In this document: one piece after another, positions 1 to 41,155 of the stretch
Position numbering within the stretch: position 1 is the stretch's first letter
How the letters are laid out: each line of letters opens with the position of its first letter
NCBI GenBank assembly: GCA_017466375.1
Contig: JAFTUH010000010.1
Coordinates: forward strand, 1-41,155
Length of the DNA: 41,155 nt
Direction: 5' to 3'
From: Clostridia bacterium
GTDB taxonomy: Bacteria; Bacillota; Clostridia; Oscillospirales; CAG-272
Notes under the pieces: generated by a model
What the model was told of the DNA's origin: nothing
Databases searched by the model: none
Seen by the model: the letters and a program-made list of their open reading frames with translations, nothing else
Made by a program: the position numbers and the translations under genes

Positions 1-1783
1 AGACGGAGACAACGGGGAGAATGCCCGTGATGTCGGGGTACACGTCCGTGATGTAATTGATCAGAGAACCAAGATCCACCTTGCGGATCGGCAGCTCCGT
101 CTCCGTATTCGAGAGCATGCGGCAAATGACAGCGGCGTCCGTCTCATCGGCAACACCGGTAAGGATCGCGAGCGCATTGCCGAGCTCAGAGATGTGCGGC
201 ACGGGATCGATTTCGTGATAGGCGGCGGTAAAGGTGTCGTACAGACCGTCCTCGCGGCGGAAATACTTACGGACAGAGGCACGGAGTGTATCCGCCATCT
301 TCACAGGCTCGTAGGTAAGACCGGTTTTTTCGGCGAGATATGCCATCGCATCCAGTGCGCGGATAAAGAGACAGTTCAGAATGAGATCCGCTCTCTTTCC
401 AAGCTGCTGTGCGGCAACGCCGGCACCGCGCAGAAGTGCACCGGCCCACTCGTAGAAGTTCCAGTACTGTTTCTCCCACGGGCAGTAGAGGATTGCCTCT
501 TCCTCATTATAGTACTTAAGGAATGCATCCAGCTGTTCGCATGCTCTGTTCCACATCTCCTTTGCGAAATCGACATCGCCCGAATGCTCCACGTACTCGC
601 GGAGAGCCTGATACCAGTGCAGACCGAAGGACGGGATCGTTATGGGGAAGATGGCGGGTGCGCAGATGGGCATGAATTTGTCCTCGCGGGTGTCCTGTGC
701 GAGCAACCAGAGGCTGGCACGGGAGAATTTCGTTTCACCGAACAGATAGTAAGCCGCCATCATTTCGTTTCTGCCGTCACCGCCGAAGAGGGACTGCTCA
801 CGCCACGGGCAATCTTCGTAATGCTCGTGCATGCAGAGGCGGAGTGTGCGCTTTGCTACCTCGTAGATCTGGCGGCGAAGCGGCGTGCCCGCATCGAAGG
901 GAATTTCCGTGAGGGGGTAAGAGGTGGGACGAATGCCTGCAAGGCGCAGTTTGATAGGATTCTCCGCAAAAACCTCCAGATAGCGGCAGCCGAGGCGGCG
1001 GAATGCGTTCAGAAAATGATTCTCACCGATCACCGTGCCGTATTCCACGCTGAAGTCGCGGGCGCCGAGGATACGGGATACATGCCCGTCCTCCACGTGC
1101 TCACCGTAGGCGATAATGATCGTCTGCTCCGTCTCGCTTTCGAGAGCGAGTTCCAGAAATCCGCAGTCCTCCCGACCGATGTCGAGCAGGAAATGCGTCA
1201 GCCCGTCACCGCCGATGACAACGCCGGGGCGAAGCTCATCGAGTACAAGCGGCAGAATCGGTCTCTCGTGCAGCTCGGGTGCATATCCGGTGGCAACAGC
1301 ACCGTGATACGGCAGCTCCTTGCCGGCGGCATTGTAGAAATAGCTCAGACCGATGTCCGTCGGGGTGATGCATTTTCCCCTGTGCGGAACGTAGTACGGA
1401 TTCGCACGGCAGAGGGTGTGCTCGCCCGATACGGCGGCAACCGTGCCGTCTACGGAAACCTCAAAAAACAGTCCTGCCTGACCGAGTGCATAAGTGGAGC
1501 ATTCGATTCCGTAATACCAGACGGTGATGAGGAGATCGTTTTCGCCTTTCTTGCAGTAGGCGGTGAGGTCATGTGTGTTTACGACCTTGCAGTACGGGAA
1601 ATCCGCATACTGACCGAATGCCGCGAGGGCACCGTTGACGTATACGGCGTAGTTGGAGTCGGCAGAAATGCGCAGAGAAACGGGCGCGCCCTCCTCTGCA
1701 AGCGTGATTTTATCGGTAAAATCGGCGTATTCGTCCTTTTGGGGAGCGCCGTTCTCCCAGATCCAGATGCCGTGACGGTTCAT
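1..1783 (-). CDS. GH78-like glycosidase (alpha-L-rhamnosidase type), 3' end cut by window
   Basis: The reading frame opens at ATG 1781-1783 behind AAGGAG and runs without a stop to the left window edge, giving about 594 residues. It is a close paralogue of the complete protein encoded at 1909-3891: the same start (MNRHGIWIWENG), the same internal order and similar length to the point of truncation. It has an N-terminal beta-rich part, then an (alpha/alpha)6 barrel. The segment EDCPWREQSLFGGD carries the Asp-x4-Glu-x6-Asp spacing of the GH78 active site. The last conserved GH78 motif (GATTxWE) would lie beyond the edge. GH78 enzymes and relatives hydrolyse alpha-L-rhamnosides from plant or microbial glycans. 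No signal peptide is visible, so it is probably cytoplasmic and acts on imported oligosaccharides. The exact substrate is not known. Confidence 0.85.
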   Translation of the reverse strand, partial: MNRHGIWIWENGAPQKDEYADFTDKITLAEEGAPVSLRISADSNYAVYVNGALAAFGQYADFPYCKVVNTHDLTAYCKKGENDLLITVWYYGIECSTYALGQAGLFFEVSVDGTVAAVSGEHTLCRANPYYVPHRGKCITPTDIGLSYFYNAAGKELPYHGAVATGYAPELHERPILPLVLDELRPGVVIGGDGLTHFLLDIGREDCGFLELALESETEQTIIIAYGEHVEDGHVSRILGARDFSVEYGTVIGENHFLNAFRRLGCRYLEVFAENPIKLRLAGIRPTSYPLTEIPFDAGTPLRRQIYEVAKRTLRLCMHEHYEDCPWREQSLFGGDGRNEMMAAYYLFGETKFSRASLWLLAQDTREDKFMPICAPAIFPITIPSFGLHWYQALREYVEHSGDVDFAKEMWNRACEQLDAFLKYYNEEEAILYCPWEKQYWNFYEWAGALLRGAGVAAQQLGKRADLILNCLFIRALDAMAYLAEKTGLTYEPVKMADTLRASVRKYFRREDGLYDTFTAAYHEIDPVPHISELGNALAILTGVADETDAAVICRMLSNTETELPIRKVDLGSLINYITDVYPDITGILPVVSV

Positions 1784-1824
1784 AAAAGTTCTCCTTACTG
1801 TTCGCTTTTCGCGATGTTGCTTTT

Positions 1825-1852
1825 ATTATACATGATTTTACCAAAAAGTCAA
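1825..1852 (-). promoter_or_regulatory. sigma-A type promoter of the first GH78-like gene
   Basis: Read on the minus strand: TTGACT (1847-1852), 16-bp spacer, TATAAT (1825-1830), about 40 bp before the start codon at 1783. It lies downstream of the terminator of the neighbouring paralogue, so the two paralogues are separate transcription units. Confidence 0.75.
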
Positions 1853-1872
1853 TGGGAAAGCGCAATTTTTGC

Positions 1873-1903
1873 AAAAAAAGCCACCGCATCAAAACGGTGG
1901 CTT
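1873..1903 (-). terminator. rho-independent terminator after the second GH78-like gene
   Basis: Arms AAGCCACCG (1878-1886) and CGGTGGCTT (1895-1903) form a 9-bp stem with an 8-base loop. On the minus strand it is followed by a run of T (1873-1879). It begins 6 bp after the stop codon of the gene at 1909-3891. Confidence 0.9.
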
Positions 1904-1908
1904 GGGAA

Positions 1909-3891
1909 TTACAGAAGCGTGTGATAGTAGTACACGGCGAGCGTGCTCCAGCCGTGGCAGAGACTGCCTGCGGTGCGGAACGCCTTTGCCCCCGTTTTCG
2001 TCTCCCAGAACGTCGTGGCGCCGGCATCCAGCATCGCGCCGTACGTCTCATCAATGTCGGAGAGAACGAAATCCCTGTACTTTTCGCGGTCCGTCTTGAG
2101 CAGTGCGTCGTAGGTGAACGCCATCATGCTCAGAGTGGACGGCACGAACGGGATTACGCCGGTCATATCTTCGATCGCGTCCTCGATTTTCGTTACATAC
2201 GTATCATCCAGATAGGCGTAGCGGATCGGCAAATTCGTCTCCGTGCCCGTCAGTACGCGGCAGATTACGGCAGCGTCCGCGTCATCGGCAACCCCGGTGA
2301 GGATCGCGAGCGAGCAGCCGAGACCGCAGACGTGATTCGATCCGGGCGCCGTCTCAAACAGCCCGTCCTCGCGGCGGAACGTTTTGCGGATCGATGCACG
2401 CAGCGGTGCGGAGAGGTGCTTGTATGCAAACGGCAGTCCGATCTTTTCGGAGAGATACGTCATCGTATCGATCACGCGGAGCAAAAGGCAGTTGAGGATC
2501 AGATCCACATCGCCGTACTGATTCAGTGCACTGCCGCCCATCAGTACCGATCCAGCCCATTCGTAGAAATTCCAGTACTTGCCGTCGGGCAGGCGGGGAA
2601 GCAGACAGCGGGCATCGTCGAAATACTGCATGTACGCATCCAGCACGGAGTTCATTTTGCCCCAGATTTCCTTCACGAGGGAGGTGTCCTTCGCGTATTC
2701 GGTGTACTCCAGAATCGACTGATACCAGTGCAGTCCGAACGAAGGAAGCGGCGGCTCATCGCGGCACGGCGCGCAGGCGGAGAGAAATCCGTCCTCGCGT
2801 CTGTCCTGCGCGAACAGCCACAAACTCGCCCGCGGGAACCGCATCTCACCGAAGGCGTAGTATCCGCACAGCATCTGATTGCGGCTGTCCATCGCCCACA
2901 GCGACTGTTCGCGCCACGGACCGTCCTCGTAGTGCTCGTGCATGCAGAGACGGAGCGTGCGCTTGCTCACTTCATAAATGCGACGGCGAAGAGGAGAGCC
3001 CGCATCAAACGGAAGCTCCGTCACGGGATACATTGTCGGGCAAAGACCGGCGTAAATCAGTCGAATCGGGTGCTCGCTCGTTACCGAAAGATAGCGGCAG
3101 CCGAGGCGGCGGAACGGATTCATATATTCGTTATAGCCGATTTTTGCGCCGTATTCCACGCTGAAATCGCGAGAGCCTACGAAGCGGCGCACCTCACCCT
3201 CCCACAGATGCTCGGAGAAGCAAACGGTCACCGTCTGTTCGGTGTCGCTTTCCAGGGCGAGATCCAGAAATCCGACCTCCTCCATGCCGAGATCGAGGAT
3301 GAATTCCGTCTCTCCGTTTCCGCCGACCGTCACACCGGTGCGGCGCGGATGCAGCTCCAGCGTGCGCACGGGACGCTCATGCAGATCGGGCGCGTATCCC
3401 GTCGCCACGGCAGGATGATACGGCACCTCCGCCCCCGCGGCGTTGTAGAAGAAGGAGAGCCCGATCTCGCCCGTGATGATCTTTTCGCGGTACGGGACGT
3501 AGTACGGATTTTTGCGGCACATCGTGTGCTCACCGGAGCAGGCAAGCATTGTGTCTCCCGAGGTGATCTCGAAAAAGAGTCCGGGCAGGCCGCGCCGGTA
3601 ACAGCTGGAGGAGACACCCATGAACCACACGGTGATGAAAATATCGTTCTCGCCGGCTTTGCAGTAGGCGGTCAGATCGTGCGTGTCGGCAACCTTGCAG
3701 TGATGAAAATCGCCGTACTGCCCGAATGCGGCAAGCGTACCGTTTACGAAAACGGCGTAGTTTGAATCGGCACTGATGCGCAGAGAGACGGGCGCGCCGT
3801 CCTCCTCTACCGTGATTTTTTCGGTGAAGTCGGCGTACTCATCGTTTTTTTGCCCACCGTTTTCCCAGATCCAGATTCCGTGACGGTTCAT
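1909..3891 (-). CDS. GH78-like glycosidase (alpha-L-rhamnosidase type)
   Basis: 660 residues, starting at ATG 3889-3891 behind AAAGGAG. Beta-sandwich-type N-terminal regions (about 1-290) are followed by a six-hairpin (alpha/alpha)6 catalytic domain. Asp323, Glu328 and Asp335 in EDGPWREQSLWAMD have the spacing of the GH78 catalytic/binding residues. Near the C terminus GATTFWE (Glu630) followed by SLCHGWS is the second GH78 hallmark. The family releases alpha-linked L-rhamnose or related sugars. No signal peptide is seen, so it is probably intracellular. It has its own promoter (3945-3972) and terminator (1873-1903). The truncated paralogue follows on the same strand, which points to tandem duplication and specificity divergence. 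Substrate is inferred from family only. Confidence 0.88.
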   Translation of the reverse strand: MNRHGIWIWENGGQKNDEYADFTEKITVEEDGAPVSLRISADSNYAVFVNGTLAAFGQYGDFHHCKVADTHDLTAYCKAGENDIFITVWFMGVSSSCYRRGLPGLFFEITSGDTMLACSGEHTMCRKNPYYVPYREKIITGEIGLSFFYNAAGAEVPYHPAVATGYAPDLHERPVRTLELHPRRTGVTVGGNGETEFILDLGMEEVGFLDLALESDTEQTVTVCFSEHLWEGEVRRFVGSRDFSVEYGAKIGYNEYMNPFRRLGCRYLSVTSEHPIRLIYAGLCPTMYPVTELPFDAGSPLRRRIYEVSKRTLRLCMHEHYEDGPWREQSLWAMDSRNQMLCGYYAFGEMRFPRASLWLFAQDRREDGFLSACAPCRDEPPLPSFGLHWYQSILEYTEYAKDTSLVKEIWGKMNSVLDAYMQYFDDARCLLPRLPDGKYWNFYEWAGSVLMGGSALNQYGDVDLILNCLLLRVIDTMTYLSEKIGLPFAYKHLSAPLRASIRKTFRREDGLFETAPGSNHVCGLGCSLAILTGVADDADAAVICRVLTGTETNLPIRYAYLDDTYVTKIEDAIEDMTGVIPFVPSTLSMMAFTYDALLKTDREKYRDFVLSDIDETYGAMLDAGATTFWETKTGAKAFRTAGSLCHGWSTLAVYYYHTLL

Positions 3892-3944
3892 GTGGAAATC
3901 TCCTTTGCAAATCGATATGAGACAGAAAAAGCATGTCTGCCTTT

Positions 3945-3972
3945 ATTATACAGGATAATCCGATTTTGTCAA
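3945..3972 (-). promoter_or_regulatory. sigma-A type promoter of the second GH78-like gene
   Basis: Minus strand TTGACA (3967-3972), 16-bp spacer, TATAAT (3945-3950). The 16-bp spacing and TATAATAAA -10 context match those of the paralogue's promoter at 1825-1852. Confidence 0.8.
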
Positions 3973-4016
3973 TAGAAATCGTGATTTTTTACACGAGAGA
4001 AATTTTTTGAAAACTC

Positions 4017-4045
4017 TTGACAAAATGATATCATTATGATATCAT
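4017..4045 (+). promoter_or_regulatory. Promoter with two ATGATATCAT palindromes (probable RHH repressor operator)
   Basis: TTGACA (4017-4022), 17-bp spacer, TATCAT (4040-4045). The 10-bp perfect palindrome ATGATATCAT occurs twice with an 11-bp period, at 4025-4034 within the spacer and 4036-4045 over the -10 box. Such spacing puts both sites on nearly the same DNA face, as expected for cooperative binding of two ribbon-helix-helix dimers. The small Arc-like protein at 5100-5258, last gene of the same unit, is the natural candidate ligand. Promoter geometry is seen; autorepression is inferred. Confidence 0.75.
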
Positions 4046-4074
4046 AAAATTACCAAAGAAAAGGAGATGTACCT

Positions 4075-5094
4075 ATGAAAGAAAAACAACTGCACGCAAT
4101 GAACGGTATGGCGGCTCTCTTTCTCACCATTCTCGAATGGCTGCTTGCCTTCGGCGTTATGATCGCGGGCGGCATTATGATGGATGAGGGCATCGGTTTC
4201 GGCATTCCCTTATTCGTCATCGGGTTGATCTGGGTGTGTATCGGCTGGATTCCGTTTCTCGGTCTTAAGATTCTTAAACCGCAGGAAGCACTCGTGCTGA
4301 CCGTGTTCGGTAAATACACGGGCACGCTCCGCGGCGAAGGATTCTACTGCGTGAATCCGTTCTCCGTAGCGGTCAATCCCGCGGCAAAAACGCAGCTCAG
4401 ACAGAGCGGCGACGTCTCCTCCGAAGCGAAAACGGGCGTGACGGTCAACGCAAACGGCACGGTCAGCGTGGCTTCGGTGGATAAGAAGATCTCGCTGAAG
4501 ATCATGACGCTGAACAACAACAAGCAGAAGATCAACGACTGCCTCGGCAACCCCGTGGAGATCGGCATTGCCGTAATCTGGCGGGTGAAAGACACGGCAT
4601 GCGCCGTGTTCAACGTCGATAACTACAAGGAATTCCTTTCCCTGCAGTGCGATGCGGCACTCAGAAACATCGTTCGTCTCTACCCGTACGATGTGGCACA
4701 GAACGTGGACACGACGGGCGACGGCGAGCCGGACGAGGGATCGCTCCGCGGGTCCAGCGAAATTGTAGCGGCGAGAATCCGCGACGAGATCCAGTCCCGC
4801 GTATCGGAAGCCGGTCTCGAAGTAATCGAGGCGCGTATCACGTACCTCGCATACGCTCCCGAAATCGCGGCGGTCATGCTCCAGCGTCAGCAGGCATCCG
4901 CCATCATCGACGCACGCAAGATGATCGTGGACGGCGCGGTCGGCATGGTAGAGATGGCACTGGAAAAGCTCAGTGCGGACGGTGTGGTCGTTCTCGATGA
5001 CGAAAGACGCGCGGCGATGGTGTCGAATCTGCTCGTCGTGCTCTGCGGCAATAAGGACACCCAGCCTGTCGTGAATTCGGGCAGTCTGTACTGA
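4075..5094 (+). CDS. SPFH/Band 7 domain membrane protein
   Basis: 339 residues, ATG 4075 behind AAGGAGATGTACCT. Two hydrophobic segments at about residues 10-35 and 40-62 anchor the protein. They are followed by a stretch typical of the stomatin/prohibitin (SPFH) fold (LKPQEALVLTVFGKYTGTLR) and a long amphipathic helical region (about 200-300) with the SPFH-like AARIRDEIQSRVSEAGLEV and IDARKMIVDGAVGMVEMAL. SPFH proteins oligomerise on the membrane and are linked to microdomains and stress responses. Here it forms an operon with the RHH regulator 5 bp downstream, a pairing I recall from other Firmicutes. The function in this organism is unknown. Confidence 0.88.
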   Translation: MKEKQLHAMNGMAALFLTILEWLLAFGVMIAGGIMMDEGIGFGIPLFVIGLIWVCIGWIPFLGLKILKPQEALVLTVFGKYTGTLRGEGFYCVNPFSVAVNPAAKTQLRQSGDVSSEAKTGVTVNANGTVSVASVDKKISLKIMTLNNNKQKINDCLGNPVEIGIAVIWRVKDTACAVFNVDNYKEFLSLQCDAALRNIVRLYPYDVAQNVDTTGDGEPDEGSLRGSSEIVAARIRDEIQSRVSEAGLEVIEARITYLAYAPEIAAVMLQRQQASAIIDARKMIVDGAVGMVEMALEKLSADGVVVLDDERRAAMVSNLLVVLCGNKDTQPVVNSGSLY

Positions 5095-5099
5095 TCGGC

Positions 5100-5258
5100 A
5101 TGGCGGAAAAGCAGGAAAAAAAGCAGATCCCCCTGCGGCTTTCGGCAAAGCTGTACAACGAACTTGCCGCGTGGGCGGAGGACGATTTCCGCTCGCTGAA
5201 CGGACAGATCGAGTTTCTGCTCACAGAATGCGTGAAGAAGCGCAAACGGGGAAAATAA
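5100..5258 (+). CDS. Arc-type ribbon-helix-helix DNA-binding protein
   Basis: A 52-residue ORF whose ATG (5100-5102) lies 5 bp after the SPFH stop. The sequence has the Arc/MetJ shape: a short polar N terminus, a beta strand QIPLRLSAKLYNELAAWAE, then helix-turn-helix-like EDDFRSLNGQIEFLLTECV and a basic tail KKRKRGK. The Arc family binds palindromic operators as dimers of dimers through the N-terminal strand. It probably represses its own operon through the doubled ATGATATCAT sites at 4025-4045. No strong Shine-Dalgarno is visible before it, so translation is probably coupled to the upstream gene. The only overlooked risk is that the short ORF is incidental, but its composition and position argue against that. 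Confidence 0.8.
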   Translation: MAEKQEKKQIPLRLSAKLYNELAAWAEDDFRSLNGQIEFLLTECVKKRKRGK

Positions 5259-5290
5259 AAAAAGAGACCGCTGCATGCGGTCTCTTTTTG
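5257..5290. terminator. Bidirectional rho-independent terminator
   Basis: AAAAAGAGACCGC / GCGGTCTCTTTTT with a 5-base loop TGCAT. It has T-rich flanks on both strands and serves the SPFH operon (+) and the convergent lacI-type gene (-). Confidence 0.92.
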
Positions 5291-5293
5291 TAG

Positions 5294-6256
5294 TCACTTT
5301 TTCGCCGGTCCCACGGAATCACGGGGAATAAACGTACCGGATACACGGATTTTCCGCGGAGGAACTGCCTCCCCCATCTCAATGCGTTCAAAAAGCGTCT
5401 CTACCGCAATCTGGCAAAGATCCTCATTATAGGAGGTGATGGACGAAAGCGGTACGTTCAGATAGGGGTTGATGACGTTGTCATCCTTACCGATCACGGA
5501 AAAATCCTCGGGTACGCTGAAGCCGTAATCGTAAATGCATTTCATGGCGCCGAGTGCCATGCTGTCGTACACCACAAAGACGGCGGTAGGCCGTTTCTCC
5601 AGCTGTATCAGGTGCTGCATGGCGCTGTATCCGCCCTCCTCGAAGCGAAGCGGGGTTTCTACGATATATTCCTGCCGTATGGGAAGATTGTATTCACGCA
5701 TTGTCTGCAAATACCGATTGATCCACGAATGCGTCAGTTTTTCCGTGATGAGGGCAATTTCCGTGTGTCCGTTCTCCTTCAGATAGCGGATTGCCTCCGA
5801 AAAAGCGCGGCCGGAGGTGAGGCAGATGCTGTCGCACAGATCGTTCTCTGCCACACAGACGATCGGTGTTGCGTATTTTTGCTTCAGTTTAATGGGAGGA
5901 ATCGAGATGATTCCGTCCACCTTTACGCATTCCGCAAAATAGTTGAGCAGCTCCAGTCGCGTATCCATGGAAAAGGAGTCGCAGGCGGACACCATAACGG
6001 CACCGCGGGCGGTGATCTCCTGATTCATCCGATAGAGCTGTTGGGAGTACAGCCCGCTTTGGTACTCGGGCGCAATAACCGCGATAACACGCTTTTCGAC
6101 CGAACGGCGTATGTATTTGTCGTATACGCCGTGTTTTTTTGCAATTTCAAAAATCCTCGCCCTTGTTTCCTCGGAGATCTCCGCGCTTCCCGAGAACGCT
6201 TTGGATACGGTGGAGCGGGCAACTCCCGCTTCACGGGCAAGTGCTTCCATCGACAT
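5294..6256 (-). CDS. LacI/GalR-family transcriptional regulator
   Basis: 320 residues. The N-terminal helix-turn-helix and hinge are clear (MEALAREAGVARSTVSKAF, residues 3-21). A periplasmic-binding-protein-like sensor domain follows (about 60-315), with typical LacI blocks such as RPTAVFVVYDSMALGAM and EDFSVIGKDD. Start ATG at 6254-6256 has GGAGG upstream; a second ATG two codons in is possible. It sits 12 bp downstream of an MFS transporter gene on the same strand, so the two are cotranscribed. It most likely responds to the sugar that the transporter carries. No obvious LacI operator palindrome is seen near the promoter at 7585-7613. Effector is unknown. Confidence 0.93.
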   Translation of the reverse strand: MSMEALAREAGVARSTVSKAFSGSAEISEETRARIFEIAKKHGVYDKYIRRSVEKRVIAVIAPEYQSGLYSQQLYRMNQEITARGAVMVSACDSFSMDTRLELLNYFAECVKVDGIISIPPIKLKQKYATPIVCVAENDLCDSICLTSGRAFSEAIRYLKENGHTEIALITEKLTHSWINRYLQTMREYNLPIRQEYIVETPLRFEEGGYSAMQHLIQLEKRPTAVFVVYDSMALGAMKCIYDYGFSVPEDFSVIGKDDNVINPYLNVPLSSITSYNEDLCQIAVETLFERIEMGEAVPPRKIRVSGTFIPRDSVGPAKK

Positions 6257-6268
6257 AGAGAAGCCTCC

Positions 6269-7552
6269 TTACTGATGCAGAATCGGCTGTTTTTCGATAA
6301 CCTTTGTGATATACAGGATGCTCGCCGCCGTAAGAACGAGCGAGATTCCGGAGAGAATCTGCTGTCCGTTTACGGGGATCCCGAAAACGGTATTGCCGTT
6401 TGCCTGGACGAGGGAGAGAATCTTTCCGCCAAGCAGTGACGCGCCGAAGCCGAACAGTCCGCTGATACAGCGGCAGATCGACATCGCCTGCGTGACGTAC
6501 GGTGCATCGACATAGCTGTACATGATGTTAAAGGAGTTTTGGTTCGTTCCGGCGGTTGCAATATTGATAAAAACCGTATAGGCGATGACCAAGAACCACG
6601 CTTCTTTCGTTGTGAAAATATTGATAAAAAACGCGGCGGCGAAGAAGAAAAGCCCGAGCTTGAATCCCTTGGCGAAGGAGTGTCTGTCGGAATATCTGCC
6701 GAACGGAACGGAAACAATCATGCGTGCGAAGTTGGCAACAATATTGATGATTTCCACGGCGAGAATGGAGAGTGCCAGATCTTTGATTTTATAGGTGTTC
6801 ATGAATCCGGTGGTGAAATACCTCGCGGTGTCAAACAGAATCATGAGGAAAACAACGCTGCGGAAGTTTTTGTTGCCGAAGGTGTTTTTGAGAACGGTGG
6901 AGAAGGGAACGCTGTCCGCGGTGTGCTCGGATGCATCTTCTTTCCGGATGAGGAGGAGGGTAACGAGATTAACGACCGTCAGCGCAAAAATAGAGACAGC
7001 GAGGAACAGAAATGCACCGTTCAGATTTCCGAGTCCTTCCAGTCTGTCCACAATAAATCCGGCGAAAGCGGTGACAAGCATCCCCAAAAAAAGAGAGATT
7101 GCCTCTTTTACGGCGGAGAAACTCGCCCGCTTGTCGGGAGCAACAAACGAACTGCCCCATTTGAACAAAAGCGTCTGTACGATATATCTGCTGAAGTAGG
7201 CAATTAGGATAAAGATAATCACGAAGAGGGTTTTCAGCGTTTTACCGACAGGCATAAACGGTACAAGAAAAATTGCCGAAAAAAACAGCGAGCAGACCAT
7301 CTCAAAAAAGATGACAAGGAACTTTGTGCTGCATTTCAGCCGAACGATAAAGACGGAAAAAAGCTGGATTGTGAATGCAAGCGTGATAAAGGAAGAGATG
7401 ATTCCGGCGAGCGAATCACTGATGCCGATGTATGTCAGGAGTTTTGCCAGATACGCGCCCGTTGTGAGGAGAACAATAAAATGTTCCGCCGCGCATTGTG
7501 CAAGATAGGCGCCGCGGGATCGCTTGTAGTCGGGGGAATTGAAGTCGATCAT
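6269..7552 (-). CDS. Major facilitator superfamily transporter
   Basis: 427 residues, about 12 hydrophobic segments, ATG 7550-7552 behind CGGAG. The layout is that of an MFS carrier: N half with segments from about residue 20 to 210, a polar central loop (about 203-225, RKEDASEHTADSVP), then the C half with a loop 8/9-like VSVPFGRYSDRHSFAKGF. This resembles the MFS loop signature D-R-x-G-R/K. It is the first gene of a two-gene unit with the LacI regulator, which suggests uptake of a carbohydrate or its derivative. The substrate cannot be read from the sequence. Confidence 0.88.
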   Translation of the reverse strand: MIDFNSPDYKRSRGAYLAQCAAEHFIVLLTTGAYLAKLLTYIGISDSLAGIISSFITLAFTIQLFSVFIVRLKCSTKFLVIFFEMVCSLFFSAIFLVPFMPVGKTLKTLFVIIFILIAYFSRYIVQTLLFKWGSSFVAPDKRASFSAVKEAISLFLGMLVTAFAGFIVDRLEGLGNLNGAFLFLAVSIFALTVVNLVTLLLIRKEDASEHTADSVPFSTVLKNTFGNKNFRSVVFLMILFDTARYFTTGFMNTYKIKDLALSILAVEIINIVANFARMIVSVPFGRYSDRHSFAKGFKLGLFFFAAAFFINIFTTKEAWFLVIAYTVFINIATAGTNQNSFNIMYSYVDAPYVTQAMSICRCISGLFGFGASLLGGKILSLVQANGNTVFGIPVNGQQILSGISLVLTAASILYITKVIEKQPILHQ

Positions 7553-7584
7553 ACTTTGCTCCGAAAAATAATCTTTATAGGAAA

Positions 7585-7613
7585 ATTATAGTGAGAAAAC
7601 AGATCGATGTCAA
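7585..7613 (-). promoter_or_regulatory. Consensus sigma-A promoter for the MFS-lacI unit
   Basis: Minus strand TTGACA (7608-7613), 17-bp spacer, TATAAT (7585-7590): a perfect match to both boxes, 33 bp before the start codon. Confidence 0.88.
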
Positions 7614-7645
7614 CAAGCGGGCGGCGAAACTGTTTCGTGAGCGGG

Positions 7646-7673
7646 TGTAAAGAAAGCCCCGCTGCGGGGCTTT
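7646..7673 (-). terminator. Terminator after the ywlG-type gene
   Basis: AAAGCCCCG (7653-7661) and CGGGGCTTT (7665-7673) with a 3-base loop. On the minus strand the stem is followed by CTTTAC. It is 5 bp after the stop codon. Confidence 0.8.
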
Positions 7674-7678
7674 CGGGA

Positions 7679-8236
7679 TTATAGAAGCGCAGGATCGTAT
7701 ACAGCTCGCTCTCCGCCCACGAACGGGGGACGGACTCTTGCCGCCGCGAGGTGTGCTTCGCCAATTTTGCGAACGGTCAGCCTGAGCGGTACGGCAACCC
7801 GTTTCAGATGCATACCGATCATGGTGCCGCCGATGTCGAGTCCCGCATCCGTGCGGATTTCGGCAATCACGACCGGATCGGTAAAGCCTTTGTACGCCGC
7901 CGCCGCAAATGATCCGCCCGCTTTCGGTTGGGGGATGGCGTTTACGATCTCCTCCCCGTGAAGCGCACGCCGGTCGATCACGATTGCGCGGTTCAGATGC
8001 TCACAGCACTGCGCGGCAAGATGGATGCCGTTTTCCGCAAACACGCCGTTCAGCGCATGGAAGATCACCTCGCCCACCTCGGGGACGGAATTCTTGCCGA
8101 TCACGCCGCCCATCACCTCGCTGGAGGAACAGCCGACGATCACGCGGTCGCCCTCTTTCAGCCGTGCGGTCTCCATCAGCTCCCGTGCGGCGCTTTCGCA
8201 CTCCGTACGGATTTGCATGAGAAAATCCTGTTCCAT
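7679..8236 (-). CDS. ywlG: UPF0340 / DUF436 family protein (YwlG-like)
   Basis: 185 residues from ATG 8234-8236, with GGAGG 5 bases upstream. This start gives the usual family length of about 180; a much longer upstream extension in the same frame has no ribosome-binding site and crosses a terminator. Family landmarks are the N-terminal ECESAARELMETARLKEGD, the GCSSSEVMGGVIGK loop, the CCEHLNRAIVIDRRA block and the Gly-rich AGLDIGGTMIGMHL near residue 150. The biochemical role of this conserved family is not established to my knowledge. The gene has no visible promoter of its own: the transketolase terminator lies immediately upstream, so expression may depend on read-through. Confidence 0.9.
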   Translation of the reverse strand: MEQDFLMQIRTECESAARELMETARLKEGDRVIVGCSSSEVMGGVIGKNSVPEVGEVIFHALNGVFAENGIHLAAQCCEHLNRAIVIDRRALHGEEIVNAIPQPKAGGSFAAAAYKGFTDPVVIAEIRTDAGLDIGGTMIGMHLKRVAVPLRLTVRKIGEAHLAAARVRPPFVGGERAVYDPALL

Positions 8237-8244
8237 ACATACCT

Positions 8245-8281
8245 CCGAAAAAACACAAATGCGGGACAAGCCCGCATTTGT
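8245..8281 (-). terminator. Terminator of the transketolase operon, abutting the ywlG ribosome-binding site
   Basis: ACAAATGCGGG (8255-8265) and CCCGCATTTGT (8271-8281), an 11-bp perfect stem with 5-base loop. On the minus strand the T run (8247-8253) is followed directly by CGGAGG, the Shine-Dalgarno of ywlG. Confidence 0.88.
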
Positions 8282-8295
8282 CGTATGTTTTTGTC

Positions 8296-9237
8296 TTATT
8301 TCTTCAGTGCAACAGCGGCCTTTGCCTTTGCAGCGATAGCAGCGGCATCGAGACCGAAGTAGGAGACGAGCTCTTTTGCGGGGCCGGAGCGACCGAACAC
8401 GTCCTGCACACCGATGCGGAGAACGGGAACGGGGCACTTCTCGGACAGGCACTCAGCAACTGCACCGCCGAGACCGCCGATGATGGAGTGCTCTTCGCAC
8501 GTTACAACGCAGCCGGTCTTCTGAGCTTCAGCCACAACGAGAGCCTCGTCGAGCGGCTTGATGGTGTGAATGTTCACAACGGAAGCGGAGATGCCCTCGG
8601 CAGCGAGCAGTTCGCGAGCGGCGAGAGCCTGCTCTACCTCGATACCGGTAGCGATGAGGGAAACGTCCGTACCCTCAGCAAGCTTTACGCCCTTGCCGAT
8701 CTCGAAGCGGTAGTCCGCACCGAACAGTACCGGAACAGCCATACGGCCGAAGCGGAGGTAGCAGGGACCGTCCATCTTGATAGCGGCTTCGACAGCGAGA
8801 CGAGCCTCGGTGTCGTCTGCGGGGTTGAGAATCGTCATGCCGGGGATCGTACGCATGAGTGCGATGTCCTCGTTGCACTGGTGGGTTGCGCCGTCCTCAC
8901 CGACGGTGATGCCTGCATGCGTTGCACCGATCTTTACGTTCGTGTGTGCGTAACCGATGGAGTTACGAACCTGCTCAAAAGAGCGGCCTGCCGCGAACAT
9001 TGCAAAAGAGGATGCAAACGGGATTTTACCGGAGAGTGCGAGACCGACAGCGACGTCGATCATGTTGTTTTCTGCGATACCGCAGTTGAAGAAGCGATCC
9101 GGGAAAGCCTTCTTGAAGGTGCCGGTCTTGGTAGCGGCAGCGAGGTCTGCGTCGAGGACGACGAGATTCTCATACTTAGCGCCGAATTCGGCGAGTGCTT
9201 TACCGTAGGATTCGCGTGTAGCAATCTTATCAGCCAT
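8296..9237 (-). CDS. Transketolase, C-terminal (pyrimidine-binding) subunit
   Basis: 313 residues, the second half of a split transketolase. The pyrimidine-domain catalytic Glu lies in NCGIAENNM (Glu56), followed by the FASSFAMFAAGRSFEQVRNS block. The C-terminal domain contains ITVGEDGATHQCNEDIALMR and later TCEEHSIIGGLGGAVAE. With the N-terminal subunit it forms the thiamine-diphosphate enzyme that moves two-carbon ketol units between sugar phosphates in the non-oxidative pentose phosphate pathway. It starts 19 bp downstream of the N-subunit gene, with AAGGA before ATG 9235-9237. Cytoplasmic. Such split genes are common in Clostridia. A DXS-like or other ketolase activity is possible but less likely. 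Confidence 0.94.
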   Translation of the reverse strand: MADKIATRESYGKALAEFGAKYENLVVLDADLAAATKTGTFKKAFPDRFFNCGIAENNMIDVAVGLALSGKIPFASSFAMFAAGRSFEQVRNSIGYAHTNVKIGATHAGITVGEDGATHQCNEDIALMRTIPGMTILNPADDTEARLAVEAAIKMDGPCYLRFGRMAVPVLFGADYRFEIGKGVKLAEGTDVSLIATGIEVEQALAARELLAAEGISASVVNIHTIKPLDEALVVAEAQKTGCVVTCEEHSIIGGLGGAVAECLSEKCPVPVLRIGVQDVFGRSGPAKELVSYFGLDAAAIAAKAKAAVALKK

Positions 9238-9256
9238 TGTTCCTTCGTCCTTTCGA

Positions 9257-10081
9257 TTATCTCTCGCCGAGATCCTTCATAGCGATCTCGTACTGTTCGG
9301 TGTTCGGAGCCTTACCGTGCCATCCGCAGTCGTTCTCCATGAAGGAGACGCCCTTGCCCTTTACGCTGTTCTGGATGATGATGGTCGGCTTGCCCTTGCA
9401 TGCACGTGCAGCCTTGAACGCAGCCTCAAGCTCGTCAAAGTCGTGTGCGTTGACGGTGATGACGTTCCAGCCGAATGCGCGGAACTTCTCATCGTGCGGG
9501 CGGGGATCCATAACCTGATCGAGGGAACCGTCGATCTGCAGACCGTTGAGGTCGAGAATGAAGCACAGATTGTCGAGGTGGTAGTGACCTGCGAACATAG
9601 CTGCCTCCCAGACCTGACCCTCTTCGCTCTCGCCGTCGCCGAGGATTGCGTAAACGCGTCTGTCAGCATTGTCGATCTTGGCAGCGAGTGCCATACCTGC
9701 TGCAACGGATACGCCCTGACCGAGAGAACCGGAGGTCATCTCAACGCCGGGGGTGTGCTTGCGGTCGGGGTGACCCTGCAGGTAGCTCGTCGTCTTACGG
9801 AAGGTTTTGAGATCCTCCACCGGGATGTAGCCGCGCTGTGCGAGCACGGAGTACAGACCGGGTGCGCAGTGACCCTTCGAAAGAACGAAACGGTCGCGGT
9901 TCGGATCGTCCTGCTTTGCGGGATCGACGTTCATCTCTTCAAAATAGAGATAGGTAAGAACGTCCGCGATGGAAAGGGAGCCGCCGGGGTGACCGCTCTG
10001 TGCGGAGTAAACTGCCTCGATGATACCGACGCGAACACGGCGGGCGATCTCGGCAAGCTCAGTTTTTCTCTGCTTGTCCAT
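9257..10081 (-). CDS. Transketolase, N-terminal (diphosphate-binding) subunit
   Basis: 274 residues, ATG 10079-10081 behind GGAGG. The ThDP diphosphate-binding motif begins at GDGESEEGQVWE (residues 148-159) and closes with LDLNGLQ near residue 179. GHPGGS (30-35) and SKGHCAPGLYSVL are the classic N-terminal transketolase signatures. It pairs with the downstream C subunit to make ribose 5-phosphate and erythrose 4-phosphate interconversions. It is the first gene of the operon, transcribed from the promoter at 10132-10160. Length is normal for the split form. Confidence 0.95.
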   Translation of the reverse strand: MDKQRKTELAEIARRVRVGIIEAVYSAQSGHPGGSLSIADVLTYLYFEEMNVDPAKQDDPNRDRFVLSKGHCAPGLYSVLAQRGYIPVEDLKTFRKTTSYLQGHPDRKHTPGVEMTSGSLGQGVSVAAGMALAAKIDNADRRVYAILGDGESEEGQVWEAAMFAGHYHLDNLCFILDLNGLQIDGSLDQVMDPRPHDEKFRAFGWNVITVNAHDFDELEAAFKAARACKGKPTIIIQNSVKGKGVSFMENDCGWHGKAPNTEQYEIAMKDLGER

Positions 10082-10131
10082 TATATACCTCCAACAGAAG
10101 TTGAAAAATTTTGAAAAATTCTTTTCATACT

Positions 10132-10160
10132 ATTGTACTCGTTTTTTGGCAAAATGTCAA
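10132..10160 (-). promoter_or_regulatory. Promoter of the split transketolase operon
   Basis: Minus strand TTGACA (10155-10160), 17-bp spacer, TACAAT (10132-10137), about 50 bp upstream of the first start codon. Confidence 0.85.
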
Positions 10161-10272
10161 TTGCTTTTTTGCTCACAGGCACAATTTATGCGAAATTTTC
10201 CGAATTCATGCAAATTTTGCGCCCGTTTCCCTCGGTTTTGGTGATAAAAACAAAACAAGTACAGCAAAAGAC

Positions 10273-10301
10273 TTGACAAACGCCTCCGATTTTTATATAA
10301 T
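10273..10301 (+). promoter_or_regulatory. Promoter of tRNA-Ser
   Basis: TTGACA (10273-10278), 17-bp spacer, TATAAT (10296-10301): a perfect consensus promoter about 36 bp before the mature tRNA. Confidence 0.88.
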
Positions 10302-10336
10302 AATTGGGCAAGGCATTGAGAGAGCCACCTTGCCAT

Positions 10337-10428
10337 GGAGAAGTACTCAAGAGGCCGAAGAGGCGCCCCTGCTAAGGGTGTAGGCCGGGTTTACCGGCGC
10401 GAGAGTTCAAATCTCTCCTTCTCCGCCA
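10337..10428 (+). tRNA. tRNA-Ser (anticodon GCU)
   Basis: 92 bases, with acceptor stem GGAGAAG pairing with CTTCTCC, discriminator G and encoded CCA (10426-10428). The anticodon loop CTGCTAA carries GCT at 10371-10373, which reads AGC/AGU serine codons. A long variable arm (GCCGGGTTTACCGGC) marks a class II tRNA, as expected for serine. The T arm GAGAGTTCAAATCTCTC is intact. Confidence 0.95.
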
Positions 10429-10464
10429 AACAATAAGACCACCCATATGGGTGGTCTTATTGTT
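10429..10464 (+). terminator. Terminator after tRNA-Ser
   Basis: A perfect 36-base palindrome: arm AACAATAAGACCACCCAT and its exact complement. It ends in TTGTTT and directly follows the CCA end. Confidence 0.88.
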
Positions 10465-10469
10465 TCATG

Positions 10470-10657
10470 ATGAAAGATTTGAACTCGAGCGACGGGTACC
10501 GGCAAGGGTAACGAAGTGTAAAACGATTGAGAATCGTTTTACACGAGTGAAACCGCACGCCACAGGAAGCACACCGTGCCGAGTGTAAGCGAAGCGTCGA
10601 GGCGCGGCGAGCGACCATGTGGCGGTGGAGGGCTCTGCTTCAAATCTCTCCTTTCAT
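10470..10657. repeat. Structured non-coding block with inverted ends similar to the tRNA-Ser T arm
   Basis: The left end ATGAAAGATTTGAA (10470-10483) is an imperfect inverted repeat of the right end TTCAAATCTCTCCTTTCAT (10639-10657). TTCAAATCTCTCCTT at 10639-10653 repeats exactly the tRNA-Ser T-arm/acceptor bases 10406-10420. Inside is a 13-bp perfect hairpin, GTGTAAAACGATT (10516-10528) with AATCGTTTTACAC (10532-10544), and several GC-rich complementary patches. There is no plausible ORF. It could be a MITE-like element, a tRNA-derived relic or a small structured RNA. Confidence 0.55.
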
Positions 10658-10686
10658 TTGACAAAATCTCCCGTCTGCGGTATAAT
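10658..10686 (+). promoter_or_regulatory. Consensus promoter of the small membrane-protein gene
   Basis: TTGACA (10658-10663), 17-bp spacer, TATAAT (10681-10686). The -35 box starts at the first base after the structured block. Confidence 0.88.
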
Positions 10687-10716
10687 ATATTTGTACAAAC
10701 ATACGGAGGAATCAGT

Positions 10717-11199
10717 ATGAAAGAAATCGTATACCACTCGATCTATGGCGAGATTGTCTATACCGAAAATATTTGGACGGGGAAAAAGCACCTGACGGCA
10801 AACGGAGCCGATGTGCCCGCCGTTTCCAAAAAGGAGTTCTTGCTTGGCGGTGAGAAAGCGATTGTGAAAGGCTCCATGTTTCTCGGTATCAGCCTTTGCC
10901 TTCCAAATGAAACCATTCAGATTTCCCCGAAAACGAAATGGTATGAAATCGTTCTTAGTGGGCTTCCGCTTGCTTTTTTGATGGCATGGGGCAACAGTCC
11001 CGCGCTATGCGCTGTATTTCCTGTTGTCGGCGGCGCGATTGGCGGCGCTCTTGGCGGATTGCTTTCCTCGTGGTCGCTGCTTCTTATTAAAAAAATCGAA
11101 TCGATTGCTCTCAAAATCCTCACGGGAATCGGTATGACCGTGCTGACGATGCTGTGTGGGTTTGTTATTGCGCTCCTGCTTTTGCTGATTCGTTTTTGA
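10717..11199 (+). CDS. Small membrane protein of unknown function
   Basis: 160 residues. ATG 10717 is chosen because ACGGAGGA lies just upstream and a consensus promoter ends 31 bp before it; the frame extends further upstream but into the structured repeat. The first ~85 residues are soluble and polar (a beta-rich segment YHSIYGEIVYTENIW). The rest has three hydrophobic helices, at about 88-105, 108-128 (a Gly/Ala-rich GGAIGGALGG turn) and 135-159. I do not recognise the family. It is a single-gene unit with its own promoter and terminator. Confidence 0.75.
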   Translation: MKEIVYHSIYGEIVYTENIWTGKKHLTANGADVPAVSKKEFLLGGEKAIVKGSMFLGISLCLPNETIQISPKTKWYEIVLSGLPLAFLMAWGNSPALCAVFPVVGGAIGGALGGLLSSWSLLLIKKIESIALKILTGIGMTVLTMLCGFVIALLLLLIRF

Positions 11200-11279
11200 T
11201 GGAAGAGCATTTTTTGTGTATAAATAAACAAAGAGGAATACCCCTTGTTTGAAGCAAAACTGCTTTGACTAATCCCCCG

Positions 11280-11302
11280 ACCGCCCATTCGGGCGGTTTT
11301 TT
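11280..11302 (+). terminator. Terminator after the small membrane-protein gene
   Basis: ACCGCCC / GGGCGGT with a 4-base loop ATTC followed by TTTTTTC. It is about 80 bp downstream of the stop codon. Confidence 0.85.
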
Positions 11303-11324
11303 CTTTTCTCCCCACGCCCGTTTC

Positions 11325-11354
11325 TTGACAATTCTTTTGCCCTTGTGCTATAAT
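11325..11354 (+). promoter_or_regulatory. Promoter of the trehalase operon
   Basis: TTGACA (11325-11330), 18-bp spacer, TATAAT (11349-11354), about 38 bp before the start codon. Confidence 0.85.
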
Positions 11355-11392
11355 GAAGAAAAGCCAAACTTCTCTCTCAAAGGATTATCGCC

Positions 11393-12640
11393 ATGTATAC
11401 GAAAATCGAATCCTTTATCCTCAATAACTGGCAGAATACCGTCAAGCCTGCACGCGGCGGGAGCGACACGCATCTCGCTATTCCGTATCCCTATTCCGTG
11501 CCCTGCGTGGACGATACATTTACCGAAATGTTCTATTGGGATACATACTTTACCAACGTCGGACTGATCCTCTCAGACATGACCGCACAGGCGAAGAATA
11601 ACGTCGATAATATGGTGCATTTTCTGAACACCTACGGCATGATCCCCAACGCAAGTGTCAAGCGATCCCTCACGAGAAGCCAGCCGCCGTTTTTCGCCTT
11701 GATGGCGCGTGAGGTGTTCGATGCCACGGGCGATACGGCATGGCTGGAGAACCGTATCTATCCCGCCCTCGTCAAAGAGTACGGATTCTGGCAGACAAAA
11801 CGGCTTGCCCCCAACGGACTTAACTTCTATTCGTCCAACGTAACGGATGAGGGACTTCTCACCGAGTACGGCGACACCTTCGCCAAGCGCTTCGGCGTGC
11901 AGCCGTCCGATGACCGTGAGACCACGCTGGAGCGCGGCAGAAGCATTCTTGCTTTGTTTGAATGCGGTTGGGACTGCTCCAGCCGATTCGGCTACGAAGC
12001 ACATCACATCAATCCTGTCTGTCTTTGCTCCCTGCTTTATATGATGGAAAGAAACGGTGCGTATTTTGCGGATGTCCTCGGCAAAACAGAGGAGGCGGCA
12101 CAGTGGCGATCCCGTGCAGAGGCGCGCCGTGAGAAAATGAACGCTCTCCTTTGGAACGAGGATCGCGGCGTGTTCTGCGATCGAAATTACGTCAGCGGAA
12201 AGCAGGCGGATATTGTCTCCGCTGCGACGTTCTATCCGCTGTTTGCAAATCTTGCCACCGAGGCGCAGGCGGAGAAAATCGCACGCGCACTCCCCCTTCT
12301 CGAAACGGAGTACGGCATTGCCGCATCGGAGGAGAGAGCGGATCTTCTGCATCTGCAGTGGGATTATCCGCACGGCTGGGCGTGCCTGCACTATATCGCC
12401 GTGCGCGGACTGCTCAACTACGGCATGACGGAGGATGCACTCCGCATTGCCGATAAGTACGTTCGTACGGTGGCGCGCTGCTTTGCCGAAACGGGCAATC
12501 TTTGGGAAAAATACAACATGGTCACCGGCAAGGTTTCCTCGACCACGGAAGCACAGAGCCATACGCCGACCATGATGGGCTGGAGTGCAGGTGTGTTCCT
12601 GTACTGCTTAAATCTTTTGAAGGAAAACGGAAAAGTATGA
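11393..12640 (+). CDS. GH37-type trehalase-like glycosidase
   Basis: 415 residues, ATG 11393 with AAAGGA upstream. It carries both GH37 signatures: FTEMFYWDTYF (residues 43-53; family form RFxExYxWDSYF) and QWDYPHGWAC (322-331; family QWDxPNGWAP). The likely catalytic acid Asp194 is in ECGWDCSSRF. LWEKYN (Glu372) matches the EKYD region holding the catalytic base. GH37 enzymes split alpha,alpha-trehalose into two glucose molecules. The protein is shorter than E. coli TreA/TreF (about 550) and has no signal peptide, so it is probably cytoplasmic. The shorter form and deviating signatures leave open a related disaccharide as substrate. It overlaps the next gene by ATGA. Confidence 0.82.
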   Translation: MYTKIESFILNNWQNTVKPARGGSDTHLAIPYPYSVPCVDDTFTEMFYWDTYFTNVGLILSDMTAQAKNNVDNMVHFLNTYGMIPNASVKRSLTRSQPPFFALMAREVFDATGDTAWLENRIYPALVKEYGFWQTKRLAPNGLNFYSSNVTDEGLLTEYGDTFAKRFGVQPSDDRETTLERGRSILALFECGWDCSSRFGYEAHHINPVCLCSLLYMMERNGAYFADVLGKTEEAAQWRSRAEARREKMNALLWNEDRGVFCDRNYVSGKQADIVSAATFYPLFANLATEAQAEKIARALPLLETEYGIAASEERADLLHLQWDYPHGWACLHYIAVRGLLNYGMTEDALRIADKYVRTVARCFAETGNLWEKYNMVTGKVSSTTEAQSHTPTMMGWSAGVFLYCLNLLKENGKV

Positions 12641-13518
12641 AATCGATTATTTCTTTGCTCCTCCTCACCGCGCTGATCGGTACGTCGCTTTCGGGATGTC
12701 TGCGTCCCGTGGAGGATACGCCGCCCGTCACGCCCGATACAGCGGAGGAAACCGCCCCCGATACTACCGTTGAAACGGAGCCCGAGACGGCTGCCGAAAC
12801 CGATCCCGAGACGGCTGCCGAAACTGATCCCGTGACGGATCCCGTGACCGAGCCTGAGACGACCGTTCCCGAAACGGAGGAGGAAACGGAAGCGATCGCT
12901 GAGACGGATCCGCCCGCATCGGAGACGGTGCCGCCGGAGGAGACGGAGGAGCCGGATCCCGACGCCGCGGATATCACGGTGGTCGACGGCGTTACGTACA
13001 TCGGTGGCGTGCTGATCGTCAACAAAACGTATTCTCTCCCGGAGACGTATGCGCCCGGGATGAATCAGGAGGCGTTTGACGCCCTCTGCCGTATGTTCTA
13101 CGATGCAAAAGTGCTCGGATATCCGCTCAAGGTCGCGTCGAGCTACCGAAGCTTTTACGATCAGCGGTATATCTACAACGGCTACGTTTCCGTGAACGGA
13201 CAGGCGGCGGCAGATCGGTTTTCTGCCCGTCCCGGTCATTCCGAACACCAGAGCGGGCTCGCTTTTGACGTGGATCATCCCGATTCCAATGCGCTGCTGC
13301 AGTCGTTCGGCGACAGCCCCGTCGGCATCTGGATCGCGGAAAACTGCCACAAATACGGTTTCATCATCCGCTATCCGCAGGGGAAAGAGCATCTGACCGG
13401 CTATATGTACGAGCCGTGGCACGTGCGCTATCTCGGCGTGGAATTGGCGACGGAAGTGTACGAGAGCGGGCTTTGCCTGGAGGAGTTTTTCGGCATTACG
13501 TCCGCATATGCGGAATGA
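12637..13518 (+). CDS. VanY-type D-alanyl-D-alanine carboxypeptidase, lipoprotein
   Basis: 293 residues. ATG 12637 overlaps the trehalase stop (ATGA) behind AAGGAAAACGG. The signal peptide ends in lipobox LSGC (Cys21), so it is anchored outside the membrane. A low-complexity Thr/Glu/Pro/Asp linker follows (about 27-110), then a peptidase M15B domain (about 125-285). The zinc site is HSEHQSGLAFD (His204, Asp211) with EPWH (catalytic Glu259, zinc His262); SSYRSFYDQ is the M15B front motif. Such enzymes trim the terminal D-Ala from peptidoglycan stem peptides. It is the middle gene of a three-gene unit; why it is coupled to a trehalase is unclear. Confidence 0.92.
   Translation: MKSIISLLLLTALIGTSLSGCLRPVEDTPPVTPDTAEETAPDTTVETEPETAAETDPETAAETDPVTDPVTEPETTVPETEEETEAIAETDPPASETVPPEETEEPDPDAADITVVDGVTYIGGVLIVNKTYSLPETYAPGMNQEAFDALCRMFYDAKVLGYPLKVASSYRSFYDQRYIYNGYVSVNGQAAADRFSARPGHSEHQSGLAFDVDHPDSNALLQSFGDSPVGIWIAENCHKYGFIIRYPQGKEHLTGYMYEPWHVRYLGVELATEVYESGLCLEEFFGITSAYAE
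12781..12828 (+). repeat. Two 24-bp tandem repeats in the lipoprotein linker
   Basis: Copies at 12781-12804 and 12805-12828 differ at one base and encode PETAAETD twice. They lie in a longer Thr/Glu/Pro-rich run that degenerates after them (DPVTDPVTEPETT). This is a spacer between membrane anchor and peptidase. Confidence 0.8.
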
Positions 13519-13532
13519 ATCGGGAGGAAAGT

Positions 13533-14348
13533 ATGCTGCCAACCATGAAAATCGGCGATCTGCACGTTACACGGCTGATCGTCGGAAGCAATCCCTTTAC
13601 GGGGAAATCGCATAGGAATGCGGCGACGGATGCGGATATGCGTTCGTATTTTGACGAGGAGACGGCGTTTGCCATGCTCCGTAAATGCGAGGAGGCAGGC
13701 ATCAATGCGGTGCAGTCGCGCGGCAGTCAGCCTGTGATGGGACTGATTCACCGCTACCGCTTGTCGGGAGGAAATCTCCTGTGGCTCGCGCAGTCGGGCA
13801 AGAGCGTTGCCACGTTCGATCTCGAACTGGACGAAATGATGAAGTACGACCCGTCTGCGGTGTGCATTCACGGCGAGCTTGCGGATGAGCTGTATCTGAA
13901 CGGGCGCCTTGGTCTGCTCGGAGGACTCCTTGATAAAATCCGCAGAAAGAACGTCCCTTGCGGTATCTGCGCGCATTTTCCCGAGGTGCTTTCCTACGCG
14001 GAGGAGGCAGGACTCAAGCCCGATTACTACATGGCGTCGCTGTACAATCTCACCCAGCCGGATCGGTCGCACGACGTGAATCCGACGGGGGAGAGATTTG
14101 AGGCGAGCGACATTCCGAAGATGTACGAGGTGATCCGCCATCTGTCCGCACCGACGTTTGCGCTCAAAATCCTCGGTGCGGGACGCCGCTGTGAGACGCA
14201 GGATCAGGTGCGCGCGGCGTTCTTTGAGGCGTTCAAGTGCATGAAAAAAGGCGACGGCGTGCTTGTCGGGATGTTTGATAAATACATCGACCAGCCACGC
14301 CTGAATGCGCAGTACACGCTGGACGCCATCCGCGAGGCAGAAGGATAA
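13533..14348 (+). CDS. Predicted TIM-barrel protein, function unknown (aldo/keto reductase-like N terminus)
   Basis: 271 residues from ATG 13533, which has GGGAGG five bases upstream. An in-frame ATG at 13515 overlaps the previous stop but lacks a ribosome-binding site. The opening MKIGDLHVTRLIVGSNPF resembles the first strand of aldo/keto reductases. The alternation of strands and helices (INAVQSRGSQPVMG, PSAVCIHGELADELYLNG, VPCGICAHFPEVLSYAEEAG, APTFALKILGAGRR, GDGVLVGMFDKY) fits a beta/alpha barrel. I cannot see the AKR catalytic Asp-Tyr-Lys-His set, so oxidoreductase activity is not supported. Last gene of the trehalase/VanY unit. Confidence 0.7.
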   Translation: MLPTMKIGDLHVTRLIVGSNPFTGKSHRNAATDADMRSYFDEETAFAMLRKCEEAGINAVQSRGSQPVMGLIHRYRLSGGNLLWLAQSGKSVATFDLELDEMMKYDPSAVCIHGELADELYLNGRLGLLGGLLDKIRRKNVPCGICAHFPEVLSYAEEAGLKPDYYMASLYNLTQPDRSHDVNPTGERFEASDIPKMYEVIRHLSAPTFALKILGAGRRCETQDQVRAAFFEAFKCMKKGDGVLVGMFDKYIDQPRLNAQYTLDAIREAEG

Positions 14349-14351
14349 ACG

Positions 14352-14378
14352 AAAAGACCGCCCGAAGGCGGTCTTTTT
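14352..14378 (+). terminator. Terminator of the trehalase operon
   Basis: AAAAGACCGCC (14352-14362) / GGCGGTCTTTT (14367-14377) with CGAA loop, ending in TTTTT; 3 bp after the stop codon. Confidence 0.93.
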
Positions 14379-14409
14379 ACGTGAAGTCAGATTGTGTGCA
14401 GAGAATATC

Positions 14410-14434
14410 GTAGGGCGGGGGCTTGCTCCCGCCG
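14410..14434. repeat. REP-like GC-rich hairpin
   Basis: GTAGGGCGGGGGCTTGCTCC CGCC-type sequence: GGCGGG and CCCGCC arms around GCTTGCT. It lies just after the HAD gene stop (minus strand) and has no T run. This kind of motif is dispersed between genes in many clostridial genomes. Only one copy is visible in this window. Confidence 0.45.
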
Positions 14435-14438
14435 TTTG

Positions 14439-15260
14439 TTACAGATTCACGTACTTCTCCATAATATACGGGATAATATGCTCGTCGTTCGTGCAGATTA
14501 CGGCATCTGCCGCCTCTTTCACGAAATCGCGTCCGTTCGCTGTGGCGAGGGAAAGCCCGACGGCTTCAAACATCGTTACGTCATTCTCTCCGTCGCCGAC
14601 GGCGATCAGCGCCTCTTTCGGCATGCCGAGATGCTCCGCCAGCGCCGTGATCGCGTTTCCTTTGCCGGCTTTCCGGGAGAACACCTCCAGATTGTGCGAG
14701 GCGGTCGATACGACACAGTATCCCATGCCGGTAAGCTTTTCGCGGCACGCCTTCCGCTTTTCAAGATCGGCGAAGAAGATGCAGATCATGCCCGTATCGT
14801 CTCGCGTTTTGCAGAAGGTGTCGAAATCGGCAACGTGCGGGCAGGCGTGTGCCTGTGCACGGAAGAAAGCGTCCATGCCGTGGTGCGCCATCGTTTCGTC
14901 ATCCGTGCGGTCGAGATCCACGTATGTGTTGTCCGAATAGTGGAGCATGATGAACGTGTCGTACTCCGCAATCTCACGGTAGACTGTGTTCGCCTCCTCC
15001 CGGGTCATGCCGAGGGAGATGTGCGTGTCCGTTTCTTTATCGTAAATATCTGAGCCGTCCGAGCAGATGAAAAAGCGTACGCCGGGCAGTTCGCGGATCT
15101 CCGCCGGCATTTCAAAAAAGCTTCGCCCCGTGTTCGGCACAAGATAGCCGCCGCCCTCGGTGAATTTTTGAATGGCGAGACGGTTTTCGGCACTGACGTG
15201 CTTTTCGCTGTTCAGAAGTGTGCCGTCCAGATCGACGGATATGAGCTTGTATTTGTACAT
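14439..15260 (-). CDS. HAD superfamily phosphatase, Cof subfamily (IIB)
   Basis: 273 residues from ATG 15258-15260, with GGAGG upstream; the frame extends further but without a ribosome-binding site. Motif I is VDLDGTLLNS (Asp9 nucleophile, Asp11). Motif II is the Thr in LVPNTGRS. Motif III Lys and motif IV are in KGNAITALAEHLG and IAVGDGENDVTMFEAVG. A C2B cap occupies about residues 85-190. Cof-type proteins dephosphorylate sugar phosphates, flavin or pyridoxal phosphates; the substrate here is not defined. Single-gene unit, divergently transcribed from the lipoprotein gene on its right. Confidence 0.93.
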   Translation of the reverse strand: MYKYKLISVDLDGTLLNSEKHVSAENRLAIQKFTEGGGYLVPNTGRSFFEMPAEIRELPGVRFFICSDGSDIYDKETDTHISLGMTREEANTVYREIAEYDTFIMLHYSDNTYVDLDRTDDETMAHHGMDAFFRAQAHACPHVADFDTFCKTRDDTGMICIFFADLEKRKACREKLTGMGYCVVSTASHNLEVFSRKAGKGNAITALAEHLGMPKEALIAVGDGENDVTMFEAVGLSLATANGRDFVKEAADAVICTNDEHIIPYIMEKYVNL

Positions 15261-15288
15261 GATTCCTCCGGATTTGTTGACTTCGTTT

Positions 15289-15317
15289 ATTATATCCCTT
15301 CTTCCCCCGTTTGTCAA
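15289..15317 (-). promoter_or_regulatory. Promoter of the HAD phosphatase gene
   Basis: Minus strand TTGACA (15312-15317), 17-bp spacer, TATAAT (15289-15294). It lies back to back with the lipoprotein promoter; the two -35 boxes are 17 bp apart. Confidence 0.88.
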
Positions 15318-15334
15318 CCGGTGCACGCCTGCTC

Positions 15335-15363
15335 TTGACAAAATACGATCCAGCCTGTATAAT
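15335..15363 (+). promoter_or_regulatory. Promoter of the lipoprotein gene
   Basis: TTGACA (15335-15340), 17-bp spacer, TATAAT (15358-15363). Confidence 0.88.
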
Positions 15364-15418
15364 GAATACAGACCAAGCGCGCAGGCGCAGTCAAATTTTA
15401 CTTTCGGAGGATTTTATT

Positions 15419-16063
15419 ATGAAGAAGATTCTGTCTCTTGTTTTGATCGGCGCAATGCTCTTGACGGCACTGCTTTCCTTTACCGGATGCGGCAGTGACG
15501 CAGACAAGATTCTCGGCACGTGGGAGACGACCTGGGATATGAGCGATATGCTGGCGAAAGAGGTAGCCGGCGAGGAGATCGCGCAGTATATGCAGATCAA
15601 GGATTTTGCCGTTGTGATGCGCTTTACCTTCAACGAGGACGGCACGTATAAGATGGAGGTGTCGGAGGAGTCTCTCAAGGCGGCATTTGAGACGCTGAAG
15701 GGACAGTTCGTTGAGGGCATGACCGCGTACATGGAGGATATGCTGGCAGATTCCGGTCTGAATATGTCTGTGGAGGAGGCGCTTGCTCTGTCCGGCATCG
15801 ATATGGACGCAATCATTGAGGAAAGCTTCACGGAGGATATGCTGGACGATGTGGTGGATGAGTTCGTCTCCGACGGCGAATACGAAGTGAAGGACGGCAA
15901 GCTGTACACGTTCGATAAGGGCGAGTCGCTCGATGAGAATGAGTACATTCGCTACGAGCTTTCGGGCAAGGAACTGGTCTTTTCGGAGCTTGTTTCCGAT
16001 GAGGATGACAGCGCAGAGGCAGCCGAGTATCTGCTTCCGCTGACGCTCAAGAAGGTCGGCTGA
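15419..16063 (+). CDS. Acidic lipoprotein of unknown function
   Basis: 214 residues, ATG 15419 with GGAGG upstream. A short positively charged n-region and hydrophobic stretch end in lipobox FTGC (Cys24), so it is a membrane-anchored extracytoplasmic protein. The mature part begins ADKILGTWETTWDM, like the opening strand of lipocalin-like or DUF-type 'GxW' lipoproteins. It has a helical, very acidic middle (about 75-150) and ends in beta strands (GEYEVKDGKLYTFDKGE, YIRYELSGKELVFSEL). The fold suggests a small beta-barrel ligand-binding or assembly protein, but no function can be assigned. Monocistronic. Confidence 0.82.
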   Translation: MKKILSLVLIGAMLLTALLSFTGCGSDADKILGTWETTWDMSDMLAKEVAGEEIAQYMQIKDFAVVMRFTFNEDGTYKMEVSEESLKAAFETLKGQFVEGMTAYMEDMLADSGLNMSVEEALALSGIDMDAIIEESFTEDMLDDVVDEFVSDGEYEVKDGKLYTFDKGESLDENEYIRYELSGKELVFSELVSDEDDSAEAAEYLLPLTLKKVG

Positions 16064-16071
16064 TTCCGCAT

Positions 16072-16111
16072 AAAAAGAGCACCTGCTGTTTGATCGGCAG
16101 GTGCTTTTTTT
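16072..16111. terminator. Bidirectional terminator between lipoprotein and permease genes
   Basis: AAAGAGCACCTGC and GCAGGTGCTTTTTTT around a loop of about 9 bases; A-rich on the left and T-rich on the right, so it can stop both convergent genes. Confidence 0.9.
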
Positions 16112-16118
16112 GTTTTTG

Positions 16119-17555
16119 TTATTCTTCCGTGCCGCTGCTTTCGGGCTTTGCGGTATCTTTTCCGCGCATCCGTTTGAAGGTGGGCGAGAAGAAGAAGGCG
16201 ATTCCCATGAACACAGCGAAGATAATCAGATAGAAGAGAACGGGGAAGGAGAACGTGCCGTTTGCCTTGGCGGTGTTGTACGGGGTGATGCCGTGCGCGT
16301 ATACGGCGGCGAACACCATGAAAGCACAGGCAATCGATGCGAAGGACGGCAGAACGAACCGTTTGAATACGCCGAGCTCCTTTTCCTTGATCATCCACAT
16401 GATGAACATCGGGATATACATCGCATAGATCGTGACGATCGGAAGCTCGGAGGAGTCAAAGTTGAACAGACCGAACCAGCCGCCGTCTGCGAGATTTGCG
16501 CCGTAGAAGTAGAGCAGCCATGCCGCACTGATGAAGAGACCCCATACGGAGGAGTTGGTCGCCATGTTGCTCGTTTTGTCGATCTGTGCGAACATATGCG
16601 GCTTCGGACCTTCGCCGCGGGCAGCGAGTGCGTACATGCCGCGCGTTACGCCGACCATCAGTCCGTTCAGCGTGCCGAGGCAGGAGATCACGATGCAGAT
16701 ATTCAGAAGCGTACCGCCGACGGTGCCGAAGATGTTCGAGAATGCTGTGGTCGCGCCCTCTTTGATGAGTACCTCATTCGTGGCACCGCCCGCTACGCCG
16801 ATGTAGTACAGAATGTACGCGGCGACAACGATCAGTGAACCGAAGATCAGAGCCAGCGGCAGATTCTTTTTCGGATTCTTCAGCTCGGCGTTGATGGAGG
16901 TGGCAACGATCCATCCCTCATAGGCAAAGACGGTCGCGACAACGGCAGCAAAGAGTCCCCCGCTTGTGCCGCCGACAGCTTCGCTTACGACGGTGGTGAA
17001 GTTCTGCGAAAGCGTGCCGTTCATCAGTCCGACGATCGAGCCGACGATTGCCATCAGCGTGATCGGGATCAGCTTGATGACCGTAGCGCTGATCTGGAAC
17101 TTGCCCGCCAGCTTCGGGGAGAGGGCGTTGATCGCGTACGACATGATCAGGAAGAAGCCTGCCAGCAGCATGACCTCGGCGCTTGTCATCGTCCAGCCGA
17201 GGATGACACCGAAGTACCGTGCCGATACCCACGCGAGAACGGAGGTCATGCCCGGGTAGTACAGATTGACCATGAACCACGCGGTGTAGTAGGCGTACGT
17301 TTTGCCGCAGGTCGCCTCAGCATAGTCAACGATGCCGCTGACCTTCTCGTATTTGGTAGCCATCACGGCAAACTGTGCGGAGCAAATAATCATGATAAGA
17401 CCGGTGATTGCCCACGCGGCAATACCGAGCGGCATATTTCCGCCTGTGGCTGCAAGGACGTTCTGCGCCTTGAAGAAGACGCCCGATCCGATTACTGTGC
17501 CGACGACCATGCAGATCGCGGTAATCAGACCGTATTTACGGGTCAGTTTTTCCAT
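16119..17555 (-). CDS. APC-superfamily amino acid permease
   Basis: 478 residues, about 12 transmembrane helices, ATG 17553-17555 behind AAAGGAG. The first helix has the APC substrate/ion-binding break VVGTVIGSGVFF (residues 17-28). Helix 6 region FAYEGWIVATSINAELKNPKKNLPLAL is the typical APC consensus. This arrangement fits the L-amino acid transporter/serine-threonine exchanger-like group. The C terminus after about residue 455 is charged and cytoplasmic (KRMRGKDTAKPESSGTEE). Monocistronic with its own promoter. The substrate amino acid is not defined by sequence alone. Confidence 0.92.
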   Translation of the reverse strand: MEKLTRKYGLITAICMVVGTVIGSGVFFKAQNVLAATGGNMPLGIAAWAITGLIMIICSAQFAVMATKYEKVSGIVDYAEATCGKTYAYYTAWFMVNLYYPGMTSVLAWVSARYFGVILGWTMTSAEVMLLAGFFLIMSYAINALSPKLAGKFQISATVIKLIPITLMAIVGSIVGLMNGTLSQNFTTVVSEAVGGTSGGLFAAVVATVFAYEGWIVATSINAELKNPKKNLPLALIFGSLIVVAAYILYYIGVAGGATNEVLIKEGATTAFSNIFGTVGGTLLNICIVISCLGTLNGLMVGVTRGMYALAARGEGPKPHMFAQIDKTSNMATNSSVWGLFISAAWLLYFYGANLADGGWFGLFNFDSSELPIVTIYAMYIPMFIMWMIKEKELGVFKRFVLPSFASIACAFMVFAAVYAHGITPYNTAKANGTFSFPVLFYLIIFAVFMGIAFFFSPTFKRMRGKDTAKPESSGTEE

Positions 17556-17607
17556 AGTTTGTCTCCTTTTGGTTTTATATGAGTGCTGTTTTTTAGGGGT
17601 TATTTAT

Positions 17608-17635
17608 ATTCTACCACAAAAAGTGGAAAAGTCAA
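17608..17635 (-). promoter_or_regulatory. Promoter of the amino acid permease gene
   Basis: Minus strand TTGACT (17630-17635), 16-bp spacer, TAGAAT (17608-17613). The spacer holds the palindrome CCACTTTTTGTGG, a possible operator. Confidence 0.65.
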
Positions 17636-17757
17636 CTCTATTTTTGTAGAAATCGACCACAAAAGACCATCTGAAGCAAAAAAATTTGGTTTTTCTTGCC
17701 CTGTGCATTCTCCGAAAGAAGGAATATAAAAAAATATGAAAAAATATGCAAAAAATC

Positions 17758-17786
17758 TTGCGCTCCCCCGCAGGATGTGGTATAAT
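17758..17786 (+). promoter_or_regulatory. Promoter of the PutP-type symporter gene
   Basis: TTGCGC (17758-17763), 17-bp spacer, TATAAT (17781-17786). Confidence 0.7.
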
Positions 17787-17841
17787 AGAACAAATACCCA
17801 ACGCAAAGATTGCGATTTTTTATATTTACGGAGGTTTTCGC

Positions 17842-19407
17842 ATGAACGGAAACACGCTGCAAATTCTGATCGCCATGGTCGTCTACATGGCAGCCGTCAT
17901 TCTGATCGGCGTATTTTATGCAAAACGGGCGAATAAAAGCTCGGATGAGTACTACCTCGGCGGCCGCTCTCTCGGTCCGTGGGTCACGGCGATGAGCGCG
18001 GAGGCGTCCGATATGAGCGGATGGCTGCTCATGGGACTGCCGGGCGTTGCGTACTGGTGCGGTCTTGCCGATGCCGCATGGACTGCCATCGGTCTTGCCG
18101 TCGGTACATATCTCAACTGGCTGATCGTGTCCAAGCGCCTGCGCCGCTACAGCGTCCGCGCCAACAACTCGATCACGCTGCCGGATTTCTTCTCCAACCG
18201 ATTCCGCGAGAAGAAGCCGGTCATCATGCTCATCTCTGCCGCGTTCATTCTGATTTTCTTCACAGTGTACGCATCCAGCTGCCTTGTAACGTGCGGTAAG
18301 CTGTTCTCCACGCTGTTCGGTCTGCCGTATGTCTGGATGATGATTATCGGTGCGGTATTCGTGCTTATTTACACGCTCCTCGGCGGCTTCCTTGCCGAGA
18401 GTGCATCCGACTTCATGCAGGCGATCGTTATGATCGTGGCGCTTTCCGTCATTGTGGTTATCAGTACGGTCAAGGCGGGCGGCATCGGCGCCGTTATCGA
18501 TAACGCGCAGTCGATCCCCGGCTTCCTTGAGTTCTTCGGACTTGCAACGCCTGCCGTGCAGGATGGCGTACAGCTTGTCGAGGCAGGCAAGCCTGTGTTC
18601 GGCAATGCGGCTCCGTACGGTGCACTTTCCGTCGCATCCATGATGGCGTGGGGCCTCGGCTACTTCGGTATGCCGCAGGTTCTCCTCCGCTTCATGGCAA
18701 TCCGCAAAGAGGACGAGCTGAAGCGCTCCCGCCGCATCGCGAGGGTCTGGGTCGTTATCTCCCTCGCTGTTGCCGTATTCATCGGTCTCGTCGGACGTCA
18801 GCTCTTCCCGATTGAGCACCTTACGAAGTCCTCCGCGGAGAGCATCTTCATCACGCTTTCCACGAGCTTCCTGCCGCCGCTTCTTGCCGGCTTTGTCATG
18901 GCAGGTATCCTCGCCGCTACGATCAGCTCCTCCGACTCCTATCTGCTCATCGCCGCATCCGCCCTCGCGAAAAATATCTTCCAGGGCGTTGCGCACAAGA
19001 AAGCAACCGATAAGCAGGTCATGCTCGTTTCCCGTATCACGCTTGTGGTGCTCACTCTCATCGGTGTGCTGATCGCGCTGGATGAAAACAGCGTCATCTT
19101 CCAGATCGTGTCCTTCGCATGGGCAGGCTTCGGTGCGACGTTCGGTCCGATCATGCTCTTCTCTCTGTTCTGGAAGCGTACGACGAGAGCCGGTGCGATT
19201 GCCGGTATGGTCGGCGGCGGTGCGATGGTCTTCATCTGGAAGCTGGGCATTGCCAATCTCGGCGGCGTATTCGCCATCTACGAGCTGCTTCCCGCATTCA
19301 TCTTCTCCGCGATCTGCATCGTGGTCGTCTCCCTTCTTACCAAGGCTCCGTCGAAGGAGATCGAGGAGGATTTCGAGGCAGTCCGTGCAGGTAATACCGA
19401 AGCATAA
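17842..19407 (+). CDS. putP: Sodium/proline symporter (SSS family)
   Basis: 521 residues from ATG 17842 behind ACGGAGG; an upstream in-frame ATG would put the start before the -10 box and is rejected. About 13 transmembrane helices. PutP hallmarks: YYLGGRSLGPWVTAMSAEAS in helix 2 with the conserved Ser/Asp residues that bind Na+, DMSGWLLMGLPG, a helix-6 region TLLGGFLAESASDFMQA, GYFGMPQVLLRFMA, and AGILAATISSSDSYLLIAAS with the Ser-Ser Na+ site in helix 9. It imports proline with sodium for nutrition or osmoprotection. Monocistronic. Specificity for proline is strongly suggested but related SSS substrates cannot be excluded. Confidence 0.9.
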   Translation: MNGNTLQILIAMVVYMAAVILIGVFYAKRANKSSDEYYLGGRSLGPWVTAMSAEASDMSGWLLMGLPGVAYWCGLADAAWTAIGLAVGTYLNWLIVSKRLRRYSVRANNSITLPDFFSNRFREKKPVIMLISAAFILIFFTVYASSCLVTCGKLFSTLFGLPYVWMMIIGAVFVLIYTLLGGFLAESASDFMQAIVMIVALSVIVVISTVKAGGIGAVIDNAQSIPGFLEFFGLATPAVQDGVQLVEAGKPVFGNAAPYGALSVASMMAWGLGYFGMPQVLLRFMAIRKEDELKRSRRIARVWVVISLAVAVFIGLVGRQLFPIEHLTKSSAESIFITLSTSFLPPLLAGFVMAGILAATISSSDSYLLIAASALAKNIFQGVAHKKATDKQVMLVSRITLVVLTLIGVLIALDENSVIFQIVSFAWAGFGATFGPIMLFSLFWKRTTRAGAIAGMVGGGAMVFIWKLGIANLGGVFAIYELLPAFIFSAICIVVVSLLTKAPSKEIEEDFEAVRAGNTEA

Positions 19408-19416
19408 AATTCACCG

Positions 19417-19449
19417 AAAAACAGCCGTTTCAAAGCGGCTGTTTTTTTA
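19417..19449 (+). terminator. Terminator after putP-type gene
   Basis: AAAAACAGCCG (19417-19427) / CGGCTGTTTTT (19436-19446) with 8-base loop, followed by more T. Confidence 0.92.
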
Positions 19450-19479
19450 CGGAATCGGCTCATAAATTCCGCATTTGTA

Positions 19480-19508
19480 TTGACATACTCTCAGCTTTTT
19501 AATATATT
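19480..19508 (+). promoter_or_regulatory. Promoter of the amidohydrolase/PHP operon
   Basis: TTGACA (19480-19485), 17-bp spacer, TATATT (19503-19508). A second TATAAT-like sequence lies nearer the gene (ACTATAATATG, about 19519-19529). Confidence 0.7.
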
Positions 19509-19550
19509 TCTTATGAAGACTATAATATGCCTTGCTGAAAGGAGATTCTT

Positions 19551-20468
19551 ATGAAAATTTTTGATGCACATATGCACCTGAACGGCGGTCAGACGCCGGA
19601 TCCGAAGGAGCTTCTTAAGAAATTCGAGGAAGTGGACGTCATCGGTGCGTGCCTTTTTTCCATCGATCCCGAGGATCCTTCATTCACCTTCAAGGAGAGA
19701 ATGGATAACCTTTTCAAGTGGACGGACGGCTACGAAGGGATTCTTTACCCTGTTGCATGGATCCATCCGTTTGAGGATGACGTTTTGAACAAGGTGCGCG
19801 AGGCAGCCAAGCGCGGTGTCGCGGCGTTTAAGTTTATCCCCGATGTATATCACGTGAATGACGAGCAGCCGACAAAGGTCTTCCGCCTGATCGAGGAGCT
19901 GGGGCTTCCGATCTTCTTCCACACGGGCATGTGTTACGACTTCCACGAATCCGCGCAGTTCTGCAATCCCGTCGATTGGGAATGCTTCGTCAAATACAGA
20001 AACATTCGCGTTTCTATTGCGCACGCAGGCTTCCCGTGGTGCGATGAGGCGCTCCACCTCTTCAGCAAGTACTACTACAACGGCAGAAAGCTTCAGAGAG
20101 CTGTCGCGGGTACGGAGACGACGTACCTGGGCTATCCGTGGATTAAGGAGCACATGATCACAAACGAGAACGGCGAGCCCGATTACGTCATGCCCGAGCT
20201 CTATCTTGATACGACGCCCGGTCCGTCCGGCACGTTCCGCGAAGCATTGTTCAAAAATTTGATCTCGTGGTGCCCGAACAACCGCCGTGTCTTCTACGGT
20301 TCCGATCAGTATGCGGACAATTATCAGCTCAAATATGTTAAGCCCGCTCTGCAGAGAGAAAGAGATCTCATGAAGCGTCTGGAGGTTCCCGCCAATATGG
20401 TGGAGGATATGTTCCAAAACAACATCAAGCGCTTCCTCGGTCTTGTGCCGCGCATTTCCGATATCTGA
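19551..20468 (+). CDS. Amidohydrolase-2 family metal-dependent hydrolase
   Basis: 305 residues, ATG 19551 with AAAGGAG. A TIM-barrel hydrolase of the amidohydrolase superfamily: strand 1 metal site FDAHMHL (His7, His9), a Lys/Phe stretch AAFKFIPDVYHV, a metal His in FFHTGMCYDFHESA, VSIAHAGFPW, and the catalytic Asp in VFYGSDQY at strand 8. The family includes decarboxylases and lactone/amide hydrolases such as the LigW/ACMSD type; no signal peptide, so cytoplasmic. It is followed 10 bp later by the PHP fusion gene in a two-gene unit. Both are predicted metal-dependent hydrolases. The substrate is unknown. Confidence 0.87.
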   Translation: MKIFDAHMHLNGGQTPDPKELLKKFEEVDVIGACLFSIDPEDPSFTFKERMDNLFKWTDGYEGILYPVAWIHPFEDDVLNKVREAAKRGVAAFKFIPDVYHVNDEQPTKVFRLIEELGLPIFFHTGMCYDFHESAQFCNPVDWECFVKYRNIRVSIAHAGFPWCDEALHLFSKYYYNGRKLQRAVAGTETTYLGYPWIKEHMITNENGEPDYVMPELYLDTTPGPSGTFREALFKNLISWCPNNRRVFYGSDQYADNYQLKYVKPALQRERDLMKRLEVPANMVEDMFQNNIKRFLGLVPRISDI

Positions 20469-20478
20469 GGAGGGCGCG

Positions 20479-21474
20479 GTGCCAAAAGTAAAAATCACTG
20501 CCGTCAGAGCGGCAGATTATACGGATCTGCAGTCGAAATACGAGAATCCGATCGAGCATACGTGCGATGTGCGCGTCGGGGATTCGTGGATTTCGGACGG
20601 CATCAATAAACCGGACGGACTGTGCGATTCCGCGTGGGATTCCATGAAGGATTTTGTTCGCGAGCTCGGAGCGGGCGGCGGCAATTTCTATGACGGATGG
20701 ATGCAGAATCCGCGCAGTGCGATGATCTCGTGCAATGACGGCTTTCGTCCGGTCAGCTTTCTTCTTGAAGCGATGGCGGACGAGGCGGATTTTCCGTATC
20801 TGTATGAGACGCACTGCCACACGCTCCCCGTCAGCAAATGCGCCAAGGTGTCCGCGGAGGATGCGGTGCGTTTTTATAAAAATCTCGGTTACGCGGGCGT
20901 GTTCATCACGAATCACTTCATCGACAGTTATCAGGATGTGGATCCGTCGCTCTCGTATGCGGAGAAACTGAGGTACTTCTTCTCCGGAGTTGAGGAGGCG
21001 AAGCGCGTCGGTGACGAGATCGGCATCGACGTCTTTCCCGGCTTGGAGATGGGGTACGGCGGTACGCATTTCCTCGTCTACGGACTCGGTGAGACGTGGT
21101 TTCTCGCCCATCCGGAGGTAATGGATCTGCCGATGAGCCGCCGCTTGCAGTTCCTCATGGACAGCGGCGCACTTGTCATCCAGGCACACCCGTGCCGCGA
21201 ATCCAACGGCATCGATCATATCCGCCTCTTTCCGCGAAGGATTCACGGTGCGGAGATCTATAACGCCAACCGTACCGATTTCGAAAATGCGATGGCGGAG
21301 GCGTATGTGAAGAATTATGCACGGATCCCGTTCGCCGGGTCGGATAATCACTATGGCTCCAATCAGAAAAAGCTCGGCGGAATGCGCCTTGCCAAGCCGA
21401 TTCGGGATGTGCAGAATTTTATCCGCGCGGTGAAAGCAGGGGAGGCGCTCCCGTTTCGGCGGATCCTCGAATAA
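20479..21474 (+). CDS. TIGR04076-like domain fused to PHP-domain metallohydrolase
   Basis: 331 residues from GTG 20479, which has GAGGAGGG just upstream; an upstream ATG at 20443 would overlap the preceding gene without a ribosome-binding site. Residues 1-95 look like the TIGR04076 family (CDVRVGDSWISDG, KPDGLCDSAWDSM, SCNDGFRPVSFLLEAM). The rest (about 105-331) is a PHP domain with metal motifs ETHCHTLPVSKC, ITNHF, FPGLEMGYGGTHFLVYG, IQAHPCRES and FAGSDNHY. PHP proteins hydrolyse phosphoesters using a trinuclear metal site. The N-terminal domain has unknown function; it is usually a stand-alone small protein, so the fusion hints at a shared substrate. Confidence 0.85.
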   Translation: MPKVKITAVRAADYTDLQSKYENPIEHTCDVRVGDSWISDGINKPDGLCDSAWDSMKDFVRELGAGGGNFYDGWMQNPRSAMISCNDGFRPVSFLLEAMADEADFPYLYETHCHTLPVSKCAKVSAEDAVRFYKNLGYAGVFITNHFIDSYQDVDPSLSYAEKLRYFFSGVEEAKRVGDEIGIDVFPGLEMGYGGTHFLVYGLGETWFLAHPEVMDLPMSRRLQFLMDSGALVIQAHPCRESNGIDHIRLFPRRIHGAEIYNANRTDFENAMAEAYVKNYARIPFAGSDNHYGSNQKKLGGMRLAKPIRDVQNFIRAVKAGEALPFRRILE

Positions 21475-21484
21475 TCCGAATGAT

Positions 21485-21517
21485 AAGGAGATGACGTTTC
21501 ATCGTCATCTCCTTTTT
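21485..21517 (+). terminator. Terminator of the amidohydrolase/PHP operon
   Basis: AAGGAGATGACG / CGTCATCTCCTT with loop TTTCAT, followed by TTT; 10 bp after the stop codon. Confidence 0.92.
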
Positions 21518-21550
21518 GCGGAAATATTTCCGGAAACTTTTCAAAACCTC

Positions 21551-21579
21551 TTGACTTTACTGCGGTGAAGTGCTAAAAT
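21551..21579 (+). promoter_or_regulatory. Promoter of the T-box-controlled symporter gene
   Basis: TTGACT (21551-21556), 17-bp spacer, TAAAAT (21574-21579); the T-box leader begins about 10 bp downstream. Confidence 0.78.
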
Positions 21580-21590
21580 ATGTACATAAA

Positions 21591-21866
21591 TGCGTTTGAA
21601 CAGGAATAAGTACGTTTGGACGGAGCCTTCAGAGAGTTGTCGGCAGGTGCGAGACAATAGGAAAGTCCGAACGGAATACCTCCTGCAAGCAGTGCACCGA
21701 ACAAAACGGACGTTTTCAGTAGGCTGCAACGGGCGTTCCCGTCACAGAACCGGAGTGTTGGCAGACACTCTCCAAGGCCGCGATCGTGAGAGAACGGCAA
21801 ACTGAGGTGGTACCACGGGTTTAACTCGTCCTCTGTATTCTATCGGAATACGGAGGACGTTTTTGT
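21591..21866 (+). promoter_or_regulatory. T-box riboswitch with apparent UAC (Tyr) specifier
   Basis: The T-box core AACTGAGGTGGTACCACGGG (about 21800-21819) is followed by the terminator GTCCTCTGTATTC / GAATACGGAGGAC (21829-21857) with a T run. Stem I has CAGGA (about 21601-21605) pairing with TCCTG (21681-21685) and GTTTGGAC pairing with GTCCGAAC above it. The 3' side of the internal loop between them is GGAATACC, so the specifier is most simply TAC at 21677-21679 (tyrosine). Loop E-type AGTA and AGAGAG/GGTGCGAG distal-loop motifs are present. Uncharged tRNA-Tyr would stabilise the antiterminator and switch on the downstream transporter. Confidence 0.93.
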
Positions 21867-21899
21867 TCCTCCGCAGTCCAAATTCAAGGAGGAAAACTC

Positions 21900-23441
21900 A
21901 TGACAGACGCACAACTCTACACCATTATTGCGCTTTGCGTGTACGCAGGGACATTGGCACTCATCGGCTGCATCAGCAGCGGAAAGACAAAGACGCTTGA
22001 CGGATTCCTTATCGGAGGACGGAATATCGGCGCGTGGGTGACCGCGTTTGCATACGGTACGACGTATTTTTCCGCCGTCGTGTTCGTAGGCTATGCCGGT
22101 CAGCACGGCTGGAATATCGGTCTCGGCGCGATCTGGATTGGTATCGGCAACGCCGTTTTGGGCTGTCTGCTTTCGTGGATTCTGTTTGCAAACCGTACCA
22201 GAAAAATGACCAAAAAGCTGCAGGCGAAAACAATGTCCGAGTATTTCGAGAAGAGATATAATTCGACGGGCATGAAAATTATGGCGGCGATCATCATTTT
22301 CGTGTTCCTTGTTCCGTATTCTGCGGCAGTGTATAAGGGACTCGGCTCGCTGTTCAGCGCAGTCTTCCCCGGCGTGGAAACGTGGGTATGGATGCTCATC
22401 ATTGCCTGCCTGACCGCGATCTATCTGGTCATTGGCGGTTATGTTGCAACCGTGTATTCGGATCTTGTGCAGGGCATTGTCATGCTCGTCGGCGTCGTTT
22501 GCCTGGTAGCGGCGGTGCTCTCGCATGAAAATGTCGGCGGTCTTGGCGGTCTCATCGAGAATCTCGGCAAGGTTGTCGAATCTGACGGCACATCGCTCGG
22601 AGAGCAGCTTACCAGCATTTTCGGCGGCTCCTCTTTCAGCTTCCTCTGCTTCAATATTATGCTTACCAGCTTCGGTACGTGGGGACTTCCGCAGATGATC
22701 GGCAAGTTCTACGCGATCAAAGATACCGCGGCAATCAAACGCGGTACGGTCATCTCCACGATTTTCTGTGCCGTGATCGGCTGCGGCGCGTATCTCATCG
22801 GCTCCACGTCCCGTCTGATCCTTGAGAATCAGCTCCCCGCAGGCGGCGTTGACTCCATTATCCCCGAGCTTCTGCTGAAAGTGCTCGGCGGCGGCACGGC
22901 AGGTCTGATTCTGCTTGCGGTCATTATGATCCTGCTTTTGTCCGCGTCGATGTCTACGCTCTCCTCTGTCGTTCTTACCTCCGCATCCGCGGTGGCAGTC
23001 GATTTGATTCCTACCATCCGAAAGAAGCAGATGAAGCCCGAGTCGCAGATGCTTCTCACCAGACTTCTGTGCCTCGCGTTCGTTGCCTGCTCGTTCATTT
23101 TCGCCACGCAGAATATTCCGATTATCGTAAGTCTGATGTCGTTCTCGTGGGGCGTCGTTTCCGGCTGCTTCATCGGTCCGTACATTTGGGGTCTGTTCTC
23201 CAAAAAGATCACGAAAATCGGTGCGTATGCCGGTATGATTGCCGGTTTCCTCACCGTTGGCGGTGCAACGCTTGTAATCACGCTGACGGACAGCTTCAAG
23301 GCTGCCGCGGCGCACTCTCCCGAGATGGGCGTTGCCGCTATGGCGATCTCCCTGATCGTCGTGCCCGTCGTGAGCGCGCTCACCAAAAACAAGGACAAGG
23401 AAAGAGTAGACGAGATCTTCTCGTGCTATTCCGAAGAATAA
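21900..23441 (+). CDS. Sodium:solute symporter (SSS family), T-box controlled
   Basis: 513 residues, ATG 21900 behind AGGAGGAAAACTC. About 13 transmembrane helices of the SSS fold: helix 2 FLIGGRNIGAWVTAFAYGTTY, helix 3 FVGYAGQHGWNIGLGAIWIG, IYLVIGGYVATVYSDLVQG, FGTWGLPQMIGKFYAI, and the Na+-site Ser residues in ILLLSASMSTLSSVVLTSAS. It is a diverged paralogue of the PutP-like protein at 17842-19407. Control by a T-box whose specifier reads UAC argues for import of tyrosine or an aromatic amino acid/precursor. Regulation is read from sequence; the substrate is inferred from it. Confidence 0.9.
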   Translation: MTDAQLYTIIALCVYAGTLALIGCISSGKTKTLDGFLIGGRNIGAWVTAFAYGTTYFSAVVFVGYAGQHGWNIGLGAIWIGIGNAVLGCLLSWILFANRTRKMTKKLQAKTMSEYFEKRYNSTGMKIMAAIIIFVFLVPYSAAVYKGLGSLFSAVFPGVETWVWMLIIACLTAIYLVIGGYVATVYSDLVQGIVMLVGVVCLVAAVLSHENVGGLGGLIENLGKVVESDGTSLGEQLTSIFGGSSFSFLCFNIMLTSFGTWGLPQMIGKFYAIKDTAAIKRGTVISTIFCAVIGCGAYLIGSTSRLILENQLPAGGVDSIIPELLLKVLGGGTAGLILLAVIMILLLSASMSTLSSVVLTSASAVAVDLIPTIRKKQMKPESQMLLTRLLCLAFVACSFIFATQNIPIIVSLMSFSWGVVSGCFIGPYIWGLFSKKITKIGAYAGMIAGFLTVGGATLVITLTDSFKAAAAHSPEMGVAAMAISLIVVPVVSALTKNKDKERVDEIFSCYSEE

Positions 23442-23450
23442 AATACAACG

Positions 23451-23483
23451 AAAAATCCCACCGGCTGTGTCGGTGGGATTTTT
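23451..23483. terminator. Bidirectional terminator between symporter and glpP
   Basis: AAAAATCCCACCG / CGGTGGGATTTTT, loop GCTGTGT. It serves the symporter gene (+) and the glp operon (-). Confidence 0.93.
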
Positions 23484-23515
23484 GTGAGTCAGCGGATTCG
23501 TGCAGCGTTTTGCGT

Positions 23516-24073
23516 TTACGAATCCCACAGCGTTTCGTTCGTGGTCGAAACGGCGATGGCACCTGCGGAGAGCGCCGATACAATGTCCGTTTTATCCGCA
23601 AGGAGTCCGCCTGCAATAATTGGAGAGGGGGAGGTGGGGACGATCCGACGGATGATGTTCGGCATGACGCCGGGCAGGATTTCCAGCGCGTCGGGAACGA
23701 CCTGTTCAAACGCGTGGGAAAGGTTGTCCAGTGCCATGGAATCAATGAGGAAAATGCGAAGCACGGTAAAGAGTCCGAGCTCCTTGGCGCGGCGGATCAG
23801 CGGCGGCTTCGTAGAGATGATACCGTCCGCTTTCGTTGTGCGGGCGATAAAATCCACGGCAACTTCGCGTGCGCCGAGACCGCTGATAAGATCGAGGTGC
23901 ACGATGGCGCGTTTTCCGGCACGGTGCACGCATTCGGTCAGCTCGGCAATGCTTAAAATATCGCCGAACAGCAAAAAAACCACGCCGCTGTCTGTTTCAA
24001 GTGCCCGTTCGAGCTGCTGACGGTTCTTCACGGCGGGAAGAATCGGGCAGTCGGTTATCTGTTGAATATCCAT
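23516..24073 (-). CDS. glpP: Glycerol-3-phosphate responsive antiterminator
   Basis: 185 residues, ATG 24071-24073. GlpP family: CPILPAVKNRQQLERAL, VVFLLFGDILSIAEL, AIVHLDLISGLGAREVAVDFI, ADGIISTKPPLIRRAKELGL, LRIFLIDSMAL, ALEILPGVMPNIIRRI and the C-terminal PIIAGGLLADKTDIVSAL-SAGAIAVSTT. GlpP is a TIM-barrel RNA-binding protein that, with glycerol-3-phosphate, prevents termination in leaders of glp genes. It is the last gene of the operon glpA-oxidoreductase-DUF1667-glpP, whose own leader has a terminator hairpin at 27134-27182; this suggests positive autoregulation. Confidence 0.95.
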   Translation of the reverse strand: MDIQQITDCPILPAVKNRQQLERALETDSGVVFLLFGDILSIAELTECVHRAGKRAIVHLDLISGLGAREVAVDFIARTTKADGIISTKPPLIRRAKELGLFTVLRIFLIDSMALDNLSHAFEQVVPDALEILPGVMPNIIRRIVPTSPSPIIAGGLLADKTDIVSALSAGAIAVSTTNETLWDS

Positions 24074-24080
24074 ATTAACC

Positions 24081-24425
24081 TCACATATCGCGCGTCGCCG
24101 TCAGATCAGCGCCGCTTCCTGCTATATTTTTGACGATCACGTCCCCGATGCGGATCGGCGCGTGTACCGTAATGCGGTTCAGGATTGTCATAGCTTCCCG
24201 CAGAAGCTTTTTGGGGATCGGGCGGTTCGTCTTTACGGGGAGGCGGGGATGGCACGCGCCGACGATTTTCACCGTGGAGGTCAGCGTGCGGACGGGCGAG
24301 GTGATCTCCGCTTTTGCGTAGTCGATGCCCCGTTCGCAGCCGTTTCCCATGACAAGGAAATCCCGCGTTTCGTCAATCCGCAGACGGCATCCGCGCGGGC
24401 AAACGATACAGGTGAGCTCTTTCAC
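24081..24425 (-). CDS. DUF1667 domain protein, Cys-motif partner of glp oxidoreductases
   Basis: 114 residues. Start is GTG 24423-24425 with AGGAGG upstream, overlapping the preceding stop as GTGA. Cys motif CIVCPRGCRL near the N terminus and GNGCERGIDYAKAE just after it give four cysteines, probably binding an iron-sulfur cluster or zinc. The rest (TSPVRTLTSTVKIVG, RLPVKTNRPIPKKLL, DVIVKNIAGSGADLTATRDM) matches the DUF1667 family. This family is found next to GlpA-like dehydrogenase and FAD/NAD oxidoreductase genes and probably forms part of a three-subunit glycerol-3-phosphate dehydrogenase complex. The role is inferred from context. Confidence 0.92.
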   Translation of the reverse strand: MKELTCIVCPRGCRLRIDETRDFLVMGNGCERGIDYAKAEITSPVRTLTSTVKIVGACHPRLPVKTNRPIPKKLLREAMTILNRITVHAPIRIGDVIVKNIAGSGADLTATRDM

Positions 24426-25684
24426 TTTGATACCTCCTCACAGCTGATATACAGTGTATTTCCTTTTGCACGGCGGAGCAGAGCGGTGGGCAGATAGATC
24501 TGTTCCATTTCTCCGGGTGCCATTCTCTCGCGGGAGAAAGCGCACAGTACCGTTTCACCGTCGGTGACGAGAATGTGGCTTTTTTCGAACGTGCGCCGTA
24601 CGCGGAAGAAGACGGACACCGCCTTCTGCGGTATGGCAGGATGCAGCTTTTGCGGCACCGTATAGGAGATATCGTCCGATGCTTCTATGCGGTACGCTTC
24701 CGTGGCAGGCATCGGATCGCGCAGAAGATAGTCTGCTGCACTTTTGCCTGCATTTTGCGCCTCACGGGTAACAAAATCCACCAGATCGTGCACGTGGAGC
24801 ACGTTTCCGCAGGCAAATACGCCGGGGATAGTTGTTTCCATGTTCTCAAATACCTCGGGACCGTTTGTGCGCGGATCCAGCCGGATGCCCGCCTGTCGGC
24901 TCAGCTCGTTTTCGGGAATCAGTCCGACGGACAAAAGGAGCGTGTCGCAGTCAAAGGCGATCTCCGTGCCGGGAATCGGCAGGCGGTTTTCGTCCACTTT
25001 TTGAATCACAACCCGTTCCACGCGGTCGCGGCCGATAATATCCGTCACCGTGTGGGAGAGATACAGGGGAATACCGAAATCATCCAGACACTGCACGATA
25101 TTGCGCTGTAAGCCGGAGGAGTGCGGCATCACTTCCACGCAGGCAAGCACCTCGGCACCCTCCAGCGACAGCCGCCGTGACATAATCAGCCCGATATCGC
25201 CCGAGCCGAGGATGACGATGCGTTTTCCGACCATGTATCCTTCCATATTTACAAACCGCTGGGCGGCACCTGCCGTAAGGATGCCCGCACAGCGTGTGCC
25301 GGGGATTGAAATGGCACCTCTCGTGCGCTCACGGCAGCCCATGGCGAGGATGATGCTGTCTGCTCTGATCGTGTGATATCCGTCCGTGTTGACGGCGTGG
25401 ATTACGCGGTCGTCTGTGATGTCCAGCACCATCGTATCGGACACGACACGGACGGCAGTCTCTTTCAGCATGGCAACAAACCGGGCGGCGTATTCGGGGC
25501 CGGTCAGTTCTTCCTTGAAATAGTGGAGTCCGAATCCGTTATGTATACACTGATTGAGAATACCGCCGAGGCTTTTGTCCCTCTCGAGCAGCAGAATATC
25601 GCGCACGCCGTTTTGATACGCAGATACGGCGGCGGCAAGACCGGCAGGACCTCCGCCGATGATGGCAAGCTGACAGTTTTTCAC
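24422..25684 (-). CDS. FAD/NAD(P)-dependent oxidoreductase of the glp operon
   Basis: 420 residues. Start is GTG 25682-25684 (GTGA overlap with glpA stop) behind AAGGAGGAATACCG. FAD-binding GGGPAGLAAAVSAY (residues 10-23), a second NAD-binding fold at GSGDIGLIMSRRLSLEGAEV (about 160-180), and the FAD-closing segment TTIPGVFACGNVLHVHDLVD (about 290-310). It belongs to the pyridine nucleotide-disulfide oxidoreductase superfamily without an obvious CxxxxC redox disulfide. With GlpA and the DUF1667 protein it should pass electrons from glycerol-3-phosphate oxidation to an acceptor such as NAD or a quinone-independent carrier. Cytoplasmic. Confidence 0.92.
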   Translation of the reverse strand: MKNCQLAIIGGGPAGLAAAVSAYQNGVRDILLLERDKSLGGILNQCIHNGFGLHYFKEELTGPEYAARFVAMLKETAVRVVSDTMVLDITDDRVIHAVNTDGYHTIRADSIILAMGCRERTRGAISIPGTRCAGILTAGAAQRFVNMEGYMVGKRIVILGSGDIGLIMSRRLSLEGAEVLACVEVMPHSSGLQRNIVQCLDDFGIPLYLSHTVTDIIGRDRVERVVIQKVDENRLPIPGTEIAFDCDTLLLSVGLIPENELSRQAGIRLDPRTNGPEVFENMETTIPGVFACGNVLHVHDLVDFVTREAQNAGKSAADYLLRDPMPATEAYRIEASDDISYTVPQKLHPAIPQKAVSVFFRVRRTFEKSHILVTDGETVLCAFSRERMAPGEMEQIYLPTALLRRAKGNTLYISCEEVSK

Positions 25685-27120
25685 CGGTATTCCTCCTTAG
25701 TACGTCCTGTTAGAATATTGCTACCCGGCTGATCCAGCGGGATTGCTTCCATGGGGATACCAAGTTCGCGTGCAAGGATTTCCTGCACACGGGGAGAGCA
25801 GAAGCCGCCCTGACACCGTCCCATGCCGGCGCCGACTCTGCGTTTCACGCCGTTTACCGTTGTCGGGGGGATGGGCGACTGCAATGCCGCCACGATTTCG
25901 CCCTCCGTGACCGTTTCACAGCGGCAGATCACCCGACCGTAAAGAGGATTGCGGGCGATGACAGCGCGCTTTTCCTCCTCGGAGAGAGATTTGAAGCGTA
26001 TGACGCGCCGACCGTCCGAAAATTCTGCTTTGGGGATCAGCGGCGTGCGGGAAGCCACATATTCCGCTGCCTCTTTGGCAATCGCGGGGGCGGCGGTCAG
26101 ACCGGGGCTTTTGATTCCCGCAAGATGGAAAAATCCCGGGAACGTGCTGCTTTCGCCGATCAGAAAATCATCCTCGGCATGATTGGCACGCACGCCGGCA
26201 AAATTGCGGATATTCTCCCGGAAGGAAAGAGTCGGAACGGAGCGAATCGCCTGCTTTTTCACAAACGAAAGCCCCTGTGCGGTGTTCTCCGTGGCATCGG
26301 CACCGCTGACCGCTTCTGCGTTCGGTCCGACGATCAGATTCCCGTGAACGGTGGGGGAGACGAGCACGCCTTTTCCGTTTTCGTCCGGGCATTGGAAGAT
26401 CACCGAACGTACCCGTGTGCCTTCGCTTTTGTCGAGCAAATAATATTCTCCGCGGTTGGGAGTCAGCGTGAATTCATGCACGCCGAGCAATCCGCAAACC
26501 GCCTCGGCATCCACGCCCGTGGCGTTCAGAACGGTTTTTGCGCGGAAATCCCCTTTCGGCGTCGTTACGGTGAAGGTGCCGTCCTCCTCTTGCCGGATCG
26601 CCGTGGTCGGTGCTTCAAGGATCAGCTCCACGCCGTTTCGTACGGCAACCTCCGCCATGGCGAGCGTCAATTCCCACGGGGACACGATACCTGCCGTCGG
26701 AGCGTACAGGGAACCGACGACGGCTTCGGACAGATTCGGCTCCATCAGCCGTGCTTCCTCTCCTGTAAGGATACGAAGATCGGGTACACCGTTTTTCACG
26801 CCGCGCTCGTACAGGACCTGCAGGTGCGAAAGATCCGCCTCAGAGAAGGCAAGCACATGGCTGCCGATCCGCTTGAAAGGGACGTCCAGCCGCCGGCAGA
26901 GATCCTCCATCATGCGGTTTCCCTCCACGTTCAGCCGTGCGATCGCCGTGCCGGGACGCGGATCGTAGCCGGCGTGAACGATGGCGGAATTTGCTTTTGT
27001 GGTGCCGTTTGCGACGTCGTTGCTCTTTTCCAGCACCGTGACGGAAACGTCATACCGTGAGAGTGTGTAAGCACACGCCGCCCCGATTACGCCGCACCCG
27101 AGAATGATTACGTCTTGCAT
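25681..27120 (-). CDS. glpA: FAD-dependent glycerol-3-phosphate dehydrogenase-like protein with BFD-type [2Fe-2S] domain
   Basis: 479 residues from ATG 27118-27120, seven bases after GGAGG; a longer upstream frame lacks a start signal. FAD-binding GCGVIGAACAYTLSRYD at the N terminus, then GTTKANSAIVHAGYDPRPG and AGIVSPWELTLAMAE typical of GlpA/L2HGDH-type DAO proteins. The last ~95 residues hold a BFD-like cluster domain: CRCETVTEGEI and GRCQGGFCSPRV give four Cys for [2Fe-2S]. It oxidises sn-glycerol-3-phosphate to dihydroxyacetone phosphate. It is the first gene of its operon, with a leader terminator in front. L-2-hydroxyglutarate oxidase is a less likely alternative given the glpP partner. 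Confidence 0.92.
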   Translation of the reverse strand: MQDVIILGCGVIGAACAYTLSRYDVSVTVLEKSNDVANGTTKANSAIVHAGYDPRPGTAIARLNVEGNRMMEDLCRRLDVPFKRIGSHVLAFSEADLSHLQVLYERGVKNGVPDLRILTGEEARLMEPNLSEAVVGSLYAPTAGIVSPWELTLAMAEVAVRNGVELILEAPTTAIRQEEDGTFTVTTPKGDFRAKTVLNATGVDAEAVCGLLGVHEFTLTPNRGEYYLLDKSEGTRVRSVIFQCPDENGKGVLVSPTVHGNLIVGPNAEAVSGADATENTAQGLSFVKKQAIRSVPTLSFRENIRNFAGVRANHAEDDFLIGESSTFPGFFHLAGIKSPGLTAAPAIAKEAAEYVASRTPLIPKAEFSDGRRVIRFKSLSEEEKRAVIARNPLYGRVICRCETVTEGEIVAALQSPIPPTTVNGVKRRVGAGMGRCQGGFCSPRVQEILARELGIPMEAIPLDQPGSNILTGRTKEEYR

Positions 27121-27128
27121 TGAACATC

Positions 27129-27182
27129 CTCCGAAAAATAAAAAATGAGCGCAACAAAAGCGGTGACGCATTTGTTACACTC
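27129..27182 (-). terminator. Leader terminator/attenuator of the glp operon (probable GlpP target)
   Basis: Read on the minus strand, arms 27167-27182 and 27147-27162 form a 16-position stem with one T-T mismatch and a few G-U pairs, loop TCAC, then TTTTTTATTTTT (27134-27146), and at once the Shine-Dalgarno. It lies between the promoter (27208-27236) and the glpA start. This is the layout of a GlpP-antiterminated leader, and glpP is in the same operon. Confidence 0.85.
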
Positions 27183-27207
27183 AAAATCTCAACAATACTT
27201 CGTATAT

Positions 27208-27236
27208 AGGATACCACATTTTTTTCGGGATGTCAA
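27208..27236 (-). promoter_or_regulatory. Promoter of the glp operon
   Basis: Minus strand TTGACA (27231-27236), 17-bp spacer, TATCCT (27208-27213), about 90 bp upstream of glpA. Confidence 0.82.
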
Positions 27237-27311
27237 GGATGATTTGCATTTTTCGGAAGTCTTTGCCTGTCCGCACGCGATCCGACCGTGAAGCTGCCTT
27301 GCGGCAAGAAC

Positions 27312-27340
27312 AGTATAGCAGATTTTGCGGATTTTGGCAA
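27312..27340 (-). promoter_or_regulatory. Possible second, distal minus-strand promoter
   Basis: Minus strand TTGCCA (27335-27340), 17-bp spacer, TATACT (27312-27317), about 100 bp upstream of the first glp promoter. The intervening stretch contains the hairpin-forming CTTGCCGCAAGG. It could be a distal glp promoter or drive a short RNA. Confidence 0.45.
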
Positions 27341-27404
27341 GCGGCCGGCGCTTTTTGACGGCGTGAAAAAGGATATCATCCCCCAAAACGGCAGAGATTA
27401 AATG

Positions 27405-27433
27405 TTGCAATGTATGGCGGATTATGATATAAT
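27405..27433 (+). promoter_or_regulatory. Promoter of the rnf operon
   Basis: TTGCAA (27405-27410), 17-bp spacer, TATAAT (27428-27433), about 77 bp before rnfC. Confidence 0.78.
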
Positions 27434-27510
27434 ACGAACAATAGGTGACCCGTTTTGCGGAAACGTCGCGAAAACCAAAGTATGATATTATGGAAGAAAG
27501 GTATATGATT

Positions 27511-28830
27511 ATGGCGTTCAGTCTTCGCGGAATACACACTCCACATAGAAAAAACACGGTCAAAAAACCAACCGTTCGTATGGACGCGCCGGCGTCTGTA
27601 ACGGTGCCGATGTCGATGCATATCGGAGTACCTGCCACGCCCACGGTGAAGGTCGGGGATCTTGTTGCGGTGGGTACGAAAATCGGTGAGGCAAACGGAA
27701 AAATCTCGTCCAACGTGTATTCCGGCGTGTCCGGAAAGGTGACGAAGCTTACGGAATATCTGACGGCAGACGGCACCTCCTCGGTGGCTGTTGTGATTGA
27801 ATCCGACGGGCAGATGACGGCAGATCCTGCGGTTTGTCCGCCTGCCGTTACAAACAGGGAAGAGCTGATCTTAGCGCTCCGTGAAAGCGGTATCGTCGGA
27901 CTTGGCGGCGCCGGCTTTCCCACGCACGTCAAGCTGGACGTGGATCCGGCGCGAATAGAGTACCTCCTCATAAACGGCGCGGAATGTGAGCCGTACGTAA
28001 CGAGCGATACGGTAACGATGCTGACGCGGGCGGACGATATGGCGTATGCGCTCGGCGTGCTCGGACGCATTCTGGGGATTAAAAACGTCATTATCGGTAT
28101 TGAAAACAATAAAAAAGACGCCATCGCATCAATGAAAAAGATGGCAGAGACCGTGACCGACTGTACGGTGGCGGTGAAAGTGCTTCCGTCTGTGTATCCG
28201 CAGGGAGGGGAGAAGGTGCTGATCTATCATACCACCGGACGAAAGGTCGCTGTCGGAAAACTGCCGATCGACGTGGGCTGTGTCGTTTTGAACTGCACCA
28301 CGCTTGCGGCAATCGGTACATATCTGCGTACGGGTATGCCGCTCGTGGAGAAATGCGTGACGGTGGACGGCGGGGCGGTGAAGAATCCGCAAAACGTGAT
28401 TGTGCCGATCGGAACGGGAATAGAGGATTTGCTTACCTTCTGCGGCGGTCTGCGCGAGCAGCCTGCAAAAATTCTCTACGGCGGTCCCATGATGGGGATC
28501 ACGGTGCCGAGTACGGCGCACCCGATTCTCAAGAATACGAACGCTGTCCTCGCGTTGACGAAAAAAGAGGCAAAGCTTCCGAAGGCGACCGCGTGTATCC
28601 GCTGCGGCAGCTGTACGAACACCTGCCCGTTCGGGATTGCGCCCGCCTCGATCGCGATTGCATATGAAAAGAAAGATACGGCGGCACTGCAGGCGCTGCA
28701 CGTCATGAGCTGTATGGAGTGCGGATGCTGCAGCTTCGTCTGCCCCGCGAACCGACCGCTCGTTCAGACGAACAGGCTCGCAAAGCAGCTTCTGAAGGAA
28801 GAAGCAAGGAAGGAGGCGGAGAAAGCATGA
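27511..28830 (+). CDS. rnfC: Rnf complex subunit RnfC (NADH-interacting iron-sulfur subunit)
   Basis: 439 residues from ATG 27511 (AAAGG nine bases upstream); ATG 27505 two codons earlier is possible. The protein opens AFSLRGIHTPHRK, the usual RnfC start. Landmarks are the Rossmann-like VGLGGAGFPTHVKL (Gly-rich), INGAECEPYVTSD, the SLBB-like part, and two 4Fe-4S motifs CIRCGSCTNTCPFG and CMECGCCSFVCPAN with following Pro residues. RnfC carries FMN and exchanges electrons with NAD(H) in the membrane Rnf complex, which couples ferredoxin oxidation to Na+ or H+ export. First gene of rnfCDGEAB, overlapping rnfD by ATGA. Confidence 0.96.
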   Translation: MAFSLRGIHTPHRKNTVKKPTVRMDAPASVTVPMSMHIGVPATPTVKVGDLVAVGTKIGEANGKISSNVYSGVSGKVTKLTEYLTADGTSSVAVVIESDGQMTADPAVCPPAVTNREELILALRESGIVGLGGAGFPTHVKLDVDPARIEYLLINGAECEPYVTSDTVTMLTRADDMAYALGVLGRILGIKNVIIGIENNKKDAIASMKKMAETVTDCTVAVKVLPSVYPQGGEKVLIYHTTGRKVAVGKLPIDVGCVVLNCTTLAAIGTYLRTGMPLVEKCVTVDGGAVKNPQNVIVPIGTGIEDLLTFCGGLREQPAKILYGGPMMGITVPSTAHPILKNTNAVLALTKKEAKLPKATACIRCGSCTNTCPFGIAPASIAIAYEKKDTAALQALHVMSCMECGCCSFVCPANRPLVQTNRLAKQLLKEEARKEAEKA

Positions 28831-29747
28831 GCGCACTTACGAAAATAACGGTGTCTCCCCATATCCACAGCGGGCGCTCCACGGCGGGCATCATGCGGGA
28901 TGTTCTGATTGCGCTTTTGCCCGCGACGGTAGCCGGGATCGTCATCTTCGGTCTCAGGGCACTTCTTCCCATTGCGGTTTGCGTGGTGTGCTGTGTCGGC
29001 TTTGAAGCGCTCTTTAACCTGATTGTGAAAAAAGAGCAGACGGTGGGCGATTTGTCGGCGGCGGTTACCGGTCTTCTGCTTGCCCTGAATCTGCCGGCGA
29101 ATATCCCCGTCTGGCAGTGTGTGATCGGGTCTTTGTTTGCGATTATCGTTGTCAAATGCCTGTTTGGCGGTATAGGCAATAATCTGGTCAACCCCGCAAT
29201 CACGGCACGCGTGTTTATGCTGGTGGCGTTTGAATCGATGGCGGTTGCCGCTTTCCCGACAGATACGGTGGCAAGCGCGACTGTTCTTTCCATGGAGAAG
29301 GCACCGTCTCTGCTCACGCTGTTCTTTGGAAATTACGGCGGCGCAATCGGTGAGACGTGTACGGCGGCACTGCTTCTCGGCGGGATCTATCTGCTGGCGC
29401 GCCGTGTGATTACGTGGCATATTCCGACGGTGTTTATCGGTACGGTGTTCGTTTTCTCGTGGCTGATGGAGGGATTTGACGCCGTCTCCGCGCTTTCTTA
29501 TGTGATGGCGGGCGGCTTGTTCCTCGGTGCGATCTTTATGGCGACCGATTACGTTACTTCGCCGTCCACCTCGTGGGGCAAGGTGATCTTTGCGCTCGGT
29601 GCGGGAGTCATCACCTGCCTGATCCGCTATTTCGGTGTCTACCCCGAAGGCGTCTCCTTTGCGATTCTGTTTATGAATATTCTGACTCCGTATATTGATT
29701 CGTGGACAAGGCACAAAGTGTTTGCTACGGGAGGGGAACGCGTATGA
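28827..29747 (+). CDS. rnfD: Rnf complex subunit RnfD (flavinylated membrane subunit)
   Basis: 306 residues, ATG 28827 overlapping the rnfC stop, AGGAGG upstream. About nine transmembrane helices. SPHIHSGRSTAGIMRDVLIA is the typical N terminus. DTVASATVL (about residues 146-154) holds Thr152, the likely threonine for covalent FMN attachment by ApbE. MATDYVTSPST near residue 240 is the RnfD/NqrB family signature. RnfD passes electrons across the membrane to RnfG. ApbE, needed for the modification, is encoded at 35101-36153. Confidence 0.95.
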   Translation: MSALTKITVSPHIHSGRSTAGIMRDVLIALLPATVAGIVIFGLRALLPIAVCVVCCVGFEALFNLIVKKEQTVGDLSAAVTGLLLALNLPANIPVWQCVIGSLFAIIVVKCLFGGIGNNLVNPAITARVFMLVAFESMAVAAFPTDTVASATVLSMEKAPSLLTLFFGNYGGAIGETCTAALLLGGIYLLARRVITWHIPTVFIGTVFVFSWLMEGFDAVSALSYVMAGGLFLGAIFMATDYVTSPSTSWGKVIFALGAGVITCLIRYFGVYPEGVSFAILFMNILTPYIDSWTRHKVFATGGERV

Positions 29748-30919
29748 AAACGGGCATCAAAAATCTTTCCGTGTTCGTTTGCATCTGCACGGTGATTACC
29801 TTACTTCTCGCGCTTACCAACGCGTTTACGGCACCGCTGATTCTGAAAAATCAGAACGCCTCCGCCAATCAGGCACTGCTTGAGGTGATGCCCGACGGGG
29901 AAGGCTTTGAGGCGGTTTCTCTGGAATCCTATACGCTTCCCGCCACGGTGAAAGAGGTGTATAGGGAAACATCCGGTCAGGGATACGTTGTGAAGCTCGT
30001 CACTACCGGCTACGGCAGTGATATGACGATTATGTGCGGTGTGGACGCGAAAGGCGTCGTGACCGGTGCCGTCTGCATCTCATCCAATGAAACGCTCGGC
30101 AAGGAAAAGACCTACGGTGAGAATTTCACCGACAAGGACGCTGCCGGCGTGGAAGCGGTGGACGTCATCGGCGGTGCTACGAAAACGACAGCCGCTTATA
30201 AAAACGCAGTCAAGGATGCGCTGAATACGGCGATCATTCTCGGCGGCGGCTCTGTGGACATCCGTACCGAGGAGGAGATCCTTTCGGACAATCTGTCGGC
30301 GGCTCTGCCGGAGGGGGATGCTGCGTTTGACAAGCTGTTCCTCGTCGAAGTGATCGAATGCGCGGATGCCGTATATGCCGCTGAAAACGGAGCCGGATAC
30401 GTCTTCGTGCGCGGTGAGCAGTTCATCGGCGTGCGTCCGGACGGTACGCTCGTCACGGATGGCGCGGAGGATGCAGAGGCGATTGCGGCTGCTGTCGCAC
30501 GGCTGCAGTCCGTCACGCTGCAGGATATCGATCTCTCCGCGTACCCCGATCTGCAGAAAACGGTTCTTTCCGCGCAGATGACGTCCTCGGGCAACTATAT
30601 TGTGGAGACGAAGGGTGCCGGCTACGGTATCAAGGGCGGTAACGAGTATCACCCCGCTTCCGGCGAATATATCGTCGTGCGTGTGGCCATGACGCCCGAC
30701 GGAAGAATCATCGACTGTCTCACCGTTTCCGAGGGGGAGACGGACGGGCTTGGCGACGCCTGTGCACAGGAGAGCTTCTACGGTCAGTTCATCGGCAAAA
30801 CGGAGGAGAATTATACCGAAATCGATGCAATCAGCGGTGCGACCCTGACGACGGACGGCTATAAACAGGCAATACAGCGTGCCTTCGCGGCTGTGGAAAT
30901 TCTGAAAGGAGGAGAATAA
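29744..30919 (+). CDS. rnfG: RnfG with two FMN-binding domains (unusually long)
   Basis: 391 residues, ATG 29744 overlapping the rnfD stop; GGGAGGGG upstream. One N-terminal membrane helix (about 8-30), then an extracytoplasmic part. RnfG is normally about 200 residues with one FMN_bind domain. Here there are two: domain 1 (about 65-165) ends in DVIGGATKTT (143-149 region) and domain 2 (about 275-385) in DAISGATLTT (364-370). The second has the exact Ser-Gly-Ala-Thr-x-Thr flavinylation motif; the first has Gly for Ser but keeps the Thr. A third, partial copy may lie at about 205-240 (NGAGYVFVRGEQFIGVRPDG). The protein transfers electrons through covalent FMN on the outer face. Confidence 0.93.
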   Translation: MKTGIKNLSVFVCICTVITLLLALTNAFTAPLILKNQNASANQALLEVMPDGEGFEAVSLESYTLPATVKEVYRETSGQGYVVKLVTTGYGSDMTIMCGVDAKGVVTGAVCISSNETLGKEKTYGENFTDKDAAGVEAVDVIGGATKTTAAYKNAVKDALNTAIILGGGSVDIRTEEEILSDNLSAALPEGDAAFDKLFLVEVIECADAVYAAENGAGYVFVRGEQFIGVRPDGTLVTDGAEDAEAIAAAVARLQSVTLQDIDLSAYPDLQKTVLSAQMTSSGNYIVETKGAGYGIKGGNEYHPASGEYIVVRVAMTPDGRIIDCLTVSEGETDGLGDACAQESFYGQFIGKTEENYTEIDAISGATLTTDGYKQAIQRAFAAVEILKGGE

Positions 30920-30922
30920 ACG

Positions 30923-31612
30923 ATGAGCAAAACGAAGTCTCTTTCCGTTTTTACAAACGGTATTCTAAAAGAAAATCCCGTGCTTGTGCTCATTCTCGGC
31001 ACATGCCCGACGCTGGCGACGACGACTACGGTTACGGGTGCTTTGGGCATGGGACTGGCGGCGCTGGTCGTGCTGCTTTGCTCCAACGTGTTTATCTCCC
31101 TGCTTCGGAAAATCATCCCCGAAACGATGCGTATTCCTTGCTATATCGTGATTATTGCGGGCTTTGTTACGATCGTAAAAATGCTGGTGCAGGCACTGTT
31201 CCCCGGGCTTTACGAAACGCTCGGCGTGTATCTCGATCTGATTACGGTAAACTGCATTATCCTTGGTCGGGCGGAGATGTTTGCGGGTAAGAATCCCGTT
31301 CTCGCCTCGGCTTTGGACGGTATCGGCATGGGCATCGGTTTCACGGTCGCGCTCGGTGCGATGGCGACGATTCGCGAGGTGTTTGGTGCAGCATCCTTTG
31401 CAGGCATCGCGATTCCCTTTATGGAGAAATACAAAATTGCCTTTTTGACGAAGGCACCGGGCGGTCTGCTCGTCTACGGTCTTCTGATTGCGCTGGTGTA
31501 CGTGATTACAAAGGGCAAGGCGCCCGTGCGGACGTCGTTTTCCTGCGAGCGCTGCCCGAATGCGGATAAGTGCCAGATTGAAAACTGCACAAAGAAGGAG
31601 GCTGCCGCGTGA
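30923..31612 (+). CDS. rnfE: Rnf complex subunit RnfE
   Basis: 229 residues, ATG 30923, AAAGGAGGAG upstream, 3 bp after rnfG. Six transmembrane helices with the RnfE signatures NPVLVLILGTCPTLATTTTV and LDLITVNCIILGRAEMFA. RnfE and RnfA face each other in the membrane and share a [2Fe-2S] cluster held by conserved Cys (CPTLA and NCIILG). Unusually, a hydrophilic C-terminal tail ends CERCPNADKCQIENC with four cysteines, which may bind an additional metal or cluster. The rest is ordinary. Confidence 0.95.
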   Translation: MSKTKSLSVFTNGILKENPVLVLILGTCPTLATTTTVTGALGMGLAALVVLLCSNVFISLLRKIIPETMRIPCYIVIIAGFVTIVKMLVQALFPGLYETLGVYLDLITVNCIILGRAEMFAGKNPVLASALDGIGMGIGFTVALGAMATIREVFGAASFAGIAIPFMEKYKIAFLTKAPGGLLVYGLLIALVYVITKGKAPVRTSFSCERCPNADKCQIENCTKKEAAA

Positions 31613-32211
31613 TGGAACAGTTCAAACTTCTTGTCGTGATTCTGCTGTCCGCTGTTTTTGTGGATAACTACGTCCTGTGCCGCTTTTTGGGAATCTGCCC
31701 GTTTCTGGGCGTATCCAAAAAGCTCGATCAGGCGGCGGGAATGGGTGTCGCCGTCTCCCTTGTCATGCTGCTCGCTACTGCGGTGACGTGGCCGATTCAG
31801 CGCTTCGTTCTCGACGCTTTGAATATGGGATATCTCCAGAATATCGTGTTTATTCTGATTATCGCCACGCTCGTACAGATTCTGGAGATGCTTCTGAAAA
31901 AGCTGTCGCCGGCACTGTATAAGGGGCTTGGCGTGTATCTGCCTCTGATCACGACCAACTGTGCGGTGCTCGGCGTTACGATCAACAATATCCTGGACGG
32001 ATATTCCTTCGTTGAATCGATGGTGAGCACACTCGGCTGCGGTCTCGGCTTCCTTCTGGCGATGGTGCTGTTCTCCGGTCTTCGTTCCCGTATTCATGAA
32101 TCGAAGATCCCGGCACCCTTCCGCGGACTTGCCGTTACCCTGATTGCCGCTTCCTTTGTGTCCCTTGCGTTCATGGGCTTTGCCGGTATCGTGGAAAATA
32201 TTTTCGGTTAA
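31612..32211 (+). CDS. rnfA: Rnf complex subunit RnfA
   Basis: 199 residues from ATG 31612, which overlaps the rnfE stop by one base; GTG 31609 directly before it is an equally well-placed start. AAGGAGG is at 31595-31601. Six transmembrane helices. Conserved NYVLCRFLGICPFLGVSK (Cys for the intramembrane [2Fe-2S] cluster) and LPLITTNCAVLGVTI, the inverted counterpart of RnfE. It takes part in the transmembrane electron step of Rnf. Confidence 0.96.
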   Translation: MEQFKLLVVILLSAVFVDNYVLCRFLGICPFLGVSKKLDQAAGMGVAVSLVMLLATAVTWPIQRFVLDALNMGYLQNIVFILIIATLVQILEMLLKKLSPALYKGLGVYLPLITTNCAVLGVTINNILDGYSFVESMVSTLGCGLGFLLAMVLFSGLRSRIHESKIPAPFRGLAVTLIAASFVSLAFMGFAGIVENIFG

Positions 32212-32223
32212 CGGGGGCTTATC

Positions 32224-33057
32224 ATGGATATTTTAATTGCATTTGTATTTATGCTTGCCGTCGCGCTTCTTGCGGGCGTTCTGCTGCTTGTATTCTCCCG
32301 CCTTTTCGCCGTGGAGAAGAATCCGATGGAGAAAGCGGTCAGAGAATGTCTTCCGGGCATCAACTGCGGTGCCTGCGGCTACAAGGGCTGTGACGATTAC
32401 GCCGCGGCGCTGGCAGAGGGCGGTGTAAAACCGAATCTGTGCGTGCCGGGTACGCAGAAGGTCGCCGATGAGATCAGTGATATACTCGGTATTGAGAAGG
32501 TGCAGGTGCAGGACGTCGTTGCGTTCGTGGCCTGCAACGGGCACTGTGAAGCAACGTCCGTTTTGGCGGAGTATGAAGGCGTGCAGACGTGCCGTGCCGC
32601 ATCTATGCTGTACGGCGGTCCGAATTCCTGCCGATACGGCTGTCTCGGCTTCGGAGACTGTGCGGCGGCTTGTCCGTCGAATGCGATCTGTATGGCGGAC
32701 GGAATTGCGCGGATTGACACAACCCGCTGTCTTGGCTGCGGTCTGTGCAGGGATACGTGCCCGAAGCAGATCATCACAATGCTGCCGCAGGAGGCTGCCG
32801 CCGCCGTGATCTGCAGCAACAGGCAAAGCGGTGCGCTTGCCCGCAAGGCCTGCAAAAACGCCTGTATCGGATGCAAAAAGTGCGAAAAGGCGTGTCCGGG
32901 CGGTGCGATCACCGTCAAGGATAATCTGGCGGTAATTGATTATACTAAATGTACGTATTGCGGACTTTGCGTAACCGTGTGTCCGACGGGATGCCTGAAG
33001 AAGGTGTATTTCCCGGATTTGCCGGAGGATTGCGATATCAAAACGCTTATTGAGTAA
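32224..33057 (+). CDS. rnfB: Rnf complex subunit RnfB (ferredoxin-accepting iron-sulfur subunit)
   Basis: 277 residues, ATG 32224, 12 bp after rnfA. One N-terminal membrane helix (about 3-28), then the four-Cys Fe-S domain CLPGINCGACGYKGC, and further Cys-rich ferredoxin motifs: CRYGCLGFGDCAAACP, CLGCGLCRDTCP, CIGCKKCEKACP and CTYCGLCVTVCPTGC. This is the clostridial RnfB plan with multiple 4Fe-4S clusters. It receives electrons from reduced ferredoxin on the cytoplasmic side. The next gene starts directly after its TAA. Confidence 0.96.
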   Translation: MDILIAFVFMLAVALLAGVLLLVFSRLFAVEKNPMEKAVRECLPGINCGACGYKGCDDYAAALAEGGVKPNLCVPGTQKVADEISDILGIEKVQVQDVVAFVACNGHCEATSVLAEYEGVQTCRAASMLYGGPNSCRYGCLGFGDCAAACPSNAICMADGIARIDTTRCLGCGLCRDTCPKQIITMLPQEAAAAVICSNRQSGALARKACKNACIGCKKCEKACPGGAITVKDNLAVIDYTKCTYCGLCVTVCPTGCLKKVYFPDLPEDCDIKTLIE

Positions 33058-33459
33058 ATGGAAAAACAGAAAAACATTCGCAGAGCGCCTTTGCGAAATG
33101 ACGTGATCCTTGTCGGTGTACTGCTCCTTTTGTGCGCCGTGGGGATACTGTATTTGTTCGTACTGCGCGAAAGCGGAAACGTAGTGAAGGTTACCGTGGA
33201 CGGGGAGTTGTACGGCGTTTATTCCTTGGCGGAGGACATTACGGAGGAGATTCGCAGCGGAGAGAACGGTTCTGCGATGAACCGGCTGATTATCCGTGAC
33301 GGGCGGGCGTATATGGAAACGGCGAGCTGCCCGGACGGGATTTGCGTCAGTCACCGCCCGATCTTCAGAAACGGCGAAAGTATCGTGTGTCTGCCGAATC
33401 GCGTCGTCGTGACGGTGTTTACCGATGACGCGGCGGACGCCCCCGATATCGTGGCATAG
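33058..33459 (+). CDS. NusG domain II-containing membrane protein (EetA-like)
   Basis: 133 residues. Its ATG follows the rnfB stop without a gap. One transmembrane helix (about 15-36) with the N terminus inside; the external part is a small beta domain of the NusG-II type: VVKVTVDGELYGVYSL, NRLIIRDGRAYMETASCPDGICV and CLPNRVVVTVF. The conserved CPDGIC pair and its His (SHRPI) look like a metal or thiol site. This family occurs in flavin-based electron-transfer loci, where I recall it as EetA, and near rnf genes. The molecular role is unknown. Confidence 0.88.
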   Translation: MEKQKNIRRAPLRNDVILVGVLLLLCAVGILYLFVLRESGNVVKVTVDGELYGVYSLAEDITEEIRSGENGSAMNRLIIRDGRAYMETASCPDGICVSHRPIFRNGESIVCLPNRVVVTVFTDDAADAPDIVA

Positions 33460-33470
33460 GAAGGGTCATT

Positions 33471-33974
33471 ATGAAGGATACATCCAAAAAGGTCGCCTTT
33501 CTGGGCCTGTGTACGGCGCTGGCTTTGATGCTTGCGTACGTGGAAGTGCTGATGCCGCCGCTGTTTCTGGCAGTTCCGGGAATCAAGATGGGGCTGCCCA
33601 ATATCGTCATTGTGTTCCTGCTTTATCGGCGGGGGGCACCTGCGGCGGTTTGTGTTTCCGTGATTCGGATTCTTCTGGTGAGTCTCCTTTTCGGAAACGT
33701 GATGGCTCTTTCGTACAGCCTTGCGGGTGCGGTGCTGAGCCTCGCCGTTATGATGGTTCTTCGCCGCCTGAGGATCTTTTCTCCGGTGGGCGTCAGCGTA
33801 GCCGGCGGCGTTATGCACAACGTCGGACAGATTCTGATGGCTATGCTGCTGCTTGATACGGCGGAGATCGCGTATTATCTGGTGGTGCTGACTGTCACGG
33901 GTACCGTTTCCGGAATCCTCGTCGGGCTTTGCGGTGCACTTCTCATTCGGAAAGTGCCGCGCAGTCTGTCCTGA
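33471..33974 (+). CDS. Gx transporter family membrane protein (heptaprenyl diphosphate synthase component I-like; EetB-like)
   Basis: 167 residues, ATG 33471, AGGAAGGG upstream. About five transmembrane helices: VAFLGLCTALALMLAYVEVLMP, LPNIVIVFLLYRRG, AVCVSVIRILLVSLLFGN, YSLAGAVLSLAVMMVL and GVSVAGGVMHNVGQILMA with a late TM pair. This is the Hpre_diP_synt_I/Gx family, an ECF-S-like membrane fold, not an enzyme. The annotated name is historical. The adjacent NusG-II gene and the family's presence in extracellular electron transfer loci suggest a part in electron or flavin handling. Confidence 0.88.
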   Translation: MKDTSKKVAFLGLCTALALMLAYVEVLMPPLFLAVPGIKMGLPNIVIVFLLYRRGAPAAVCVSVIRILLVSLLFGNVMALSYSLAGAVLSLAVMMVLRRLRIFSPVGVSVAGGVMHNVGQILMAMLLLDTAEIAYYLVVLTVTGTVSGILVGLCGALLIRKVPRSLS

Positions 33975-34006
33975 TGTCCGCGTACCGATGCCGACGGGAC
34001 GCGCTG

Positions 34007-34035
34007 TTGACAAATATATAGGCGTATGATACAAT
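34007..34035 (+). promoter_or_regulatory. Promoter of the lipoprotein-apbE unit
   Basis: TTGACA (34007-34012), 17-bp spacer, TACAAT (34030-34035), 40 bp before the start. It sits between the rnf operon and the lipoprotein gene, with no terminator seen after 33974. Confidence 0.85.
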
Positions 34036-34075
34036 AAATCAGCATGTTCAAAAATTAAATAATAGGAGATTTGTC

Positions 34076-35044
34076 ATGAAAAAGTTTTTTGCTTTGACCC
34101 TGTGCATTTTTCTGGTAATCCCCGCAATTTTGACCGGCTGCGGCGGTGCTGCCGCTGTTAAGTTCGGTGCCGGTGTATACGTAGGCGCGCCCACCGCCAC
34201 GGATGCAGCCGAGGACATGGATGGCTCCGGTAAGATCGACGTCACTGTCGCTGCCGTTACGGTTGACGCGGACGGTAAGATCGCCTCCTGTGCACTGGAT
34301 ACCGCAAGCAATACGGTAAAGTACACGGCAGACGGCAAGGCTGTCGCAGGCGAATTTGAGACCAAGTACGAGGCCGGCGCAGAGTATAACATGGTAGAGT
34401 ACGGCGGCGCATCCAAGGAATGGTATGAGCAGGCAGACGCGTTTGAGGCGCTGGTCGTCGGCAAGACGCTGCAGGAGGTCAAAGCACTCGTTGCGGAGGG
34501 AAACAAGGGTACGGATGAGGTAATCCATGCCGGCTGTACCATTATGATTCACGAGTTTGTCGGTGCGATCGAGAAGGCGTACAATGCGGCTTCCTCTGAA
34601 ATCGGCGCGGATGCCGTATTGAAGGTAAACGTCGCAACCGAGCAGACACTCGCGGATGCGACCGAGGAAAGGGAGGGCAGCAATAAGATCGCCGTTTACG
34701 TTTTCGCCGCCGCTGTCGGTACGGACGGAAAGATCGTTGCCGCATCGAGCGATTGCGTAGAGGTTTCCTTCACGTTTGATATGGCAGGTGCCGCTACGCT
34801 TGATACCGCGAAGGCTGTCGTATCGAAGAAAGAGCAGGGATCTGCTTACGGCATGGTAGCGTACGGTGGCGCTGCGAAGGAGTGGTTTGAACAGGCCGCT
34901 GCCTTTGATGCTGCCTGCATCGGTAAGACGGCTGCTGAGATCGCGGGCTTGAAGACGGAGGACGGCAAGGGCGTGAGTGATCTTCAGGCTGCCGGCTGTA
35001 CGATTGACGTCACCGGCCTTGTCAAGGCTGCTACCAAGCACTGA
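34076..35044 (+). CDS. Lipoprotein with internal duplication, in the Rnf/ApbE block
   Basis: 322 residues, ATG 34076, AGGAG upstream. Lipobox LTGC (Cys22). The mature part is two similar halves of about 140 residues: VDADGKIASCALD / VGTDGKIVAASSD, GAEYNMVEYGGASKEWYEQADAF / GSAYGMVAYGGAAKEWFEQAAAF, VGKTLQEVKAL / IGKTAAEIAGL, AGCTIMIHEFVGA / AGCTIDVTGLVKA. The DADGKI strand recalls FMN-binding-type folds, but no S-G-A-S/T-x-T flavinylation motif is seen in either half. It has its own promoter and may be cotranscribed with apbE by read-through. It could be a PplA-like extracellular electron carrier that binds flavin non-covalently, or a scaffold. Confidence 0.85.
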   Translation: MKKFFALTLCIFLVIPAILTGCGGAAAVKFGAGVYVGAPTATDAAEDMDGSGKIDVTVAAVTVDADGKIASCALDTASNTVKYTADGKAVAGEFETKYEAGAEYNMVEYGGASKEWYEQADAFEALVVGKTLQEVKALVAEGNKGTDEVIHAGCTIMIHEFVGAIEKAYNAASSEIGADAVLKVNVATEQTLADATEEREGSNKIAVYVFAAAVGTDGKIVAASSDCVEVSFTFDMAGAATLDTAKAVVSKKEQGSAYGMVAYGGAAKEWFEQAAAFDAACIGKTAAEIAGLKTEDGKGVSDLQAAGCTIDVTGLVKAATKH

Positions 35045-35065
35045 TCCACAAAATAAATACGAAGG

Positions 35066-35093
35066 CAAAAAAGGAGAGAACTCTCCTTTTTTG
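35066..35093 (+). terminator. Hairpin terminator between lipoprotein gene and apbE
   Basis: AAAAAAGGAGAG (35067-35078) / CTCTCCTTTTTT (35081-35092) with a 2-base apex. It ends 8 bases before the apbE start and contains the only GGAG near it. Confidence 0.85.
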
Positions 35094-35100
35094 TGATTAT

Positions 35101-36153
35101 ATGATGAAAAAACGAACGATCTGTACGGCACTTGCCGTTTGCATACTGCTGTGCTTTGGGCTTTCCTCCTGCACGGCACAGCCGCGGGGGAATCAGTATT
35201 CGGCGTATTCCATGGAGTATTTTGATACGGTGATTACCGTTGTCGGGTACGAGGATACAAAGGAAGAATTCGATGCAGTGGCGGAGGAGATTCTGTCCCA
35301 GTTTGCAGAGTACCACAGGCTGTACTCCATTTATCACCGGTTTGAAGGGATCGAGAATCTCTGTACCGTCAATGAAACGGTTGACGGCGCGCACCGGACA
35401 GTAACGGTGGATAGGCGTATTATCGATCTGCTTTTGTATGCCAAGGAGATGTACGCCGTGACCGACGGTACGGTAAATATTGCGATGGGCAGTGTTCTGT
35501 CGCTGTGGCATAATTACCGTGAGCTTGGTAAGGATAATCCTGCAGGAGCATCTCTGCCGCCGATGAATCGTTTGCGGGGGGCCGCCGGACATACGGATAT
35601 AAACGGTCTGATTATCGATGCGGAAAACAACACGGTAACGCTTGCGGATCCGCTTATGAAGCTGGACGTCGGTGCCATTGCCAAGGGCTACGCCGTGGAA
35701 TGCGTTGCCCGATCCTTGGAGGCGCGTGGGATTACGGGCTACGTGCTCAACGTCGGCGGCAACGTCCGTGCGGTGGGGAAAAAGCCGAACGGCACGCTGT
35801 GGACTGTCGGCATCGAGAACCCGATAGGTGAGGAGTACCTCGCGTATTTGCAGCTGGAGGACGAATCGGTGGTCACGAGTGGGTCGTATCAGCGGTATTA
35901 TTACGTGGATGGAAAGGCGTACCATCATATCATTCATCCGGATACGCTGATGCCCGCGGAGGGATTCATGTCCGTGTCCGTCATTTGTAAGGATTCGGGA
36001 TTCGGGGATGCAATGTCCACGGCACTCTTCTGCCTCACCCTGGAGGAGGGACTCGCATTGGTTGAATCCGTTTCAGATCTTGAAGCCATGTGGGTGGCGG
36101 AGGACGGAAGCAAAACTGTATCGAGCGGTTGGAATGCTTATGTGAAAAAATAA
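35101..36153 (+). CDS. apbE: FAD:protein FMN transferase, lipoprotein
   Basis: 350 residues, ATG 35101 (with a second ATG at 35104). Lipobox LSSC (Cys24), so it acts outside the membrane. ApbE landmarks: MEYFDTVITVVGYE at the N terminus, LDVGAIAKGYAVECVA, VLNVGGNVRAVGKK and SGSYQRYYYVDGKAYHHIIHPDTLMPA; the Asp residues in the C-terminal DAMSTALF coordinate Mg2+. The enzyme uses FAD to attach FMN to Thr in flavoproteins, here most likely RnfG and RnfD. The gene has no clear Shine-Dalgarno and follows a terminator-type hairpin by 8 bases. Confidence 0.95.
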   Translation: MMKKRTICTALAVCILLCFGLSSCTAQPRGNQYSAYSMEYFDTVITVVGYEDTKEEFDAVAEEILSQFAEYHRLYSIYHRFEGIENLCTVNETVDGAHRTVTVDRRIIDLLLYAKEMYAVTDGTVNIAMGSVLSLWHNYRELGKDNPAGASLPPMNRLRGAAGHTDINGLIIDAENNTVTLADPLMKLDVGAIAKGYAVECVARSLEARGITGYVLNVGGNVRAVGKKPNGTLWTVGIENPIGEEYLAYLQLEDESVVTSGSYQRYYYVDGKAYHHIIHPDTLMPAEGFMSVSVICKDSGFGDAMSTALFCLTLEEGLALVESVSDLEAMWVAEDGSKTVSSGWNAYVKK

Positions 36154-36167
36154 AGGATGCAACTGTG

Positions 36168-36548
36168 ATGGCAAACCTTATTGGGCAATACAAGGAAGTT
36201 TTGTATATGCTGGCGGAGATTGCGGCCAGTACGCTGGAGCTGATCGGTGTTCTTATCATCATCGTGGGATCGTTCCGGGCGCTCGTACGCCTTGCCGGAT
36301 CCTTGCTGAAAAAGCAGCCTTTCCGCGTCGTTGTGGATCTCGGAAAAGCGCTGTCTCTCGCGCTGGAGTTCAAGATGGGTGCGGAGATTATTAAAACGGT
36401 TATCATCCACAATCTGGAGGAGCTTGCGATTCTGGGTGTGGTAATCGTGATTCGCGCGCTTCTTGCCGTCCTCATCCATTGGGAAATCCGGATAGAGGAG
36501 AAGGAAAGTGCATTGAAAGCCGACAACGCGAATGGCAGGAAGGTATAA
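36168..36548 (+). CDS. DUF1622 family membrane protein
   Basis: 126 residues from ATG 36168, with AAAGGA about 10 bases upstream, 14 bp after the apbE stop. Three transmembrane segments: about 15-38 (ASTLELIGVLIIIVGSF), 60-80 (ALSLALEFKMGAEIIKTVII) and 87-106 (EELAILGVVIVIRALLAVL). The pattern LEL...G, LEFKMGAEI-T and IRALLA-L-HWE fits DUF1622. The function of this family is unknown. Its place in the operon with apbE may mean a membrane partner, but the link is only positional. Confidence 0.85.
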   Translation: MANLIGQYKEVLYMLAEIAASTLELIGVLIIIVGSFRALVRLAGSLLKKQPFRVVVDLGKALSLALEFKMGAEIIKTVIIHNLEELAILGVVIVIRALLAVLIHWEIRIEEKESALKADNANGRKV

Positions 36549-36554
36549 AAATTG

Positions 36555-36592
36555 CCGCTGAGGAATCGGGTGACTCCTCAGCGGTGTTTTTT
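36555..36592. terminator. Bidirectional terminator after DUF1622 gene
   Basis: CCGCTGAGGA (36555-36564) / TCCTCAGCGG (36575-36584), then TGTTTTTT. On the minus strand the same stem is followed by CAATTTTT, ending the VWA gene. Confidence 0.9.
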
Positions 36593-36606
36593 GATCGTGC
36601 TGTCGA

Positions 36607-37254
36607 TTATCTCTTGGCGCCGCGTGCCTGGTAATCTGCGTCGATTCTGGCTTTCCAGTTTTTCTTCAGACCGCCGCCGCCGCGCACCGTTGCGATCGCC
36701 TCGGAGAGGACCTCGTAATTGAGCGCCGTTCCTTCTCCGTCACAGTGGTAGTTTGCCGCACGGGTGGCATCAATGCCGAAGCGCTTTGCCTCCGCCGCCG
36801 CGTCGATGTTCGCACCGAGGAAGAGGAACTCCCATCCGCGCGCTTTCTGCGTTTCGATCATGGCGCGTACATCGTCGTACCCGTAGCGGCGGCTCGCGTT
36901 CTCCATCCCGTCGGTCGTGATGACGAACACGGTCTTTGCGGGAACGTCCTCGGGACGGGCGTATTTGTGGATGTTCGCAATGTGACGGATCGCGCCGCCC
37001 ACAGCATCGAGTAGGGCAGTGCATCCGCCGACCGAATATTCCTTCTCTGTCATCTTCGGGACGTCCGTGAGGCGGATGCGGTCGTGCAGCACGGTGGATA
37101 CGTTATCAAAGAGCACGGTGGATACCCACGTGTCACCCTCCACGCCCCGCTGCTTTTCAATCATGGAATTGAATCCGCCGACGGTGTCGCTTTCCAGCCC
37201 TGCCATCGATCCGCTCTTGTCCAGGATAAATACGATTTCTGTTACGTTGTTCAT
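36607..37254 (-). CDS. VWA (von Willebrand factor A) domain protein
   Basis: 215 residues, ATG 37252-37254 with CGGAGG upstream. The whole protein is one VWA domain: MIDAS residues Asp12-x-Ser14-x-Ser16 in FILDKSGSM, Thr79 in GGCTALLD and Asp115 in ITTDGMEN. No signal peptide, so it is cytoplasmic. The VWA fold binds a divalent metal and usually mediates protein-protein contacts. It follows the macro-domain/HTH gene on the same strand by about 100 bp, with a terminator-like hairpin between them. Related small bacterial VWA proteins occur in stress and NAD-metabolite systems, but the partner here is only suggested by context. Confidence 0.9.
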   Translation of the reverse strand: MNNVTEIVFILDKSGSMAGLESDTVGGFNSMIEKQRGVEGDTWVSTVLFDNVSTVLHDRIRLTDVPKMTEKEYSVGGCTALLDAVGGAIRHIANIHKYARPEDVPAKTVFVITTDGMENASRRYGYDDVRAMIETQKARGWEFLFLGANIDAAAEAKRFGIDATRAANYHCDGEGTALNYEVLSEAIATVRGGGGLKKNWKARIDADYQARGAKR

Positions 37255-37265
37255 GTGATACCTCC

Positions 37266-37310
37266 GAAAAATAAAATATGACTGCTCGGCTTGTTTGCCT
37301 TACAGTCATA
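37266..37310 (-). terminator. Terminator/attenuator hairpin between macro-domain and VWA genes
   Basis: Arms TATGACTG (37277-37284) and CAGTCATA (37303-37310) with GGC/GCC pairing inside; on the minus strand it is followed by TTTTATTTTT, then the VWA Shine-Dalgarno. It can end the macro-domain transcript or attenuate VWA expression. Confidence 0.7.
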
Positions 37311-37355
37311 GTATAGCAGAGTGTCGGCGGGGGAAGGTCGCTCGGCGGGAGACTT

Positions 37356-38372
37356 TTACACGCTTCCGAGGAGCATCTGATCAAATTCGAACAGTGCCTC
37401 GTTGATTTCGAAGATATTGTAGTTTCCCTTTTGGATGAAATACCGTATGATCTGATCGAACACGCTGCTTTTTGATAAGGTATAGCCGAGCGTGGCGAGC
37501 AGCTCCTGCGTGCCATCCAGATCGAGCTCGAGCGAAACGGCAAAGGCGATCGCCGTTTGCTTGGACGGGCGGTAGCTCTTGCTGCTCTTGATTTTGGAAA
37601 ACGTCCGCTTATCAACGTTCGCTTTTTTATAGCACTCCACGTCCGTCATCCCGCGCGCGTCGATGAGGTCGAACAGCTTCTCCCGAAAGCCTTTGTCCAT
37701 ATTCTTGATGTACTCGTGCAGGGAGTCGGGACAGCTGCCCACCGCAGCGGATTGTTCCCTTGCCGCCGCGAAGACATTTCTCCTGCGCGGAGCTTCATCC
37801 ATGTCGGAGAGCGGGGCTGAGCACATATCCGCTTTCGGTCTGCTGCCCTCGTTTGTCTCCCCGATAAAATCGAGAATATCGTTGAACAGCGCCCGGCTGA
37901 ACGTATAGGATTCTCTGTCGTACACGCAGATGTACACCGTCAGCTCGTGCGTGAAGAGAAATTCGGTAATGACCTGTATCGCGAATTTCAGAACCTGCTC
38001 CTTCGGATAGCCGTAAGCGCCCGAGGAGATCAGCGGAACGGCAACACTGTCGCATCCGTGCTCAACGGCAAGCGTGAGAGATTCCTCATAGCAGGAGCGG
38101 AGAATCACGCTCTCCCCCTGCAATCCGCCGTGCCAGACAGGTCCCGACGTGTGGATCACGTATCGGCAGGGAAGACCGTATCCCTTCGTGATCTTGGCCT
38201 GCCCGAGTCCGAGCGGCGCGAGACGTGCGCATTCGGCGGCAAGTTTTTTTCCCGCCGCGGTATGTACGGCGAGATCCACGCCGCTGTAGGCGATCATGCT
38301 TTCATTCGTTGTGTTGACGATTGCGTCCACGCGCATTTTTGTGATGTCCTGACGGATAATTTGCAGCGGCAT
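37356..38372 (-). CDS. Macro domain protein with C-terminal HTH-like domain
   Basis: 338 residues from ATG 38370-38372, AAAGGAGG upstream; an upstream in-frame ATG has no such site. Residues 1-175 are a macro domain: the ADP-ribose site IVNTTNESMIAYSGVDLAVHTAAG, GQAKITKGYGLPCRYVIHTSGP, and SISSGAYGYPKEQVLK-like VPLISSGAYGYP. A low-complexity linker (about 178-225) leads to about 105 C-terminal residues with a helical Xre-type DNA-binding look (DARGMTDVECYKKANVDKRTFSKIKSSKSYRPSKQTAIAFAVSLELDL). Macro domains remove or read ADP-ribose on proteins or nucleic acids. The fusion suggests ADP-ribose-linked gene control. Own promoter at 38410-38438. Confidence 0.9.
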   Translation of the reverse strand: MPLQIIRQDITKMRVDAIVNTTNESMIAYSGVDLAVHTAAGKKLAAECARLAPLGLGQAKITKGYGLPCRYVIHTSGPVWHGGLQGESVILRSCYEESLTLAVEHGCDSVAVPLISSGAYGYPKEQVLKFAIQVITEFLFTHELTVYICVYDRESYTFSRALFNDILDFIGETNEGSRPKADMCSAPLSDMDEAPRRRNVFAAAREQSAAVGSCPDSLHEYIKNMDKGFREKLFDLIDARGMTDVECYKKANVDKRTFSKIKSSKSYRPSKQTAIAFAVSLELDLDGTQELLATLGYTLSKSSVFDQIIRYFIQKGNYNIFEINEALFEFDQMLLGSV

Positions 38373-38409
38373 ATGATACCTCCTTTGGAATGTGGGGATT
38401 CTTATACCT

Positions 38410-38438
38410 ATTATATCGCAAATCCTCGCCGCTTTCAA
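38410..38438 (-). promoter_or_regulatory. Promoter of the macro-domain gene
   Basis: Minus strand TTGAAA (38433-38438), 17-bp spacer, TATAAT (38410-38415), 38 bp before the start. Between here and 38585 I see no convincing gene. Confidence 0.75.
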
Positions 38439-38584
38439 CAGATTTGGGAAAGTGATGGGGGGATACATGGGAAAAAGCCGCTGTTTCTCCGTTTCCGCGT
38501 TGCAATGTGTGATTTGCTGCGGATGCCGTTTGCGACCGTTGCGCGGGGAGCCCGTGATGAGGCAACAAAGGACAGAAGAACTTC

Positions 38585-38632
38585 CAAAAAACGATACGCC
38601 TTACGGTAGGATACGCTTACCGTAAGGCGTAT
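38585..38632 (-). terminator. Terminator of the Cys-rich protein gene
   Basis: ATACGCCTTACGGTA (38594-38608) and TACCGTAAGGCGTAT (38618-38632) make a 15-bp stem. On the minus strand it is followed by CGTTTTTT (T run at 38585-38590). It is about 50 bp after the stop codon. Confidence 0.83.
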
Positions 38633-38683
38633 TTTGCTGCTTTCTTCTGAAGAATCGGAAATCTGTCGGCGGATTCTTACCAA

Positions 38684-41155
38684 TCAGTTTTTCTTTTTCG
38701 GCGTTTCCGTCGATTGGGGTTCCGTCGGCTGCTTTTCCTTTTTCCTGTTCTTCCCGGCAATCCACGCACCGCCGCCGATGACTGCAGTACCGAAGAGCGC
38801 GGCGAGGAGGGCGATCAACCATCCCCAGCTGCCCTTGGACGGCTCTTCATCGGTTGTGGGATCCGTTTCGGAAGGCGTGGGATCGGTATCTGTGGGAGCT
38901 GTTGTGTCCTCGGGAATAGGATCCTTCGGCAGAATGTATCCGCACTCGTCGCAGCGGCCGTCCTCGTCGGCGTCGCTGTGATTGTCTTTGCCGCAGTCCT
39001 TGAAGACGGGCACAAGCTCCACGTTCCCTGTCAGCTTGTCGCCTTTCTTGACCGTTTCGCCGGTCGCTTTATCCACCCATCCGTCAAAGAGATTTCCCTC
39101 TTCTGCAGGCGGGAGCGTCGGCAGTGCGGGCACGGTCTGATCCTTGCCCTTCGTGAGCAGCTCCTTTACGGTGGGGGATGGCGTATCGGGTGTTCCCGTA
39201 TCGGGTGTATCTGTATCGGGCGTGGACGGCGCGGAAGGATTCTCGCCATCCGGATTCGGTGTGCTTTGTTCGGGGTCGCTTACGGGATAATTGGGAATCG
39301 TGATTACGAGCTTATCCTCCGGTACGCTGAGGATCGGAATCGCTTCGCTGAGGGTGTAGCCGCAGACTTTGCACACGCGCTGCTTTTCGCCCGGGAACGT
39401 ATAGCCGGGCTTCACCACGGTGTTCCATTCGCTGAACTTGTGGGAGGAACTTGCCTGCTTTTCGTGGCAGAGAGCGCATTCCTGCCAATGTTCATCTGCG
39501 CTGCTTTCGTATGCAAACGCGTGATGGAGCGGCGGGAGCACCATATCTGTCCAGGAGTGGCCGCAGGAGCAGGTGTGTGTCGTGTATCCGCCGGTTGTGC
39601 AGGTGGGCTTGGTGACGACGGCGGTGTATTCATGCGTATGGCTGCCGCTAAGCTTCGGGATCGTTTCTTCCTTCTCGTAGCCGCACTCGGTGCAGGATAC
39701 GGTCATGATACCCTCTTCCTTTTGGGTGGCTTCCTTGGTGACTGTACCGGCGCCGAAGCTATGTGCCCGGGCATTCAGACGGATACCGCATCCGTCTCCG
39801 CATACAGTCCAGTGCTCGGTGTCGTCGTATTCGGTTTCGGCATCCTCGCTGAGGCAGTGTTCGCCTTCGGGGCAGAAGTGGCGATCCCACTCGTCGCTTT
39901 CAACGCAGATTCCGTGCGTACAGCCGAAATCCTCGGAAACATCCGCACAGCAATCTGCGCACATCTTACAGTCGGGGCAGATGTCCGTGCAGTTTTCGCA
40001 AATCTCACATGCGGGGCAGACGTCCGCACAGTCGGTGCAGTATTCTCCGCACTCGTCGCAGATGTCCGTGCAGCTCGCGCAGTAATGGCAGTCTGCACAC
40101 ATGGCATCGGCACATTCAATACAGATGCCGCAGTCGGGACAGAATTCGTCGATACAGCCGGAGCATTTGCCGCAGTCCTCGCAAAGGCTCTCCGCGCAGT
40201 CCGTACAGACAATGCCGCAGTCCTCGCAGACTTCCGTGCAGTCGGCGCATTGGTAGCAGTCCTCGCAGAACATATCGTTCGCGCATTCACGGCAGATATC
40301 ACACGATGCACAGAACTCATCAAAGCAGTTCGAGCACTTCTCACCGCAGTCGGGGCAGAGATCCGCGCAGTTTTCGCATCCCTCGCCGCAGGGGCAGACG
40401 GTGCCGCAATCGCCGCAGAGTCCGCAGTTTATGCAGAAGTTTTCAGAGCCGGCACAGTCGATGCATTTGCCGCATTCCATACACAGCTCGCCGTCGGAGC
40501 AGTTGGAGCATTTTTCACAGCATTCCATACAGACGACGGCGCAGTTCGTGCATCCGCCGCCGCAGGAGCAAACCATCTCCACGCAGGTGATACAGAGCGC
40601 GCAATCCGAGCAGAAGTTATCCGCGCCCACACAGTCGATGCAGAAGCCGCAGTCTATGCAAATCTCACCGTCGGAGCAGTTGGAGCATTTCTCACCGCAA
40701 TCCGGGCAGACGACGGCGCAGTTGGAGCATCCCTCACCGCAGTAGCACAGCGTTTCCACACAGTCGATACAGAGAGCGCAGACTGTACAGAAGAATCCGT
40801 CTCCGCCGGCACAGTCGATACAGAGACCGCAATCCACGCAAATCTCGCCGTCTGCACAGTTTTCGCATTTCTCGTTGCACTCTGCACAGACGACGGCGCA
40901 GTTGGAGCATCCGTTTCCGCAGTAGCACAGCGTTTCCACACAGTCGATACAGAGACCGCATTCGGCGCAGTAGTCACCGCCTGCACAGTCAAAACAGCGT
41001 TCGCAATCCGCGCAGAGCTGATCGTCGGCGCAGTTTTCGCATTTCTCACCGCACTCGGAGCAGATAATGGCACAGTTAGAGCAACCGTTTCCGCAGTAGC
41101 ACAGCGTTTCCACACAGTCGATACAGAGACCGCATTCGGCGCAGTAGTCGCCGCC
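38684..41155 (-). CDS. Giant cysteine-rich repeat cell-surface protein (5' end outside window)
   Basis: The frame is open to the right window edge, giving at least 823 residues; GTG at 41111-41113 is internal to a repeat, not a start. Nucleotides 41155-39900 encode a Cys-rich region with CxxC pairs every few residues: each 58-60-residue unit has about 16 Cys (CYCGNGC, CSNC, CGEKC, CADC, CIDC). The units degenerate towards 39930. Then come repeats of the type TCTTGGYTTHTCSCGHSW and HEYTAVVTKPTCTTGG (39400-39700), a Thr/Pro/Asp linker, an InlB B-repeat-like segment (LFDGWVDKATGETVKKGDKL, about 39030-39180), a DADEDGRCDECGY motif, and one transmembrane helix (about 38757-38830) with a Lys-rich tail. 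So it is anchored outside the membrane. Function unknown: metal or iron-sulfur binding, redox buffering or a disulfide-hardened adhesin are all possible. Confidence 0.85.
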   Translation of the reverse strand, partial: GGDYCAECGLCIDCVETLCYCGNGCSNCAIICSECGEKCENCADDQLCADCERCFDCAGGDYCAECGLCIDCVETLCYCGNGCSNCAVVCAECNEKCENCADGEICVDCGLCIDCAGGDGFFCTVCALCIDCVETLCYCGEGCSNCAVVCPDCGEKCSNCSDGEICIDCGFCIDCVGADNFCSDCALCITCVEMVCSCGGGCTNCAVVCMECCEKCSNCSDGELCMECGKCIDCAGSENFCINCGLCGDCGTVCPCGEGCENCADLCPDCGEKCSNCFDEFCASCDICRECANDMFCEDCYQCADCTEVCEDCGIVCTDCAESLCEDCGKCSGCIDEFCPDCGICIECADAMCADCHYCASCTDICDECGEYCTDCADVCPACEICENCTDICPDCKMCADCCADVSEDFGCTHGICVESDEWDRHFCPEGEHCLSEDAETEYDDTEHWTVCGDGCGIRLNARAHSFGAGTVTKEATQKEEGIMTVSCTECGYEKEETIPKLSGSHTHEYTAVVTKPTCTTGGYTTHTCSCGHSWTDMVLPPLHHAFAYESSADEHWQECALCHEKQASSSHKFSEWNTVVKPGYTFPGEKQRVCKVCGYTLSEAIPILSVPEDKLVITIPNYPVSDPEQSTPNPDGENPSAPSTPDTDTPDTGTPDTPSPTVKELLTKGKDQTVPALPTLPPAEEGNLFDGWVDKATGETVKKGDKLTGNVELVPVFKDCGKDNHSDADEDGRCDECGYILPKDPIPEDTTAPTDTDPTPSETDPTTDEEPSKGSWGWLIALLAALFGTAVIGGGAWIAGKNRKKEKQPTEPQSTETPKKKN
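40406..41155 (-). repeat. Tandem 174-180 bp repeats encoding 58-60-residue Cys-rich units
   Basis: Units begin at a V-E-T/M codon group: 41113-40940 (58 codons), 40939-40760 (60), 40759-40583 (59), 40582-40406 (59), with part of one more at the edge (41114-41155). The sequence 40908-40981 recurs almost unchanged 174 bp further on at 41082-41155, and a shorter identical piece occurs at 40741-40780. Near-identity at DNA level points to recent expansion or gene conversion. Confidence 0.9.

What the first reader, a model, noticed from the sequence alone, without database searches (positions are those of the whole stretch)
38684..41155. Very large Cys-rich tandem-repeat protein anchored outside an anaerobe's membrane
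Seen: over 1.2 kb of coding sequence in which roughly one residue in four is Cys, arranged as CxxC pairs at near-fixed spacing, with about 16 Cys per 58-60-residue unit, and a C-terminal region of surface-type domains, a membrane helix and a Lys-rich tail. Known: extracytoplasmic proteins of clostridia usually avoid Cys, and I know no family with this pattern. Inference: it may bind many metal ions or iron-sulfur clusters, or act as a thiol/disulfide reservoir or conductive filament. Its location about 2 kb beyond the Rnf/flavin block makes an electron-transfer role worth testing.
Basis: partly seen in the sequence, partly recalled or inferred. Interest (0 to 1): 0.78.

Follow-up and report, generated by a model that had tools for sequence, protein, structure and literature searches.

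The report
Metal-clad cysteine rod on gut bacteria
The window ends inside a gene for a very cysteine-rich protein that is conserved in gut Clostridia, is predicted to sit outside the cell membrane, and likely folds around dozens of metal ions into a protective surface rod.

Summary
The gene at 38684-41155 (-) runs off the contig; its first 403 residues hold 114 Cys (28%) in 28 four-Cys modules, then surface-type domains, a predicted membrane helix and a Lys-rich tail. It is translated and conserved: 113-114 of 114 Cys are kept in four relatives at near-saturated synonymous change. Full-length relatives (gut Clostridia MAGs) start with a signal-like segment. The Cys region has no Pfam or NCBIfam match, and the wider family swaps anchors (membrane helix, SLH, dockerin, choline-binding repeats). 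Best reading: a chain of zinc-finger-like metal knuckles, from invariant His just after the Cys region, no DsbA, DsbB or VKOR match in 8 genomes, and weak fold matches of the Cys region that are all zinc-finger proteins. Metal is inferred, not shown. The Rnf/flavin link is not supported: none of 20 relative loci (flanks up to 10 kb) has those genes. Instead 10 of 11 relatives with upstream DNA carry members of a gene set (secreted protein, DUF6935, SPFH, zinc ribbon, TPM) resembling the Bacillus ydjGHI envelope-stress module, though these genomes lack PspA. Likely role: metal-clamped envelope armour, working like Giardia VSP coats but without a VSP profile match.

The parts
38684..41155 (-). 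Cys-rich surface protein gene, 823 codons held; 5' end lies beyond the contig end (about 430 residues missing by comparison with P0013)
   Evidence: match starts at residue 429 of P0013
39947..41155 (-). Cys-dense region, residues 1-403: 114 Cys, 28 four-Cys modules (C-x1-2-C-x2-3-C-x2-C)
   Evidence: AlphaFold2 mean pLDDT 88.1
40433..41155 (-). tandem repeat, about 4 units of 174-177 bp, 16 Cys each; the contig breaks inside it (last 115 nt are 102/115 identical to 40867-40981)
39854..39946 (-). C-terminal cap of the Cys region with mixed Cys/His (His 414, 426, 433 invariant in 36 of 36 aligned rows)
39281..39853 (-). surface-type domains with Cys and His (His 448, 465, 506, 508, 545, 556, 572 invariant in 36 of 36 rows); the family profile here matches the C-terminal part of a solved IgA protease (9qa6, E 2.3e-12)
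39173..39280 (-). Thr/Pro/Asp-rich linker, residues 626-661
38996..39172 (-). [not shown]
38756..38824 (-). predicted membrane helix, residues 778-800 (low-confidence stretch of the model)
38687..38755 (-). Lys-rich tail, predicted cytoplasmic
   Evidence: a Lys/Arg cluster lies in the last 25 residues of 23 of 26 proteins P0002-P0027

Best explanation
It is a protein conserved in gut Clostridia that is predicted to be anchored outside the membrane and whose 28%-cysteine region likely folds by clamping about one metal ion (probably zinc) per four cysteines into a long rod that would armour the envelope. Shown: the gene is translated, the four-Cys modules are nearly invariant, ten His just after the Cys region are invariant in 36 of 36 homologues, and full-length relatives have signal-like N-termini and one of several surface anchors. 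Inferred: each CxxC is a metal knuckle as in RING/PHD/FYVE/LIM fingers; the held piece would carry about 28 ions and full-length membrane-helix-type relatives about 43-51 (from module counts). Inferred: the rod resists proteolysis and is made together with, and serves, the SPFH/zinc-ribbon/TPM membrane-maintenance module that lies near it in relatives. Untested: the metal, its occupancy, and any stress phenotype.
For: Cys conservation: at 218 columns chosen as at least 70% Cys, 55 of 6524 cells of 36 aligned proteins are not Cys, and 18 of the 55 come from the odd N-terminus of one protein, P0018. Mixed Cys/His: His 414, 426, 433, 448, 465, 506, 508, 545, 556 and 572 are invariant in 36 of 36 rows, His 726 in at least 90%; in 71 cousin proteins the residue before CPxC is His in 302 of 451 cases, and His or Tyr in 165 of 165 of one repeat pattern. 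A disulfide would not need His. No DSBA, DsbB or VKOR match in 8 of 8 genomes while 8, 6 and 3 of 14 control genomes ring. The Cys region alone models at pLDDT 88.1; in the first unit the bridge residues lie at or just before each CxxC, about every 7 positions. All 21 Foldseek PDB matches of that model are zinc-finger proteins: 12 by title, 2 more MOZ entries, and 7 chains of APC/C and SEA/GATOR2 that carry RING-type fingers by recall; 9 of the 21 are MOZ/MORF, so they are not independent. Signal-like starts and anchors. Neighbours: 10 of 11 named relatives with at least 1 kb upstream have same-strand members of the set upstream; the distant cousin in G014 shares a contig with SPFH, zinc-ribbon and TPM genes. 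YdjG, YdjH and YdjI are needed to bring PspA to the membrane in B. subtilis (PMC8581546, passages). Chelators or reducing agents make a Giardia CXXC-rich VSP trypsin-sensitive, reversed by metal (PMC6341118, passages).
Confidence: 0.5

Rival explanations
1. A metal buffer or sponge: the rod binds zinc or other soft metals outside the cell mainly to store, scavenge or detoxify them, and any structural role is secondary.
For: Capacity of about 28 sites in the held piece and 43-51 in the ten full-length membrane-helix-type relatives counted; strongly acidic Cys region, pI 4.05; at least 5 His before the first CxxC in 16 of the 20 proteins P0002-P0021.
Against: I noticed no metal transporter or metal regulator among the shared neighbours (read by eye; a FeoB-like gene, named by recall, occurs in L028). 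Module count and spacing are kept closely, which a mere sponge would not need.
Confidence: 0.17
2. A disulfide-stapled coat protein: the Cys form disulfides outside the cell, as in other Cys-rich surface proteins, giving a tough rod with no metal.
For: Secreted Cys-rich proteins are usually disulfide-bonded (established knowledge); Cys-rich exosporium proteins exist in clostridia (CdeC, seen only as a search listing); only one His in the 403-residue Cys region.
Against: DSBA, DsbB and VKOR matches are absent in 8 of 8 genomes; invariant His after the Cys region and frequent His in the cousins' repeats; the Cys number of the dense region is odd in 6 of 10 proteins counted.
Confidence: 0.16
3. 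A redox device: Fe-S clusters or a thiol/disulfide relay carry electrons along the surface, possibly fed by Rnf and flavoproteins.
For: Rnf candidates, an FMN-lipoprotein candidate and ApbE lie 2.5-10 kb away in this window (only RnfB and ApbE confirmed by Pfam); CxxCxxC occurs 33 times.
Against: None of those genes matches in the 20 relative loci, within flanks of up to 10 kb; Fer4 models do not match; the ferredoxin-like string CxxCxxCxxxCP occurs only twice; I know of no route for cluster assembly outside the cell (recalled).
Confidence: 0.06
4. A spore-surface protein: the genes serve the spore coat or exosporium rather than the growing cell envelope.
For: SpoIVA is present in 8 of 8 genomes, so these bacteria probably sporulate.
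Against: Signal-like starts, and SLH, dockerin, choline-binding or membrane-helix anchors point to the vegetative envelope; coat proteins are made in the mother-cell cytoplasm (established knowledge).
Confidence: 0.05

Closest known systems
Giardia variant-specific surface proteins (VSP, PF03302)
   Same: CXXC-rich ectodomain, one membrane helix near the C-terminus, short tail, gut habitat; VSP protease resistance depends on metal and/or disulfides (PMC6341118, passages)
   Different: No Pfam VSP match; bacterial; strict four-Cys module grammar; other anchors in relatives; gene neighbours of an envelope-maintenance type
B. subtilis pspA-ydjGHI module (PSP envelope stress response)
   Same: Neighbours in several relatives: SPFH plus C-terminal zinc ribbons, zinc-ribbon protein with a membrane segment, TPM protein, the layout described for ydjFGHL/ydjGHI (PMC11237479 and PMC8581546, passages)
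   Different: No PspA in 8 of 8 genomes; added genes: DUF6935, DUF4428, a lipoprotein, a large secreted protein and the Cys rod. The Cys rod itself is not part of ydjGHI
RING/PHD/FYVE/LIM cross-braced zinc fingers
   Same: Closely set CxxC knuckles (spacing of those families recalled); all 21 weak Foldseek PDB matches of the Cys region are to such proteins
   Different: Those are single or double, mostly intracellular domains; here knuckles run on for about 400 residues in the held piece and 658-775 in the full-length membrane-helix relatives measured. No significant match
CdeC/CdeM Cys-rich exosporium proteins of Clostridioides difficile (search listing only; rest recalled)
   Same: Cys-rich surface-layer proteins of a clostridial gut bacterium
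   Different: Recalled to lack this CxxC repeat; exosporium, not membrane, SLH or dockerin anchored; not compared by sequence here

Membership tests
Giardia VSP (PF03302) | match to the family profile | tested here: not met
   Pfam scans of the window protein at E <= 1 and of relatives at E <= 0.01 give no VSP hit
Giardia VSP (PF03302) | CXXC-rich ectodomain, single C-terminal membrane helix, short tail | tested here: met
   for the window type; SLH and dockerin types differ
Giardia VSP (PF03302) | CRGKA tail motif (recalled) | tested here: not met
   tail is GKNRKKEKQPTEPQSTETPKKKN
pspA-ydjGHI envelope-stress module | SPFH+zinc ribbon, zinc ribbon+membrane segment and TPM genes side by side | tested here: met
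   near the Cys gene in relatives L028, L029, L030, L032 and near the cousin in L073, that is 4 of 11 named loci with upstream DNA; in the window itself the contig ends too soon
pspA-ydjGHI envelope-stress module | PspA gene | tested here: not met
   PF04012: 0 of 8 genomes, 9 of 14 controls ring
RING/PHD/FYVE/LIM zinc finger | significant profile or fold match | tested here: inconclusive
   [not shown]
RING/PHD/FYVE/LIM zinc finger | bound zinc | not testable with these tools
   needs ICP-MS on protein
4Fe-4S ferredoxin domain | Fer4 profile match | tested here: not met
   none; Fer4 found in the window's RnfB
multihaem c-type cytochrome | many CxxCH | tested here: not met
   2 of 72 CxxC
cytosolic copper storage protein (Csp) | four-helix bundle (recalled) | tested here: not met
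   Cys region model lists two 4-residue helices and no helix bundle; the 7 named Csp rows match the profile only at E 0.29-0.95
CdeC-type exosporium protein | sequence similarity to CdeC | not tested
   no CdeC sequence was compared

The most novel reading that the evidence does not exclude
A bacterial zinc-finger polymer used outside the cell: knuckles of neighbouring modules share metal ions so that some 700 residues become one continuous metal-stapled rod, stiff only when metal is present. Anaerobes that cannot make disulfides would thus have metal-gated surface armour, deployed by a PspA-free SPFH/TPM envelope module and moved between membrane, S-layer, dockerin and choline-binding anchors.
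Probability: 0.3. Interest if true: 0.86.

Novelty: new variant of a known kind. Interest (0 to 1): 0.7.

Why it matters
Exported proteins of strict anaerobes are thought to avoid Cys because disulfides are hard to make there (recalled). A conserved family, predicted to be exported, with up to 240 Cys among the 26 relatives counted breaks that rule and offers a direct test of how anaerobes stabilise surface proteins: with metal instead of disulfides. If so, it is a bacterial counterpart to protist CXXC coats, a possible protease-resistant scaffold, a zinc sink in the gut, and a possible extracytoplasmic partner of SPFH/TPM envelope modules.

Full report

It is a gene. Against four relatives the Cys region shows dN 0.18-0.21 and dS 1.36 to saturated; 113, 113, 114 and 113 of 114 Cys codons remain Cys, with 34, 44, 52 and 33 synonymous changes. 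Other residues of the region are identical in 168-181 of 288-289. The long antisense frame is broken in all frames of 9 of 9 relatives checked.

The family. A protein search gave 306 homologues, best 120 listed. Twenty rows (P0002-P0021) are 1117-1297 residues long at 56-63% identity; P0022-P0026 are shorter pieces; P0027-P0120 are the SLH-anchored type, 92 of those 94 rows bearing PF00395. By eye, 19 of the 20 long rows have a hydrophobic, signal-like segment within the first 60 residues (no signal predictor was run), and 16 of 20 have at least 5 His before the first CxxC; P0018 instead has an unrelated N-terminus, possibly an assembly chimera. A second search from a cousin in G014 gave 201 proteins, 120 listed, many with dockerin, some with SLH, one with choline-binding repeats (P0131; domain name recalled) and some with other domains in their precomputed Pfam lists; hmmscan finds dockerin in the G014 and G237 proteins and SLH in L038. 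The G237 open frame has 315 Cys in 1385 residues. E-values among Cys-rich proteins are inflated by composition; conserved module order and shared neighbours are the better evidence of kinship. A scan of named genomes gave 12 loci, MAGs titled Oscillospiraceae or Clostridia bacterium; the titles of 7 name deer, sheep, goat or water-buffalo gut samples, the other 5 are SIG isolates with no host in the title. Two genus-mates of the window's genome have contig lengths equal to two of those records (G001 C52 = 33863 = L028's contig; G004 C26 = 115782 = L029's), so the window most likely comes from such a bacterium, and G001/L028 and G004/L029 are not independent. The family is patchy: 60 of 97 relatives (own included) match at E <= 0.001, mostly through the C-terminal domains, but only 3 of the 96 others hold a close orthologue (G001, G004, G078); 4 of 394 genomes of the order do, the own one included.

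The neighbours. In L028, on one strand, lie a secreted protein of over 900 residues, a small membrane protein, DUF6935, a lipoprotein, SPFH/Band-7 with zinc ribbons, DUF4428, a zinc-ribbon protein with a membrane segment, a TPM protein, then the Cys gene. Of 12 named loci, L035 has no upstream DNA. Of the other 11, 10 have at least one same-strand member of this set upstream; L039 has none. Each locus has a subset: the secreted protein, the small membrane protein and DUF6935 in 7 of 11 each, SPFH in 5 of 11 (L028, L029, L030, L032, L038; the last two cut by the end of the held DNA; in L030 and L038 downstream), zinc-ribbon/TM and TPM in 4 of 11. A short SPFH match in L031 is only the zinc-ribbon tail and is not counted. 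In G078 the gene's N-terminal half lies beside DUF4428, DUF6935, the membrane protein and the secreted protein (L076), and in G014 the cousin shares a contig with SPFH, zinc-ribbon and TPM genes. A match to a LuxR-type regulator lies near in 7 of 14 loci (L028-L039, L072, L073; Pfam GerE checked in two). The window's Rnf, FMN-lipoprotein, ApbE and macro proteins match none of the 20 loci within the flanks held. The three core neighbours are those described for B. subtilis ydjGHI/ydjFGHL (passages of PMC8581546, and PMC11237479), where YdjG, YdjH and YdjI are needed to bring PspA to the membrane and TPM/band-7 are proposed to act like assembly chaperones. Against a simple equation, PF04012 finds no PspA in 8 of 8 genomes, and SPFH operons without a Cys-rich gene beside them occur in L074, L075, L077 and L079. 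In the window's own genome no SPFH gene was found.

Function. The nearest working analogue is the Giardia VSP coat: CXXC-rich, one membrane helix, short tail, made trypsin-sensitive by chelators or reductants, with metal addition reversing this (passages of PMC6341118). It is not a VSP by profile. I therefore commit to metal-clamped envelope armour linked to an SPFH/TPM membrane module, at 0.5. A metal sponge (0.17), a disulfide coat (0.16), a redox device (0.06) and a spore-surface protein (0.05; SpoIVA present in 8 of 8 genomes) remain.

Novelty. No profile match for the Cys region in Pfam or NCBIfam and no description found in two literature searches. Cys-rich coats exist in protists and on spores, so I rate it a new variant of a known kind; the continuous zinc-finger rod outside a bacterium would be categorically new if shown.

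Noticed in passing
window 38714-41155 (+): An 814-residue frame is open on the strand opposite the Cys gene, because Cys codons read backwards give no stops; it is broken in 9 of 9 relatives checked.
   Followed up: yes
window 21586-21836 (+): T-box leader (RF00230, 111 bits) in front of the frame at 21900.
   Followed up: no
window 28719-36153 (+): Rnf-like genes (RnfB with Fer4/FeS domains; the others named by position and recall), a NusG domain II protein, a repeated lipoprotein without Pfam match and ApbE in one run.
   Followed up: partly
L031 3-1637 (-), L034, L037; L073 12849-13931 (+): Matches to a membrane protein ending in a LuxR-type HTH lie near the Cys gene or cluster in 7 of 14 loci; in three of them next to a solute-binding protein. 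A possible sensor for the cluster.
   Followed up: partly
L072 6491-10645 (-): Open frame of 1385 residues with 315 Cys and 170 CxxC ending in a dockerin, the most Cys of the proteins I counted.
   Followed up: partly
L031 4025-6961 (+) and relatives: The large secreted neighbour also ends in a hydrophobic helix and Lys tail and carries CxxC/His repeats, with no Pfam match.
   Followed up: no
L074 (G001 C136), L075 (G003 C14), L077 (G078 C84), L079 (G180 C42): SPFH/zinc-ribbon/TPM operons without a Cys-rich gene beside them; G001 has two full SPFH copies.
   Followed up: partly
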